From the NCBI GenBank assembly GCA_035578175.1, contig JAQMRL010000010.1:33100784-33164783 (forward strand): a stretch of DNA of 64,000 nucleotides. Direction: 5' to 3'. The translations under genes were made by a program, and so were the position numbers. The stretch is from Catonia carolina (taxonomy: Eukaryota > Arthropoda > Insecta > Hemiptera > Achilidae). This document shows, in pieces, positions 1 to 64,000 of this stretch (within the stretch, counting starts at the first letter, position 1; each line of letters starts with the position of its first letter). The notes under the pieces were generated by a model. The model did not search any database, had not been told where the DNA came from, and saw nothing but the letters and a program-made list of their open reading frames with translations.

Positions 1-785
1 TCTCTTGCCAATGCAAATAATTAACAATAAACCTAACATTAATAATAAAATATTAGAAATAAACAAAAAACTAACCTCAAAAACATAACCTTATTTTAAT
101 CATGAGTGAATGATGCAAAATGAAAATCAACCTCAGTTTGGCTTAGAAATACGGAAAATCACTCTTTCTCTCTAAACTAGGCTCTGTAGAGAAAAATGCT
201 TGAAATAAAAGTTGTAGATATTTTAATTTTCTATAAATTAAATTATATACACTTTTGTCGTAAAATGCATACTAAGGCCGAAATCTTAAAAAATCAATTT
301 TTCACACATTTTCGAGAAAAAAAACAGAAAATCGCAAATTACCGCTAAACTAAGCGTTATACAAAAAATTGTTTCAAATAAAAGTTGTAGAATTTTCAAT
401 TCTCTACAACTTTTATTATATAAAGTTTTGCGCTAAAATGCATATTAAAGCTGTAATCTTAAAAAAATAACGTTTTTACGTGAAAACAGCCTCACCCAGA
501 ATTTCAGCAAACATGACGCCTACCCTATCTTGTAGAGAATAAAAAATTGAGTAAACCAAACGATTTTAAAAAAAATCGTAGGACCAATTTTTGAGAAAAT
601 CGCAAAAAGTGAAAAATTACACGAATAAACTACCACTTCCGGTTGACCGATTTTGATGAAAATGTTCGTGTCGAGTCCGGTAGTGGTACGTAACTTAAGT
701 TTCAAGTTTCAAGTTCGTACGATGTTCCGTTCTTGAGATATTCAGTTCACACACACACACACGCGCGCGCGCGCGCGCACGCACG

Positions 786-853
<68 letters not shown>

Positions 854-987
854 GACCAATCGCTAAAAACATGTTTTTTGGGTTCAGGGGGTCTGAAAAC
901 GTATAGATCCGGTGAAAACTCGATTTCGAAAAATCGACATGAAAACAATACTTTCCTTCCTATATATTCATATAGGCAAGAGAAAGT
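1..987 (-). mobile_element. Family A (Helentron/HINE-like) repeat, cut by window edge
   Basis: Minus-strand copy of the commonest repeat here. Its 5' terminus, ACTTTCTCTTGCC on the minus strand, is at 975-987 beside a short palindrome. A CA/CG dinucleotide tract lies at about 748-852. From complete copies (13563, 17637) the family is about 920 bp: 5' ACTTTCTCTTGCC, a TG-repeat core, two similar tandem halves of about 165 bp, a subterminal GGCAAGAGAAAGT, then a 3' hairpin GTGTGA/GTGTT/TCACAC followed by CAGATTT. Asymmetric terminal repeats, a microsatellite core and a 3' hairpin match non-autonomous Helentrons (HINE/DINE type). It encodes nothing. The Helentron assignment is inference. Confidence 0.7.
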
Positions 988-1403
988 AAAAACATTTTAA
1001 GACAAACGCTGGGATTGCATTGTTCAGAGTTTGCTTCACTGGGTGATTTACTCATCAAGGCTGAACAAGTCATTAATTTAGTTAATGAACCAAAAATATA
1101 GATGTTTTAACTAATTAGTAACATTTATAGTTACAAGATAACCTGGATAATCGGAACCCCGGGTAATTCGAACTCCTAAAAAAAAAGGTTGCAGTAAGGT
1201 GCCGTGTCTACCACGTTACTCTTCAGTAAATTGATATTGTTGCACTTATCGTTTCAGGATCTGGGTAAAATAAATATTTAACCAACTATCGTTTAAAGTT
1301 ACAAGTATTTATTACAAACTATAAATTACAAATTATAATTTTACTTAAATCTATAAATAAATTATAATTAAATTTAATTATAATAAATAATAAACTATTT
1401 ACC
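988..1403. other. Unassigned AT-rich DNA
   Basis: No gene or complete repeat is recognised. A segment around 1140-1180 vaguely resembles a pogo/Tigger terminal sequence (GGATAATCGGAACC), but no matching inverted end was found. Confidence 0.3.
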
Positions 1404-1812
1404 TTGTACATAACGGGCAGGTGGAGTGTTAAATTAATTGCACTCGATCTGTTGGTTCCAGAGCCACAAAAAATAGTTCTGTTTCTTATCATATAGTCAG
1501 CTAATTATATGACTGAACTATTTAAGAACAGAAGAGGTAGAGGCGTAAAAGACACTAGTCAGAGTTGTCTTCTCTAAGAGTAATGAATTTCATTATACAG
1601 CCAGACCCTGTGGTGAATGAAGTGAAGGTTTCATTTGCAGGGTGGAAATTAGATGTTTTTCGGTCTGGCATGCTGATAAGCATACTCTTTCAACTTAGTG
1701 AAGATGGCATTACACTCCTCATTTTACTCACTCCTCGTTTTTACTTGGGAAAACCTCTAGAGCTTCAAACCAGCCTTTCGGCTGTTGACCTAAACAAACT
1801 ATTTACAATAAA
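1404..1812 (+). mobile_element. SINE-like family B copy
   Basis: Member of a family of about 395 bp with 14 copies in the window. Complete copies start with CTGCCCATAACGGGCAG, a 6-bp hairpin, and end with a GACCTAAACAACAACA-type tail. Younger copies (4646, 48705) have 11-12 bp target duplications, as expected of retroposed SINEs. No tRNA-like head is visible, so its Pol III origin is uncertain. A short open frame here is not conserved as a frame between copies and is not regarded as coding. Confidence 0.65.
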
Positions 1813-2027
1813 TTAATGACATGAAGTAAACGTAACAAATTATAAGATTATGTTTGCTGTTAATTTTACTAAATACCGCATACTGGAAGTTTTTACAAAA
1901 GGTCAACAAACACATTATAACATGACACCATTACAAAAGAGCTAATTATCTAAATAAATACATCGACCCTTTTAGGTAGTCGTCACAACGATAGGCCTAT
2001 ACTATACCTAACCATTTATACAATATA

Positions 2028-2957
2028 CGAGGTGTGGCTATTAAATAAGGAGACTGACGTTGTAAAAAAAATTTATGTTTATTTTATATATAATCACTCA
2101 TTGTCACTTTCAATATACACTACTTCTCTATCCCTACAACGCTCCATGCGAATTTTCTATTGTTGGAAACAGTGCTGGAAGTCATCTTCTGTCAGCTCCT
2201 TCAGGACACTTGCCGCTTTCTCTTTTAAAGCTCTTACAGACTCAAATCTTGTCCCTTTTAATGCAGATTTCACCTTAGGGAACAGGTAGGAAGTCACATA
2301 TTGCAAGATCTGGTGAATAAGGTGGATGTTCTAGCACTGAGGTGCTGTACTTGGCTAGGAACCTCTTAACAGATAACGCGACATGAGCTGGCGCACTGTC
2401 TTGGTGGAGAACCATGATTTATCCTTTCTTATTTCGGGGCGTTTTTTCCTTACTCTTTGACGTAGTTTAGATACCTCAAGGTAGTAATACTGATTAATTG
2501 TTTGACCTTCAGGAACCCAGTGAAAGTATACAATGCCATTAAATAAAAAAAAAAACAATCATCATTGCTTTAAATTGTGACTTGCTCATTCGAGCTTTTT
2601 TGGCTATCGGTGAAGTTCGGCTCTTCCAGTGCATGGATTGGCGCTTCGTTTCCGGATTGTAAGTAAAAAACCCAGTTTTCATCACATGTTATTATCTTCT
2701 ACCTGTTCCCTAAGGTGAAATCTGCATTAAAAGGGACAAGATTTGAGTCTTTGGAAGCTGTAAAAGACAAAGCGGCACGTGTCCTGAAGGAGCTGACAGA
2801 AGATGACTTCCAGCACTGTTTCCAACAATGGAAAATTCGCATGGAGCGTTGTAGGGATAGAGAAGGAGTGACAATATTGAAGGTGACAATAATTGATTAT
2901 GTTTATAGAGATAAAAGTTTTTACAACGTAAGTCTCGTTATTTATAGCCACACCTCG
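2028..2957. mobile_element. Fold-back mariner element (inverted transposase 3' ends)
   Basis: The element starts CGAGGTGTGGCTAT and ends with the inverse, flanked by TA on both sides (2026-2027, 2958-2959). The two arms, 2028-2289 and 2700-2957, are inverted copies of the same mariner transposase C-terminal segment: the + strand of the right arm and the - strand of the left arm encode matching residues, including LTEDDFQHCFQQ. The centre (about 2290-2699, minus strand) carries decayed catalytic-region sequence with frameshifts and stops. Both ends therefore derive from the 3' end of mariner. This is a non-autonomous rearranged derivative, not a working transposase. Confidence 0.75.
2715..2930 (+). 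pseudogene. Mariner transposase C-terminal fragment
   Basis: Roughly the last 70 residues of a mariner-type transposase (IS630/Tc1/mariner superfamily). It is recognised by the KVKSALKGTRFESLE start, the DDFQHCFQQW motif and the RMERC tail typical of that C-terminus. The HTH and all three catalytic acidic residues are absent. The left arm (2040-2280, minus strand) has the same segment with stops. Confidence 0.65.
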
Positions 2958-4287
2958 TATTTCAACCTTTTTCTTGAAAATACCCGACTATTATTATTTA
3001 CATTAATACTTCATAAATCTCAGTTCTGCTAGAGAATTCTGGTACCTAAACTTTCCTTTCAGATATTTTTACAATATTTTAAGTTCCTACTGAAAACCGA
3101 CGATGGCATTATTGATAAAGTACGAAAAGCGTTCGATGAAAATGATTACGACGATGATGAAATTTAATTCAATTTGAATTGGCGCGAAGAGGGTAAAACT
3201 CAAAGACGCGATAAAATGTTTTAATATTTATATTCAGTGGACAACAATGAATGACATTCCTCCGCACAAACTGCTTTTATTGGATCAATTACGAAAAGAC
3301 GCAGTAAAAAATCACTAACTTTAAAGAGACCGACAAAAATCACGGATTTTTTGAAAACGGATTTTTTGTAAAAGTAATTTTTAAAATTTTTGTATCGATG
3401 TCGTTTGAAAGCGTTGTTTGCATTAAAATAGGTAAAGTTAACGGGACTTTTCAGCTTCCAAAACTCCCCTTGATACTCTATCCTGTTCTTTTAAATTGAA
3501 CCCTTGATAATCCGAATTTTTCGTAATCCGGACAGCCGCGGATTTTATTAGTAAAATTTACTAATCTTTATAATAATTTTTGTTTTTCTTTTTACTTTTT
3601 TGGGGTGATCGGACACCCTTGTCTCCCCCTTATCTACGCCACTGGTAACACCTAAACCTAGGTTCGTTCGGGACTGGATATAATAATTATTAAACAAACT
3701 TCCTTTAAACTTATAACAATTTAATTAAGATTTTTTAACGCTCGTAGGCATAACATTTAAAAAATGGCACCTAAAGAAATCGATTTATACGTTTGTAATA
3801 ATACCTAATATTGGATAAATCTTTTAATAAAAATGTCCAGCTTCGTTTCGTACATTTACCAAAAATGACTATAATAATACTCAAGGCTTTTCAAGGTTAT
3901 TTTTAATTTATTATATTACTATCGTGAAAAAATTTAGTCAAGCCGTACAAAAAAGGAATAAACTTGTACGTACGGAATGACAATAAGGTGTTTACCTTTT
4001 TAGAAACGACGATGCGAGATTGAAAATTGAAGGGTTTATTCTTGGTAACCTTCAAACGCCCACTAAAATAATTCTACTCAACAGCAAAATAAATTCTACC
4101 GTATTCAGGTTCAAAGAATCTTGATTGTTTTTATCAAGAGCACTACATAAAAATTGTGTTGCCTATGTAATTATTAAAGAAAAATTGAAATAATATTAAA
4201 TTAATTATTTGTATTGTGAAGGTTATATTCGTAACGATCGCGATTACATTCAGTTGGGAACATTTTAACGGTGTATTAACGTTGCAT
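2958..4287. other. Unassigned AT-rich DNA
   Basis: No intact gene. A short stretch near 3100-3165 and a KITDF-like segment near 3330 are reminiscent of a decayed pogo/Tigger-type transposase C-terminus, with a pogo-like terminal sequence near 3505-3540 (TTGATAATCCGAA). The evidence is weak and frames are broken. Confidence 0.25.
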
Positions 4288-5095
4288 TTTGCCCATAACG
4301 GGCTGGTAGAGTGTTTAATTAATTGCACTCGATCTGTTGGTTCAGGGCTACAAAAAATAGATCTGTTTCTTATCACATTGTCAGCCAATTATATAACTGA
4401 ACTATTTAAGAGCAGAAGAGGTATCGGTGTAAAAGACACTAGTCAGAGTTATCTCCTCTTAGAGTGATGAATTTCGCTATACAGTTAGACCCTGTGGTGA
4501 ATGAAGTGATGGTGTCATTTGCAGGGTGGAAAGTGGGTGTTTTTCGGAGGGCATGGTATACTGATAAGTATACTCTTTCAACTAAGTGAGGAAGGCAATT
4601 GTAAACCACCCCACTTCTCGTTTTTTACTTAGTAAAACCTTTAGACTGCCCATGACGGACAGGTGGAGTGTCAAATTATTTACACTCAATCTGTTCGTTG
4701 CAGGGCTAAAATAAATAGTTCTGTTTCTTATCACATGGTCAGCCAATTAAATGACTGAATCATTTAAGAACAGAAGAGGTAGAGGTGCAAAAGACACTAA
4801 TCAGAGTTATCTCCTCTGAAAGTAATGAATTTCATTATACAGCCAGACCCTGTGGTGAATGAAGTGAAGGTGTCGTTTGCCGAGTGGAAAATATGTGTTT
4901 TTCAGAGGGCCCGGCATGCTGATAAGCGTACTTTTCCACTCAGTGAGGAAGGCAACGGTAAACCACCTCACTCCTCGTTTTACTTAGTAAAACCTCTACA
5001 GGTTCAAACCAGCCTTTTGGCTGATGACCTAAACAACAACACAAAACCTTTAGAGGTTCAAACCACCATTTCGGCTGTTGACCTAAACAAAAGTT
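4288..5095 (+). mobile_element. Family B copy interrupted by a second family B copy
   Basis: The outer element runs 4288-4645 and resumes at 5043-5095. The break is exactly at AAAACCTTTAGA, which is duplicated at 4634-4645 and 5043-5054. Removing 4646-5042 plus one duplicate restores a continuous element. Confidence 0.75.
4646..5042 (+). mobile_element. Family B copy inserted into another family B copy
   Basis: A complete 397-bp element beginning CTGCCCATGACGG and ending CCTAAACAACAACA, flanked by a perfect 12-bp target duplication (AAAACCTTTAGA). This gives the true ends and length of the family and shows retroposition-type insertion. Confidence 0.8.
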
Positions 5096-5154
5096 GGATT
5101 GCTTTCAGATCTTAGTCGGAAATCTTAGTTGAAAATAGTAGCTAAGCTACTAAG

Positions 5155-5277
5155 GCGATGGGGGGTAGAGAAGGAGTGTAGATTGAAGGTGACAATAAGT
5201 GATTATGTATAAAAAAAATTTTTTTTACGTCAGTTTCGTTATTTAGCTTCGTTTCGTTAATAGCCACACCTCGTATA
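5155..5277 (+). mobile_element. Mariner 3'-end fragment
   Basis: This matches the right end of the fold-back mariner at 2028-2957: the GAAGGTGACAATAA segment, then a terminal repeat ending GCCACACCTCGT at 5264-5275. The left part is missing. Confidence 0.6.
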
Positions 5278-6365
5278 TTCAGAGCTACAAAAGGACCAGG
5301 AAAAAGTTTTGTCGACTACCGAACGTAGAAACGAGATACAACAGATATGATTTATCCATATCTCCTGGTATTGAAAAGTACAGGGTTTTGAAAAACGAAT
5401 AATAAAGTTAAAAAAATATCAAAGATTTAGTTAAAAAAACAAGTAAAAAATACCACCAAAAAAATATAATAATATTCGTAGTTTTCTTCATAAAAAGCAC
5501 GGAGTGCGGCGTGCGTACTGACGAACAAGTATATGAAATAAAAATGAAGTATTCGTGAAAGACTAACACAATTCTTAAGGAATACTATTAAAATATACAG
5601 AAAAGATGTACATATAAAATAGCAAATTTAAGAAACTCATTTTCTCGTTTAAAGAAACTTTAAAAAATCATATCATTTGCAAAATTCTGCATTTTAAATA
5701 CCTTTCTACGTTTATGGCGATTTATAACAGTACATTTATAGCATTTGCAACGTATATACCTATTTAATTATAACCAACTGTGGTAAAATAAATTATGTCC
5801 TTATTAAAACTGATTTAAAATGTGCTAAACGTATTTATAAGGTCAGTTTTTGTTAATGATGAACGAATAAATCGTTTTATGAAGAAGTGTTTAAAAAAAA
5901 AACATCTACAATCTTAATGACTACAACATAAACGAAATTCAATTTATTTACCAGTATTATTTGTAGGTTAGGTTAAGAATTCGACCGATTATTTTTAATT
6001 AATTATCCTTATTTAACTACTAAATACCATAATTGTAATGTGCGCGTACAGTAAAACTAGTGCTATTAAACGTTCTTATTAACTTTTTTGTTTTTTTATA
6101 TTATATTTGATTTTTTCGATACCTGCATAGACCTACACTCTTACTACTAAACAGTTACAATTTTATGTGGTCAATAATGTAAAACGAACCAGTTTTAATA
6201 TTTAAAAAAAATAAAAAAAGAATCTCTAACTGCCGTTAAACTAATTGTAGGACAAACATATTTCTTATTGTGGTACGTTTTTTTATTCTTATTATTGGTA
6301 CTCATTTCTCCGGTTCATCGTATTTTGAGCATTTGGTTTTAAAACAAACCGATTTTTATAGGGGT
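5278..6365. other. Unassigned AT-rich DNA
   Basis: No coding exon, RNA gene or recognisable repeat was seen. Confidence 0.3.
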
Positions 6366-6530
6366 TTCCACAGAAATTACAAATAGCGGCTAAACTAAGC
6401 GTCAAACGAAAAATTTCACACTAAAACTTGTAGAATTTTTAAGTAACTTATTTAAAAATTTTTGTTTGCTGTAAAATGCAACGTAAGGATGTAATTTTGA
6501 AAAAAATACAATTTTTTTGATGACAGAAGG
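6366..6530 (-). mobile_element. Family A internal fragment
   Basis: Contains the family's GCTAAACTAAGCGT and GTAAAATGCA blocks in minus orientation. Both termini are missing. Confidence 0.55.
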
Positions 6531-6846
6531 GTGTCCTTTCAATATTATGTATTCGAGGGATGGATCCTAAAGGACGACATTTAGTAGCCATTTGGATGTT
6601 TGCACATTCAAAATGTGGTACTACCTATGGATTGATACAAAACTCCTGGTCATATTATGTTACAAAAGTAAAGGGATACCTTCATAATGGTCGTTGGGGG
6701 AGGGAGAAAGAAAGAAGGAGAGGTGTGAGGGGAGGGGGTCGCAGGGAACGTGCCCACGGGCGCAGAGGTTTAGGGCCACAAAGTCTGTGGAAACGAAAAC
6801 TATTTAAAAGAGAAAATGAAATGAAAAATTTCATCATAAAAAGTTA
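6531..6846. other. Purine-rich segment with an unrecognised 95-codon open frame
   Basis: An ATG-initiated frame at 6560-6847 encodes a low-complexity Arg/Gly/Glu-rich stretch. It matches no family I recognise, lies between two transposon fragments and ends inside a LINE tail. I do not consider it a supported gene. Confidence 0.2.
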
Positions 6847-6965
6847 ATTTTTTTTGTCGTCAGTCTCTCGACTGGTTTGATGCAGTTCTCTAAGCTGTTT
6901 TATCTTGCGCAAGTCGTTTCATATCTACATACCTGTAACACCATACATCGTTTGTAAAATGGTAA
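6847..6965 (-). mobile_element. LINE 3'-terminal fragment
   Basis: The minus strand reads GATATGAAACGACTTGCGCA followed by an AACTGCATCAAACCAGT-type tail. This is the 3' end of a common arthropod non-LTR element, also present at 25801 (-) and 53345 (+). It is heavily 5'-truncated. Confidence 0.6.
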
Positions 6966-7850
6966 TGTCGAACCCTAAATAAATAGGCAATTGCTTCTAC
7001 GCCGGGGTCCCGGTTAGGCCTGGCATTTATTTTCACCCTATTACCTTTCATCTTCTACATTAGTAATAATTTGAAAAGTCAGACGTAAAATATAAATATT
7101 ATATTACAATAACGTGGCGAGATACGCCCCTATTGTCACTTATTGATATTCGTATATTCACTTAATGAACGACCTGATGGAGGGTTGAAAGGAAATCTTT
7201 CCGGAACCAAAACTGGCAAGTCAAGAATTGTAGTCGTGGAGTAAGTAGATAGGGCACTACCTCATGGTGTATAACCATGTCACTGTTGACGTCAAAATCG
7301 GGCCTATATACAACTGAGAAATTATTAAATGAACTACTGTTATCAATTTTTATAACTGTAAGTCAATCTAACTAATAAAAAATCTTATATTTTTAATATA
7401 AGCTTAAAATGTAATAGTTTTGACTGTGTAGAAGTAATTTACACTATAAAGTACTGAAATACAAGTAAAAATGTGTACATAACAACTTTACATATTTTAA
7501 TAAATGCAATTGGATAACTGAACGTTTATTACGAACAGTTATTTATGTTCTCTTACGTGACTAAACGACATAAACAAACAAAACAAGCGCATGTGTATTG
7601 TAATGTGAAAATGCAAAAGCAACAAGTGGCAGTAAGTCGTGCTAAAATTTATTATTTATTAAAATTATTTAAATAATTATTATAATTGTGTTTCTTAATT
7701 TTATGAAAAGGGTAATTTTATGCGTTAAAGTAAACCATATGTACTTAGATTTTTACAAAACTACACCATAATAATATTCTGTGCTACGAAAACTATGAAG
7801 GTAATAACGATATGCAAATGCATTTTGTTGAAGTTCTTTGTGAGGCCGTG
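6966..7850. other. Unassigned AT-rich DNA upstream of the Chd64-like exon
   Basis: No exon or repeat is recognised. Regulatory sequence for the downstream gene may lie here, but no specific site can be defended. Confidence 0.3.
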
Positions 7851-7854
7851 ACAC

Positions 7855-7975
7855 GATTGGCCAATCGAATTACGGGAGAGGGGTCACGTGGTGTACTGAG
7901 CTCGCTAGCGGTTAGGTTTAGTTAGTATTGAATCAACTTTCAGTCGTGTAACATTGTTCGTTGAGTGAAGTGGTA
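7855..7975 (+). promoter_or_regulatory. Core promoter of the Chd64-like gene (CCAAT, E-box, Inr, DPE)
   Basis: A relatively GC-rich island in AT-rich DNA. It contains GGCCAATCG (CCAAT box, about 7858), a CACGTG E-box (about 7886) and an arthropod initiator TCAGTC at 7940-7945, with predicted +1 at A7942. Exactly at +28 to +33 (7969-7974) is AGTGGT, a five-of-six match to the DPE consensus RGWYVT. There is no TATA box. The predicted 5' UTR to the ATG at 8009 is 67 nt. Confidence 0.6.
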
Positions 7976-8008
7976 CCCAACTGTTCCGCTGTTAATACAA
8001 TTTTTGAA

Positions 8009-8062
8009 ATGGCTAACAACAGGGCTGCTAAATCTGGATTTGCCGCTGAAGCACAAAGAAAG
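8009..8062 (+). CDS. Chd64: First coding exon of a Chd64/transgelin (calponin-family) gene
   Basis: Eighteen codons from ATG 8009 encode an N-terminus (KSGFAAEAQRK) that I recognise as the start of insect Chd64/transgelin-like proteins. These are small calponin-homology actin-binding proteins; in Drosophila, Chd64 is also linked to juvenile hormone and ecdysone response. The exon ends at a consensus donor, AAG|GTAAAT (8062/8063), in phase 0, just before the region where the calponin-homology domain normally begins. The ORF is too short for ordinary ORF calling. No later exon was found up to 54 kb or in the rest of the window. Either intron 1 is very large and full of transposons, or the gene continues beyond the window. 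The family call rests on 18 residues plus promoter and splice context. Confidence 0.7.
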
Positions 8063-8795
8063 GTAAATTAAATATAATTATATCTATATTTTATGTATAA
8101 TATTTTAAAAATACTACGGCAGAATTAAACGCGGGAAAATAACCTTGTGTTTTAACAAGTTGTTGATAACTTTTTGTTTGTCATTTGTCGGTATTCTGTT
8201 CTAAACTTTCACTTTTTATAATAATTATCTTTGAAAAATCAGTAAACATACAAATATTAATTCATTTTGTAAATATAAACTCTTGTTTTTATCAGTATTT
8301 ATCGGTTCTCCAAATAATTATAAAAATGTAATGCCTAGAAATAAACGTCCGTATTTTTTCAATAATTATTCCACATTGCCTCAACTAAATTATTATCGTA
8401 AGATTAAAATTAAACACTAAATGTTAATATGTCAGTCAAATGTATTTGTTGTAAATATCCTACATTATTGTTCATAGATAGGTTGTCTTTATTTGGAGTA
8501 ATTTTCTTGTAGTTTTTTTTTATAAATCCAGAAAGAAAATTGAATACAAGTTTCGAGAAAACAGTAAAAATACGTGCTCGGATAAAGAGTGTAGAATTTT
8601 ATTTTTTTATTTCTTTAAATGCATTCAACCCTTGAGATTTTATTTCCTGTGTTGTAAAGAAATTCGTTCAGTTGTCTTCTTATTTCTACTGGTTAAAATT
8701 GTCTTTAAACCTAATCATTACGTTTTATTTTGTATTCATTTATCACGGGCAATTTGTTAGTTTGTATAAACAAGTGCGTATTACGGTAAATGTTC
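8063..8795 (+). other. Start of Chd64-like intron 1
   Basis: AT-rich intronic DNA beginning with the GTAAAT donor. No second exon and no recognisable repeat before 8796. Confidence 0.4.
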
Positions 8796-9278
8796 TAAAA
8801 ACAAAACTAAATTATAATAAAAGCTTCGTTACAACATGTATTTTTACGTTATTTTTAATGACATTTTCCCTGACTAATTTTTTGTAAATTTTACTTTCTC
8901 TTCCCCTGTATGATTAGATTATATAGGGGAGGAAAGTATTCTTTTCATATCGATTATTCGAAATCGAATTTTCACCGAAAATACACGTTTTCAGGCCCCT
9001 TGAATCAAAACCATTGTGTTAGAGATTGGTTTGTGTGTGTGAATAAATATTTCAAGAACGGAATTGCGTACAAAGTTAAAACTTGGATCTCAAGTTAGGT
9101 ACCACAAGGGGACCCTACTCGAACATTTTCATCAAAATTGGCCATGCGGAACAAGTAAAAAAACAAAATTAAATTATAATTAAAGCTTCGTTACAACATG
9201 TATTTCTACGTTATTTTTAATGACATTTTCCCTGACTGATTTTTTGTAAATTTTACTTTCTCTTCCCCTGTATGATTA
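8796..9278 (+). repeat. About 120-bp direct duplication within and around a family A copy
   Basis: 8796-8916 and 9158-9278 are near-identical (both contain AAAGCTTCGTTACAACATGT and TTTCCCTGACT, and both end in the family A 5' terminus ACTTTCTCTTCCCC). They lie 362 bp apart. The second copy interrupts the family A body, so flank plus element start was duplicated together. Confidence 0.7.
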
Positions 9279-9972
9279 TTTATCTTTTACTTTCTACATT
9301 ACATATTTTCGTCATTAAAGCTTAAAGATTAATCATGAATGAATTTGAACACTAAATTCAAGTTTAATTTTAAATTTAAAATATTCGTGCGATTTTTTTA
9401 AATTTTACGATTTTCTTTAAAATAACGTCATGTAAATGAGGTTTTACAATCTCTATAAAAGATGAGGTAAGCTCCAAGTCTGCTGAAATTTGTGGGGGTG
9501 CGCTATTGGTAAATTTTTTAAAGATTGCGGCTTTAATATTCATATTAGGGCAAAAGCGTATATAACCAAAGTTGTAAAAAATTAAAAAAAACCTAAAACT
9601 TATTTCAATCATTTTTTTTTCTACAACGCTTAGTTTAGCGTCATTTAGTGATTCTTGTTTGTAATTTGCTCATTAAAATCGGTTAAGAAATGGGATGTTT
9701 TAAGTTTGGGGTGTTTATATGCATTTTACCCAAAAAGTGTATACAACTAAAGTTATAGAAAATTAAACAATCTACAACTTTTATTTCAAGCATTTTATTC
9801 TACAGAGCCTAGTTTAGCGTCAATTAGTGATTTCCCGTATTTTGAAGTCGAAGTTGATTTTAATTTTTGCGTCATTCACTCATGATTATAAAATTGCACG
9901 TTATATTAAAGGTGGGTTTATTTTCAATATTTACATTGGAAAGAAATAGTCGTGTTAGAGTTTCATACTAAT
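8893..9972 (+). mobile_element. Family A copy, rearranged
   Basis: Starts ACTTTCTCTTCCCC at 8893 and ends in a degenerate hairpin and tail near 9972. The body is interrupted at about 9158-9278 by the duplicated flank segment. Old and diverged. Confidence 0.6.
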
Positions 9973-10084
9973 TTTTTTGTTTTGGTATAAATTTTATTAA
10001 AATTTAAAATAAATGTTAAATAAAATTTTATTTCGTATTATTTATGTATTTTTTTATAAGTCGCATCAACATCTTTGTCATTAG

Positions 10085-10205
10085 CGACTATTTTAGATTA
10101 AGGATTGGTGTGGTTTTGAAAATGTAATAATTTTCGGGAATCGAACCCGAGACCTCCGTTTTGCAGATTATCACGCCAACCTTTTGCCACAAAAGCTGCC
10201 ATGTT
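10085..10205 (-). mobile_element. tRNA-derived SINE
   Basis: The minus strand contains a B box (GGGTTCGATTCCCG, about 10137-10151) with an A-box-like segment about 45 bp upstream. Flanking sequence resembles the SINEs at 20390, 45007 and 52080. The tRNA cloverleaf is decayed, so this is not a functional tRNA. Confidence 0.55.
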
Positions 10206-10676
10206 AATTTTTGTTTAATAACTTGATAACACATAAAGAATGTTTCTGTTATTTTTTATTTTTTGCTTAAAGATTATTACCGGCATACCTTGTTATATCT
10301 ATTACATTTTTGGTAAAATCATGAAATTTGAATTCTGAGAAATCATTTTGTTTAAAATCTTTATTGGTTCATTGATCCAATGTGAATATTATTATGGTAA
10401 TGTACTTTGTACACTACCTCTCGTGTAATCTACATGTCCGTCTTGTCTAGATTTTTTTGTTTCACTTATATTAACACCATGTTTTTCTTCTGTAGTTTTA
10501 TAGTGTATTTTTATATTATTCTTGAAAACCGGTTAAATTTTCTTTCCCACTTTACATTGTAATATATATGAATTAATATTATCTAGTTGTCGATTAAGTA
10601 ATAAAAAAATATGTTTGATTAGTTTGTTTGTGTGTAGGAATAAAAACTGTACGATTTACCATCAATCTTAATTTTT
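10206..10676. other. Unassigned AT-rich DNA
   Basis: Nothing recognised. Confidence 0.3.
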
Positions 10677-11386
10677 ACTTTCTCTTGCCTATATGAATAT
10701 ATAGGAAGGAAAGTATTGTTTTCATGTCGATTTTTCGAAATCGAGTTTTCACCGGATCTTTACGTGTTCAGACCCCCTGAACCCAAAAACCATGTTTTTA
10801 GTGATTGGTCTGTGTGTGTGTGCGTGCGTGTGCGCGCGTGCGTGTGTGTGTGTGAACAGAATATCTCAAGAACGGAATCTTGTACGAACTTGAAACTTGA
10901 AACTTAAGTTAGACACCACTACCGGACCCGACACGAACATTTTTATCAAAATCGGTCAACCGGAAGTAGCAGTTTATTCGTGTAAATTTTCACTTTTTTG
11001 TGATTTTCTCAAAAACTGGTCCTGCGATGTTTTTAAAAATCGCCTCATTTATTATATTTTTTATGCTTTACAAGGGTAGGCGTCATGTCTTGAAATTCTA
11101 GTAGAGGCTGTCTTCTTCTTCTTCTTCTTCTTCTCATAGCGCTACAGTCCGTGGTGAACCTTGGCTTTCTCTACGATCTGCCTCCACACGTCTCGCTCCA
11201 TCGCTTTCCGCTTTCAACCTCTCACTGACATTGCTGTCAGATCCATCTCGACATCCTGCAACCATCGTTTCCTTGGCCTGCCTCTCCTTCTTGCACCCAT
11301 CATATTACCTGTGAGCATTTGCCTCTGCATTCGCTGTTCATTCATTCTGTAGATATGCCCAAGCCAGCTTATTCTCCTTGACTTTA

Positions 11387-11422
<36 letters not shown>

Positions 11423-11950
11423 TAGAGGCTGTGCTCACGTAAAAAATTGTTTATTTAAGGTTGCGGCTTTAATATGCATTTTAGCGCAAAAATTTATATA
11501 ATAAACGTTGTAGAGAATTAAAAATCCTACAGCTTTTATTTCACTTATTTTTTTGTATAACGCTTAGTTTAGCGGTAATGAGCGATTTCTGGGTTTTTTC
11601 TCACGAAAACGTGTGAAAAATCAATTTTTTTTAGATTTCAGCCTTAGTATGCATTTTACGACAAAAATTTCTATAATAAAATTTATAGAAAATTAAAAGA
11701 TCTACAACTTTTACTTAAATCATTTTTCTCTATAGAGCCTAGTTTAGCGTGAAGGAGTGATTTTCCATATTTGTAAGCCAAACTGAGGTTGATTTTCATT
11801 TTGAGTCTTTCACTCATGATTAAAATAAGGTTATGTTTTATAAGGTTAGTTTTTCTGTTTATTTCTAACGTTTTATTACTAATGTTAGGTTACATTGTTC
11901 AATATTTACTTTGGGAAAAGGAAGTCGTGTGTGTGTTTCTCACCAGATTT
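10677..11950 (+). mobile_element. Family A copy with a LINE insertion
   Basis: 5' terminus ACTTTCTCTTGCC at 10677, a TG-rich core at about 10809-10853, and a 3' hairpin region ending near 11950. The body is split by a LINE fragment at 11108-11424. Confidence 0.7.
11108..11424 (-). mobile_element. 5'-truncated LINE 3' end inserted in family A
   Basis: Flanked by GTAGAGGCTGT on both sides (11-bp target duplication; right copy after the poly-T run). On the minus strand a poly-A tract precedes a reading frame carrying the SWLGHIYRM and RRGRPRKRW motifs typical of the C-terminal end of RTE/CR1-like reverse transcriptase ORFs. The 3' end is a (GAA)n tail after GTAGCGCTATGA. The internal poly-A at the truncated 5' end is unusual. 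Confidence 0.7.
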
Positions 11951-12770
11951 TTTTATATTATTCTTGAAAACTGGTTAAATTTTCTTTCCCACTTTACATT
12001 GTAATATTTATGAATTTTGTTTGTGTGCAGGAATTAAAAAACTGAACGATTTACCATCAATTTTAATTATTTTAAACATTAACGTACATGCAAATGCAGC
12101 ATAGTCAAAAGTATTATAATTTAATTGTACAGGTTAGCCTGTTTATGCTAACAAAGAAGTGCGCAGACTCTTAAATTACGTGATATTTTTATGTTGCCTA
12201 TTTTTTATTTTACTGATGCTAATGCCTTAGACTATGAGTGCAGCATTTTATACTTAAATTTTTTAAGTTATCTAAATAAAGAGAGAGAATCAAACATAGT
12301 TTTTCTTTGTTATCTTCTAAAACAATGGTATTGTAAAATGCATTGAACATTTCAAGGTCATCTTACTTAAACTTTGTGAACATCTTTGACTGTTACGACC
12401 ACAAAGGTTAATGTTATTATCTGTATAATGTTTGAAACATATAACAATATCGTAACAAAATTGTGTGAAATAAGTATGTAGGTAGCTAATTACAAATGTA
12501 AAGTATACTTATTATACTTATTACTTATATGTATAGGGCCTACTTATTACAAATTCATTATTTCTATGAATCTTAACCGTGATGTCTCATCTACGAGTAT
12601 ATTATAGTTTATTGTTAATAATTAATTCGGTCTTCAAAAATCCGGATTTTATTACGAAACTTGAATTTTTTCAATGCATATTTTTCATACTTATTTTTCC
12701 CTGGAATTGATAAAGTAATTTTTAGTTTAAGTTTTTAATTTTCTATTAATTTGATTTTGTACCAACACTT
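11951..12770. other. Unassigned AT-rich DNA
   Basis: Nothing recognised. Confidence 0.3.
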
Positions 12771-13165
12771 TATTTTGTAAAATGCATACTAAGGCCGTAA
12801 TCTTTAAAAAAATCCTAATTTTTACCCGTTTTGATAAAAAAAAAACAACAGAAAATCACTATTTGCCGCTAAACTGAGTATTGGTAAAACAAGTGTAGAA
12901 ATAAAAGTTGCAGTGTTGTAAAATGTTCTACAAATTTTGATTCCCCAACAATTTTAGCAGACATTGTGCTTATCCCAATCTTGTAATAAAAATTGTAGTA
13001 AACGAGGCGATCTAAAAAAAAATCGTATTTAGCAGTTTTTGAGAAAATTACAAAAAATGAAAAATTAACACGAATAAACTACTACTTCCGGTTGTCCGAT
13101 TTTGATGAAAACATTCGTGTCGGGTTCTCTTATGTTAGCCTACTTAAGTTTCCACGTCAACGTAT
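12771..13165 (-). mobile_element. Family A fragment
   Basis: Middle portion of the family in minus orientation (GTAAAATGCATACTAAGG, then GAATAAACTACTACTTCCGG). Both termini are lost. Confidence 0.6.
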
Positions 13166-13562
13166 ATTTTTTTTAAAATTTGGTTGTTCATTAATGTTAT
13201 TTTTCGTTTTTTAAACTACGTAAAATGACTATATTTTTAATATACGTTTCTGAAAGCTCTTTTTGCAGCCCTCGTTCTCAACATTCGTTCACTGTTTTTA
13301 TTTTTTCTTTCTTCCGTCCACCTGGTGTTCTTTTTTTGCTCTTCAAGTCCATAATTAGTCGTCAGTATTCAGTTCGATCCATTATGCGTTCTCTGTTTAC
13401 TTCAGTTTTCTTAATATCTCTTCTGCCTTCGTTAAACAACTTACATCCGACACCTTAAGTCTATTTTGTTTAGTGTCTTAAAAAAATTTATTTGGTCAAA
13501 CGTTTCTCATCAATTCTATACAGGTGTCTAGAATTTTAGTCAATTTTGAATCGTTCTTTTTT
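13166..13562. other. Unassigned DNA, possible decayed LINE
   Basis: A pyrimidine-rich stretch (13225-13458) resembles the antisense of decayed LINE 3' regions elsewhere in the window, but no motif is firm. Confidence 0.2.
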
Positions 13563-14475
13563 ACGTTCTCTTGCCTATATGAATATATAGGAAGGAAAGT
13601 ATTGGTTTCATGTCGATTTTTCGAAATCGAGTTTTCACCGGATCTACACGTTATCAGACCCCCTGAACCGAAAAACATGTTTTTAGCGATTGGTCTGTGT
13701 GTGTGTGTGTGTTTGTGTGAACAGAATATCTCAAGAACGAAACATCGTACGAACTTGAAATTTTAGTTACATACCACTACCGGATCTGACACGAACATTT
13801 TCATCAAAATCGGTCAACCGGAAGTAGTAGTTTATTCGTGTATTTTTTCACTTTTTTGCGATTTTCTCGAAACTGGTCCTACGATTTTTTTTAAAATCGC
13901 CTGGTTTTCTATATTTTTTATGCTCTACAAAAAAGGGAAGGCCCCATGTTTGCTGAAATTCTCGGTGAGGCTGTTTTTACGTAAACAAATTGTTTTGTTT
14001 GATAGCGGCTTTATTATCCATTTTACCGCAAAAATGTATATAATAAAAGTTGTAGAGAATTTAAAATTCTACAACTTATATTTCAAACATTTTTTTGTAT
14101 AATGCTTAGTTTAGCGGTAATTAGTAATTTTCTGTTTTTTTCTCACGAAAACGTGTGAAAAATCGATTTTTTTAAGATTTCGGCCCGAGTATGCATTTTA
14201 CGATTAAAGTGTATGTAATAAAATTTAAAATTTATAGGAAATGAAAAGATCTGCAACTTTTATTTAAAGCATTTATGTGTAGGCTAATGTGCTTAGTTTA
14301 GCGTGAGTGATTTTCCATATTTTTAAGCCAAACAGGTCGATTTTCATTTTCCTCTTTCACTCGTGATTAAAATAAGGTTGTTTTTTTTATTTTTAATATT
14401 TTTTTACTAATGTTAGGGTAGATTGATCATTATTTTCATTGGCAAGAGGAAGTCGTGTGAGTGTTTCACACCAAA
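13563..14475 (+). mobile_element. Family A, complete copy
   Basis: ACGTTCTCTTGCC start, TG core at about 13697-13718, both internal halves, subterminal GGCAAGAGGAAGT and the 3' hairpin GTGTGAGTGTTTCACAC ending before CAAATTT. Length 913 bp. One of the copies that define the family. Confidence 0.75.
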
Positions 14476-15300
14476 TTTTTTTTGAATAGTTCTTCTGGCC
14501 CACGTAACCTTTACTATTTATTTACTATCTTCGTACCCATTATCATTCGGAGAATCTTTTTCTCAAATTTCTCTGCTTCTCGTGGACCAGATATCCGGTG
14601 ATTCTAAGGCATTCACGCGCATACCAACACGGGTTTTATCACAATATTGTAATGCCTGATCTTGACTTGTAAGTTCTTCGGAGTGCTCCACCCTTGTTTT
14701 TAATGTTTTATATTTAAAAGAAACAGGATTTCATGGTTAAATTCTCTGTTTCTCTCAATAATCAAGCAGGGTTTACTGGTGATTATTTTAAAATATTTAA
14801 TAAGAATATTGTCATATTCGGTATATTTTAATATTCAGTTTAAGTGAACTGTTTAGACCAGCTGAATCCCCGATTAATTGGAAAACTTTGCTCTTTCAAA
14901 ACGTATTAAAACGTAATTTTTAATTTAAACAAATTTGATAATGTATTAGACAGACGTACTTTTCAAATGGACATACATAGAATTACTACTAACTGTTCCG
15001 AAAACATTACAGAGAAATTTTCGAGGCAATTCTCACCTTTCTCACTCTCTTTCCTTATCTTTACTTTTATGCTCTTTTTATTGTTGTTATAAATTTTATC
15101 GCTTGGCATAAAAACAGTATGATATAATGTTCTAAATTTAGACATACAGTATCATTAATTGAATTTATTATTATTATTATTAGTCGTAAAGCTCCCGAAG
15201 TGGAAGACGCTAAGTAAATCTGGTTTGTTTTTGGGATTTCTTGTCCTTTTTATCCGCCATCCAGTTTTTCATTCTTTGTGAGACTATTATTATTATACTG
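14476..15300. other. Unassigned DNA
   Basis: Nothing recognised. A slightly GC-richer part at 14500-14700 has no readable frame. Confidence 0.25.
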
Positions 15301-15712
15301 TAACTTGTTGTTTAGGTCAAGATCCGAATGCCTGGTTTGACCCTCTAGAGGTTTTTCTAAGTAAAAACGAGGATTGAGGTGATTTACTTCCTTGCATTCC
15401 TCACTCAGTTGAAAGAGAACGCTTATCAGCATGTCAGACCCTCCGAAAAGCACCCATTTTCTATCCTACAAATGACACCTTCACTTCATTCACCGCAGGG
15501 TCTGGCTGTATAGTGAAGTTCATTACTCTCAGAGGAGATAACTCTGACAAGTGTATTTTACACCTCTACCTCTACTTTTGTTCCTAAATAGTTCAGTCAT
15601 ATAATTGGCTGAATATATGATAAGAAACAGAACTATTTTCTGTAGCCCTGAAATTAACAGATCAAGTGCAATTAATTAAACACTACCTGCCCGTTATGGG
15701 CATATACTGTAA
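15301..15712 (-). mobile_element. Family B copy
   Basis: Starts with the tail side (GTTGTTTAGGTCAAGATCC) and ends CCCGTTATGGGCAT, so the element lies on the minus strand. Near full length, with scattered substitutions. Confidence 0.7.
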
Positions 15713-16380
15713 CTTATCCGTTTAATATTACTCGCAATAAAATTGCCGGTTAAAAAATACAATGTTATTTACCACTTATCGTACAGGATAAATATAGTAC
15801 AATTTACTTGTGTTTGCAATGGCAGGAGTACAATTGCTAAATGTTTTCATCATGAATAGTAGTTCCAAACTCCCATAAAAAATGCGTGGTCAGTACTATT
15901 CAATAATTTCAACGATGTCATCAAGTATTTGTACGTAAGCCTAATTTCTACAATGCCGGTAGGATGTTTTAAACATAGTTGTAGCTGTTTTCAAGAATAA
16001 TTAAATTGTTTTGAAAAATGCAGAAAATTATTGATTTAATTAAATTCAAGTGGGCCTAGATGTTGAGGAATATTTTAGAAATGCAGTAGGCGTGTCCGCT
16101 AATATAAGTGGTAGTATTATCGTGTAAATTAAGTTGCATTATTAGTTCTCGTGTTCGTTAATAGTTTGTTGAAGTTAATGATGGTTCTGGGTTTATAGGT
16201 AGGTGAATGCATGACCTATTTATTAAGTCACAAAGGCATCAAGTTAGATTAATTACTAATTAACATGTGGTATAGATGTTATAAATCCCTGAACAGTCTT
16301 GAAAGACGTTTTATTAATGATATACCAGTTGACTCGGGAACTACTTGCTGTTTCAGCAACATTCGCGTTCAACTGAAACA
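15713..16380. other. Unassigned AT-rich DNA
   Basis: Nothing recognised. Confidence 0.3.
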
Positions 16381-16490
16381 TCTTTTTTCAGTTTTCTGTA
16401 TGCCACTATCAAATCCGAATTCCCTTAAGGTTGCAAACCCTTGTTCATTTCTCCCACTCCCTGCCTACTGAATACTCATCTGAGACACTT
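16381..16490 (+). mobile_element. Family C transposon, left-end fragment
   Basis: Matches the terminal region of the complete elements at 33722 and 49348 (CTGTATGCCACTATCAAATC, then TTCTCCCACTCCCTGCC). No right end follows; it runs directly into a long palindrome. Confidence 0.6.
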
Positions 16491-16495
16491 ACGGA

Positions 16496-16976
16496 CGGAT
16501 GTGGTGACAGCAGTCGTTTCGTTATATTGTGTCAGCAATGGTTTTTTCCAACGAGTAAATCTTACAAATGTGTGCAAGATTTGTTTCAGTTAAAATTTCC
16601 CCGTTCTGCCGTTCCGAATAAATCGTCAATAATGCGTTTGATAAATAAATTCCGTAGAACTGGGAGTGTACTCGATGAGAAACCACCTCGCCAACCAACA
16701 AAGGTAAAATCTTCCGCGGTTAACTTTGTTGGCTGGCGAGGTAGTTTCTCATCGAGTACACTCCCAGTTCTACGGAATTTATTTATCAAACGCATTATTG
16801 ACGATTTATTCGGAACGGCAGAACGGGGAAATGTCAACTGAAACTTATCTTGTACACAGTTGTAAGATTTACTCGCTATGTAAGTCTCTACAATAAACAC
16901 GCGTTCTTCCTTGGAAAAAACCATTACTGACACAATATAACGAAATGACTGCTGTCACCACACTAATGCTTGACTG
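16496..16976. repeat. Long inverted repeat (fold-back) of a transposase HTH domain
   Basis: The left arm, about 16501-16714, is the reverse complement of the right arm, about 16727-16970, across a short spacer. The arms are nearly identical except that the left lacks 36 nt present in the right. Transcription through it would give a long hairpin of about 200 bp. Both arms encode the same HTH-type N-terminus head to head. Confidence 0.8.
16586..16933 (-). pseudogene. DUF4817-type transposase N-terminal domain
   Basis: The minus strand, from an ATG near 16924, encodes an N-terminus beginning VFSKEERVFIVETY and including PNKSSIMRLINKFRRTGSV. This is the helix-turn-helix domain (DUF4817 type) at the start of many insect IS630/mariner-related transposases. 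After about 70 residues the frame runs into the opposite palindrome arm, so there is no DDE catalytic domain. The left arm carries the same segment on the + strand with a 36-nt deletion. It is not functional as a transposase. Confidence 0.7.
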
Positions 16977-17636
16977 GAACATTTTCACTGTCTTAGGTAG
17001 TTGGCCTTGAGTACACTGTTGCGTACATACCGATTGGGGGACAGAAAATTTACTGATGTATTACTTCTATCTTCTTATAATCAGGGTTGCGTCCTTAATA
17101 AAACACCCGTTAGTTACCGAAAAGTACGTTTGATGATTACGTTTGTTAAGGGGAAGAAAAAGCAACGTGCTTGTGTATTTCCTTTCAGAACAGTGTTTAT
17201 ACTTAAGAAAGGAAAGAAACCGTCTGCAGCTGTGTCTCGTCTGGTATTATGGTTGTTTAGTTATATACGTAATACTGGACTGTGTTGAGCCTGAAATAAG
17301 GCAGGTGTTCTGTTATAGAGCTCCGTGCTATTAACATTTTGATATTATACGTGCGGAACGAGTCATTTGTACGTGTCAAACGCACGTGACTTGATTCGAT
17401 TAATTGTGTAAAGAAATTGTAAAATTTACTGTATTTTTTTGCACTACATGTTTATGTGTCTTGCTCCTCGAGTAAAACAAATTCAATTTACTCGCCGTAA
17501 GTCTGACAACAGAATGACCACCTGGATAGTGAATTCTTTAAATTTTAAGATAAGTTTTTACAAAATAATAGTTATTGAATGTTCAAAATTTAAATTAGTG
17601 TTTTTGGAGTCATTTTGAGGGGGTCAATGTGTTTTT
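16977..17636. other. Unassigned DNA
   Basis: Two overlapping short frames (17001-17334) show no recognisable domain. No feature is supported. Confidence 0.25.
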
Positions 17637-18554
17637 ACTTTCTCTTGCCTATAAGAATATATAGGAAGGAAAGTATTGTTTTCATGTCGATTTTTCGAAA
17701 TCGAGTTTTCACCGGATCTATACGTTTTCAGACCCCCTGAACCCAAAAAACATATTTTTAGCGATTGGTCTGTGTGTGTGTGTGTCTGTGTGTGAACAGA
17801 ATATCTCAAGAACGGAACATCGTACGAACTTGAAACTTAAGTTACGTACCACTACCGGACCCGACACGAACATTTTCATCAAAATCGGTCAACCGGAAGT
17901 AGTAGTTTATTCGTATAATTTTTCACTTTTTTGCGATTTTTCTCAAAAGCTGGTCCTACGATTTTTTTAAAAATCGCCTGGTTTACTAAGTTTTTTATTC
18001 TCTACAAAATAGGGTAGGCGCCATGTTTGCTGAAATTCTGCGTGAGGCTGTTTTTAGGCCTACGTAAAAACATTTTCTTTTTAAGATTGCGGCTTTTATA
18101 TGCATTTTATCGCAAAACGTTATATAGTAAAAGTTGTAGAGAATGTAAAATTCTACAACTTTTATTTCAAACATTTTTTTGTATAACGCTTAGTTTAGCG
18201 GTAATTAGCCATGTTCTGTTTTTTTCTCACGAAAACGTGTGAAAAATCTATTTTTTTAAGATTACAGCCTTAGACTGCATTTTACGACAAAAGTGTATAA
18301 AATAAAATTTATAGGAAATTTAGAGATCTACAACTTTTATTTTAATCTTTTTTTTGTACAGTGCCTAGTTTAGCGTGAATGAGCGATTTTCCGTATTTTT
18401 AAGCCAAACTGAGGTCGATTTTAATTTTGCGTATTTCACTAATGTTTTTTGAGGTTAGTTTTTTGTTCATTTCTAATGTTTTATTACTAATGTTAGGTTT
18501 ATTGTTAATTATTTGCATTGGCAAGAGAAAGTTGTGTGAGTGTTTCACACCAGA
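17637..18554 (+). mobile_element. Family A, complete copy
   Basis: ACTTTCTCTTGCC at 17637, TG core 17771-17793, subterminal GGCAAGAGAAAGT, then the hairpin (18534-18539 pairing 18545-18550) and CAGA at 18551-18554. This is the best-preserved copy for judging terminal structure. Confidence 0.8.
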
Positions 18555-20389
18555 TTTTTTGATTTGTACGGATGGTTTTAACGCTAAATAATATCTTTTA
18601 ATTTGACTCGTAAATGTGTTAATATGTTGGTCGATTGCTAAATTGTTTTCGTGTGTTAAGTATTTGAGGGTTCGTAGAACATCTCGCGAATAAGTTATTT
18701 TGTTCATATGTAACTCATTTAAATGTTTACATACGAGTTTTTACAGGTACAATAGGAAGAAAAACTAATAATATAAGGGTTTTAATATACCTCAGACTTA
18801 TCATCTGTAATTTAGAACAAATATAAGATTAATTTTAAGATTTATAATTTTTTTAAGGAACGTGTTTAATCATAGGTAAATATTCTGTACATGTTGTTTA
18901 TATATATAGGATGTATTACCCTCGTAGTGTTGAGTTATTAGATATATTTGTCACATATCATTTTTATTGCCAGGTAATTAATTAAATATATACAGTAACA
19001 ATTCTAATTTAAATTCAAGATCAGTGTTTTAATAACAATAACTTAATTAGGTAAATTTAGGTATATTAATTATCTTATGGAGGACTGTAGGTGTTTTGAA
19101 TTGTGTTGATCGATTTTAAAGTGGTCTTATTTATTGATGTTATACATATTAAATTCCTTACTGTCAATTTGTCCCTGTTGTTTTTTTAACATAGGTGTTT
19201 TGTTATTTATTCATTATTTTATAATAGACAATAAGGTTACAAGTTGTTTACCCACGTATGTTTACGTTGGTCTGAATTATAACAGGAATCTACCTTTCTA
19301 TTGCATAATATTTTATTAGCATATCCTACTGAATTTACTTTATTTATTTATTTATATTTTTATTATTACACCTTTACTCAGTCTTGAAGATTGATATGTA
19401 TTATAGTATATCCTACAGAACCATGCAGCAGATATAAACAGACTACGGGTTGAAAGTAATTAAAAAGGATGCATTATTATTCGTGCTGCACGGTTTTCCA
19501 TGTGATTGAGTACCGAGTACAGTGGCAGTTACCTTCAGAAGAAAAAACGGTTGAAGTTTTGTAATTATTAAAAATTCGTTTCCAGCTGTTACACAAAACG
19601 ATCGTCCATAACTGAACCCACGCACTATCCATTTCACTCTTTCTTCAATTTAACTTCTTATTTTTTCCATTCTTTTTTCGTCCAACTTTCTTTATGCCAT
19701 TTTTTCATCTTAACTCCTTTTTTCAATCCATAAACATATTTTTCCCCAATTCATCTATAACTCCTCCATTGTTTTTTTTTTTGGCATCGCATCTTTTATC
19801 CAGTTCATTCATAACAGAACCTATCCACTTTACTCTTGATATTTTTTTATAGCAAGATCTTAGATTCTCATTTTTTTGATTCCTCACTTAAATTGTTATA
19901 GAATTACGGATCTTAGATTTAACATTTTTGAATGATTATCCAGATGTCATATGCGTGATGACATGTGTGATCATGTCATCACACATGACATGATCATGTG
20001 TGATAATCAAAATTTTCAAGTTGCAACCCCAGGTCACATAAGAAATCTTTTAACGGCATATTATTTAGCGAAGAAAATTACATAAAAATTTGGTAATCCG
20101 AAAATTTTCAAGTCGCAACCCCAGTCACATAAGAAAACGAGAAACTCAAAGTATCATACATTCAAACCTCAACATTCAAAGTTGAAATTTTGAAACTTTA
20201 AACATTAACCTAAAACTTCTCAAAACCTTCAGATTTGAAATTTTGAAACTTTAAACTTCATCTTTAAATTTTCATATCTTCAAATTTCAAAATATTGTGA
20301 TCCACCCAACCCCTTTGGCGGCCGAACTTCACGAATATTTGCCTTGTGGCAAATGGTTCTGATCCAATTATGAATTCTGATCCACCTAC
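18555..20389. other. Unassigned DNA with local repeats
   Basis: No gene is seen. 19960-20010 contains overlapping CATGTGTGATCATG palindromes. Two direct copies of a segment containing CGCAACCCCAG/TTGCAACCCCAG lie at 20012-20047 and 20098-20133. Confidence 0.35.
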
Positions 20390-20590
20390 CCCTCTGAGGT
20401 CGAGACACGTAAGCTTCGCCGCGCCGCTGGAGTGGCGAGTTTAAAAATTAAAGTCGAATCAACAGCTTTGGTCGTTACTGGTTAAAGTGGGTTTTGACTT
20501 GCTACAATTTCCTGATCTGGGAATCGAACCTGCGATCGTCCGATTTTTAGGACAGTGCGCTATCCACTTCGTCATGGTGGTGGCTAGAAA
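20390..20590 (-). mobile_element. tRNA-derived SINE
   Basis: The minus strand has a B box (GGTTCGATTCCCAG, about 20518-20532) and an A-box region (about 20560-20575), then a body with GTAGCAAGTCAAAACCCAC, matching the SINE body at 45007. Confidence 0.55.
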
Positions 20591-21232
20591 ATTCTTATTT
20601 TCAACAGTGATTAAATATTCGTGTATTCGGTAGGTTCCCGTTTTCTAACATTCTGGAATGATAAAAAAACATATCGTTGTTAAGATATGAGAAAAATGCC
20701 TTGTTAGTGTTATGATCCATTTTTATGAAACTTAAATGTTATTAAGTCTAAATGAAAATTTAAGGTTGATCAGGTGTTTAAATTATTACAACACTGGTCG
20801 AGTCAGCTAACCGAAATTCTGGGTTTGATTCCCGACTGTCATCAGTAGTAACAATCCTATGTTTAATGAAAATGGGCTAACCTCTTGATGTAATTTACTT
20901 GCTAATAAACTTTATTCAGTTGATACCATTCTTAACTGTCAAATGTAAATAAATAATTACTGAGTAAAGTAAATATCTGTTTGTTAAGTAAATATTTTGA
21001 TTGAATCAATTGGGCGCATTATATCTGATTGTCAGGCGGTAGACTCAATAGGGAGTTCCCTATTACGCACCCAGCGTAGACCAAGTTCCTGTTTCCTCTC
21101 TTATAAAAGGAACTCCCCTATCCCTTTTTGTATCAATGCAACAAATCCTATATAAGTACAGTATTCTGTTGATATAAAATTTAATTCTTAACTTTATTTC
21201 CTCGGATTATTTAGGTTTTTATTTTATTGTGA
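20591..21232. other. Unassigned DNA
   Basis: A lone B-box-like GGGTTTGATTCCC near 20820 suggests a SINE remnant. The rest is unassigned. Confidence 0.3.
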
Positions 21233-21864
21233 GTTCTCAAGAACGGAATATTGTATGATGTTGGAATTTCAAACTTAAGTTAGGTACCACTAAGGGACCC
21301 GACACGAAAATTTTCATCAAAATCGGTCAACCGGAAGTAAGTAGTAGTTTATTCGTGCGATTTTTACTTTTTTCGATTTTCTTAAAAAAGGTTTCTACGA
21401 TTTTTTTTAAAAATCTCATTTACTACATTTTTTATGCTTTACACGATAGGTTAAGCGCCATGTCTGCTGAAATTCGTGGGGTGGCTCTCTTAGTAAAAAT
21501 GGTTTTTTTAAAGATTGCGGCCTTAATATGCATTTTAGGGCAAAAGTCTATACAAGCAAAGTTGTCGGATGTTTTTTCTACTACGCATAGTTTAGCGACA
21601 ATTAGGGATTTTCTATATTTTAGTCATCAAAAATCGGTAAAAAATAGAATTTTTTAATATTGCAGCCTTAGTATGCATTTTACGACAAAAGTTTAATAGA
21701 AAAATTTATAGAAAGTTAAAAAACCCTCAACTTCTATTTCCCATGATTAAATTACGTTATGTATTTCATTTTACTTTGTTTACTTATGATTGATTAAACG
21801 TGGTTTGTTTGTTTTATTGTTTACATTGGCAAGAGAAAGTCGTGTGAGTTTTTTCACACCAAAT
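21233..21864 (+). mobile_element. Family A, 5'-truncated copy
   Basis: Begins at the post-core segment (TCAAGAACGGAATATTGTA) and keeps the 3' hairpin TGTGAGTTTTTTCACA and terminal CAAATC. Confidence 0.65.
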
Positions 21865-22415
21865 CTTTTTCAACTACAAAATCATATATTTTGCCCATGT
21901 AAGGAACTAAACAAATTAGGTATGGTAAAGTAAAACAATTAAAATCTTGTCTTTTACAGGTTGTGAGAAATGCGACAAAGTTAACATTATGCTACATAGT
22001 AAATCCGGGTACCCTTAAATTTCTTAATAGCTGACAGGCATTTGTAAATCGTCTTATAAACTTTTCTCTTCGATGTTCTCTTTACTTTTTGCCTTCTTCT
22101 AAGTTTTCTGGTATGGTTTTAATTAAACCTTCACCCCTCCTTATGTGTCCTAGCCAATTAGTTTTCCTCCGTCGAACGGTAGCTATGAAATGTTTCTTCT
22201 CTTCCACTCTTTGCAACACTTTTACATCCTTCAGCACATCGTCTCATTTGATTTTCTCAGAAAGTTTACTCAAGATTAATTACATTTTGCTACGTAGTAA
22301 TTTTTCTTTCTATTAATCCCTTCGTTTTACCTTTCCTATTCTAGTTTTGATTTCAGTTTCAGTTCTTCATTCTTTTTCAGTATGCTTCCCGAACATATGT
22401 ACACGTTTAATTTTT
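21865..22415 (-). mobile_element. Decayed LINE 3' region (possible)
   Basis: The minus strand contains a WLGHIRRGEGLIKTIPENL-like segment near 22110-22165, similar to the C-terminal end of non-LTR reverse transcriptases, amid stops. Boundaries are uncertain. Confidence 0.3.
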
Positions 22416-23330
22416 ACTTTCTTTTGCCCTATATGAATATATAGGGAAGGGACGTATTGTTATCTTGTCGATTTTTCGAAATCGAGTTTTCCCCGGATCG
22501 TTTTCATACCCCCTGAACCCCAAAACCGTGTTTTTAGCGATTGGTCTCTGTGTGCGTGCGCGTGAAAAAATATCGTAAGAACGGAACATTGTACGTAATT
22601 GAAATTTGAAACTTAAGTACCGCAAGAGAACGCGACATGAATATTTTCACTTAAATCTGTCAACCGGAATTATTACCTTGTTTATTCGTGCAATTTTTCA
22701 CTCTTGCAATTTTTTCAAAAATGGCCCGTACGATTTTTTTAAAAATCGCCTCATTTTCTACATTGTTTTTGCTCTACAAGGAGGGTAAGCGCCATGTCTG
22801 CTGAAATTCTTGGGGAGGCGTGCTTTCGTGGTAAAAAATGTGTTTTTTTTAAGATTGCGGCCTTAATATGCATTTTACAGCGAAAGTGTATGTAATCAAA
22901 GTTGTAGAACATTTAAAAACGTACAACTTTTATTTCTAACAATCTTGAAAAATATTTAGTTTAGCGGAAATTAATGATTTTTTTTGTTTTTTTCATGAAA
23001 ATTGTAAAAAATAGGATTTTTTAAAGATTGCGGCCTTAGTATGCGTTTATCGACAAAAATGTATGTAGCCTATAAAAGTTATAGAAAATTAAAAAATCTG
23101 CAACTTTTACTTCAAGAATTTTCTTCTATAGAGCCTAGTTTAGCGTCAAGTAGTGATTTCCCGTATTGTTAAATCGAACAGAGGTTGATTTTCATTTTGC
23201 GTCATTCACTCATGATTAAAATTATAGGTTATGTTTGTCACTGTACATTGTTTACTCATGATTAAACATATTATATTGTTCATTTTATATACATTGGCAA
23301 GAAAAAGTTGTATGAGTGTTTTACATCAAT
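22416..23330 (+). mobile_element. Family A copy
   Basis: Starts ACTTTCTTTTGCCC and ends in a mutated hairpin near 23330 (subterminal GGCAAGAAAAAGT). Full length, with a shortened TG core. Confidence 0.7.
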
Positions 23331-24324
23331 TTTTTATTTCAAAGTAAATAACTAGAAAATTAATAAATACGTATTAGAAATATTATTGTAGGATATTTTG
23401 TTTCTTCCACAAAATATTGGTCAGCAAATGACCTGCTTATGATGTAATTGTTACATCAATACCGGAATTTACAATTAAAGCTTAAATTATTATCGTTTTA
23501 CACGACGAGTTCTTCAATTATATTAACTTTTTTATTACTTCACATTCCACTGTCATGTTTTTTTTAAACATAAAACATGTTCTTACTAAAATATTAATTT
23601 AAATTGCAAATAATATGTATCATTCACTTATCCATCCTTTTAAACTACATAACATACATAATACATTTGTTTATTACATGTATGCTTTATTATATACTTA
23701 ATAATTATCTTATTATAAACGTTCCAGTGACTTGCACTGAGGTTTTCGTGAGAACGAAATAATTGTAACATTCACATAGCTGTTTGTAATTGAGAAAAGA
23801 AATAATTTTAAGTCTACATTTTTAATTCCAGTGCTTATAAGTACTTTATATTAATGTTTTTTAATAAAAAATTAATTTTTGCAAGTGAAAATTCATATGG
23901 TTTTTTTGTAATTTTATTAAGTTTTATATTATACGTTCAAGGTCATGTATTATGTAATAGTATTATTTTGTTTTTTGCTCTCTCAATTTAACGTAATAGA
24001 TTATGTTCTGTAATTTTTTTAATTTTTGTTTTGTTTTAATTAAAAATATTTTTAAAGGTAATCGAGTGAAAATAATTAAAATAACTACAGTTAATTGTGT
24101 TATTTAATGAGGTTCAGTAAAGTTTTTAAATTCTTTAGTAAATCAGTTTTTTCTTTACTTGTCTCGATATTTAGGATGTCAGTAAAGTTGGAAAATTAAA
24201 AAAATGGTTATATCGATTCAATGGGTGTAATCTTTCCTCACCTTGAAAATTATGTTTACCATTTTGTAAACCAAATTTTAAACAAATTTAACAGATTGAC
24301 CATCTCTATAAAGTATATATTATG
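23331..24324. other. Unassigned AT-rich DNA
   Basis: Nothing recognised. Confidence 0.3.
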
Positions 24325-24594
24325 AATATTATTCATATAAGGCAAAAGAAAGTAAAAATATCAGAACGTATTGTCACCGGATGGCGACATTAAGTGGCTG
24401 TGGTTGAAACCTTTAATTTTTGTGGCCCTGAAAAGGGCCGTTTAAGCGGTGGTCGTCTTGATGGGCAGCGTCGGTCGTAGTCGTCGTGGCGGTCGAGGAG
24501 CTGGGCGACACGGCGTGTCGTCATCCAACGGAGCTTTCGTTCATTTTTTGCATTGGAAAGAGAAAGTCGTGTGAGTGTTTCACACCAGATATTA
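24325..24594. mobile_element. GC-rich segment captured between two family A ends
   Basis: Left: an inverted family A 5' terminus (GGCAAAAGAAAGT about 24339-24351). Right: a normal family A 3' end (GGAAAGAGAAAGT, hairpin GTGTGAGTGTTTCACAC, ending 24594). Between them, 24361-24540 is GC-rich, unlike any family A body, and contains a histone-type stem-loop on the minus strand. Helitron-class elements are known to capture host or foreign gene pieces, so capture is a reasonable inference. Confidence 0.5.
24424..24439 (-). promoter_or_regulatory. Canonical histone-type 3' stem-loop
   Basis: The minus strand reads GGCCCTTTTCAGGGCC: a 6-bp stem with TTTC loop, differing from the metazoan histone mRNA consensus by one compensated base pair. 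A TAA lies 2 nt upstream on the same strand, preceded by a short frame ending LPIKTTTA, faintly like an H2A C-terminus. No complete histone gene is present. It may be a gene 3'-end fragment, either histone or from an element like that at 54303. Confidence 0.5.
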
Positions 24595-24716
24595 GGTCTT
24601 TCAATAACAATTATAGGCCTAATTTATGGACATACAACCAGCTGATTGTATGATAAAGTATTGCATGTTAACGCGCTCTATAATCGATGAGTTCAGTACG
24701 AGATGCAAGACACGAG
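24593..24716 (+). repeat. Dispersed repeat D, copy 1
   Basis: Shared with 27936-28107 (CAATAACAATTA, then AAGTATTGCATGTTAACGCG and GAGATGCAAGACACGAGTG). The ends diverge on both sides; class unknown. Confidence 0.6.
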
Positions 24717-24882
24717 TGTATGGTGTATAGTGTACACCGAGGTGTATAGTGTGCGGCCGAATTCGGCCGAATAACCGCGCGCGGAATGGTTTACGATAAA
24801 GGGAATAGTTGACGTGGTCGTTGACCATAAGTGTTTTAATGTTTTTTGTTTTATATGTGTTTAGTGTTTTTTAATTTTATTC

Positions 24883-24909
24883 CTGATGATGTCTCCGTGA
24901 GAGACGAAA
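24883..24909 (+). ncRNA. Hammerhead-ribozyme-like core (candidate)
   Basis: CTGATGA (24883-24889), one extra T, a 5-bp stem GTCTC/GAGAC with CGTGA loop, then GAAA (24906-24909). These are the conserved catalytic boxes around stem II of a hammerhead. Such motifs occur in Penelope-like retroelements, whose remnant may lie here. The extra base after CTGATGA and the lack of a convincing stem III weaken the call. Confidence 0.3.
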
Positions 24910-24977
24910 GATCTCGATACAATATAATACTCTGAGGTGAGTTTATATTTAATCTTGTTTTGTTTTGGCTGTTCATT

Positions 24978-24983
<6 letters not shown>

Positions 24984-25025
<42 letters not shown>
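24984..25025. repeat. (TA)n microsatellite
   Basis: About 21 uninterrupted TA units. Confidence 0.95.
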
Positions 25026-25031
<6 letters not shown>

Positions 25032-25800
25032 AATAATTTAAATTATGATGTTACGGACGATTTTCATTTTGTTAAAAAACATTTTTAAAACTGTCTTTAT
25101 ACTCATTAATGAGTATAAAATTTCCTCCTATTAAAATAGTACTTGATGACATTTTTCTAATGTGAAACCATTTTGAAATGTGTTGTTTGTCGTTAATGAT
25201 GAAAAGGGGATGTAGACACAATAAAAGGTCGTCGTAGGTTTAATAAAATGTCGTGCATTAAAATTTGTTGATATAAGAAGGGTGTGATATTATATCAACC
25301 CCTTTTAAAACTTGTAATAAATGTAAACCTACAACTTTATTTTATAGGTTCATAATTTTCTTCTTCGTGAGTTGGGGGGGGGGGGATTTGTTAAATGTAG
25401 TGTAATCCCATTTCTTATGTTGATCTTCATCTATCTACTCATATTATAGAATATAAAAGATATGTAGAACAAGGTCTTCATGTTTTATGGAGAGAAGATA
25501 CAATGTATTTATTGTTTATCTATTGATTTTTTCCTTTTTTGTCTGGTAATTTATTCGTTGTTTTCTGGTTTATTAATTTAAGTTTATCTTGTTATGGATG
25601 GAATTAAATTGATATTCATCTGATATAATTTTAATATTTGTTCGTATAATTCTCACCCAGCGTTGACTAACTTACCTTTTTCTTAATCAGTATTTTGTAC
25701 GTTTTTCTTTGACTTTACAACCTATAAGCTTTGTCTGGCAAGTTACCACTAGAACGATTAACCTTCATTGTCTAAAATACTCAGTCCATCTAGCAGTTGT
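25026..25800. other. Unassigned AT-rich DNA
   Basis: Only a G homopolymer near 25374-25384 stands out. Confidence 0.3.
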
Positions 25801-25925
25801 TTTGTCATCAGTCTCTCGACTGGTTGGATGCAGTTCTCCGAGCTGTTCTATCTTGCGCAAGTCGTTTCATATCTGCATATCTTTAACACTCTACACCTTT
25901 TTTAATTTCCTTTTTTTAATATTCT
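25801..25925 (-). mobile_element. LINE 3'-terminal fragment
   Basis: Same 3' end as at 6847 (TTGCGCAAGTCGTTTCATAT on the + strand), minus orientation. Confidence 0.55.
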
Positions 25926-25999
25926 AACGTTCCCCTACAATTCAATCCCTCAATATTACCCTCCATTATTGATAGAGCGATACCTAGATGTTTTTAAGA

Positions 26000-26464
26000 T
26001 GTGCCCCACTTGGGCAAAATATTTTTACAACAAAATTATAGGAAATTAAAAAATCTGTAACTTTTATTTTAAGCATTTTTCTCTACAGAGCCTAGTTTAG
26101 ATCCAATCACTGATTTTCCGTATTCCCCCCCTCTATCAAAATCGGTAAAAGTAGGATTTTTTAAAGATTACAACCTTAGTATGCATTTAACAACAAAAGT
26201 GTATATAAGTAAAGTTATAGGAAATTAAAAAACCTACGACTTTTATTTTAAAAATTTTCTTCTACAGAGCTTAGTTTAGCGTCAATTAATGATTTTCCGT
26301 ATTGTTATGTTATACGAGGTTGATTTCCATTTTGCATCATTCACTCATGATTAAAATAATTAAGTTAAAGTTTTCATTGGGTACTCATGATTAACACGGG
26401 TTATAACTTATTGTTCATTAGTTACATTGCCAAGAGAAAGTCGTATGGTTGTTTCTCACTAGAT
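26000..26464 (+). mobile_element. Family A, 5'-truncated copy
   Basis: Contains both internal halves (AGCCTAGTTTAG, AGCTTAGTTTAGCG blocks) and a degenerate 3' end near 26464. Confidence 0.6.
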
Positions 26465-27014
26465 TTTTTTATTAAGGAATTTGTAGATCTGTTGACGTGT
26501 TATGGTTTTAGTCATTACATAACAGACTGATATCTTTTGTATAATTAACAAGTACAGCCTACCTAATAAGACTGACGTTTATAGTTTATTTTTTTTATGA
26601 ACACAATATTATAAATCCTGTAATTCTGATCTGACTTCAATTTTAAAGACCTGCTTGCTAAAGTAAAGTATAACTAAAAAATGTCATTTTTTCCTGTCTC
26701 TTAGTGAAAATCGTTTACACAAATCTGATTAATATTTTGTATTTTTATATTTAGGCTATTTAAACAGTAAACAAAAAGTAAAACTGATATTGGCACCTAT
26801 TAAAAAAAGACTGTGCTTGTAACCTTTTTTTATATAACTATAATAGATAAATATCTACAATGCTGGTACTTTGAAGCTTCCGCAGTGCGTACATTTTTTT
26901 TTTGTTGAACTTTATTTAGAAAAAAAGCAAAGCTTTCGTGCTACTCCCACTGCTTCATTGTATAATACCATAAACGTTCAGCAACTCGATTTTTGTGATT
27001 ATTTGAGATAAAAA
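26465..27014. other. Unassigned AT-rich DNA
   Basis: Nothing recognised. Confidence 0.3.
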
Positions 27015-27202
27015 TATGGTGTGAAACACTCAAACAACTTTATCTTAACAATTCAAATAATGAACATTATAACCTTACACAAACAATATAACATTAGTAA
27101 TAAAACTTAATGAACAAAAAACTAACCTCTTAATTTTAATCATAAGTAATTGATGCAAAATGAAAACCAACGTTAGTTTGGCTTAATAATACTTAATAAT
27201 AC
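27015..27202 (-). mobile_element. Family A 3'-end fragment
   Basis: Minus-strand 3' hairpin (TGGTGTGAAACACTCA) and about 190 bp of body, cut by a LINE at 27203. Confidence 0.6.
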
Positions 27203-27450
27203 CGGTGAAAACTTCAGTATTTGGGACACGTCATGCGGAATGAGTCCAGATACTCTTTGCTACAGCTCATTGTGCAAGGGAAAATAGATGGAAGGAGAGG
27301 ACCAGGAAGAAGAAGAATATCCTGGCTACAAAACCTCAGGGAATGGACCGGAAAGACATCTGCTGAACTTTTCCGTATTGCTGTCGACAAAGTGAGAATT
27401 GCCATGTTGGTCGCCAACATCCGAAACGGATAGCGCACTAAAAGAAGAAG
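27203..27450 (+). mobile_element. LINE (RTE-type) 3' fragment
   Basis: An open frame ending at 27433 carries LGHVMRNESRYSLLQL and RRGPGRRRISWLQNL, then a VANIRNG stop, followed by a GAAGAAGAA tail. This is the C-terminal tail of an RTE-like ORF. A second fragment of the same family lies at 40380. The 5' part is missing. Confidence 0.65.
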
Positions 27451-27530
27451 AATACCGGTGAAAGGCTGGTTTGAACTTCTAGTGGCTTTACTAAGTAAAA
27501 CGAGTTCTTCAAAATCCAAAATCATGAACT
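27451..27530 (-). mobile_element. Family B fragment
   Basis: GAAAGGCTGGTTTGAACTTC and ACTAAGTAAAACGAG match the 3' end of family B in minus orientation. The remainder is lost. Confidence 0.5.
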
Positions 27531-27935
27531 TTACTTTAAGTGAGTCGCTTAATAATCAAAACATTGTCCTCAACTTCTTAATTACTCGTACGCAAACGCA
27601 CTATTAACGTTACCTATTTCAGAACCGGACCCGTAACTACAGTATTTAGAACGACCCGACAACACTTCAATTCAATTACTGATTGACTTGCTACAAACTG
27701 TTTTTATATTTGCTGTCTGATATTTTCCCAAAAAATCCTTACTAACAATTTCGCAGCTTTACCAGAACATAGTGAAAGGAATAAAAATAAAAATAAACGT
27801 TTCTACTATACTATTTTTCAAAGCTCTGACGTACGCATTGCCCCCTACCCACTTCATAGCTAGCCAATGACTTGCCAGCAACGTTGCCAATACTTGCTCT
27901 AGTAGCTCTGTTATATTTTTTGTCAGCCATTTTTT
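27531..27935. other. Unassigned DNA
   Basis: Nothing recognised. Confidence 0.3.
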
Positions 27936-28107
27936 TGGTCTGTCAATAACAATTAACACATGAACCAGCTGATTATATTATAAAGTATTGCATGTTAACG
28001 CGCTGTATAATCGATGTGTTCAGTCATGGCGTTCTTTAGTCAGTAGTTCTTTAGTAATTAGAGAACGCCATGGTTCAATACGAGATGCAAGACACGAGTG
28101 AACTACT
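27936..28107 (+). repeat. Dispersed repeat D, copy 2, with a 48-bp palindromic insertion
   Basis: Matches 24593-24716 but is interrupted at 28025-28072 by a segment with 11-bp inverted ends (CATGGCGTTCT / AGAACGCCATG), flanked by GTTCAGT and GTTCAAT, a 7-bp near-perfect duplication. Copy 1 is the empty site. Confidence 0.6.
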
Positions 28108-29145
28108 GCGGCTGTTATACGCATGCGCACGTAATGTTTGTCAAGCTGATACATTCGTACAATCTGACAACACTGGCAAATAGTCTGATTGGTCTAAACG
28201 CGTGGAACAGCAAAGCTCATCAACTGTAAAAAGCATTATAGTTCGATTTTGAAGAACTCCTATTTAAAACATTCCATTCATCTTGTTCAATTCGAAACAC
28301 TTCGTAAAATACACATCGAATTTTTTACAATGAAATATTCATTCCCTTAGCCATTTCTGGAATATTATTGTAAAACGTTGCAATGCTATTTCGCTTAAAC
28401 ATACCGATGTAACTTATCAAATTTGTATGATTATCTACCATTCACGTAGGTGGTCTAAACAAATTTAAAAAAATGTTTTTTCTTTAATTTTAAACGCCAA
28501 TTGAAGATTTAGAACAACACAACTAATCAACAGTTACATTAATGATATGTTTAAAAAAATATTGCAATCTATTACTAAACAGATGTTATTATTATTATTA
28601 TTCTACAATAAATAAATTGACCCAAATATTTTAGATAATCAACCGTAATAATTAATTCTATGAAATGAATGGTTTTAAAGAAGTAACTAGGTCATTCTAT
28701 TAACTTCTTCAAAACGCGATAGTGTGTTGTACTAGTGAAAACGTATAGAACAATGCATTTATTATTAAGATATAAAATTATGAAATGAACTGTTAAAATC
28801 GCGGATTTCATATGTCCAGACTTTTTTTTATCTAAAATTAATTCCATACTTAATATCTGTGGCGACAGCGTTTCATTGTTCATTCTTGACTAACATTTAT
28901 TTAACCACTGTATTAAATGCCCAGTGAACTACCTAAAGCCTATGTATGAATTGTTGCCAGTTTACTTTCGTTTGATGAAAGGAAATTTTGGTAATTAATA
29001 AACTAGTAATCTATGTTTCCGATCTGAAATGTTATTTTCTTTTGCCGTGTATGAAACACTGAAACTAAATAATCTAAAGATAAAATTTTATTTAAATCGG
29101 TTGAACGGTTAAAAATGCATAAGGAACAAACAAACATTAATTTTT
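28108..29145. other. Unassigned DNA
   Basis: The first 150 bp are moderately GC-rich (ACGCATGCGCAC, NRF-1-like). No exon or repeat otherwise. Confidence 0.3.
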
Positions 29146-30036
29146 ACTTTTTCTTGGCTATATGTATATTATAGTAAGGAAAGTATTGTTTTCATGTCCA
29201 TTTTTCACCGGATATACACGTTTTCAGACCCCCTGAACCCAAAAACCATGTTTTTAGCTATTGGTCTGTGTATGTGGGCGAAAAATATATTTCGAAGAAC
29301 GGAACATCGTACGAAGTTGAAACTTGAAACTTAAGTTAGATACCACTACAGGACCCGACACGATCATTTTCATCAAAAGAAGTAGTAGTTATTCCTGTAA
29401 TTTTTCACTTTTTTGCGATTTTCTCAAAAACAGGTACTACTAGTTTTTTAAAAATCGCTTCATTTGCTACATTTTTTATGCTCTACAAGGTAGGGTAGGC
29501 GCCATGTCTGCTGAAATTCTTGGGGAGGCAGTTTTCTTGTTGAAAATTTTTTTTATTTAAGATTACGGCCTTAATATGCATTTTAGTGCAATATAACAAA
29601 GCTATAAAATTTAAAAATCTACAACTTTTATTTCAAACATTACATATAAAGCTTAGTTTAGCGGGGTAATTTGTGATTTTCTAGGTTTTTTTTTATGAAA
29701 ATTTGTAAAAAATGGATTTTAAGATTTCGGCCTTAGTATCCATTTTACGACGAAAGTGTATGTAATAAAATTTATAGAAAATTAAAAGATCTACAACTTT
29801 TGTTTTAAGCATTTTTATCTGCAGAGCCTAGTTTTGCGTCAATGAGTTATTTTCCGTATTATTAAGTCAAACCAAGGTTGATTTTCCTTCTACATCTTTC
29901 ACTCATGATTAAAATAAGGTTATGTTTTTTTGAGTTTAGTTTTTTTGTTTATTTCAAATGTATTATTACTAATGTTAGGTTATATTGGTCATTATTTGCA
30001 TTAGCCAGAGAAAGTTATGCGAGTGTTCACATCAGA
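29146..30036 (+). mobile_element. Family A copy
   Basis: Starts ACTTTTTCTTGGC, lacks most of the TG core and ends near 30036 in a mutated hairpin (GAGTGTTCACATCAGA). Confidence 0.65.
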
Positions 30037-30334
30037 TTTTTATTTATATATTGATGATATTCAGTTATATTTGCGTTTTTAAGTTGTATCGAGGGAATAT
30101 TACAACTTAATTTACACTTCATACAATATCATTGTCATCACATTGGGGGGGGGGGGGGGTCATGGGGTTCTGAATTGAACAGATTACTATATACACACAC
30201 ATTGCGGATAAAAAAATAATACCGTACGCTATTGATTTGTTATTAAAATTATCTGTTTTCTTGACTGTTATAATCTTTTTAAATGTTATGTAACTTAAAC
30301 TATCAATTTTTTACTAAAACTAAACTTTTTATGC

Positions 30335-30527
30335 CGGCCGTATTGGCGTAGTTGGTAACGTGCTCGTCTTTTATCATGCGGTCCTGGGTTCGAATCCCAA
30401 TGAGGCACGGCATATTTTCATACGTTACAAAAAATAATTTCATCCTCCATAGTACACAGTTACGCCCCAACGTCATCGCTAATGACCTTGCAGTTGATGC
30501 TACGTTTAATAAATAAATAAATAAATA
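30335..30527 (+). mobile_element. tRNA-derived SINE with (AAAT)n tail
   Basis: A box about 30350-30361 (TGGCGTAGTTGG), B box GGGTTCGAATCCC (about 30388-30400), a body shared with 40610 (GGCATATTTTCATACGTTAC) and an AAATAAATAAAT tail. Confidence 0.7.
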
Positions 30528-31221
30528 AAGAAAGAAAAAACTTTGTGGACCACCTTTTATGTGCTAAATGATAATCAATCATCAATGATAATCAGTCATT
30601 ACTATGACGCTGGGTAATAACCTTATTCGTCAATCTCCTGAAAGAAAAGTAAGAGTGAACTATTGTCGGAAATTGAATTGTTCGGTGGAAAATTCTCAGG
30701 AATTTTAATACGGTTTACCGCCCTGTTATTTATTTATGTATTTAATAATTACATTTGCCACACCCTCATTGTCTTTAATGTATTCGTATATTATGTTTTA
30801 GATGCACAACGTAATTGTGTAATGTAATAACTTATATAAAAATGCATTTAAATAATTTCTCGTTCAACATAGAGTAGAAGTCTATTTTAAATAAGTTTGT
30901 ATTAGTATCATGTTAATACAAGCGTACATTTAATTTCTATATTATTTTTGTTCCTGTTTTACGAATAAAACATAACATTGCAGTAAAAGAAGTATTTCAA
31001 CAAATTGTCATACTGTATTTCCAATTATGGTAATTTTATAATGTAAAAAGTTAATTTATTTATTCGACATTCTTTTCTGAATTATCTTTGCATTGACATT
31101 TATGGTAATAAATAATATAATAGTTGCTCATTCAAAGTACTTAAATTTTTATTATTTCAATTTTATTAACATTTAATTGTCTTTGTATTCGGTCGTAGTA
31201 AAGTTAATTTTAAAGATTGTT
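30528..31221. other. Unassigned AT-rich DNA
   Basis: Nothing recognised. Confidence 0.3.
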
Positions 31222-31603
31222 GTTAAGGTCAACAGCCGAAGGGTTGGTTTGAACCTCTAGAGGTTTTACTAAGTAAAAACGAGAAGTGAGGTGGTTTACT
31301 ATTTCCTTCCTCACTAAGTTGAAAGAGTATGCTTATCAGCCTGCCAGACCTTCCGAAAAGCATCTACTTTCCACCCTGCAAATGAAACCTTCACTTCATT
31401 CACCACAGGGCTGTATAGTGAAATTTATTACTCTCAGAGGAGATAACTGACTAGTGTCTTTTGCACCTCTACCTCTTCTGTTCTTAATAGTTCAGTTATA
31501 TAATTGGCTGATTATGTGATAAGAAACAACTATTTTTTTAGCCCTGGAACCAACAGATCGAGTGCAATTAATTAACCACTCCACTAGCCCGTTATGGGCA
31601 TTT
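31222..31603 (-). mobile_element. Family B copy
   Basis: Near full length, minus orientation; ends CCCGTTATGGGCAT at about 31604. Confidence 0.7.
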
Positions 31604-31654
31604 TTAAAGATTAAGATTAAAGATATAAAATTAAGCAGTAGTGCATCGTCCCTT

Positions 31655-31857
31655 TGTTGTTGTTTATGTCATCAGCTGAAAGGCTGGTTTGAAACTATAG
31701 AGATTTTACTAAGTAAAACAGGAAGTGAGGTGGTTTACAATTTCCTTCCTCACTTAGTGGAAAAGTATGCTTATCAGCATACCAGCTCCTCCGAAAAGCA
31801 CCTTCTTTCCACTCAACAAATGACACCTTTTCTTGTATTCAACACAGGGTCTGGCTT
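31655..31857 (-). mobile_element. Family B partial copy
   Basis: The tail half only (GTTGTTTATGTCATCAGC to CACAGGGTCTGGCTT), ending where a LINE fragment starts. Confidence 0.6.
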
Positions 31858-32187
31858 GAGGCTCTCGCGGATCACCGGTTGGGAACCAAAGTTCTAGGGA
31901 CACCGCGATTTGCGTCTGGCGCCATCCTCAGAAGCAGACATACGAAACCACGAAATGACGGTTTTTAGGCACATTAAACATATTGCCACTACCTACGTGA
32001 TAAGATCTTGCAGAATCGAAAAGCTGGTGCAGTTACTTGAACCGAAAGCCATATGGGAGGATGCTAATAGAGGCTTAAAATGATAGACCAATTGGTACGA
32101 GAGAAGTAGGAAGACTGAGGAAGAGATGGTACCGGAACAAGTTTACTAAACCTAGACCTTGAAGTGGAGAAGAAGAAGAAGAAGAAA
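31858..32187 (+). mobile_element. LINE 3' fragment with GAA tail
   Basis: Moderately GC-rich sequence with scattered stops whose end resembles the basic C-terminal tail of RTE-type ORFs (GRLRKRWYRN), closing in a (GAA)n run at 32166-32187. Confidence 0.45.
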
Positions 32188-33713
32188 AGTTTAAACATAC
32201 TAAATTTATTCTTATTTCACAGGCCTCGATCATATTATTTATTTTTAATTCTCGATTGATGATGAGTGGTAACAAATACCTACGGTCCTACCGCCACCAT
32301 GATCCCCGGACATCCAGGTTGAAAACTATTCCGCATTGGGTCAAGGATGTAAATACACACTATAATAGCTGGATGTAAATTATATCTAGCTACACGAACG
32401 TACTGCCAATCTGCCATCTAGACTAGACTAATCAGTTTAGTTACCATACGTTGCGGAATGGTAACAGTGAAATGATGTTATTTTATTCGGCAACTGAATT
32501 GTTCGGAGTCCGTACCCGTAAACTCCGAATTTTTAATATTTTATTCGTTTACCTTTATTCGAATATCCCATTACTACCACTATTATTTCTTTAAAGTGCA
32601 GATTAATAGTGAATTTTATATCATCTACATAACTAAGTATGCATTTAACATCTTCGCAATAAAAAAAATTTAAGTTTTGAAAAGAATGTAACGTAGCACT
32701 TTCATCCATTCAACTCTCCAATTGTGACGTAACGAGTGTTGACTCACAAGCACATCCTTCAGAAACAGTATCAGAAAATAAGGGTCATCCCAAGGGCATG
32801 ATACCTTAACGTTAAGTCTAAAATGCGTTTGAAAATGATGACTTCTTTGTAAATTCCAACTATAAGGAAAGTTCAAGATATATACAAGATATTTTTTATA
32901 ATAAAGTAAAACTTTATAAAATGATTGATTTTGAATACTTAGTTGCTGTACTTATAAATACTTTTTATAATTTATTCTATGTATATAGGTTATCCTTTCA
33001 TCTGAGTAAATATCGTGGTTTTATCGAAGTAATAATTCAATTTCTTCACGATCGTCTTATAATAGTATTCTGGTTATTTATTATGAAATAATCATTTACA
33101 AGGTCAAACGGAATATTATTAAATATTTTAAACCTTAATTGAAATACCACCTTTCTATCACTATTCTTAAACGATATCGCATTCCATTTCACTTTATATT
33201 TCGTTTACGAATATGCATTCAAAGTTAAAATATTCGAGTTGTGTTCTGTATTTGTGAATGCTTGAGGTGTGTCTCTAGATTCTAGATAGAAAAACATGTC
33301 GCCTGTCGCTACGACACTACACACACTCGTGTTATAATTATGTTGTAGTGTGTAGATACGTATATGTACGGTATTCATTTTGTGGTCTGTTTTAAAAGTT
33401 GTCCCATCACTCATTCAGTTTTTTATGTGATTTATCCATATGATAGCTCTACCACACCCACCTTGTTTCTCTGTGTGTAACCTTACTTGTATTATTTAGT
33501 GTAGGTTATGTTATTGTACCATATGGTGGAACTTTTGTTCTAATTTCGATCCCCATAAATCGAATTCCAGACAAAATTTTTAAACGTAATCTATAAGTGA
33601 ATTTATATAAAACATATCAATTAATTATTTTCTTGTTATATGTCATATTTTAAGTGCGGGGAATGGGTTGTTCAAAATTACTGTTTATGTAATATTCTGA
33701 AGAAATTGAATTT
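32188..33713. other. Unassigned DNA
   Basis: No exon or recognisable repeat. Confidence 0.3.
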
Positions 33714-34277
33714 CAATAAAGGGGTCTTTTCCGTTTTCTGTATGTCACTATCAAATCCGAATTTTCTGAAGGGTTACACAATTCTCCCACTCCTGCGTCT
33801 AGCGCCCAAATCTGACTAGTGATATTCCTGCGTAATGCCAACTCCACTCCCATTTCACAGTTAGTTACTACACAGTCTGCTGCAGAGTTCCTTCAGGAAA
33901 AGGGTTATTGCTTAATCCCAGAAGATGTGACAACTAAAAAAAAAGTATGCGTGAAACACTCACACTGACTTTCTCTTCTCAATGTAAATAATTAAAAAAA
34001 TATAACGTAATAGTATAATGTAGCTTAGTAATAGTAAAAAAATATAACTTAATAGTGATGTAGTTATAGCAAAATAAAACAATCTTAAGAAATAAAACAA
34101 ACAGAACCTGTAATGCTAGCAGTACACTATTGCCGAATGTTTCGACGAATATTCGGGCCAAGTCGCGACAACGAATCTCAGCGAATGTTCTACACGAACT
34201 ACCCCAGTACATACTCGTCTATATTCGCGAAACCTCAGTTCGATCGTGTCATCACATAATTCAACGTAGATCAGAAA

Positions 34278-34490
34278 ATGGATTTTGATGTAGGGGTTGC
34301 AGCCGCTTTTTATATGTACAGTTATGCGTACTACAAATACATTCATGCATACCACCAGAAAAAATTCAGAAACCTTGAAAACGTAGAAGATGGTGGATTA
34401 AAGAAATTCATCGGTATTTGTGTTGATGTTGGAAGTTATTTCGTAAACTGGTCCCAAGAAGTCCTCCATGTATTGGTAGGCAAACCATAG
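34278..34490 (+). pseudogene. PIF/Harbinger transposase N-terminal remnant
   Basis: A 70-codon frame starting MDFDVGVAAAFYMYSYAYY just inside the left TIR. Position and the aromatic-rich start suit the beginning of a Harbinger nuclease ORF. The catalytic region is absent and the end is out of register, overlapping the antisense MADF frame. Confidence 0.4.
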
Positions 34491-34751
34491 TGGTTTGTAA
34501 ACATCTTGCGAGCCAGCTCCCGATCTAATTGATGCCTTCTTCTTCCGCAGGTGGGCTCTAAAGCATGCCATTAGAGATTCCTTCTTCTTTTTTAATTCTA
34601 CCGTGGAACGGTTTAATTGTGCGCTTAAACGAACCCACGCGTCGGTTATGTGCTTCTTATCCTTGTGTTTTTTATGGCAAGGATCCCATAACACCCCCTC
34701 ACTATGGTAAGCTTCCAAAAAAACTAAAGTATTTTCATTTAACCATTCCAT
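34398..34751 (-). CDS. MADF-domain (Myb/SANT-like) protein of a PIF/Harbinger element
   Basis: From ATG 34751, 117 residues. Residues about 8-90 form a MADF DNA-binding domain: an aromatic-rich first helix (FLEAYHSEGVLWD), a central DAWVRLSAQLN helix and a KKKKESLMACFRAHLRKKK basic helix, then W and Y near its end. MADF/Myb-like proteins are the second gene of PIF/Harbinger elements and help the transposase bind the termini. The last 15 or so residues read through a deletion junction into antisense transposase sequence, so the C-terminus is truncated. Probably not functional alone. Confidence 0.65.
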   Translation of the reverse strand: MEWLNENTLVFLEAYHSEGVLWDPCHKKHKDKKHITDAWVRLSAQLNRSTVELKKKKESLMACFRAHLRKKKASIRSGAGSQDVYKPLWFAYQYMEDFLGPVYEITSNINTNTDEFL

Positions 34752-35282
34752 AGCAAAATACACAGTTAAACAGTTATAAAAAAATAATAAATAAATAAAA
34801 AGTACACAGTAAATAAATAAGTAGGTAATGAATAAAATAATAAATAAAAAGTATGTTGTAGAGGCACGGAATAATGTAGCCCGAATGAAGGCGAGTGTGT
34901 ACTGCTAGCAGTTTGCCGCACTTCGCTCTCGTTATTCGTCTGTATTCGTCCCCTTTGATTCGTGCAAAGTACCGACTCCAGACCGAACTAAGGCCAATAC
35001 GAACCATGGCGAGGCGAAGTGGAACGAATAACCACAAATACACCGAGTACACTATCGTATTCGCCTGACTTCGCCTACATTCGGCGATAGTGTACTGCTA
35101 GCATAACATTGTAATATTTTATAGTGTGACTGGGAAGGACGTGTGTACGCGTGCGTGAGTGTGTCTGTCTCAGTATGAGTATTCAGTAAGGCAGGGAGTG
35201 GGAGAAATGAACAAGTGTGCAACCCTTCAGGGAATTCGAATTTGATAGTGGCATACGAAAAACGGAAAATACCCCAATAAAG

Positions 35283-35765
35283 TAATGAGATTTGAGCATT
35301 ACAAGATGTCTAAGAGTTCAGATTACGTAGACTTAACTGAAGTTAATAAAATCCTTTTCATGAGACAATGCGTCTCATGGCTGGTAGCAGTTTTAAAAAG
35401 CCTTACCTTTGACTTACGGCAAAAACCATTAGTGTTTTATGTATCTACTCTTTTCTTTAAGAGGATTGAATGACTTTATTTTCGATTCCAAATTCTGACT
35501 CTGATTTCTTGACTTCCGGTCGAAACCGGAAATTGAAACTCAATCCAGGCCCACTAACTTTTTTGTGTAGATTACGAATCCGAAAATTGTTTGTTGCTAT
35601 CTCTTGTAGTTCCTGACTTCCGGTTTTGGGCCATTTCCGGTCGAAATCGGGACTTCAAATCCAATTCATGCCCACTAACTTTTTGTGTAGATTACGAATC
35701 CGAAAACATTTTGTTTCTATCTCTTGTAGTTTTTGGCATATGGGTGTGACAGACGGACGGACAAA
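35283..35765 (+). repeat. Direct duplication of about 125 bp
   Basis: Two adjacent copies (about 35508-35611 and 35630-35731) share CCCACTAACTTTTT and GTGTAGATTACGAATCCG, followed by GACAGACGGACGGAC. Class unknown; no coding potential. Confidence 0.6.
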
Positions 35766-36160
35766 GGAAAATAATATTATATGTTAATAATTGTATTTAA
35801 AAAATTGCCATCATAACTGTTTAAAATTATTTATTTATTATCTAGACAGAAAAATTACAATCTGTTCTTACATGAAACAACAAGAACGAGAAAATAAATT
35901 TAGAAAGAATTTTTTGAATTAAGTAAAATTTCTATAATAAATTTCAGAGGTTAATCGTAGTCAAATCTGCTACTTAAGTCAAACACATCGTTGCCTGTCT
36001 ATAAGTCATGTAAAAATATAGTCTCTCTCTTGTCCAGTAAGTTTATCGTGAATTGGTATGTATGATTAAGGACCATGGTATCTCAAGTACGTAAAAATAT
36101 TGTTTAAAAAATAATAATAAATAAAGTAATTTTTATCATAAAATGAAGTAAACATTCTTC
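35766..36160. other. Unassigned AT-rich DNA
   Basis: Nothing recognised. Confidence 0.3.
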
Positions 36161-36540
36161 TCTTTTTCTTCTTCTTTAGTTTTCCCCCCAGTTGGAGCAC
36201 CTGTCTTTGAAGAACGAGCTTCGTAGATATCTTGCTGCTATCTCTTTCGCTCCTATACTAGTTTCATATTTGTTGATCTGTGGCCCTCCTTTACTCTGTT
36301 ATGATATTGTTGAGTTGTTTTATTCTTGAAGGGGAGTCGGCAAAGATTACTGTTCCTTAATACTTTCTTTTCTTCTCTGTTTTGAATCATTTTCTCTGTT
36401 ATGATTAAGTCTTTCATGTCGGACTTTATTTCCTGGATTCATTTATTTTGGGTCTTGTTTTTGAGTTGGTAACTTAGGACCTCCTTAGTGAGTTTTATAT
36501 CAGGTAGTCTGCAGAAGTGACTGAAAAGGGCATTCATTTT
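36161..36540 (-). mobile_element. Decayed LINE 3' region
   Basis: The minus strand reads FCRLPDIKLTKEVLSYQL, then an IQEIKSDMKDL segment and a GAA-rich tail, typical of RTE-like C-termini, with stops and frameshifts. Confidence 0.5.
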
Positions 36541-37186
36541 TTCTAATTTTCAGACAAACAAATGAAAAAAAGTTTTATAATAAATAAAGTAATTTTTTTC
36601 ATAAAATAATCGCTTAGCTCGTCGCTGTCTACGTACTTAGTAGAATTATTAGGGTTTTGGTAATCGAGTTTGTTGTTTGCTCCCACCCCACTGATTCGGT
36701 CAACCTTTATGTTAAAATACAACTTTCCATGTATAGATTTGCCCCCATCACCCATTGTTTTTTCCTAATTTCCTGATTATTGCAGAAAATACAAAATTAT
36801 GGTTTATTTATTATCCGGCTCTTTGAAGATTTGCTGCACTGACGCCGTGGTTAAGCAATTAATGTCCTTCATGAAGATTAATTGGTGGAGTTTTATGAAA
36901 GTTCTTTTACTTTCAGATGAAATTTAATTCCAAATCAAACACTTTGGAACTCGTATTAATTCGGGGATACTCTGTACCGATTCGACGGCCTCAATTAATT
37001 AAGGAAAGTGACTTTCACTTTTTAATTTTCACGCGTTTAATTTATCTTTTTTGTTATTTTATACGTTGTGGTTGGAACCTTCATTAACATAAATAATGAT
37101 GTTTGTTTATGTGCATTGTTTTGTCGGAATTTTTATTAGCATTTCATTTTCTATATTTTATTGTTCTCTACATGCGCCTATGTTCA
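36541..37186. other. Unassigned AT-rich DNA
   Basis: Nothing recognised. Confidence 0.3.
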
Positions 37187-37290
37187 TAACAGGGAGGTGA
37201 AGTGTTAAATTAATTGCACTCGATCTATTAGTTCCAGGGTTACAAAAATAGTTCTGTTTCTTATCACATAGTCATACAGAGACATACAGA

Positions 37291-37645
37291 ATCTCTGTAT
37301 GATTTCATCCAGGACCTGGGGGGATGGTACGCCTCTAGTGTTACATTAAGGACATCGGGTGTCCGAGTCCTCACTGGTCACGGTGAGTTCGCAGCATATT
37401 TAAAGCGGTTCCGCCTGCTGGCTGATGATTCTTGCGTCTGTGGGGAGGTCCAATCTAATACACATTTGCTGTATGATTGCCCCACTCTTGGGGGGTCCTG
37501 ACGACAACTGACCCTGGAGCTTCAAGACCAAGGGGAAAATTGGCCTCTCACGGAACGTTCGAGTTTGTACCGCGAGGTGCATGCCCGGGCGGTGTGGGGG
37601 TTCCTTGACGAGGTAGCTACGTTCTACCGTCGTCATGTAGTTTAA
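37291..37645 (+). pseudogene. LINE ORF2 C-terminus (zinc-knuckle region)
   Basis: About 118 codons with a LTGHGEFAAYLKRFRL segment and a CVC-x7-H-x4-C knuckle, characteristic of the end of R1/I/Jockey-type reverse transcriptase ORFs. An in-frame TGA at 37499-37501 interrupts it just after the knuckle; the normal end is a TAA at 37643-37645. Reverse transcriptase and endonuclease are missing. Confidence 0.7.
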
Positions 37646-37649
37646 CTAA

Positions 37650-38353
37650 GGCTACTTGCACACACACCGATTTTGGACGTTTGGTAAAAAATCGGCCGAT
37701 ATTTTATCGGTAGCAGATATACCGAATTTTTACCGGTAGCAGGTATACCGAATTTTTACCGTGGTGACTGACTGTCATTTTTGACAATGTGACCGGGAAT
37801 GTGCGTGTCGTGTCAAACAACCAGTTGCATTGTCGTGGCACGAGATTATTAAATAATAATGAATCCTAAACGAGTAGTTGCTATGTGGTTTTTGTATCGC
37901 CGTATTAAGCGACGTAGAATTAAGCGCAAGTGCTGGATTCATCCTATCAATCAAATTGCCTCCACTAACGAAATAAGGACATCATTATCTATAACTTCAC
38001 CCATTGGAAATTTATTTAACACGCACTAATAACAATAGTGATAAATGTAGTCCTATATCAGCACAGCAGTCGGCTGGAAAGGAATATGGTGCAGCGAGAA
38101 CTGCCGAGGACGGTCGGTAAACAATCGGTGCGTGTGCCAGCATGTATTTAGTCACGTACGCCACTGAGAGGCCGATACTACACCGGCATCGGCGGTACGC
38201 AGTGACAGTGGCCGGCTGCTCACCGGGATTTTACCGGCGCCGATCAGCGGTCGGCGTGTGTGCCAGGTTCCGTTCCCTCATGCAGTTCACTAATGGAATT
38301 TGGACGGCCGGTAAAAAATCGGCCGTCCAAAATCGGTGTGTGTGCAAATAGCC
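37650..38353. mobile_element. PIF/Harbinger non-autonomous element in the LINE 3' UTR
   Basis: A 704-bp element with TIRs GGCTAYTTGCACACACACCG and TAA duplications (37647-37649, 38354-38356). Internally, 37859 to about 37990 encodes a transposase-like N-terminus with RKCWIHPINQ, the start of HARBI1-type nucleases, soon lost to a stop. It is the youngest layer of a three-level nest. Confidence 0.8.
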
Positions 38354-39091
38354 TAAGGGTTGTGTCCCTCGGCTGTCGTCGAAGGCACTGAAGACTAAAT
38401 TAAATAGTGTACAAACACTTTCTGGCAAACTTAAAGGCGGCTGGGTCCTAACTAATATTTTTATTATTAGTTATTTAATGTTTTAATCTTCGACAAGTTA
38501 TTCTTGACTGTTAGGACCCACATGTTTTCTGACGCGGGCCTTGAGCCCCAAGAGGCACCCTGACAAGAGGGCGAGAAATGCACACTTCCCAGGTCGGTCG
38601 ACCTGGCTCCAACTCGCCCTCGAAATTTTTATATTCTAACTATTTTAATTACATGCAAGGTGACTGTCGCCGTCACAAAGTTTTATAAGAGTTCTTAGGA
38701 ACGGCCTCCAGGTCTATACCTTCCGGCGACCAATTGGAGGGGAGGTGGTGGGAGAAATGCCAGGAAACCATTACCATTATCACATAGTCAGCCAATTATA
38801 TGAGTGAACTATTAATGAACAGAAGAGGTCGAGGTTTAAAAAACACTAGTCAAGAGTTATCTCCTCTGAGAGTAATGAATTTCACTTTACAGCCAGACCC
38901 TGTGGTGATTGAAGTAAAAGGTCATTTGCAGGGTGGAAAGTGGGTGCTTTTCGGAGGGCCTGACATGCTGATAAGCGTACTCTTTCAACTCAGTGAGGAA
39001 GGCAATAGTAAGCCACCTCATTTCTCGTTTTTATGTAGTAAAACCTCTAGAGATTCAAACCAGCCTTTCAGCTGTTGACCTAAACAACAGC

Positions 39092-39762
39092 AAATTTGTC
39101 TATCCATCTTCTTGGTCGTTTTGATTATGAGACAGATTGGTTGTTTTTAAAATGAAGTAGAACTCATTGCTATAATATTTTAAAACGGTATTTCCTTTCG
39201 TTCTTATCATTAGACATTATCATTAGACATTGTTGATAAGGTCCACTGATCTAAAGCTATTTAGTAGAAATATTTTTCGAATGACTCATAAAGGACTTTT
39301 GTAGGAATCAATGAAGTAGGCCTTTGATAATTTTAAAATATGTTATCGTCCTTTGAACCAAAGATACCATAGTGTAGGCCTACTGGATAACCTTCTTTTT
39401 TTATCAATGGTTATTTATTACAGTGACTTAATTTTTAAATTATAATCTATCACTCTTCATCAATCATGTTGTTGGAAGCTTGCTCGTTAAAAAAATGAAA
39501 AATATAGGATTTTTATATTACAGTAAACTTCTACTTATTCGAAATTTATGTAATGAGAGCCAGCCGATTTCGGATGACCAAAAATACAGGTTAATGAATT
39601 AAGAAACAATTCCTTATTTGAAAATATAATAAGTTGTGACAAGTTTAAAATTGTTAGAAACTGAATTGTAGTACTAATATTCTCGGTATAAACTGGAGAT
39701 TTTCCTATAAATTTTTTCCCTACCGTTTATGTACTCCACGGTTTAACTAGGTAATAAAAAAA
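39092..39762. other. Unassigned AT-rich DNA
   Basis: Nothing recognised. Confidence 0.3.
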
Positions 39763-40379
39763 TCTGTTGTGAAACGCACAAGACTTTCTCTTGCTAATGT
39801 AAATAAAAAACCATAGACCTATGTTTAATTATTTGTAAACATTGTATAAAGAAAAATATAACCTAATTTTAATCATGAGTGAATGATAAAAAACGAAATC
39901 AACCTTTGTAGAACTTAAAAATACGAGAAGTCACTCATTGACGCTTAACTAAGTTCTGTAGAAAAATAATCTTAAAAAAAAGTTTTAGATTTTTGTCCTG
40001 TAAATTTATGTATAACCTATATATTTTTTTATAGCTATATATTTTTGTCCTAAAATAAGGCAGCAATATTTAAAAAAATCATTTTTTGCCGATTTTGATG
40101 AAAAAATACAGAAAATCACTAATTGACGCTAAACTAAGCGTTGTACAGAAAAACGCTTGAAATAAAAGTTGTAGAATTTTAAAAGTTTTACAACTTTATT
40201 ATACATTTTTCCTGAAATGCACATTGAGGCCGCAATCTTAAAAACAAAACATTTTTTTCTATGAGAGCACAGGCTCCTCAAGAATATCAGCCATGGCGCT
40301 TCTTGTAGAGGATAAAAAATGTAGTAATTGAGCCGTTTTTGAGAAAACATCAAAAAAGTGAAATATGCACGAATTAACT
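39763..40379 (-). mobile_element. Family A copy, 5'-truncated
   Basis: Minus-strand 3' end (TCTGTTGTGAAACGCACA) through both body halves; stops before the TG core where a LINE tail begins. Confidence 0.6.
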
Positions 40380-40455
40380 GCTGTTGACAAAGTGAGACAT
40401 TCCATGATGATCGCCAACGTTCGTAACGGATAGGGAGCTCAAGAAGAAGGAAATC
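40380..40455 (+). mobile_element. LINE tail fragment
   Basis: GTTGACAAAGTGAGACATTC ... GTAACGGATAGGGAGC and AAGAAGAAGG match the end of the LINE at 27203-27450. Confidence 0.55.
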
Positions 40456-40609
40456 TAAATGTTGGATATTTCAGAGGTGCAAACGTTTTCCATTCAAGAA
40501 ACTTTCAACATTCTTCTGTAGCACCACATCTCTAACGCTTCAAGTCGTTTTATTTCATTACTGTTCGAAGTCTAAAGCGTTAAAACCACTCAACAGAATT
40601 AAAAACAAG

Positions 40610-40760
40610 TAGCAAAATTTTTTTGTAACGTGCTCGCATCTCATCATGCGGTCTTGTGATCGAATCCTATTCAGGCCCGGCATATTTTCATACGTTACAA
40701 AAAATCATTTCGTCCTTCACCGTCTGCATTAGCAGTAACTGCAGAACAGTCGGATGTTAA
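40610..40760 (+). mobile_element. tRNA-derived SINE fragment
   Basis: B-box-like GTGATCGAATCC at about 40655, then GGCATATTTTCATACGTTAC as in the SINE at 30335. The A box is truncated. Confidence 0.55.
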
Positions 40761-41102
40761 ACCAAAAAAAGAAGTTTTTGAAGTACACAAGATACACAAG
40801 ATTCCGCCCCATTTTATTTTTCGATTTTACTGTTCGTGATCTGATATCCGTTCGATTGTCCCTATCGTTATGTAACTGACAGCTAAGGTTGGAACTTGAT
40901 AAAGTTGTTCGAGTTTATACCCTTCACAGTAATATGAACCAACAGATTCTGCTGTTAACTATTACAAGGACTTTAAGTATTTTTGATGTTCGTATTAAAA
41001 CCAGCTTCTGTGCAATTCTCAATAAGATTCTTGGATATGTTGTGAAAATTTTCATGACGATGCCAACAGGACTATCATTCGCGTACTTTTTAAGTAGGGA
41101 AA

Positions 41103-41190
41103 TATTGTATTGGTAAGTGCGAATAGTTACTATGCCAGGGGTCCTGAGTTCAATTCGCATTCAGGTTTGGTTCTAAACCGACTCGTATGC
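41103..41190 (+). mobile_element. tRNA-like SINE remnant
   Basis: A GAGTTCAATTCGC B box near 41147 with a weak upstream A-box. The body is not recognisable. Confidence 0.35.
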
Positions 41191-42098
41191 GTCCTCTATA
41201 AACTGTTTTTTTTCTTCAAGTGGTAAAGATTAGTTGAAATCAAACTCTAAAATTTTGCAAGGTCACAATGTCTTTCCCTCTTTACAGCGTTTAGAAGTAA
41301 TTATGTAAATTTATTGTTTTTTGATCGATTCATTATGCGTTTTAATCATCTACTGTGGTCTGTTAGTACATTATCTTTCAGTGTTTAACCACCATAAACT
41401 TTTAAAGTTAGTATATTTTTATGTTTAAATTAATAGTACACAATAGACGCCAGTTTTGTAATTAACAAAGTTGCTTTTTTAAGTAAATTTGTAATTTGTT
41501 AATGGCCGACAGTCTTATAACTATTTTTTTCTAAGAATTGTAAAATTCTTGCAATGAATGATGAAACTTTTCTGTGTATTGTCTTATTATTCAAAATTTA
41601 TTATTAGTGTCGCCTCGTACGCCATGAGAAAATAATTTTACTGATTTTACAAAAAAATAAAAATGCTGTTTGGATAAATACTTGCAAAGCAAATGGATTT
41701 AATTTTTACGGGTATATTAATTTTTTGTAGCATGTAGTGCAGAAATAAACTAATTCATATAATATTGTACAAGCCTAGCTAACTGCATAACAATTAGTTC
41801 TAAAAGAAACAATTTTTTCCTACATAACTAATACAAATTATGAAATAAAGTAGTTCCGCTTATTTAACGAGCTTCCATGTATTTCTCAGACTTATTAGGA
41901 TTTGTGGTCAATCGTGCGTAGCATTTCTGGAATTAAAACCACCGAAAGTTTTTTTTTTTAAATTAAAGTTCGTTGAAAACATTTTCGCTGTGTTATTTGT
42001 ATAGTAAAATGAAAGATTAACTAGAAGTATAAAACAGATTGTTGTCAAATATTCGATAAGAATAAAAAATGACTGAAAACCCTTTCCCTTTAAACACA
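41191..42098. other. Unassigned AT-rich DNA
   Basis: Nothing recognised. Confidence 0.3.
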
Positions 42099-42318
42099 TT
42101 GTTGTTTAGGTCATCAGCCGAAAGATTGGTTTGAACCTCTAGACGCTTTATACTAAGTAAAACTAGGAATGAGGTGGTTTACCAAGCCTTCTTCACTGAG
42201 TGGAAAAGTATAATCAGCATGCCAGGCTCTTTGTAAAGCATCTACTTTTCACCCTGCAAATGAAACCTTCACTTCATTTACCACAGGGTCTTGCTGTATT
42301 ATGAAATTCATTAGATTT
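42099..42318 (-). mobile_element. Family B partial copy
   Basis: Tail half in minus orientation (GTTGTTTAGGTCATCAGCCG to TGAAATTCATTAG). Confidence 0.6.
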
Positions 42319-42339
42319 TGAAACACTTTAAGAACTTTA

Positions 42340-42490
42340 TATAGGTTTTTTTTTTATTGAGTGATGATGCCTACATAAGCCTTGGGCTTGTGCGTAGGTA
42401 ATGATATGTGGTGATTTACAGATGAAAAAATTGCAAGACCTGACCGGGAATCGAACCCGGGACCCCGGCATAGTAGCCAGTTGTTAACTC
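42340..42490 (-). mobile_element. tRNA-derived SINE
   Basis: Minus strand: B box GGGTTCGATTCCCGGTC (about 42445-42461) and a preceding tRNA-like arm (about 42462-42485), followed downstream by the SINE body. It sits between two family B copies. Confidence 0.6.
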
Positions 42491-42495
42491 ACTAT

Positions 42496-42886
42496 TCTGC
42501 CCATAATGGGAAGGCGAAATGATAAATTAGTTGCACTCGATCTGCTGTTTCCAGGGCTACAAAAAGTAGTTCTGTTTCTTATCATTTAGTCAGCTAATTA
42601 TATGACTGAACTGTTTAAGAACAGAAGAGGAGAGGTTTAAATGACACTAGTTACAGGTATTTCCTCTGAAAGTAATCAATTTCACTATACCTGTGGTGAA
42701 TGACGTGGAAGGTGTCATTTTCAGGGTGAAAAGTAGATGCTTTTCAGAGGGCCTGGTATGCTAATAACCATACTTTTCAATTCAGTGAGGATAACAATGC
42801 TAATCCACCTACTCCTCGTTTTATTTTGTAAAGCATCTAGAGGTTCAAACCAGCCTTTCGGTGGTTGATCTAAACAACAGCTACTC
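42496..42886 (+). mobile_element. Family B copy
   Basis: Near full length, CTGCCCATAATGGGAAG to GATCTAAACAACAG. Confidence 0.7.
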
Positions 42887-42996
42887 AATATTGTCCTTTT
42901 AAATTCCATTACCGATTAGGCATGTGGTTAAACCACAGCAATCAGTGGTTATCTGAATCTGGCTGCTTCTATTCGGCACACTTTCCGTTAATTTTT

Positions 42997-43129
42997 ACTT
43001 TTTCTTGCCTATATGAATATAGAGGAAGGAAAGTATTGTTTTAATGTAGATTTTTAGAAATCGAGTTTTCACCGGATTACACGTTTTCAGACCCCTGAAC
43101 CCAAAAAACATGTTTTAGCGATTGGCCTG

Positions 43130-43191
<62 letters not shown>

Positions 43192-43976
43192 TGCGCGCGC
43201 GCGCGCGTGTGAACAGAATATCTCAAGAACGGAACATTGTACGAACTTGAAACTTAAGTTAGCTACATACCACTACCGGACCCGACACGAACATTTTCTT
43301 CAAAATCGGTCAACCGGACGTAGTAGTTTAATCGTGTAATTTTTCACTTTTCCCGATTTTCTCAAAAACTAGTCCTACGATTTTTTAAAAATCGCCTGGT
43401 TTACTAAATTTTTTATGCTCTACAAGATAGGATAGGCGCCATGTTTGCTGAAATTCTTGGTGAGGCTGTTTTCACGTAAAACAGTTGTTTTTTTAAGATT
43501 GCGGCTTTAATATGCATTTTAGCGCAAAAATTTATATAATAAAATTTGTAGATAATTTCATATTCTACAACTTTTATTTCAATTTTTTTTTGTATAACGC
43601 TTATTTTTACGGTAATTTGCAATTTTCTGTTTTTTTTCTCACTGTGAAAAATCGATTTTTTTAAAGATTTCGGCCTTAGTATGTACTTTACGACAAAAGT
43701 GTATGTAATAAAATTTATAGGAAATTAAAAGATCTACAAATTTTTTAAATAGCATTTTTCTCTACAGAGCCTAGTTTAGCGTGAAAAAGTGATTTTCCGT
43801 ATTTTTAAGGCAAACTGAGGTTGATTTTCATTTTGCGTCTTTCAGTCATGATTAAAATAAGGTTATGTTTTTTGAGGTTAGTTTTTTGTTTATTTCTAAT
43901 GTTTTATCACAAATGTTAGGTTATATGGGTCATTATTTGCATTGGCAAGAGAAAGTCGTGTGTGTTTCACACCAGA
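42997..43976 (+). mobile_element. Family A copy with long TG/CG core
   Basis: ACTTTTTCTTGCC start, an expanded TG/CG tract at 43128-43209, and a 3' end CACACCAGA at 43976. Confidence 0.7.
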
Positions 43977-45006
43977 TTTTTGAGCTTCTTTGGGTTACTT
44001 ATGTAACATTTTCCACAAATTAAATTTCGCTTCCTAGTTTCAATCTTTCTAACAATTTCGTAATTAGTAATCCGCTAAACGTTATTACAAAGATTACAGC
44101 AAATGGTACAATACAAAAGACAAAACAATTTTATATTATTGGATTCGCTATACATATTACACACACATTTCTCTATAACAGTATCTGTGAAGACTTAATA
44201 ACAAATCAGTTGGATGCACGTGATATAATGTTCTTTCATGTACGTAAACTCACGCACGTATTCTTTCTAGTGTAAAGCCATATAAGTTGAAATAACTAGG
44301 AAGGAAATTCTTTTATGTATTATTACTGTTGACAGGTTTAGCCTAATGAATTAGTTTAGCACTTAGGTTTATCCGTAACTATTATGTTTTAAAGATACCG
44401 CATTTTTCTGTTCATTTTTAATAAATGATTAATAGAAAGTGGATTCATAATATTATGTATCGTTTAATCTGAACGATTCAGTTCTAAAGGTTTTTTAAAG
44501 TCAATGTAAGTGTCAACTGTCATTTTTTAACAATTTATTATAATTTTTTTTATTAAATTTTCACTGGTGTATAATTTGAAGAGTAAATTAAGTGGTGTTA
44601 GTCAATATCTGAAATATTATTTATGAATTTTTAAATTTTATTCAAAGTGTTTATCGTGGTACGTTATTCAGTATTTCAGCGTTAATGTTTTAACAGGAAC
44701 GACAAAATTATGTTTTTTTTTTGTGATTACCCTTTGAAAATTTTGTAGCACAAATACCTATCAGGAATAAAATTGTTTCTAATCCCGTTATTTTGACGTG
44801 TAACTTAAGGTAGTTGCCTTCGTTTTTCCTTCCTTACCCTACATTTTTTATTTGTTACATACACGTGTGTTTCATTTTACTGAACGTTAAAGATGTAAAT
44901 TTTAGTAGTGTTGAGCTCCAAGATTTATTCGTGGAAAATACTACTCAGAAACCTTTTAAAACCCACTCCATTAAAACGTTTTGATGTACTGTAAGTAACA
45001 CTGACG
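43977..45006. other. Unassigned AT-rich DNA
   Basis: Nothing recognised. Confidence 0.3.
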
Positions 45007-45195
45007 TATGGCGGCTACGTGGTCCGGTGGTTAGAGCGCTACACTACGCTACTATGCAAAGCGGAAGGTCCTAGGTTCGATTTTTGGGTATGGTTTGAAA
45101 TGTTTTACACGTTAAAACCCACCATTTCCAAATCCATAGATAGTAGTCACTAATAACAAAAGCATTTGATGGGACTTAAAGTAAACTAAAAAAAA
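45007..45195 (+). mobile_element. tRNA-derived SINE
   Basis: A box TGGTTAGAGCGC (about 45030) and B box AGGTTCGATTTTT (about 45074), body with TTTTACACGTTAAAACCCAC and an A-rich end. Relative of the SINEs at 10085, 20390 and 52080. Confidence 0.65.
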
Positions 45196-46550
45196 ACTAA
45201 CGTAGTTTAAAGCAACTGTTAAGATTTAAAGATGTTTTAGCAATAGGGTATACATAGAGGGAGTGTCGTGCAAAAACGAACCAATAACTTGTCATCATTG
45301 TACCATTAGCACATTTATACGTTCACTATATTTTAGCCACGCTTCCTTTCAGAAACATAAAATACAGTTATTTCTATCGTATCAATATGTCCTTAGAATT
45401 TTATTGAAATCTATAAATTAATTAATTACATGTCGGATGAGAAATTTAAGTTAATTCAAATTAAATTTAATCTTATTTGATATTATAAAAAAAATAATTT
45501 ATTCATTGAAAACAATTAATTTTAGTTTTATATTCCTGAATTTTATTCATAATTTTATTCCTAAGATTATAATAAATTATTTGGATTTAATTTACTTTAA
45601 AAATTTCTATAACGTATATTTTATCAATTATAATAAAAATAAAATGTTTATATCTTAACTAACTTTAATTAACTTCACCTACCTATAGTAATTTGTAATG
45701 TTAATAGATTTTCGTTGCAACATGTTACGAAATAGTTATAATCAGCTCTTAAAGTGCTAATTGAATTTTTCATTTTGTTACAGGTAATAAAACACTTTAC
45801 TTATCTCTGTTATGATTCATTAACTTCGTAAGTGGTACTGGTAAGTGTTAAATTCTGTCAATCAATATAAATGTTGAATATTTTTACTTATATGGTGACG
45901 TTTAGTTCTAGTTCTTTTTGGAATCTGGTTATTTTTTATTAATAAAATTTCCTTTTTAATTTATAACAAATATTTATTTACAAATTAATTGCTTACTTGA
46001 ACAATTGCAGTTTCTATAATTCTAAAAAATTAACAGTACACAACTTAAACTAAACTTAACTGAAAATAAACTTGGAAATTTTTTAACAAAAAAAAAATTA
46101 TTCCTTACTACGTACCTGATAAAAATTGCACATTATTTTCCTGTTTAGGAAAATATATTTCAATACGCAACGCAAAAACTGGTTTTTAACTGACGTAACT
46201 TCACAACTGTTGGCAAACTATACTGATTAACAGGTGGGCAGGATTATTTTTTATAAACACCATAGAATTTCTAGAAATATAACAGATCATAGAACAAAAC
46301 AAAACATAAAGAATTCTAGAATAATCCGGATAATATGAGTGTAGAAATAACGTATATTAGTTTTATGGAACCCTCTATTCCAAACTAGAAAAATCAACAA
46401 GACTAGCTGCTTATCCAAAAAGTAATAAATTACACTTGTTAAAACTCAAACTAAAGCTGCCTTTTGTAGAATCATAATTCTCTCCCATATTGTCCGTATA
46501 TCACAATATTCCAGTAATTGGTTAGAACACGAATCAACTTATTACTTTTT
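45196..46550. other. Unassigned AT-rich DNA
   Basis: Nothing recognised. Confidence 0.3.
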
Positions 46551-46993
46551 ATACGCTTATTTGTATACACTTTTGTCGTAAAATGGCTGAAGTCTAAGGC
46601 TGAAATCTTAAATAATCGATTTTTTACACTTTTCGTGAGAAAAAACCCAGTAAATCGCTAATTACCGCTAAACTAAGCGTTACACAAAAAATGTTTGAAA
46701 TAAAAGTTAAAGGTTTTTAAATTCTCTACAACTTCTGTTGTATACATTTTACGCTAAAATCCATATTAAGGCTGCAATCTTAAAAAACCATTTTTTACGA
46801 GAAAATAGCCTTCCCAAGAATTTTAGCAGACATGGCGCCTAATAGAGCATAAAAATTTAGTAAATGAGGGCGATTTTTAAAAAAATCGTAGGAGCCATTT
46901 TTTTGAGGAAATCGCAAAAAAGTTATAAGTGACACGAATAAACTACTACTTCCGTTTGTCCGATTTTGATGAAAATTTTCTTGAGATATTTTG

Positions 46994-47052
<59 letters not shown>

Positions 47053-47059
47053 GCGCGTG

Positions 47060-47092
<33 letters not shown>

Positions 47093-47216
47093 CAATCGTT
47101 AAAAACAGGGTTTCTTGGGTTCAGAGGGTCTGAAAACGTGTAGATCCAGTGAAATCTCGATTCGATATGAAAACAATACTTTTCTTCCTATATAATTATG
47201 TAGGCAAGAGAAAATG
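46551..47216 (-). mobile_element. Family A copy, 3'-truncated
   Basis: Keeps the 5' terminus on the minus strand (GGCAAGAGAAAAT at 47204-47216) and a CA/CG microsatellite core at 46997-47091. The 3' hairpin is lost. Confidence 0.65.
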
Positions 47217-48000
47217 AAAAATTATAAAAATCCGTTCGGTAAAGCTCTGTATTTAGGCGTTTATGGATTCTATTTAATAACAAATAAAAAATTATTAATA
47301 ATAAATTAATAAATAATAAATTTAATAATAATAAAAATACATTGGAAGCGATTTTGCTTTTTTAAATATACTTATAATTCTACCGTAAGTTGTGGATAGT
47401 TTCTCTAAAGATTTTTTTAAGAATTTCATTTTGTGATATCAGTTACGCTCGTGGAATAAAAATAAATAAATTGAGTTTTTTATTGACATCGACGAAATTT
47501 TTTAAAGTATCAGGAAGTAATAACGTTCACCAGCAGTAATAATACACGTCGAGTTATAAGATATAACAATAGTGGTGTTTTATTATTTATTGAATAAATC
47601 CGTTATTGAATTCTGTAGAAGAACTTTTTATTAGTTTGACGCATTGTAATCAATGTTCACCGGACTCTCTCTACCAGCGAAAAGTGTTTGTAAAATATTT
47701 CTTTCCGTTCGTGCTTGCTTAATTTTCTTTTAAAAAGTAAATTGATATGTCAGTAAAGTTAACTTTCTTAATGTTCATTTTCAAATTAAACTTTATTTAT
47801 GTATTTTATAAATTGATGCTATTTAAAAATATCAACAGGAATTTTGTTTTGTTATTACCGGAACGTTTTGGAATTACATCAGAGTTGTTCGTTTGGTGAA
47901 ATTCCAGTATCTGCAATCGTAAAAGTAATTTATGTTTTCCGGAAATGGTAACACCAAAACAGCTAGTGATTATTTTTAGTTGTACTAATTTTTAAATCTG
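47217..48000. other. Unassigned AT-rich DNA
   Basis: Nothing recognised. Confidence 0.3.
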
Positions 48001-48392
48001 CCCATAATAGACAGGTAGAGTGTCAAATTATTTATACTCAATCTGTTCGTTGCAGGGCTAAAATAAATAGTTCTGTTTCTTATCACATGGTCAGCCAATT
48101 AAATGACTGAATCGTTTAAGAACAGAAGAGGTAGAGGTGTAAAAGACACTAATCAGAGTTATCTCGTCTGAAAGTAATGAATTTTATTATACAGCCAGAC
48201 CCTGTGGTGAGTGAAATGAAGGTGTCATTTGCAGAGTGGAAAATATGTGCTTTTCAGAGGGCCCGGCATGCTGATAAGCGTACTTTTCCACTCAGTGAGG
48301 AAGGCAATGGTAAACCACTTCACTCCTCGTTTTACTTAGTAAAACCTCTACAGGTTCAAACCAGCCTAAGGCTGATGACCTAAACAACACAA
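48001..48392 (+). mobile_element. Family B copy
   Basis: Full-length member of the sub-type also seen at 4646 and 48705 (GTTCGTTGCAGGGCTAAAAT). Confidence 0.75.
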
Positions 48393-48529
48393 TTTTTAAA
48401 TGAATCATATCCATCACACGTCTTGAATTCAAGATAAAAGGACTTCTCTTTTAATCTTGTTTCAATTTGTATCACCATCTTGATCATTAGGGACTAATGT
48501 GGGTAATGTAACGTAGGTTTTACTTTTAA

Positions 48530-49297
48530 TAATAACCAGACCCTAGCCGGTTTGAACTTCTAGAGGTTTTACGTAGTAAAACTAGGAAAGCGGTTTAACT
48601 TGCCTTCCTCACTGAGTTGAAAGTGGCAGGCCCTCTGAAAAGCACATATTTTCCACCCTGCAAATGGCACCTTCACTTCATTCACTATAGGGTCTGGCTG
48701 TATTGTTGTTGTTTAGGTCATCAGCCAAAAGGCTGGTTTGAACCTGTAGAGGTTTTACTAAGTAAATCGAGGAGTGAGGTGGTTTACCATTGACTTCCTC
48801 ACTGAGTGGAAAAGTATGCTTATCAGCATGCCGGGCCCTCTGAAAAGCACATATTTTCCACTCTGCAAATGATACCTTCACTTCATTCACCACAGGGTCT
48901 GGCTGTACAATGAAATTCATTACTTTCAGAGGAGATAACTCTGATTAGTGTCTTTTACACCTCTACCTCTTCTGTTCTTAAATGATTCAGTCATTTAATT
49001 GGCTGACCATGTGATAAGAAACAGAACTATTTATTTTAGCCCTGCAACTAACAGATTGAGTGTAAATAATTTGACACTCCACCTGCCTGTTATGGGCAAC
49101 TGGCTGTATTATGAAATTCATTACTCTCAGAGGTGATAACTGCTGTGTCTTTTACATCTCTGCCTCTTCTCTTCTTTAATGATTCAGTCATGTAATTGGG
49201 TAACCATATGATAATAAACAGTACTATTTTTTGTAGCCCTGGAACTGACAGATTGAGTGCAAATAATTTAACACTTCACCTGTCTGTTATGGGCAGA
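48530..49297 (-). mobile_element. Family B copy interrupted by another
   Basis: Outer minus-strand element, 48530-48704 plus 49100-49297. The split site CTGGCTGTATT occurs at both breakpoints. Confidence 0.7.
48705..49099 (-). mobile_element. Family B copy nested in family B
   Basis: A complete 395-bp element with an 11-bp target duplication, CTGGCTGTATT (48694-48704 and 49100-49110). Second independent self-insertion in this window. Confidence 0.8.
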
Positions 49298-49628
49298 TTA
49301 GTGCGCGTATTGATAAAGAATATTTTTTTGTTCGTACATGGAATTAAGGGTCTTTTACGTTTTCTGTATGCCACTATCAAATCCGAATTTCCTGAAGGGT
49401 TGCACACTTGTTAATTTCTCCCACTCTCTGCCCTACTGAATACTCATACTGATACAGACACACCCACGCATGCGTACACACATCCTTCCCAGTCCCAGTA
49501 TATAGTACTATGTTACAGGTTCTGTTGTTTTATTTCATATTTTAATTGTTTTATTTTGCTATTACCACAGTACTTTTCAGTTATATTTTTAATTGAATTT
49601 TTTACTATTACTAGGCTACATTATACTA

Positions 49629-50564
49629 ACGGGTGATTCAAAAAGGGCGCCGGTTTTTAAACGGCTGGTAAATATTTGTTTATCGGTTGGCAACATTGTT
49701 AGACCTCATTTCTATTTCGGAGAACATTCCGATTGACGATTCAGTTGTAGTTTCTCTTGTTCGCAGTGTAGTACTCTCGCAGTCTGTGTCTAACCATGGA
49801 GAAGTTTACTATTGCACAACGAGTGTTAATCGTCAAAACATTTTACCAGAGTGGAGAGAGTTATGCGGCTACTGTCAGGCGATTTCGCGGTACTCTGGGA
49901 CGTAATGAAGCACCGAATGAATCAACAGTTCGCAGGCTCATGAAAAAGTTTTTTGAGACGGGTTCAACAGTCGACCTTAAAAGTTCTGGACGTCGTCGTT
50001 CTGGCCGAACTGAGCAGAACGTTGCGTTGGTTCGTGACAGTGTGGCAGTTAGCCCAGCAAAATCAATACGTCGCCGTTCTCAACAATTGGGTTTACGATG
50101 TTCTTCTGTACGGAGAATTCTTCGGTACGATCTCCAATATCACCCGTATAAAATTCAGTTGACGCAACATTTGAAAGTGGCAGACCACCAGAAGAGACGA
50201 CAGTTTGTTGACTGGGTATTGAGAAAACGGCAGGATGATGACACCTTCGCAAACAAAATCATTTTCAGTGATGAGGCGCACTTCCACTTAAACGGTTTTG
50301 TTAATAAACAGAACTGCCGTATGTGGGGTTTAATTCGACGGGTTGTTGGGCAAATGGAAGTCGAAACTTGTCGTGCAGTAATATCCAATTTCATGGACAG
50401 AGTTGATGCGTGCCAGCGCAGTAGAGGAGGACACATGCATGACATCATTTTTCATACATGAAATCGGAAGGTAAGATGAACTTGATGTATTTATTTTCAG
50501 TTTTTCAATAAAATAAATCTGTTAATTTGATATATCAAAACCGGCGCTCTTTTTGAATCACCTA
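49629..50564 (+). mobile_element. Mariner-like element nested in family C
   Basis: TIRs GGTGATTCAAAAAGGGCGCC / GGCGCTCTTTTTGAATCACC. TA is duplicated at 49627-49628 and 50565-50566. Copy 1 of family C has an uninterrupted site (antisense of TTATACTATTACG), proving a TA target. The element is deleted to 936 bp. Confidence 0.8.
49796..50461 (+). pseudogene. Internally deleted mariner-like transposase
   Basis: A continuous 221-codon frame. Residues 1-60 are the first HTH (FTIAQRVLIVKTFYQ..., STVRRLMKKF), residues about 70-110 the second HTH, and the first catalytic Asp is in IIFSDEAHFHLNG (about residue 160). After NCRMWG the frame jumps directly to the C-terminal tail (AVISNFMDRVDACQRSRGGH), removing about 100 residues with the second and third catalytic acidic residues. 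The family is usually about 330-350 residues. It could bind its termini and perhaps inhibit an intact transposase, but cannot catalyse transposition. Confidence 0.8.
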
Positions 50565-50907
50565 TATTACGTTATATTTTTTAATTATTTACATTGGGAA
50601 GAGAAAGTCGTGTGAATGTTTCATATATACTGGGTTAGTTGTCACATCTTCTGGAATTATGACATAACACCTTTTCCTGAAGGAACTCTGCAGTATCTTC
50701 CTCCGTCCGAATATTATTAAGTAACTGTACAAAATTCATAGCAGACTGTGTAGTAACTAACTGTGAAATCGGAGTGGAGTTGAGACTACGCAGGAATATT
50801 GCTTGTCAGATTGGCGCGCTAGACGCAGGAGTGGGAGAATTATGTAACCCTTTTGGGAATTCGGATTTGATAGTGGCATACAGAAAACAGAAAAGACCCC
50901 GAATTAA

Positions 50908-51660
50908 TTTAGTAGTAGTTGTTAAATTAAAAATTATAGTACAAGTAAATCAGTAAATGTAATGATTGTGAAATAGAAACGAGCAGACGAACGAGTAGAC
51001 GATGTTGATCAGAATTAGGAGCATTGCCCGAGGGTGTACGCAGGTACAGGTTCTTAACTGTTGACCAGCCTTAGTTCTGTTGACCAGTGAATAGGAGGAG
51101 GTGGCTACGAACAAGAAGAAGTACTATACAGACCTGATATACCTTCAGATATCTGTACTGTAAACCGTTACACCCGTTATATGGTTTAACACTACGCTAA
51201 CGAATGATTAAAGGTTTCTTTTTCCACTAATCCTTAACAAAGAAAAATTATAATAAATGTCCCATCTCTACACTATGCATATATATGTTCAATAAGTTGT
51301 ACCCAGTTTTATTTATGGCATCCACAAACAAACATGGCTTTATCAGTCCTGACATCTTGGACATTAAAAAAGAAACCATCTTCTTTAGTCACTTATAATA
51401 CTTTCTATTCACTATTATATAATCCCATTATAAAAAAAATCAACAAATTTATATTAAATTACTGGTTAGAAATACAATGGGGCTAATAAAGTTAAGTTTA
51501 ATCTGACGAAGTCTCCAACCTAATTTCGAGGTCAAGAATTAGTTTGGTTTTCTTTTTCAAAATATGAATATTCTTTACTATAGATATTTTTCAAGGACTG
51601 TAGGCTTAATGCTTAAATTGTTTAAATGATAAACAATATTATTGGTTTACTAAATTGTAG
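50908..51660. other. Unassigned DNA
   Basis: Nothing recognised. Confidence 0.3.
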
Positions 51661-52037
51661 TTGTTATTGTTGTTCAGGTCAACATCCGAAAGATAGTTGA
51701 ACCTGTAGAGGTTTTACTAAGTAAAAGCGAGGAGTGAGGTAGTTTACTAATGCCTTCCTCACCGAGTTTAAAGAGTATGCTTGTCAGCATGCCAGGCCCT
51801 CCGAAAAGCATCTACTTTCCACTCTGAAAATGATACCTTCATTTCATTCACCACAGGGTCTGGCTGTATAGTGAAATTCATTACTCTCAGAGGAGTGTAC
51901 ATTCCTACCTCTTCTGTTCTTAAATAGTTCAGTCATATAACTGAATGACTATGTGATATGAAGCAGAACTATTTTTGTAGCTCTGGAACCAAGAGATCGA
52001 GTGCAATTAATTTAACACTCCACCTGCCCGTTATGGG
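51661..52037 (-). mobile_element. Family B copy
   Basis: Near full length, minus orientation; faces the + copy at 52333, with a SINE between. Confidence 0.65.
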
Positions 52038-52079
52038 TAAACTAAATTATTATAGGTTTAAATAATAACGTTAAGTTGT

Positions 52080-52260
52080 GTTTTGGCTCCTCCGTGACAT
52101 ATTGGTTAGCGTACTAGGTAAAGAGTGGAAGGTTCCGAATTCGATTCTAAAAATTATTCATTATTATTCTGGTTTTGAAAATTATTTCACGTACAAACCC
52201 ACAGTAGTTGGTAATAACCAAGCTGTTAATCCGAAAAGTAACAGTAGAACTCGGATTTAT
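52080..52260 (+). mobile_element. tRNA-derived SINE
   Basis: A box ATTGGTTAGCGTA (about 52100), B box GAATTCGATTC (about 52137), body with ACGTACAAACCCAC as in the 45007 SINE. Confidence 0.55.
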
Positions 52261-52332
52261 AAATTACAGATAAACTTAGAAAATATAGACGGTTTCCAGG
52301 AAATAAATTTTCAGAACGCTAGACCAAAATGC

Positions 52333-52733
52333 TGATGCCCATAACGAGCAGGTGGAGTGTTAAATTATTGCACTAGACCTGTTGGTTACAGGGCTACAAA
52401 AAATAGTTCTGTTTCTTATCATATATTCAGCCAATTATATGACTGAACTATTTAAGAACAGAAGAGGTAGAGATGTAAAAGACACTAGTCAGAGTTATCT
52501 CCTCTGAAAGTAATGAATTTCACTATACAGCCATACCCTGTGGTGAATGAAGTGAAGGTGTCATTTGCAGGGTGGAAAGTGGGTGCTTTTCGGAGGGCCT
52601 GGCATGCTGCTGATAAGCGTACTCTTTCAACTCAGTGAGGAAGGCAATAGTAAACCATCTCACTCCTCGTTTTTACTTAGTAAAACTTCTAGAGTTTCAA
52701 ACCAGCCTTTTGGCTGTTGACCTAAACAACAAC
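52333..52733 (+). mobile_element. Family B copy
   Basis: ATGCCCATAACGAGCAG to GACCTAAACAACAACAG; full length. Confidence 0.7.
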
Positions 52734-53344
52734 AGACCAAAATGCTAAGAAAATAATGTCCTAAATTGTTGAAAACAGCAAAAAAAGAAAATATACTGAT
52801 TGTTAGAATGTATTTCTTAAGTGGCTAAGATTCATAAAATAATAAATAAACAATAATTACATAAAACAATATTTTTGAACATTTCCATGGCTTAGTAGTT
52901 GTGTTCTAGACCGGAATGTAAAAGGCACGGTACGTAATTTTCGGCCAGAATCTGAAAAAAGCAAACCGTTAAAATTTTACTTTAATGACCGTATTCACTG
53001 TAGATTCGGCTGAATTACTTATTATAATCAATTATTAAATTAAATCTTGCAACTTAATTATGTTAATTCTATGTTATAGTATTTGTGAACACAATAACCT
53101 CAAATAAAACTTTCGTCTACATTATTTTCACGAAGAAACCGATTTTTGTTATTTTGAATGTAGTGAATTTGTTTTATGTATGTTATAGTGAAAAGTCAAA
53201 TTTTTCCGGTACTGGAATATTTCATTTAGTTCTGTGAATTTTTTTTAAAGTTACGAGTTGACATAATAATGTACTAATGAATTATTATTAATCTACAAAC
53301 ATTGATTTACAGATTAGAAAATATATCTTAATACACCATGTTTG
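52734..53344. other. Unassigned AT-rich DNA
   Basis: Nothing recognised. Confidence 0.3.
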
Positions 53345-53757
53345 GAGTGTGGGATTATACGGGAGTAAAACGTGGGAATAGGGGATATAGAAAGGAAGAG
53401 GATAGAAGCTTTTGAAAAGTGATGTTATAGGAAAATGTTAAAGATTAGGCGGCTGGACAAAATAAGCCATTTAGAGTTTCTTAGACGAGTGGATGAAAGA
53501 AGTACATGGAAACATCTTACTTGAAGGGATAGGCTAGTAGGGTATATCTTAAAGACATCCAGGTATTGATTTTTCTATTAATAATGGAAGGTTATTTTGA
53601 GGGAGTTTATTGTAGGGGGAGGCAAAGGTTATAATTTTTAAAGCAAATTACAAGAGATATAGGGTGTTGCAGGCATATAGATATGAAACGACTTGCACAA
53701 GATAGAATAGCTTCGAGAACTGCATGAAACCAGTTGAGAGACTGATAAAAAAATTAA
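53345..53757 (+). mobile_element. Decayed LINE 3' region
   Basis: The RRLDKISHLEFLRRVDERS segment, then GATATGAAACGACTTGCAC and a CCAGTTGAGAGACTGATAAA end, i.e. the long form of the tail at 6847 and 25801. Stops and frameshifts throughout. Confidence 0.6.
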
Positions 53758-53778
53758 TTTTTGTTGGTTATAGAAAAA

Positions 53779-54302
53779 TCTGGTGTGAAACCTTCACACA
53801 ACTTTGTCTTGTTAAAGCAAATAATTGACAATATAACCTAGCATTAGTAATACGTAATACATCAGAAGTAAACCAAAAAACTTAACTCAAAAAACATAAC
53901 CATATTTTAATGATGAGTGAATGATGGAAAATTAAAACCAACCTCAGTTGCCGTAATAATACGGAAAATCACTCTTTGACGCTAAGAAAGGATCTGTAGG
54001 GAAAAAGTTTGAAATAAAAGTTGTAGATCTTTTAATTTCCTGTAAATTTGATTATATATTTTTGTCGTTAAATGCGTTGGCCTACTAAAGCCGAAATCTT
54101 AAGTTCAATTTTTTTATACATTTCATGAGAAAAAAAACAGAAAATCACTAATTACAGCTAAACTAAGCGTTGTACAAAGAAATGTTTGGAATAAAATTGT
54201 AGGTTTTTAAATGTTCTACAACTTTTATTTTCATACATATTTGCCCTAAAATGTATATTAGCCGCGATCTGTAAAAATCACATTTTTCTACAAGAGCACA
54301 GC
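53779..54302 (-). mobile_element. Family A copy interrupted by the Maverick-like element
   Basis: Minus-strand 3' hairpin (TCTGGTGTGAAACCTTCACA) and body, in register with the copy at 39763 until about GAGCACAG at 54294-54301, where composition switches abruptly to GC-rich. The missing remainder should reappear beyond the other end of the inserted element. Confidence 0.65.
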
Positions 54303-54403
54303 AGTAGTGTATAAGGGGGGATACTGCGTTGACGCCATTTTGTTTTTTGTGTTAAGAGTTGGGAATCTGTCTTGAGTGTTAGGCCACGCCCCTGGCCACG
54401 CCT

Positions 54404-55317
54404 TCGACCAATCAGGGCGCTCCGCCCGGATCACGTGATGCGCATGCGCCGAGCGGGCAGAGTCCCGAGGCCCGAGGCCCGAGTCCCGAGGCCCCGTGCT
54501 TCCTGCGTTGACGCCATCTTGTGTTAAGAGATTGTCATCTGTCTTGAGTGTTAAAGCCGCCCTCGACCAATCAGAGCACAGCGCCCGCCCGGGGGGAGGG
54601 GGGCTGTCTGACCGCACTCACCCGCGGGTGGGGGTCAACGCAGAGTTCTTCCTGCATCGCCGCCGGTGCCAAGCCCTCGACCAATCAGAGCACAGCGTCC
54701 GGAGGGGAGGGAGGTGACCCACCCGTGGGAGGGGGGTGGTGGGGTCGTCTGTCTCGAACGGGGGGGGGGCCACGCCTTCGACCAATCAGGGCGCTCCAGC
54801 CGGATCACGTGGCGCCCGGTGGAGGGGAGGGAGGTGACCCACCCGCGGGAGGGGGGTGGTCGTCGCGTCTCGAACGGGGGGACCGCGCCTTCGACCAATC
54901 GGGGCGCTCCAGCCGGATCACGTGATGCGCGCGCGCCGGGCGGGCAGAGTCCCGAGGCCCGAGGCCCGAGTCCCGAGGCCCCGCGCTTCCTGCGTTGACG
55001 CCATCTTGTGTTAAGAGATTGTCATCTGTCTTGAGTGTTAAAGCCGCCCTCGACCAATCAGAGCACAGCGCCCGCCCGGGGGGAGGGGGGCTGTCTGACC
55101 GCACTCACCCGCGGGAGGGGGTCAACGCAGAGTTCTTCCTGCATCGCCGCCGGTGCCAAGCCCTCGACCAATCAGAGCACAGCGTCCGGAGGGGAGGGAG
55201 GTGACCCACCCGTGGGAGGGGGGTGGTGGGGTCGTCTGTCTCGAACGGGGGGGGGGCCACGCCTTCGACCAATCAGGGCGCTCCAGCCGGATCACGTGGC
55301 GCCCGGTGGAGGGGAGG
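54404..55317 (+). repeat. Tandem duplication, period 487 bp
   Basis: The sequence from 54404 repeats with a 487-bp offset (for example GGCAGAGTCCCGAGGCCC at 54456 and 54943; TTCCTGCGTTGACG at 54500 and 54987). Copies are nearly identical, with isolated changes such as CCCGTGC/CCCGCGC. Unit 2 is cut at 55317. This implies recent duplication or homogenisation. Confidence 0.85.
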
Positions 55318-55738
55318 GCCACTGCCATCTTGTTTTTTGTGTTGAGAGTTGGGAATGAGCGCATCTGTCTTGAGGCCACGCCCTCGACCAATCAGAGCAC
55401 AGCACCTGGAGGGGGGAGGGGGGGGGAACGACGTCATCTGTCTTGAGGCCACGCCCTCGACCAATCAGAGCACAGCGTCTGGAGGGGGGGATTCTGCGCT
55501 AGCGCAGAGTTTGTGTCATCTGCGTCGAGTTGGGAGCCAAGCCCTCGACCAATCAGAGCCCTCACCCGCGGGAGGGGGGGGTCTACGCGGCGCGCGCCGG
55601 TCTGGGCTGAGTCCCCATGGGGTGACCTACTGCATCGCCGCCATCCTGTTTAGAGAGATTTGGGGGATTGACGTCATCTGTCTCGAGTGGGGTAGACCAC
55701 GCCTTCGACCAATCAGGATGCACCGCCCGGATCACATG

Positions 55739-55914
55739 AGTTTGTTCGACCAATCAGGGTACACCGTCATCGCTACGCCAGAGGGGGGGGGGTTCCCGCA
55801 CGCGCGATCGCATTAAGTATCATGAGTTTGTTCGACCAATCAGGGTACACCGTCATCGCTACGCCAGAGGGGGGGTTCCCGCGCGCGCCGCCGCGCGATC
55901 GTATTAAGTATCAT
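55739..55914 (+). repeat. Direct repeat of about 86 bp just upstream of the first gene
   Basis: GAGTTTGTTCGACCAATCAG ... ATTAAGTATCAT occurs at 55739-55822 and 55825-55914. A third partial unit (55926-55950) precedes the 55994 gene. Each unit has one CCAAT box and a G-run. Confidence 0.8.
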
Positions 55915-55993
55915 CAGATCACGTGAGTTTGTTGACCAATCAGGGTGGTACGCTCGCGTTGACTGTCCAACAACAAGATTTAGTGCTCTTCGC

Positions 55994-56323
55994 ATGAAAT
56001 TAGTAACACTACAGTCTAATATGTATGAACCGGACACTTTAAAACTCAAATCGTGGTGTGCGGTGATAAATATGCTGCTTAGTCACAGCTATACGGGTCT
56101 GGACCAGTATGAAAATAGATTCTTGGTACGGTTGTCGATGATTGACGTGAACCATGTGGGACTATATGGTGTTAGTGGATTTAAAAAGATGACTGTAAAA
56201 TATTACAATATTAACTATCTTATAAATCATATAGCGTGGCCTTTTGAATATAAAACCATTAGGAGAGTGTTCACGCTAGAAAAGGACGCTCAAAAATTTA
56301 TAGAAGACAGCGTAAAAATATAG
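55994..56323 (+). CDS. Hypothetical 109-aa element protein
   Basis: First gene after the GC-rich terminal block; ATG 55994, stop at 56321-56323. I recognise no family. The protein is soluble-looking and mixed in charge, with no signal peptide, membrane segment or repeat. It contains one Cys and a Tyr/Asn-rich middle (VKYYNINYLINHIAWPF). Codons are less GC-rich than the polymerase. The promoter side is well formed: a CCAAT box and E-box within 75 bp and no TATA. It is convergent with the RING gene and followed within 30 bp by a long GT tract. Its position between a promoter array and other genes supports it being real. Confidence 0.55.
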   Translation: MKLVTLQSNMYEPDTLKLKSWCAVINMLLSHSYTGLDQYENRFLVRLSMIDVNHVGLYGVSGFKKMTVKYYNINYLINHIAWPFEYKTIRRVFTLEKDAQKFIEDSVKI

Positions 56324-56348
56324 TTTTTGTAAAATCGCCAATCTATTG

Positions 56349-56457
<109 letters not shown>

Positions 56458-56650
56458 TGGGAAAAGTCTGTATTCCTCATCGTGTTTATGCACACAAACA
56501 CTGCCGTCACCGCTTTTCACAGACTTCGGACTGTCCGCCCCCGAGAAAAAAATACCTACATACGCACACACGCGAGCGAGTGTACGGATGCAAATAGATC
56601 TTCCTGATAGAACAGGTGTGTTTACAGTGTTTGTGTGCGTCTGTAAAGTG
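56458..56650 (-). repeat. Inverted gene-end cassette, copy 1 (downstream of the RING gene)
   Basis: About 190 bp homologous, in reverse orientation, to 63785-63985 (roughly 70 percent by eye; shared blocks include GCCGTCACC, CTTCGGAC, ACATACGC, ACGGATGC and GTGTTTGTGTG). In both places it lies just after a gene stop and its stem-loop(s), in the same relation to the direction of transcription. Confidence 0.7.
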
Positions 56651-56681
56651 TTTCGGTAATGTTGTTTGTGTTGGTGTGTTG

Positions 56682-56697
56682 AGTCCTGAAAAGGACT
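56682..56697 (-). terminator. Histone-type stem-loop downstream of the RING gene
   Basis: The minus strand reads AGTCCTTTTCAGGACT: perfect 6-bp stem, TTTC loop, 25 nt after the RING stop codon and preceded by an A-rich run. The second stem pair is G-C and the loop is pyrimidine UUUC, as SLBP requires. The downstream strand (CAACACACC) is not strongly purine-rich, so a U7 site is not obvious. Confidence 0.6.
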
Positions 56698-56722
56698 ATT
56701 TTTTTTTACCTTCCATCCGCAT

Positions 56723-58247
56723 CTACCGCCGCCTCGCGGATATGTACTGCCTACACAACGCGCAGAATACGGTCCTGAATGCACATGCATGACAAAACCT
56801 ATGGTGGCAGGGACATACCACCGTGTCCGTCCTCCGGTCCATGCATATGCAACAGACTTCATTGTGTGGAGTAGGCGGCTGCTGCTGCGGCTGCTGCAGT
56901 GGTGGAGAAGGCGACACCTGTGATGATGGTATCACCTGAATTTAAACAAAAAAATAACAAATTAGTCTTGCGGAAGAAACTATACTTGTAAGTCGTTAGG
57001 AATTTGAGCTAATGTATCACCTCGTCAGACGGACCCGGCTCGATCCTCGAAGGTGTCTCACGTCCCTCGACCGATGTCACCAACCTACCAGCGAGCGCCC
57101 GTTCACGGGCTTGCGCCCGCATCTGGGCGAGGACAATGCTCCCTTCCGCATTCGAAGACGTTCGTCGAGGGAGGTCAATGCTCTCTGCTGATCTCCAAGT
57201 TCCACTGTTCCGGACCTGACGTAAAAAACAAAAAAATATATCAAATTAGTCTTGCGGAAGAAAATTATATTTGTGAGACATTAGGAATTTGAGTTAATGT
57301 ATCACCTCGTCAGACGGACCCGGCTCGATTCTCGAAGGCGTAATATCCTCACGACCGCTACCCTCGGGTACCGGGAACAAGGCTCTGGGTCGACGAAGGG
57401 GGTAGGGCCCAGGCCTTCCATCACCCTCAACCGTAGACGACCGTCTATGGCCCAGGTAAATCCTTCGTAACGCCCTGCGGGTTCCGCTGTCCTGGTCCGA
57501 TGCAGGACGCAAAGAAGGAGGTGTTATAACAGTTGCACTGCGTTCTTCCGCACCATCGACGGTCGCAGCAATCTGTTCATCTTCTTCTGGTTCAACCGTC
57601 GCAGAAACGGTCGGTTCATCATTTCCTTCTTCTTCTGGCCCTTCTGCATTACTATAATCATCATCCGAGTCATCCTCACCCAAGGTGGTGCGGGTGTGAG
57701 AATAACCTGTAACATTAAGTACCTTCGTCAAAATTTTCTGTCACGTAACTCATTTTAGATTAAGAACAAAAATAAATATCAAATTCAGTGTATATGATTC
57801 AATCAAAAAAAAAGAAATTTAGTTACCTGGCCATGCATCACGTCGTTCCTCAATCATCCGGATCCGACGAACAATCTCGTCGATGTCCTCATCGTCCTCT
57901 TGAGTCGCCGCTATGTGAGCGTTGAAGGACGTTGTTAACAATAGAGGTGAACAACTCCGCAGGGCCCTTTCATTGTCTACGTCCTCAATAATCCGAACCT
58001 CTAAAAGTGCGGTCGTCCCCGCCCACCTAGGCGTCCTTACGAACGATTCGTAACGAGTATTGTCAACGTCGTACCGATCCGTGTTCCTCGACTGCATGAA
58101 AATTCGCGTGTAATTGTTCATGATGTAGACTAATGCAAACAATCGTTCTAACAGATTAGCGCGGACTTGTTCAAGAAACGGGAATGGCGTTTTATTATAT
58201 ACTTGAATACCAACACATGCTCGCCTTATACACACACACACACACAT
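56723..58247 (-). CDS. Spliced RING-finger (C3HC4) protein, four exons
   Basis: Exons on the minus strand: exon 1 from at most 58247 to 57827, then 57706-57306, 57215-57021 and 56935-56723. Donors CAG|GTAACT, GAG|GTGATA, GAG|GTGATA; acceptors TTACAG, CGTCAG, TTCAG. Phases 1, 0 and 0 join without a stop. Exon 1 encodes a conserved-looking, unrecognised domain; exon 2 has a very acidic stretch (GEDDSDDDYSNAEGPEEEG); exon 4 has a Pro/Gln linker and a C-terminal RING (CCIC...CPCHHRFCHAC...CALC) spaced as C-x2-C-x11-C-x-H-x2-C-x2-C-x6-C-x2-C, as in IAP-type E3 ligases. Likely a ubiquitin ligase; no BIR domain is visible. The start is uncertain: ATG 58247 lies in repeat/microsatellite sequence, and an internal Met near 58121 or an upstream exon is possible. 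Confidence 0.7.
56936..57340 (-). repeat. Tandem exon-intron duplication inside the RING gene
   Basis: Intron 3 (56936-57020) and intron 2 (57216-57305) are homologous (both contain CGCAAGACTAATTTG and start GTGATACATTA). Exon 3 and the second half of exon 2 both encode a segment from SGT(R/W)R to an identical PSRIEPGPSDE ending at the donor. A unit of about 285 bp was duplicated in tandem with reading phase kept. Confidence 0.8.
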
Positions 58248-59210
58248 GACAATTTGATTAAGCAAAACTAATACCCACCAGGTGTTCGAGTACAGTTAAC
58301 AAGCAACCGCATCTGGAGTTTGAAGAAAAAAACCTTGTAATCGATTCATAGGCAAGCGAGTGGTTAGGAATGTCGTTTCTATACACGCCCCACACGATTA
58401 CCCACCATCTGGTCTTTGTCTAATAAGCATCTGCAGGACGGGTGGTGGGAATACCGTTCACTTACCAACACATGCTCACTACCCGCATGACAATTTGATT
58501 AATAGCCACCATCTGGTGTTCGACTATAGTTATAAAGTAACAAGCATCTGCACACTGTTTTCTTCTATACACGCCCACATGACAATTTGATTAAATGTGA
58601 CAGTTGTGACTAATAGCCACCATCTGGTGTTCGACTTTAGTTATAACTTAACAAGCATCTGCATCCGGTATAAAATTACACCTGCCCTCACAATCTACTA
58701 TCCACCATGTGGTATGAAAATAATTTTTTTATCTTAAGAGTTGCATCATAGTCCCCTTCCGCACCTCCTGCTGAGCGCATCTGTTGGACGCTCACACGAC
58801 AGTTTCATTAATTGTGACAGTTGTGATTAATAGCCACCATCTGGTGTTCGACTATAGTTACAAATTAACAAGCATCTGCATCCTGTATAAATATACACCC
58901 GCCTTTACAATCCACTAAATATATCCACTATGTGATATGAAAAAGTTGCATCATATATGTAAATCCCCTTCCCACACCTCCTGCTGTGCACATCTGTTGG
59001 ACGCCTACACGTCAGTTTGATTAATTGTGACAGTTGTAATTAATAGCCTGGTGTTCGACTATAGTTAACAAGCACCCGCTCTCATAATTTACTAAAAATA
59101 TCCCACTATGTGGTATGAAAATAATTTTTTTATGTTAAAAGTTGAATCATATATGAAAATCGTATTATAAATCCCCCTTCCGCACCTCCTGCTGAGTGCA
59201 TCTATTCATA
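58225..59210. promoter_or_regulatory. Divergent intergenic region of about 200-bp tandem repeats
   Basis: Between the RING gene (-) and polymerase (+). Three long units start near 58569, 58793 and 59007, with shorter ones from 58225, 58376 and 58487. Shared blocks include TTTGATTAATTGTGACAGTT, a palindrome CACCATCTGGTG, GTTCGACTATAGTTA and CACCTCCTGCTG. The last unit carries the presumed polymerase promoter. Repeats could be promoter copies, enhancer modules or origin iterons. Confidence 0.65.
59166..59172 (+). promoter_or_regulatory. TATA box of the polymerase gene
   Basis: TATAAAT, about 30 bp before a TGCATC start-like sequence near 59198 and 96 bp before ATG 59262. The equivalent positions of the upstream repeat units are degenerate (ATGTAAAT or missing), so only the last copy looks complete. 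Confidence 0.5.
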
Positions 59211-59261
59211 CCGCTCTACGCATTCGTCAAGAGAGGTAGTGTGTTACTTTCATCTCCAACA

Positions 59262-62200
59262 ATGTCTACTGTACCAGAAATTGTTCGTGCCATTGAAGAC
59301 ATCATGGTCCATTTACGATGGAACATCGAAGAGCACGAGGAGAACGACGTAAAGCTGATTTTGTTTCGATACAAGTACCCCATTCTGTTTAACATCTTGG
59401 AAGAAGGACTTCGCTTTCACGGCAACGTAAAGTGGTACGTTGCGGTCAAAGTACAAATGCAGAAAGTTGTACTTATGGAAGAGGGTGAAGACGAGTGGAC
59501 CGAATTGGATACCGTTTTTCATGGAAAGACCAAAACATCAGTCAACGTAGATCAGAATCTTGAAGGTGTGACTGAGCAGTATCTGGAATCCATCGATAAG
59601 ATCGTCAACAGCTTGGAGCAGTACCTGAAGAACGGATCGGGATGGACGGTGAAGAAGATAAAAGAAGTTGACCTTCACATCGTCCGGTACCGTCCACTCC
59701 ACGGGGCGGCGAGTTCTTACATCGAACTTCCGAAAAAACTTGCCGTTAAAAAGGCCATTATCAACGTTAAGAATTACGACGACGAGAAGTGTTTCCTGTG
59801 GTCGATTCTAGCCTTCTTTCACGACCAGCCTGGAAATATGTATCAGGTCTCGTGGTATCGTAAATATGAAGATACTATAAAGATGGATGGGATCATTTAT
59901 CCTGTCAAACTACACGATATCGACTGGTTTGAGAGGATGAATGATTCCATCGGAATCAACGTGCTGTCGTACGACAAAGACGAAGACGTCGTGTATCCAG
60001 TCCGAATAACGAAAAACCGTCAGCGTGCACACATCATTCAGCTGTTATTGCTGACCGGTGAGAAGGAGGGTCAACTGCATTACACCCTGATCAACACGAA
60101 ACCGGGGAAGAACGGATTGTCTCGTCTTCTCAGCGGCTTGTCAAAACATCGAACCGCTGTCCACTACTGTCCGTTTTGTTTGCACAGATTCTCTTCGTCT
60201 AATCCACAAATCGCCTTACGCAACAGAGACGAGCACATCAAACTTTGCGAAACACACGGTACGCAGCGGATCGAGCTTCCAAAACCGGGAGACGAGAGGT
60301 CATCGGTGATGCGATTTCGCAATTACTCGTGGACTCTGCGAGCGCCTTTCACCGTGTACGCCGATACAGAATCGTTTGTCGTACCGACTGCGTCGGCTGA
60401 ACCGAACCCTCAGCAAAGCGGTATCGACAACGAGCATCTGAAGTCACCGCACACGTTTGCCTACACCGAGAAATTAGCAGTACACACACCATCCGGGTAC
60501 TCGTATGTGATAGTCGACGAAAACGGTGACATAGAAGATGGACCGGTCGTTGTCAGAGCTACCGCCGGCGTGGACGTTATCGAACAAATGATCGATGATT
60601 TGTTACGTAAAGGAAAGGAACTCAAGGAGCGGATGATGAACATTATCCCGATGCGGCTGACGTGGGAGGAAGAAGCCGAATTTGAAACGACCATCAACTG
60701 TATGTTATGCGATACGTCGATGGGTGACGATCGGGTCAGACATCATTCCCACACATCTGGGAAATTTTTGGGACCGGCTCACAACCGTTGCAACCTGAAC
60801 GCCAAGCGATGTCTCCACATACCCGTATTTTTTCACAACCTCCGCGGGTATGATTCACATCATATAGTTCAATCGTTGGGCAAGTTCAAGAAAGAGGAGG
60901 TGAAGGTTATCGCCAACAACAGCGAAAGATTCTCGAGCATACAGTTGGGACCGTTGCGATTTCTCGACTCACTCCAATTTCTGAACGCTTCGTTGGACAC
61001 TTTAGTGAAAAACTTGGTCGATGGCTGTGACACCGACACGGTTAAGGACGAGACGTTCAAACGTACAACCACCGTTTACGGCCAACGTCGAGACCTAATG
61101 TTACGTAAAGGTGTGTTCCCGTACGAGTATTCGACCGACATCGAAAAATTCCAGTATCGTCAGCTACCACCAAAGTCTGCATTCTTTAGCACTTTACACC
61201 GTGCCGGCATAACCGACGAAGACTACGAACACGCGAAATCTGTATGGGCCGCTTTTAACATCGATACGTTTGGCGACTATCACGACCTGTATCTCCAGAC
61301 CGACGTACTGCTGCTAGCCGATGTCTTTGAAAATTTTCGAGATCTCAGCATGCGCTACTACAATCTTGACCCGTGCCATTTCTTTTCCACTCCACATTTG
61401 GGATGGTACGCTCTGCTTAAGATGACTAAAATCGATCTACATCTTTTAACGGACATCGACATGCACTTGTTCATCGAGCGAGGAACGCGGGGTGGAGTGG
61501 CCATGATCTCGAATCGATATGCGAAGGCGAATAACCCGTCTCTTCCGACCCAATACGATCCATCGCAACCGACAACTTGGATACAGTACTACGACTGTAC
61601 CAATCTCTACGGAACTGCGATGATGGAACCGATGCCCTACAAAGACTTTCGTTGGTTGACAGAAGAAGAAATCAGAAGCTTTGAATGGCAGAATGTGGAC
61701 GTGGACAATGAGACGGGATATATACTCGAGGTGGATCTAGAATATCCTACGGATCTACACGACCTACATAACGATTACCCGCTAGCACCAGAACGCAAGA
61801 AACCGCCAACCGACACCAGCAAAACACAAAAACTGTTAACCACCTTAGACGATAGAGAGAAATACGTCCTGCATTACCGCAACCTACAGCAGTACGTAAA
61901 ATACGGAATGAAGCTGAAGAAGATCCATCGCGCACTCGCGTTTAAACAGAAAAGGTGGATGCAGTCCTACATTGATTTCAACACTCAGCGTAGGAAGGAG
62001 GCGAAAAACAAATTTGAGACAGATTTTTTTAAACTCATGATAAACGCAGTGTACGGAAAGAGTTTAGAAAACGTGAGGAATCGGATCGACTTCCACCTGG
62101 TGATGGACCCTTCTAAATTGGACAGATTGATAGCGAAACCGCGATTAAAATCCTGGTTTCCATTTAACGAACGTGTGGCCGGTGTATCGTTAAAGAAGGC

Positions 62201-62879
62201 CGTCATCAAATTGAACAAACCGATTTACGTAGGCTTCAGTGTTCTGGACATAAGCAAACACGTAATGTACGACTTCCATTACGGATACTCCAAAGCCCGT
62301 TACGGAGAAAAAATAAAATTGCTTATGACAGATACCGACAGCCTCCTCTATCAGATTCAGACGGACAATATCTACGACGATATGATGAACGACCTCGACC
62401 GGTTCGACACGTCAGAATACCCCGTTGACCACCAGTGCTTCAGTCTCGTCAATAAGAAAAAGTTGGGTACGTTTAAGGATGAAATGCATGGACGAGCGAT
62501 AAGGGAATTTGTCGGCTTGCGAGCGAAAATGTACTCTTTGCTGTTGCAAGACAAGAAGGAAAAGAAGGTGGCAAAAGGCGTGGCGCGACTCTCTATTAAA
62601 GAAGACCTACGACACGAGCAGTATAAGAATTGCTTGCAAGAGTTAACAAAAGTTTATACATCCAACCACAATATACGCAGCTTTCGACACACGATCTACA
62701 CGCTCAAGCAACAAAAGCTATCGCTATCATCGTTAGACGACAAGCGTTACCTTCTCCTCAATTCGTACGACACACTGGCACACGGACATCGGCGGATTAA
62801 AGAGATAGAAAAGGAAGATGAGAAGGAAGTGGTGGCGGAGGAGGAGGAAGAGGAGGAAAAAATGGAAATTGTCCAGTAG
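59262..62879 (+). CDS. Protein-primed-type family B DNA polymerase, 1205 aa
   Basis: Replicative polymerase of the DNA_pol_B_2 class found in Polintons, adintoviruses and related elements. Start chosen at ATG 59262 (CCAACAATGT context); the frame continues upstream only without an ATG. Visible in order: an N-terminal conserved block (about residues 152-190, KAIINVKNYDDEKCFLW); a Cys/His cluster (about 300-335, YCPFCLHRF); Exo I YADTES (366-371); an HNH/endonuclease VII-like motif (C480, C483, RHHSHTSGKF, NRCNLN about 510); Exo II NLRGYD (526-531); Exo III YLQTD (677-681); motif A DCTNLYG (778-784); motif B KLMINAVYG (924-932); motif C TDTDS (1023-1027). All catalytic residues are present and there is no stop or frameshift. 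A Glu-rich tail of about 25 residues is unusual. Divergent from the RING gene; a small gene follows 13 bp later. Confidence 0.92.
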   Translation: MSTVPEIVRAIEDIMVHLRWNIEEHEENDVKLILFRYKYPILFNILEEGLRFHGNVKWYVAVKVQMQKVVLMEEGEDEWTELDTVFHGKTKTSVNVDQNLEGVTEQYLESIDKIVNSLEQYLKNGSGWTVKKIKEVDLHIVRYRPLHGAASSYIELPKKLAVKKAIINVKNYDDEKCFLWSILAFFHDQPGNMYQVSWYRKYEDTIKMDGIIYPVKLHDIDWFERMNDSIGINVLSYDKDEDVVYPVRITKNRQRAHIIQLLLLTGEKEGQLHYTLINTKPGKNGLSRLLSGLSKHRTAVHYCPFCLHRFSSSNPQIALRNRDEHIKLCETHGTQRIELPKPGDERSSVMRFRNYSWTLRAPFTVYADTESFVVPTASAEPNPQQSGIDNEHLKSPHTFAYTEKLAVHTPSGYSYVIVDENGDIEDGPVVVRATAGVDVIEQMIDDLLRKGKELKERMMNIIPMRLTWEEEAEFETTINCMLCDTSMGDDRVRHHSHTSGKFLGPAHNRCNLNAKRCLHIPVFFHNLRGYDSHHIVQSLGKFKKEEVKVIANNSERFSSIQLGPLRFLDSLQFLNASLDTLVKNLVDGCDTDTVKDETFKRTTTVYGQRRDLMLRKGVFPYEYSTDIEKFQYRQLPPKSAFFSTLHRAGITDEDYEHAKSVWAAFNIDTFGDYHDLYLQTDVLLLADVFENFRDLSMRYYNLDPCHFFSTPHLGWYALLKMTKIDLHLLTDIDMHLFIERGTRGGVAMISNRYAKANNPSLPTQYDPSQPTTWIQYYDCTNLYGTAMMEPMPYKDFRWLTEEEIRSFEWQNVDVDNETGYILEVDLEYPTDLHDLHNDYPLAPERKKPPTDTSKTQKLLTTLDDREKYVLHYRNLQQYVKYGMKLKKIHRALAFKQKRWMQSYIDFNTQRRKEAKNKFETDFFKLMINAVYGKSLENVRNRIDFHLVMDPSKLDRLIAKPRLKSWFPFNERVAGVSLKKAVIKLNKPIYVGFSVLDISKHVMYDFHYGYSKARYGEKIKLLMTDTDSLLYQIQTDNIYDDMMNDLDRFDTSEYPVDHQCFSLVNKKKLGTFKDEMHGRAIREFVGLRAKMYSLLLQDKKEKKVAKGVARLSIKEDLRHEQYKNCLQELTKVYTSNHNIRSFRHTIYTLKQQKLSLSSLDDKRYLLLNSYDTLAHGHRRIKEIEKEDEKEVVAEEEEEEEKMEIVQ

Positions 62880-62892
62880 ATGTTGAAATTCA

Positions 62893-63174
62893 ATGATGGA
62901 TGTTGACATATCGTCTCCAGTATGGATAATAACATTCCGGCCAGATGGGAAGATTAACTCGGTTAGACATTTAATGAAAATATTAACTAATTTTTTCCCG
63001 CAAGCTGTGATTTCATTAACAAGAATGAAAAGATTCAGTGTTGTTGTTCAAGCAAATTACAATGTGGTTTTTTCGGAAATTGTAAATACGTTAAATGAAT
63101 GGAAACACGAATTAGAATTTGATACTATTGATGGGCAGTGTAGAAATATTAAGTGGAATCACAAGCGTGTTTGA
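62893..63174 (+). CDS. Hypothetical 93-aa element protein
   Basis: ATG 62893 lies 13 bp after the polymerase stop, so it may be expressed from the same transcript or from its own promoter inside the polymerase gene. No family is recognised. The sequence suggests alternating strands and helices (SPVWIITFRPDGK, then FSVVVQANYNVVFSEIV), compact like a small alpha/beta domain, with no Cys pairs or membrane segment. It is AT-richer than its neighbour. No stem-loop follows it. Confidence 0.55.
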   Translation: MMDVDISSPVWIITFRPDGKINSVRHLMKILTNFFPQAVISLTRMKRFSVVVQANYNVVFSEIVNTLNEWKHELEFDTIDGQCRNIKWNHKRV

Positions 63175-63267
63175 TTCAACCTTGACTGTTTCCTGTTACT
63201 CGCTTAAGTTTGTATTCGTTAAACGTGTTGGATGGTGTGATAGAGGTAGCGGTGGGGGGAGTATAGC

Positions 63268-63275
63268 TATATAAA
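63268..63275 (+). promoter_or_regulatory. TATA box of the OB-fold-like gene
   Basis: TATATAAA, with a plausible start (GCATTATT, about 63298) 30 bp downstream and ATG at 63333. The spacing is textbook for a TATA promoter. Confidence 0.65.
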
Positions 63276-63332
63276 CGCTCGTTCAGCTTTCATCGGGGCA
63301 TTATTGAGGTAGAATCAACAGAAGCTATCATC

Positions 63333-63701
63333 ATGGAACAACAAACAGCATCATCATCATCATCATCTCTAATCGATCAATTCAACGCTTTATCGTCAGT
63401 GGACTTTCCAGAAACAAAGAAAGCGTCAGAGCTGGTAGAAGGCAAAACATACCCGGTGGTCCGCATGTATATTGCTAACACAAAATTCGGCAAGAGCGTG
63501 GTGGCGGTTTTGAAAGACGATGAAAACGAGGAATTTACAATTTTCCTTCCGAAGCGCTTACAGAAATTGCTTTGCGGATGGGATTTGAATGAATTTGAAG
63601 CGAGACCGTACGCGCTGACATTCTCCGAAATTTCTAGAAGAACACCTACAGTTGTGCTAAGTCCAAGAATCGAAGCAGTACATGAAGAAGAAAACAAATA
63701 G
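63333..63701 (+). CDS. Small OB-fold-like nucleic-acid-binding protein, 122 aa
   Basis: ATG 63333 in CATCATGG context. Residues 6-13 are a Ser run from TCA repeats. Residues about 30-105 resemble small proteins often seen in insects alongside this polymerase class: GKTYPVVRMYIANTKFGKSV, then EEFTIFLPKRLQKLL. Alternating beta strands and lack of catalytic motifs suggest an OB fold, possibly a single-strand DNA-binding partner of the polymerase. That role is inference. The stop overlaps the first of two histone-type stem-loops. Confidence 0.65.
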   Translation: MEQQTASSSSSSLIDQFNALSSVDFPETKKASELVEGKTYPVVRMYIANTKFGKSVVAVLKDDENEEFTIFLPKRLQKLLCGWDLNEFEARPYALTFSEISRRTPTVVLSPRIEAVHEEENK

Positions 63702-63742
63702 TTCTTTTCAGAACTGCAGGAGAAACAGTTCTTTTCAGAACT
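63700..63742 (+). terminator. Two histone-type stem-loops after the OB-fold-like gene
   Basis: AGTTCTTTTCAGAACT at 63700-63715 (overlapping the TAG) and again at 63727-63742, separated by purine-rich GCAGGAGAAAC. Each has a perfect 6-bp stem and TTTC loop; the core CTTTTCAG is shared with the loops at 56682 and 24424 while outer stem pairs differ by compensated changes. Confidence 0.65.
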
Positions 63743-63779
63743 TTACACACACATACACCGACATAAATAACAACTAACT

Positions 63780-63780
<1 letters not shown>

Positions 63781-63811
<31 letters not shown>
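63781..63811. repeat. (AC)n microsatellite
   Basis: About 15 AC units at the start of the gene-end cassette. Confidence 0.9.
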
Positions 63812-63815
<4 letters not shown>

Positions 63816-63985
63816 CCGTAAACCCGCCTATCTCTATAAGATATGTCTATTCGCATCCGTGTACGCGTGCGTACGCGTATGTAAATATTCATATTCTTGG
63901 GGGTAGCATGTCCGAAGCCATGGAAAAAAGAGGTGACGGCGCTGTTTGTATACACACACACACTTGATCTTTTCCGCTCAATACT
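63785..63985 (+). repeat. Inverted gene-end cassette, copy 2 (downstream of the OB-fold-like gene)
   Basis: Reverse-complement homologue of 56458-56650. With copy 1 it brackets the RING, polymerase, 93-aa and OB-fold genes, so it could also be read as inverted repeats around a 7.5-kb module. Confidence 0.7.
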
Positions 63986-64000
63986 TGCAATAAGGTAGCC

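Follow-up and report, generated by a model that had tools for sequence, protein, structure and literature searches.

Replication-dependent histone mRNAs end in a hairpin that is recognised by SLBP, and carry no poly(A) tail. The 64,000-nucleotide stretch analysed here (the window, C2:33100784-33164783) contains the left part of a Maverick/adintovirus-type element with hairpins of similar form at the ends of its genes, which raises the question of whether such an element could use histone-type RNA ends for its own messages. To our knowledge, this hairpin type is otherwise known from histone messages. The window, its adjoining pieces and the 1.47 Gb genome were searched.

The element and the hairpins at its gene ends

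The features of the window, with strand where one applies, are the following.

54303-64000, no strand: left part of the Maverick/adintovirus-type element, which in total spans about 24 kb and reaches approximately position 4341 of the adjoining piece L040 (boundaries inferred)
56455-56681, minus: spacer 3' of the RING hairpin, common to the OB and 135-aa 3' ends by alignment
56682-56697, minus: RING-end hairpin AGTCCTTTTCAGGACT, starting 25 nt past the RING stop (Rfam Histone3 15.1 bits, E 0.18)
56723-56941, minus: RING finger ORF, given stop to stop (PF13920, E 3.5e-8)
59196-62879, plus: PolB-like ORF of 1227 aa, with homologues of which several carry PF03175
63333-63701, plus: 122-aa ORF, putatively OB-fold-like (a label taken from the preliminary description), without a Pfam match
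63700-63715, plus: first OB-end hairpin, AGTTCTTTTCAGAACT, sharing two bases with the TAG stop; unlisted by Rfam Histone3
63727-63742, plus: second OB-end hairpin, AGTTCTTTTCAGAACT, starting 25 nt past the OB stop (Rfam Histone3 12.9 bits, E 2.4)
63743-63985, plus: spacer 3' of the OB hairpins, common to the RING and 135-aa 3' ends by alignment
63997-64012, minus: BIR-gene hairpin AGCCCTTTTGAGGGCT, crossing the right edge of the window (63997-64000 inside, the rest in the adjoining piece L039; Rfam Histone3 22.0 bits, E 4.5e-4)

The length of the element follows from the positions of its terminal inverted repeat, which is 99.4% identical over 665 bp between window 54303-54967 and L040 4341-3678. 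Genes in L039 and L040 encode a double-jelly-roll capsid protein (PF21738, E 4.4e-102), a matrixin (PF00413, E 4.4e-33), a PLA2-domain protein (PF08398, E 6.5e-15), an rve integrase (PF00665, E 5e-11) and a BIR protein (PF00653, E 6.4e-10). Candidates for a penton, an adenain-type protease and an FtsK-type ATPase were noted by eye (L039:5224-5952, L039:5953-6363 and a piece at L040:3-443) and gave no Pfam match. The PolB-like ORF itself also lacks a Pfam match; its closest named relative is from Lycorma delicatula (61% identity over residues 380-1150). The host's histone H4 starts with MTGRG, as in insects, which together with this relative makes an insect host probable. Thirty-eight of 1,117 candidate PolB copies in the genome were scored, 26 of which are free of stops inside the match. 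Searches of PDB and PHROGs yielded nothing useful.

The features that mark the Maverick/adintovirus type are thus present: PolB (via its homologues), capsid and integrase genes together with terminal inverted repeats. We read the element, presumptively, as a provirus of this type.

At the block ends, the hairpin has a 6-bp stem and a 4-nt loop and reads AGYYCTTTTNAGRRCT on the coding strand. The preliminary description had reported three such hairpins, at 56682-56697, 63700-63715 and 63727-63742, and its coordinates, strands and sequences are all correct. Its list was incomplete, as further hairpins lie at 63997-64012 and, past the window but in window coordinates, at 64919 (plus) and 65237 (minus). 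The compensated difference between AGTCCT and AGTTCT, which had been ascribed to the outer stem pairs, is present, but at the fourth pair. A spacer of about 170 nt is common to the RING, OB and 135-aa ends in the alignment, and hairpin plus spacer form repeated modules inside one element copy.

Placement, family signal and conservation

Five clear gene blocks can be delimited: RING (minus), PolB-95aa-OB (plus), BIR (minus), the 135-aa gene (plus) and the structural/integrase array (minus). All five carry a histone-type hairpin at the coding-strand end, located between overlap with the stop and 61 nt past it; the distance from the stop to the first base of the hairpin is 25 nt for RING, 61 for BIR, 4 for the 135-aa gene and 47 for the array. 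On the antisense strand, none of the five block tails (120 nt each) has one, and 2,000 dinucleotide-shuffled sets of the five 120-nt tails (10,000 tails) yielded zero histone-type hairpins. Between the genes of the array, neither the strict nor the relaxed histone hairpin was found, and therefore a single 3' end may be common to the array. One possible further gene, the plus-strand ORF at 55826-56323 near the left end, is weakly similar to the last gene of the array (E 0.039) and is not followed by a hairpin within 160 nt; if it is counted as a block, the score becomes five of six.

Window positions 56340-64000, L039 and L040 1-3400 together contain 14 perfect hairpins with 6-bp stems and 4-nt loops, in addition to the BIR hairpin, which is divided over two of them. 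Among the 14, the five that lie 3' of stops have the histone form. Of the other nine, eight are inside listed ORFs and one (63863) is in a spacer.

Of 52 element pieces, 41 contain the pattern RGYYCTTYTNAGRRCY, with 116 occurrences in all (230,204 bases; the copies overlap and are related, so that these are not independent), and four control patterns (reversed, and stem purine/pyrimidine swaps at pair 3, pair 4 or both) do not occur in the same 52 pieces. Genome-wide, AGYYCTTYTNAGRRCT gave 1,313 matches and its reversed pattern 78, while the swapped control AGRRCTTYTNAGYYCT gave 2,339, with the majority of the first 100 listed reading AGGGCTTCTYAGCCCT, apparently another repeat. Genome-wide counting was dropped as proof, since a swapped control that is a frequent repeat in its own right leaves such counts without discriminating power.

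Comparison with the Rfam family Histone3 (gathering cut-off 34 bits; E values refer to the 201-451 bases searched each) listed five of the six hairpins of this copy, all under the cut-off. The scores were 22.0 bits for BIR (E 4.5e-4), 22.0 for the 135-aa gene (E 0.001) and 21.3 for the array (E 0.0019), and were lowest for RING and the second OB hairpin (15.1 and 12.9 bits). A search over the whole 7.7 kb with E up to 10 listed none. In a divergent copy or copies at C1:11.37-11.38 Mb (OB 59% identical), six hairpins reached 27.8, 27.3, 26.1, 23.5, 23.3 and 20.2 bits (E 3.3e-5 to 0.022), and the RING, 135-aa and two OB-end hairpins were unlisted. The host's own histone hairpins, at 37.1 and 35.7 bits, pass the cut-off that the element hairpins do not reach. 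The family signal in the element hairpins is therefore real, though fainter than that of genuine histone genes. When the hairpins were folded singly as RNA, three of the six were unremarkable (z -0.85, -0.98 and -1.60).

Covariation was assessed in a hand-picked alignment of 30 hairpins in which related sequences are counted and degenerate copies in L054 and L055 are excluded. The main pattern did not require pairing; the rows from L041-L059 came from a list of perfect hairpins and from a relaxed pattern (five of six pairs), and because they were selected for pairing the percentage of paired cells is partly favoured. All 180 cells are paired, one of them by U-G (shuffled mean 93.1%), and both partners have changed in 17 cells, against a shuffled mean of 4.6. 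Further pair types numbered 4 against a shuffled 4.8, which is no excess. Pairs 2, 5 and 6 are invariant and the compensated changes are nearly confined to the two Y-R pairs, with six both-side changes at pair 3, ten at pair 4 and one sequence at pair 1. The fourth loop base varies freely, and the divergent copy has two atypical loops, ATTC and TATT. Homologous sites give the clearest cases. At one of them, the end of the 135-aa gene, GAATAAAATC-AGTTCT/AGAACT in this copy corresponds to GAATAAAATC-AGTCCT/AGGACT in the divergent copy. Likewise, five of six minus-unit modules carry AGCCCT/AGGGCT, and the remaining one carries AGTCCT/AGGACT between the same flanks.

An OB match was found at 29 of 30 PolB loci (that of L035 is fragmented), each followed by a hairpin (29/29). 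Among 19 more distant OB copies, ten have hairpins (43-82% identity) and nine do not (36-48%); hairpins are thus still present in relatives whose OB protein is only 43-45% identical. The preliminary description had named orthologues without hairpins as evidence against its reading; the nine copies are of this kind, whereas the other ten and all 29 loci retain the hairpin. The trait is therefore that of a single lineage within this genome and no general property of elements of this kind. Outside this genome, searches of viral contigs with PolB or capsid alone found no relative, and an alignment-based PolB search found only L074, a distant relative (36%) without hairpins in the 13.6 of 15.1 kb covered. 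Tandem hairpins in two other viral contigs, L072 and L073 (two matches), were taken as chance, with at least one stem mispaired in each and ORFs that look phage-like by eye.

Flanking signals and competing explanations

The stem and loop of the histone hairpin have the consensus GGYYCUUYUNAGRRCC. In 29 of the 30 element rows an A-U outer pair stands in place of the histone G-C; the rest of the consensus fits, except for one ATTC and one TATT loop. Adenines stand at -4 and -3 in 121 of 122 tallied occurrences, and the first 3' base is A in 21 of 30 rows. The minimal SLBP site comprises a pair of adenines before the stem and a single one after it, and the human SLBP complex contacts the G of the second stem pair (both from PMC10388802). 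This second-pair G is invariant in the element hairpins, and the host encodes SLBP (PF15247, three matches above the cut-off).

The downstream side differs. In histone processing, SLBP on the hairpin and the U7 snRNP on a downstream element act jointly, according to PMC7026596. Among distinct contexts with at least 40 nt downstream, the motif AGGTT is present in five of five from host histone genes (15-18 nt past the hairpin) and six of eight from an abundant repeat, and in none of 43 from the element. Two candidates for the host U7 RNA both fell under the cut-off, and no complementarity to AGGTTTT was seen in them by eye. The sequence thus supports the use of SLBP but not cleavage of the U7 type. 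The histone-type identity claimed in the preliminary description is supported by position, strand, Histone3 scores (though below the cut-off), compensated changes, upstream adenines and persistence in divergent copies; AGGTT (0/43 in the element against 5/5 in the host) speaks against a complete histone 3' end.

We consider it probable that the hairpins are selected histone-type RNA 3' elements read by the host's SLBP. Binding of SLBP to them is predicted with good confidence, the chances of putative mRNA ends without poly(A) are evenly balanced, and ordinary U7 cleavage of the transcripts is doubtful. The pattern suggests that the elements borrow the machinery of host histone messages instead of using ordinary poly(A) tails.

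The strongest competitor, in our view still unlikely, is that an SLBP-bound hairpin serves translation or stability only, within longer polyadenylated transcripts that end elsewhere. It would account for the missing host downstream motif in 43 of 43 element contexts, and the 135-aa tail does contain ATTAAA at 200 nt and AATAAA at 245 nt past the stop. However, neither AATAAA nor ATTAAA occurs within 300 nt in the other four of the five block tails or, at any of 29 loci, in the 250 nt next to the OB end; the hairpins lie right at the stops, and converging neighbour blocks leave scant room for long 3' ends. Among the distant OB copies, either signal is found within 320 nt of the OB stop in five of nine hairpin-less copies and in one of ten hairpin-bearing ones.

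That a viral system reads the hairpins, with viral enzymes cleaving and polyadenylating as in mimivirus, is very improbable. PMC4402537 provides a precedent for hairpins that end gene blocks in a DNA virus, but describes the mimivirus hairpins as lacking sequence conservation, whereas those of the element track the histone consensus and Histone3. Moreover, RNase III and poly(A)-polymerase domains are absent among the ORFs given to Pfam, a subset of which several had no match.

We rate it just as low that the palindromes work as DNA, in recombination, in cassette exchange between blocks or in replication. The repeated hairpin and spacer modules within one copy would suit such a role, and so would the OB genes duplicated with their own hairpins in some copies (L023, L024, L025 and L030). 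It leaves unexplained the strand bias (5/5 coding, 0 antisense), the histone-invariant loop and pairs and the conserved A-rich 5' flank. An origin by chance, or as spill-over from the genome's other hairpin-bearing repeats, which are abundant (9,613 canonical and 2,339 swapped-control matches), has a negligible probability and is already contradicted by five of five tails against none in shuffles, by outer pairs that differ and flanks unlike those of the abundant repeat, and by hairpins kept in copies more than 40% diverged in protein.

For the reading as SLBP-bound RNA ends, the proposed mechanism is that transcripts would end shortly past the hairpin and that SLBP would substitute for the poly(A) tail in export, stability and translation; expression would be favoured in dividing cells rich in SLBP. 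Because the host's downstream motif AGGTT is missing, we infer cleavage without the usual U7 site, which would be independent of U7 or involve U7 paired differently. The missing signal could be supplied by CTCCCGATGGGGATCGAC upstream of the hairpin (conserved in five of the six rows of the minus unit, the last row being truncated and carrying one change), by ACCTTATT downstream of it (five of six rows) or by the spacer of about 170 nt at the RING, OB and 135-aa ends. Taken together, we tentatively propose, as a possibility somewhat short of even, that an animal Maverick/adintovirus-type lineage gave up polyadenylation in favour of SLBP-bound hairpin ends without the usual U7 site, with expression tied to host DNA replication.

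Comparison with known systems

Like mimivirus, the element is of DNA-virus type with palindromes at its transcript ends, here presumed ones. As described in PMC4402537, the mimivirus palindrome is without sequence conservation and is a target of viral enzymes, and the mRNA receives a poly(A) tail.

Maverick/Polinton and adintovirus elements resemble the element in their PolB-like gene, double-jelly-roll capsid, rve integrase, PLA2 domain and inverted repeats. The histone-type hairpins at block ends set it apart, as L074, the single distant relative examined (36%), has none. Among the matches listed in a literature search whose coverage leaves out most subscription journals, there is no description of histone-type hairpins in such elements.

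With the 3' end of metazoan replication-dependent histone mRNAs (RF00032; SLBP, U7 snRNP), the element shares the 6-bp stem, the 4-nt loop, the invariant pairs 2, 5 and 6, the Y-R pairs 3 and 4, the A-rich 5' flank, the short distance from the stop and the location on the coding strand. It differs in the A-U outer pair, in the absence of the host's AGGTT, in Histone3 scores below the cut-off, in hairpins doubled or tripled at OB ends and in serving viral genes instead of histones. If the proposed reading is true, the transcripts would escape poly(A)-selected RNA-seq, an integrated virus could in this way time its expression to host replication, and the A-U outer pair and the lack of a host-type downstream element would make these hairpins a natural experiment on the features that SLBP requires.

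Abundant repeat with a canonical hairpin

The canonical hairpin GGYYCTTYTNAGRRCC is carried by a repeat of about 650 bp, which is found in the window and in pieces L001-L008 of the same genome.

Window, about 24439, minus strand: copy of the ~650-bp repeat with the GGYYCTTYTNAGRRCC hairpin

The copies inspected have the ends TGTCACCG...CGGTGACA, and a TATAAAAA box was seen in the single copy printed in full. The host histone downstream motif AGGTT follows 3' of the hairpin in 6 of 8 copies. Genome-wide, GGYYCTTYTNAGRRCC yielded 9,613 matches compared to 53 for the reversed pattern, a count that refers to the hairpin pattern and not to copies of the repeat. The repeat looks like a non-autonomous transposon with a histone-type transcription unit.

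A separate ORF in the window is transposase-like.

Window, 49796-50461, plus strand: ORF with a DUF4817 helix-turn-helix domain

Other hairpins of the genome

A pair of AGTTCTTTTAAGAACT hairpins with a spacing of about 90 bp was observed in the genome piece L060 (291-306 and 382-397; C1:71490 and C1:71581) and belongs to a repeat; among the matches listed genome-wide, several further places show comparable spacing. Histone-type GGYCCTTCTCAGGRCC hairpins occur at C1:19046352-19047966 and C1:11325638-11325899 (genome G000), and the hairpin spacings at these sites suggest tandem repetition of a unit of about 123 bp. A second abundant hairpin, AGGGCTTCTTAGCCCT, constitutes the majority among the first 100 of the 2,339 places matched genome-wide by the stem-swapped control pattern.

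Further genes inside the element

The stretches adjoining the right side of the window (L039, L040) carry additional element genes.

L040, 1461-3371, minus strand: matrix-metalloproteinase-like gene with matrixin and hemopexin domains
L039, 74-463, minus strand: first BIR (inhibitor of apoptosis) protein, BIR domain match
L039, 3138-3857, minus strand: second BIR protein, weak match below the cut-off

The element carries these two BIR proteins, one of them by this weak match, beside the RING gene.
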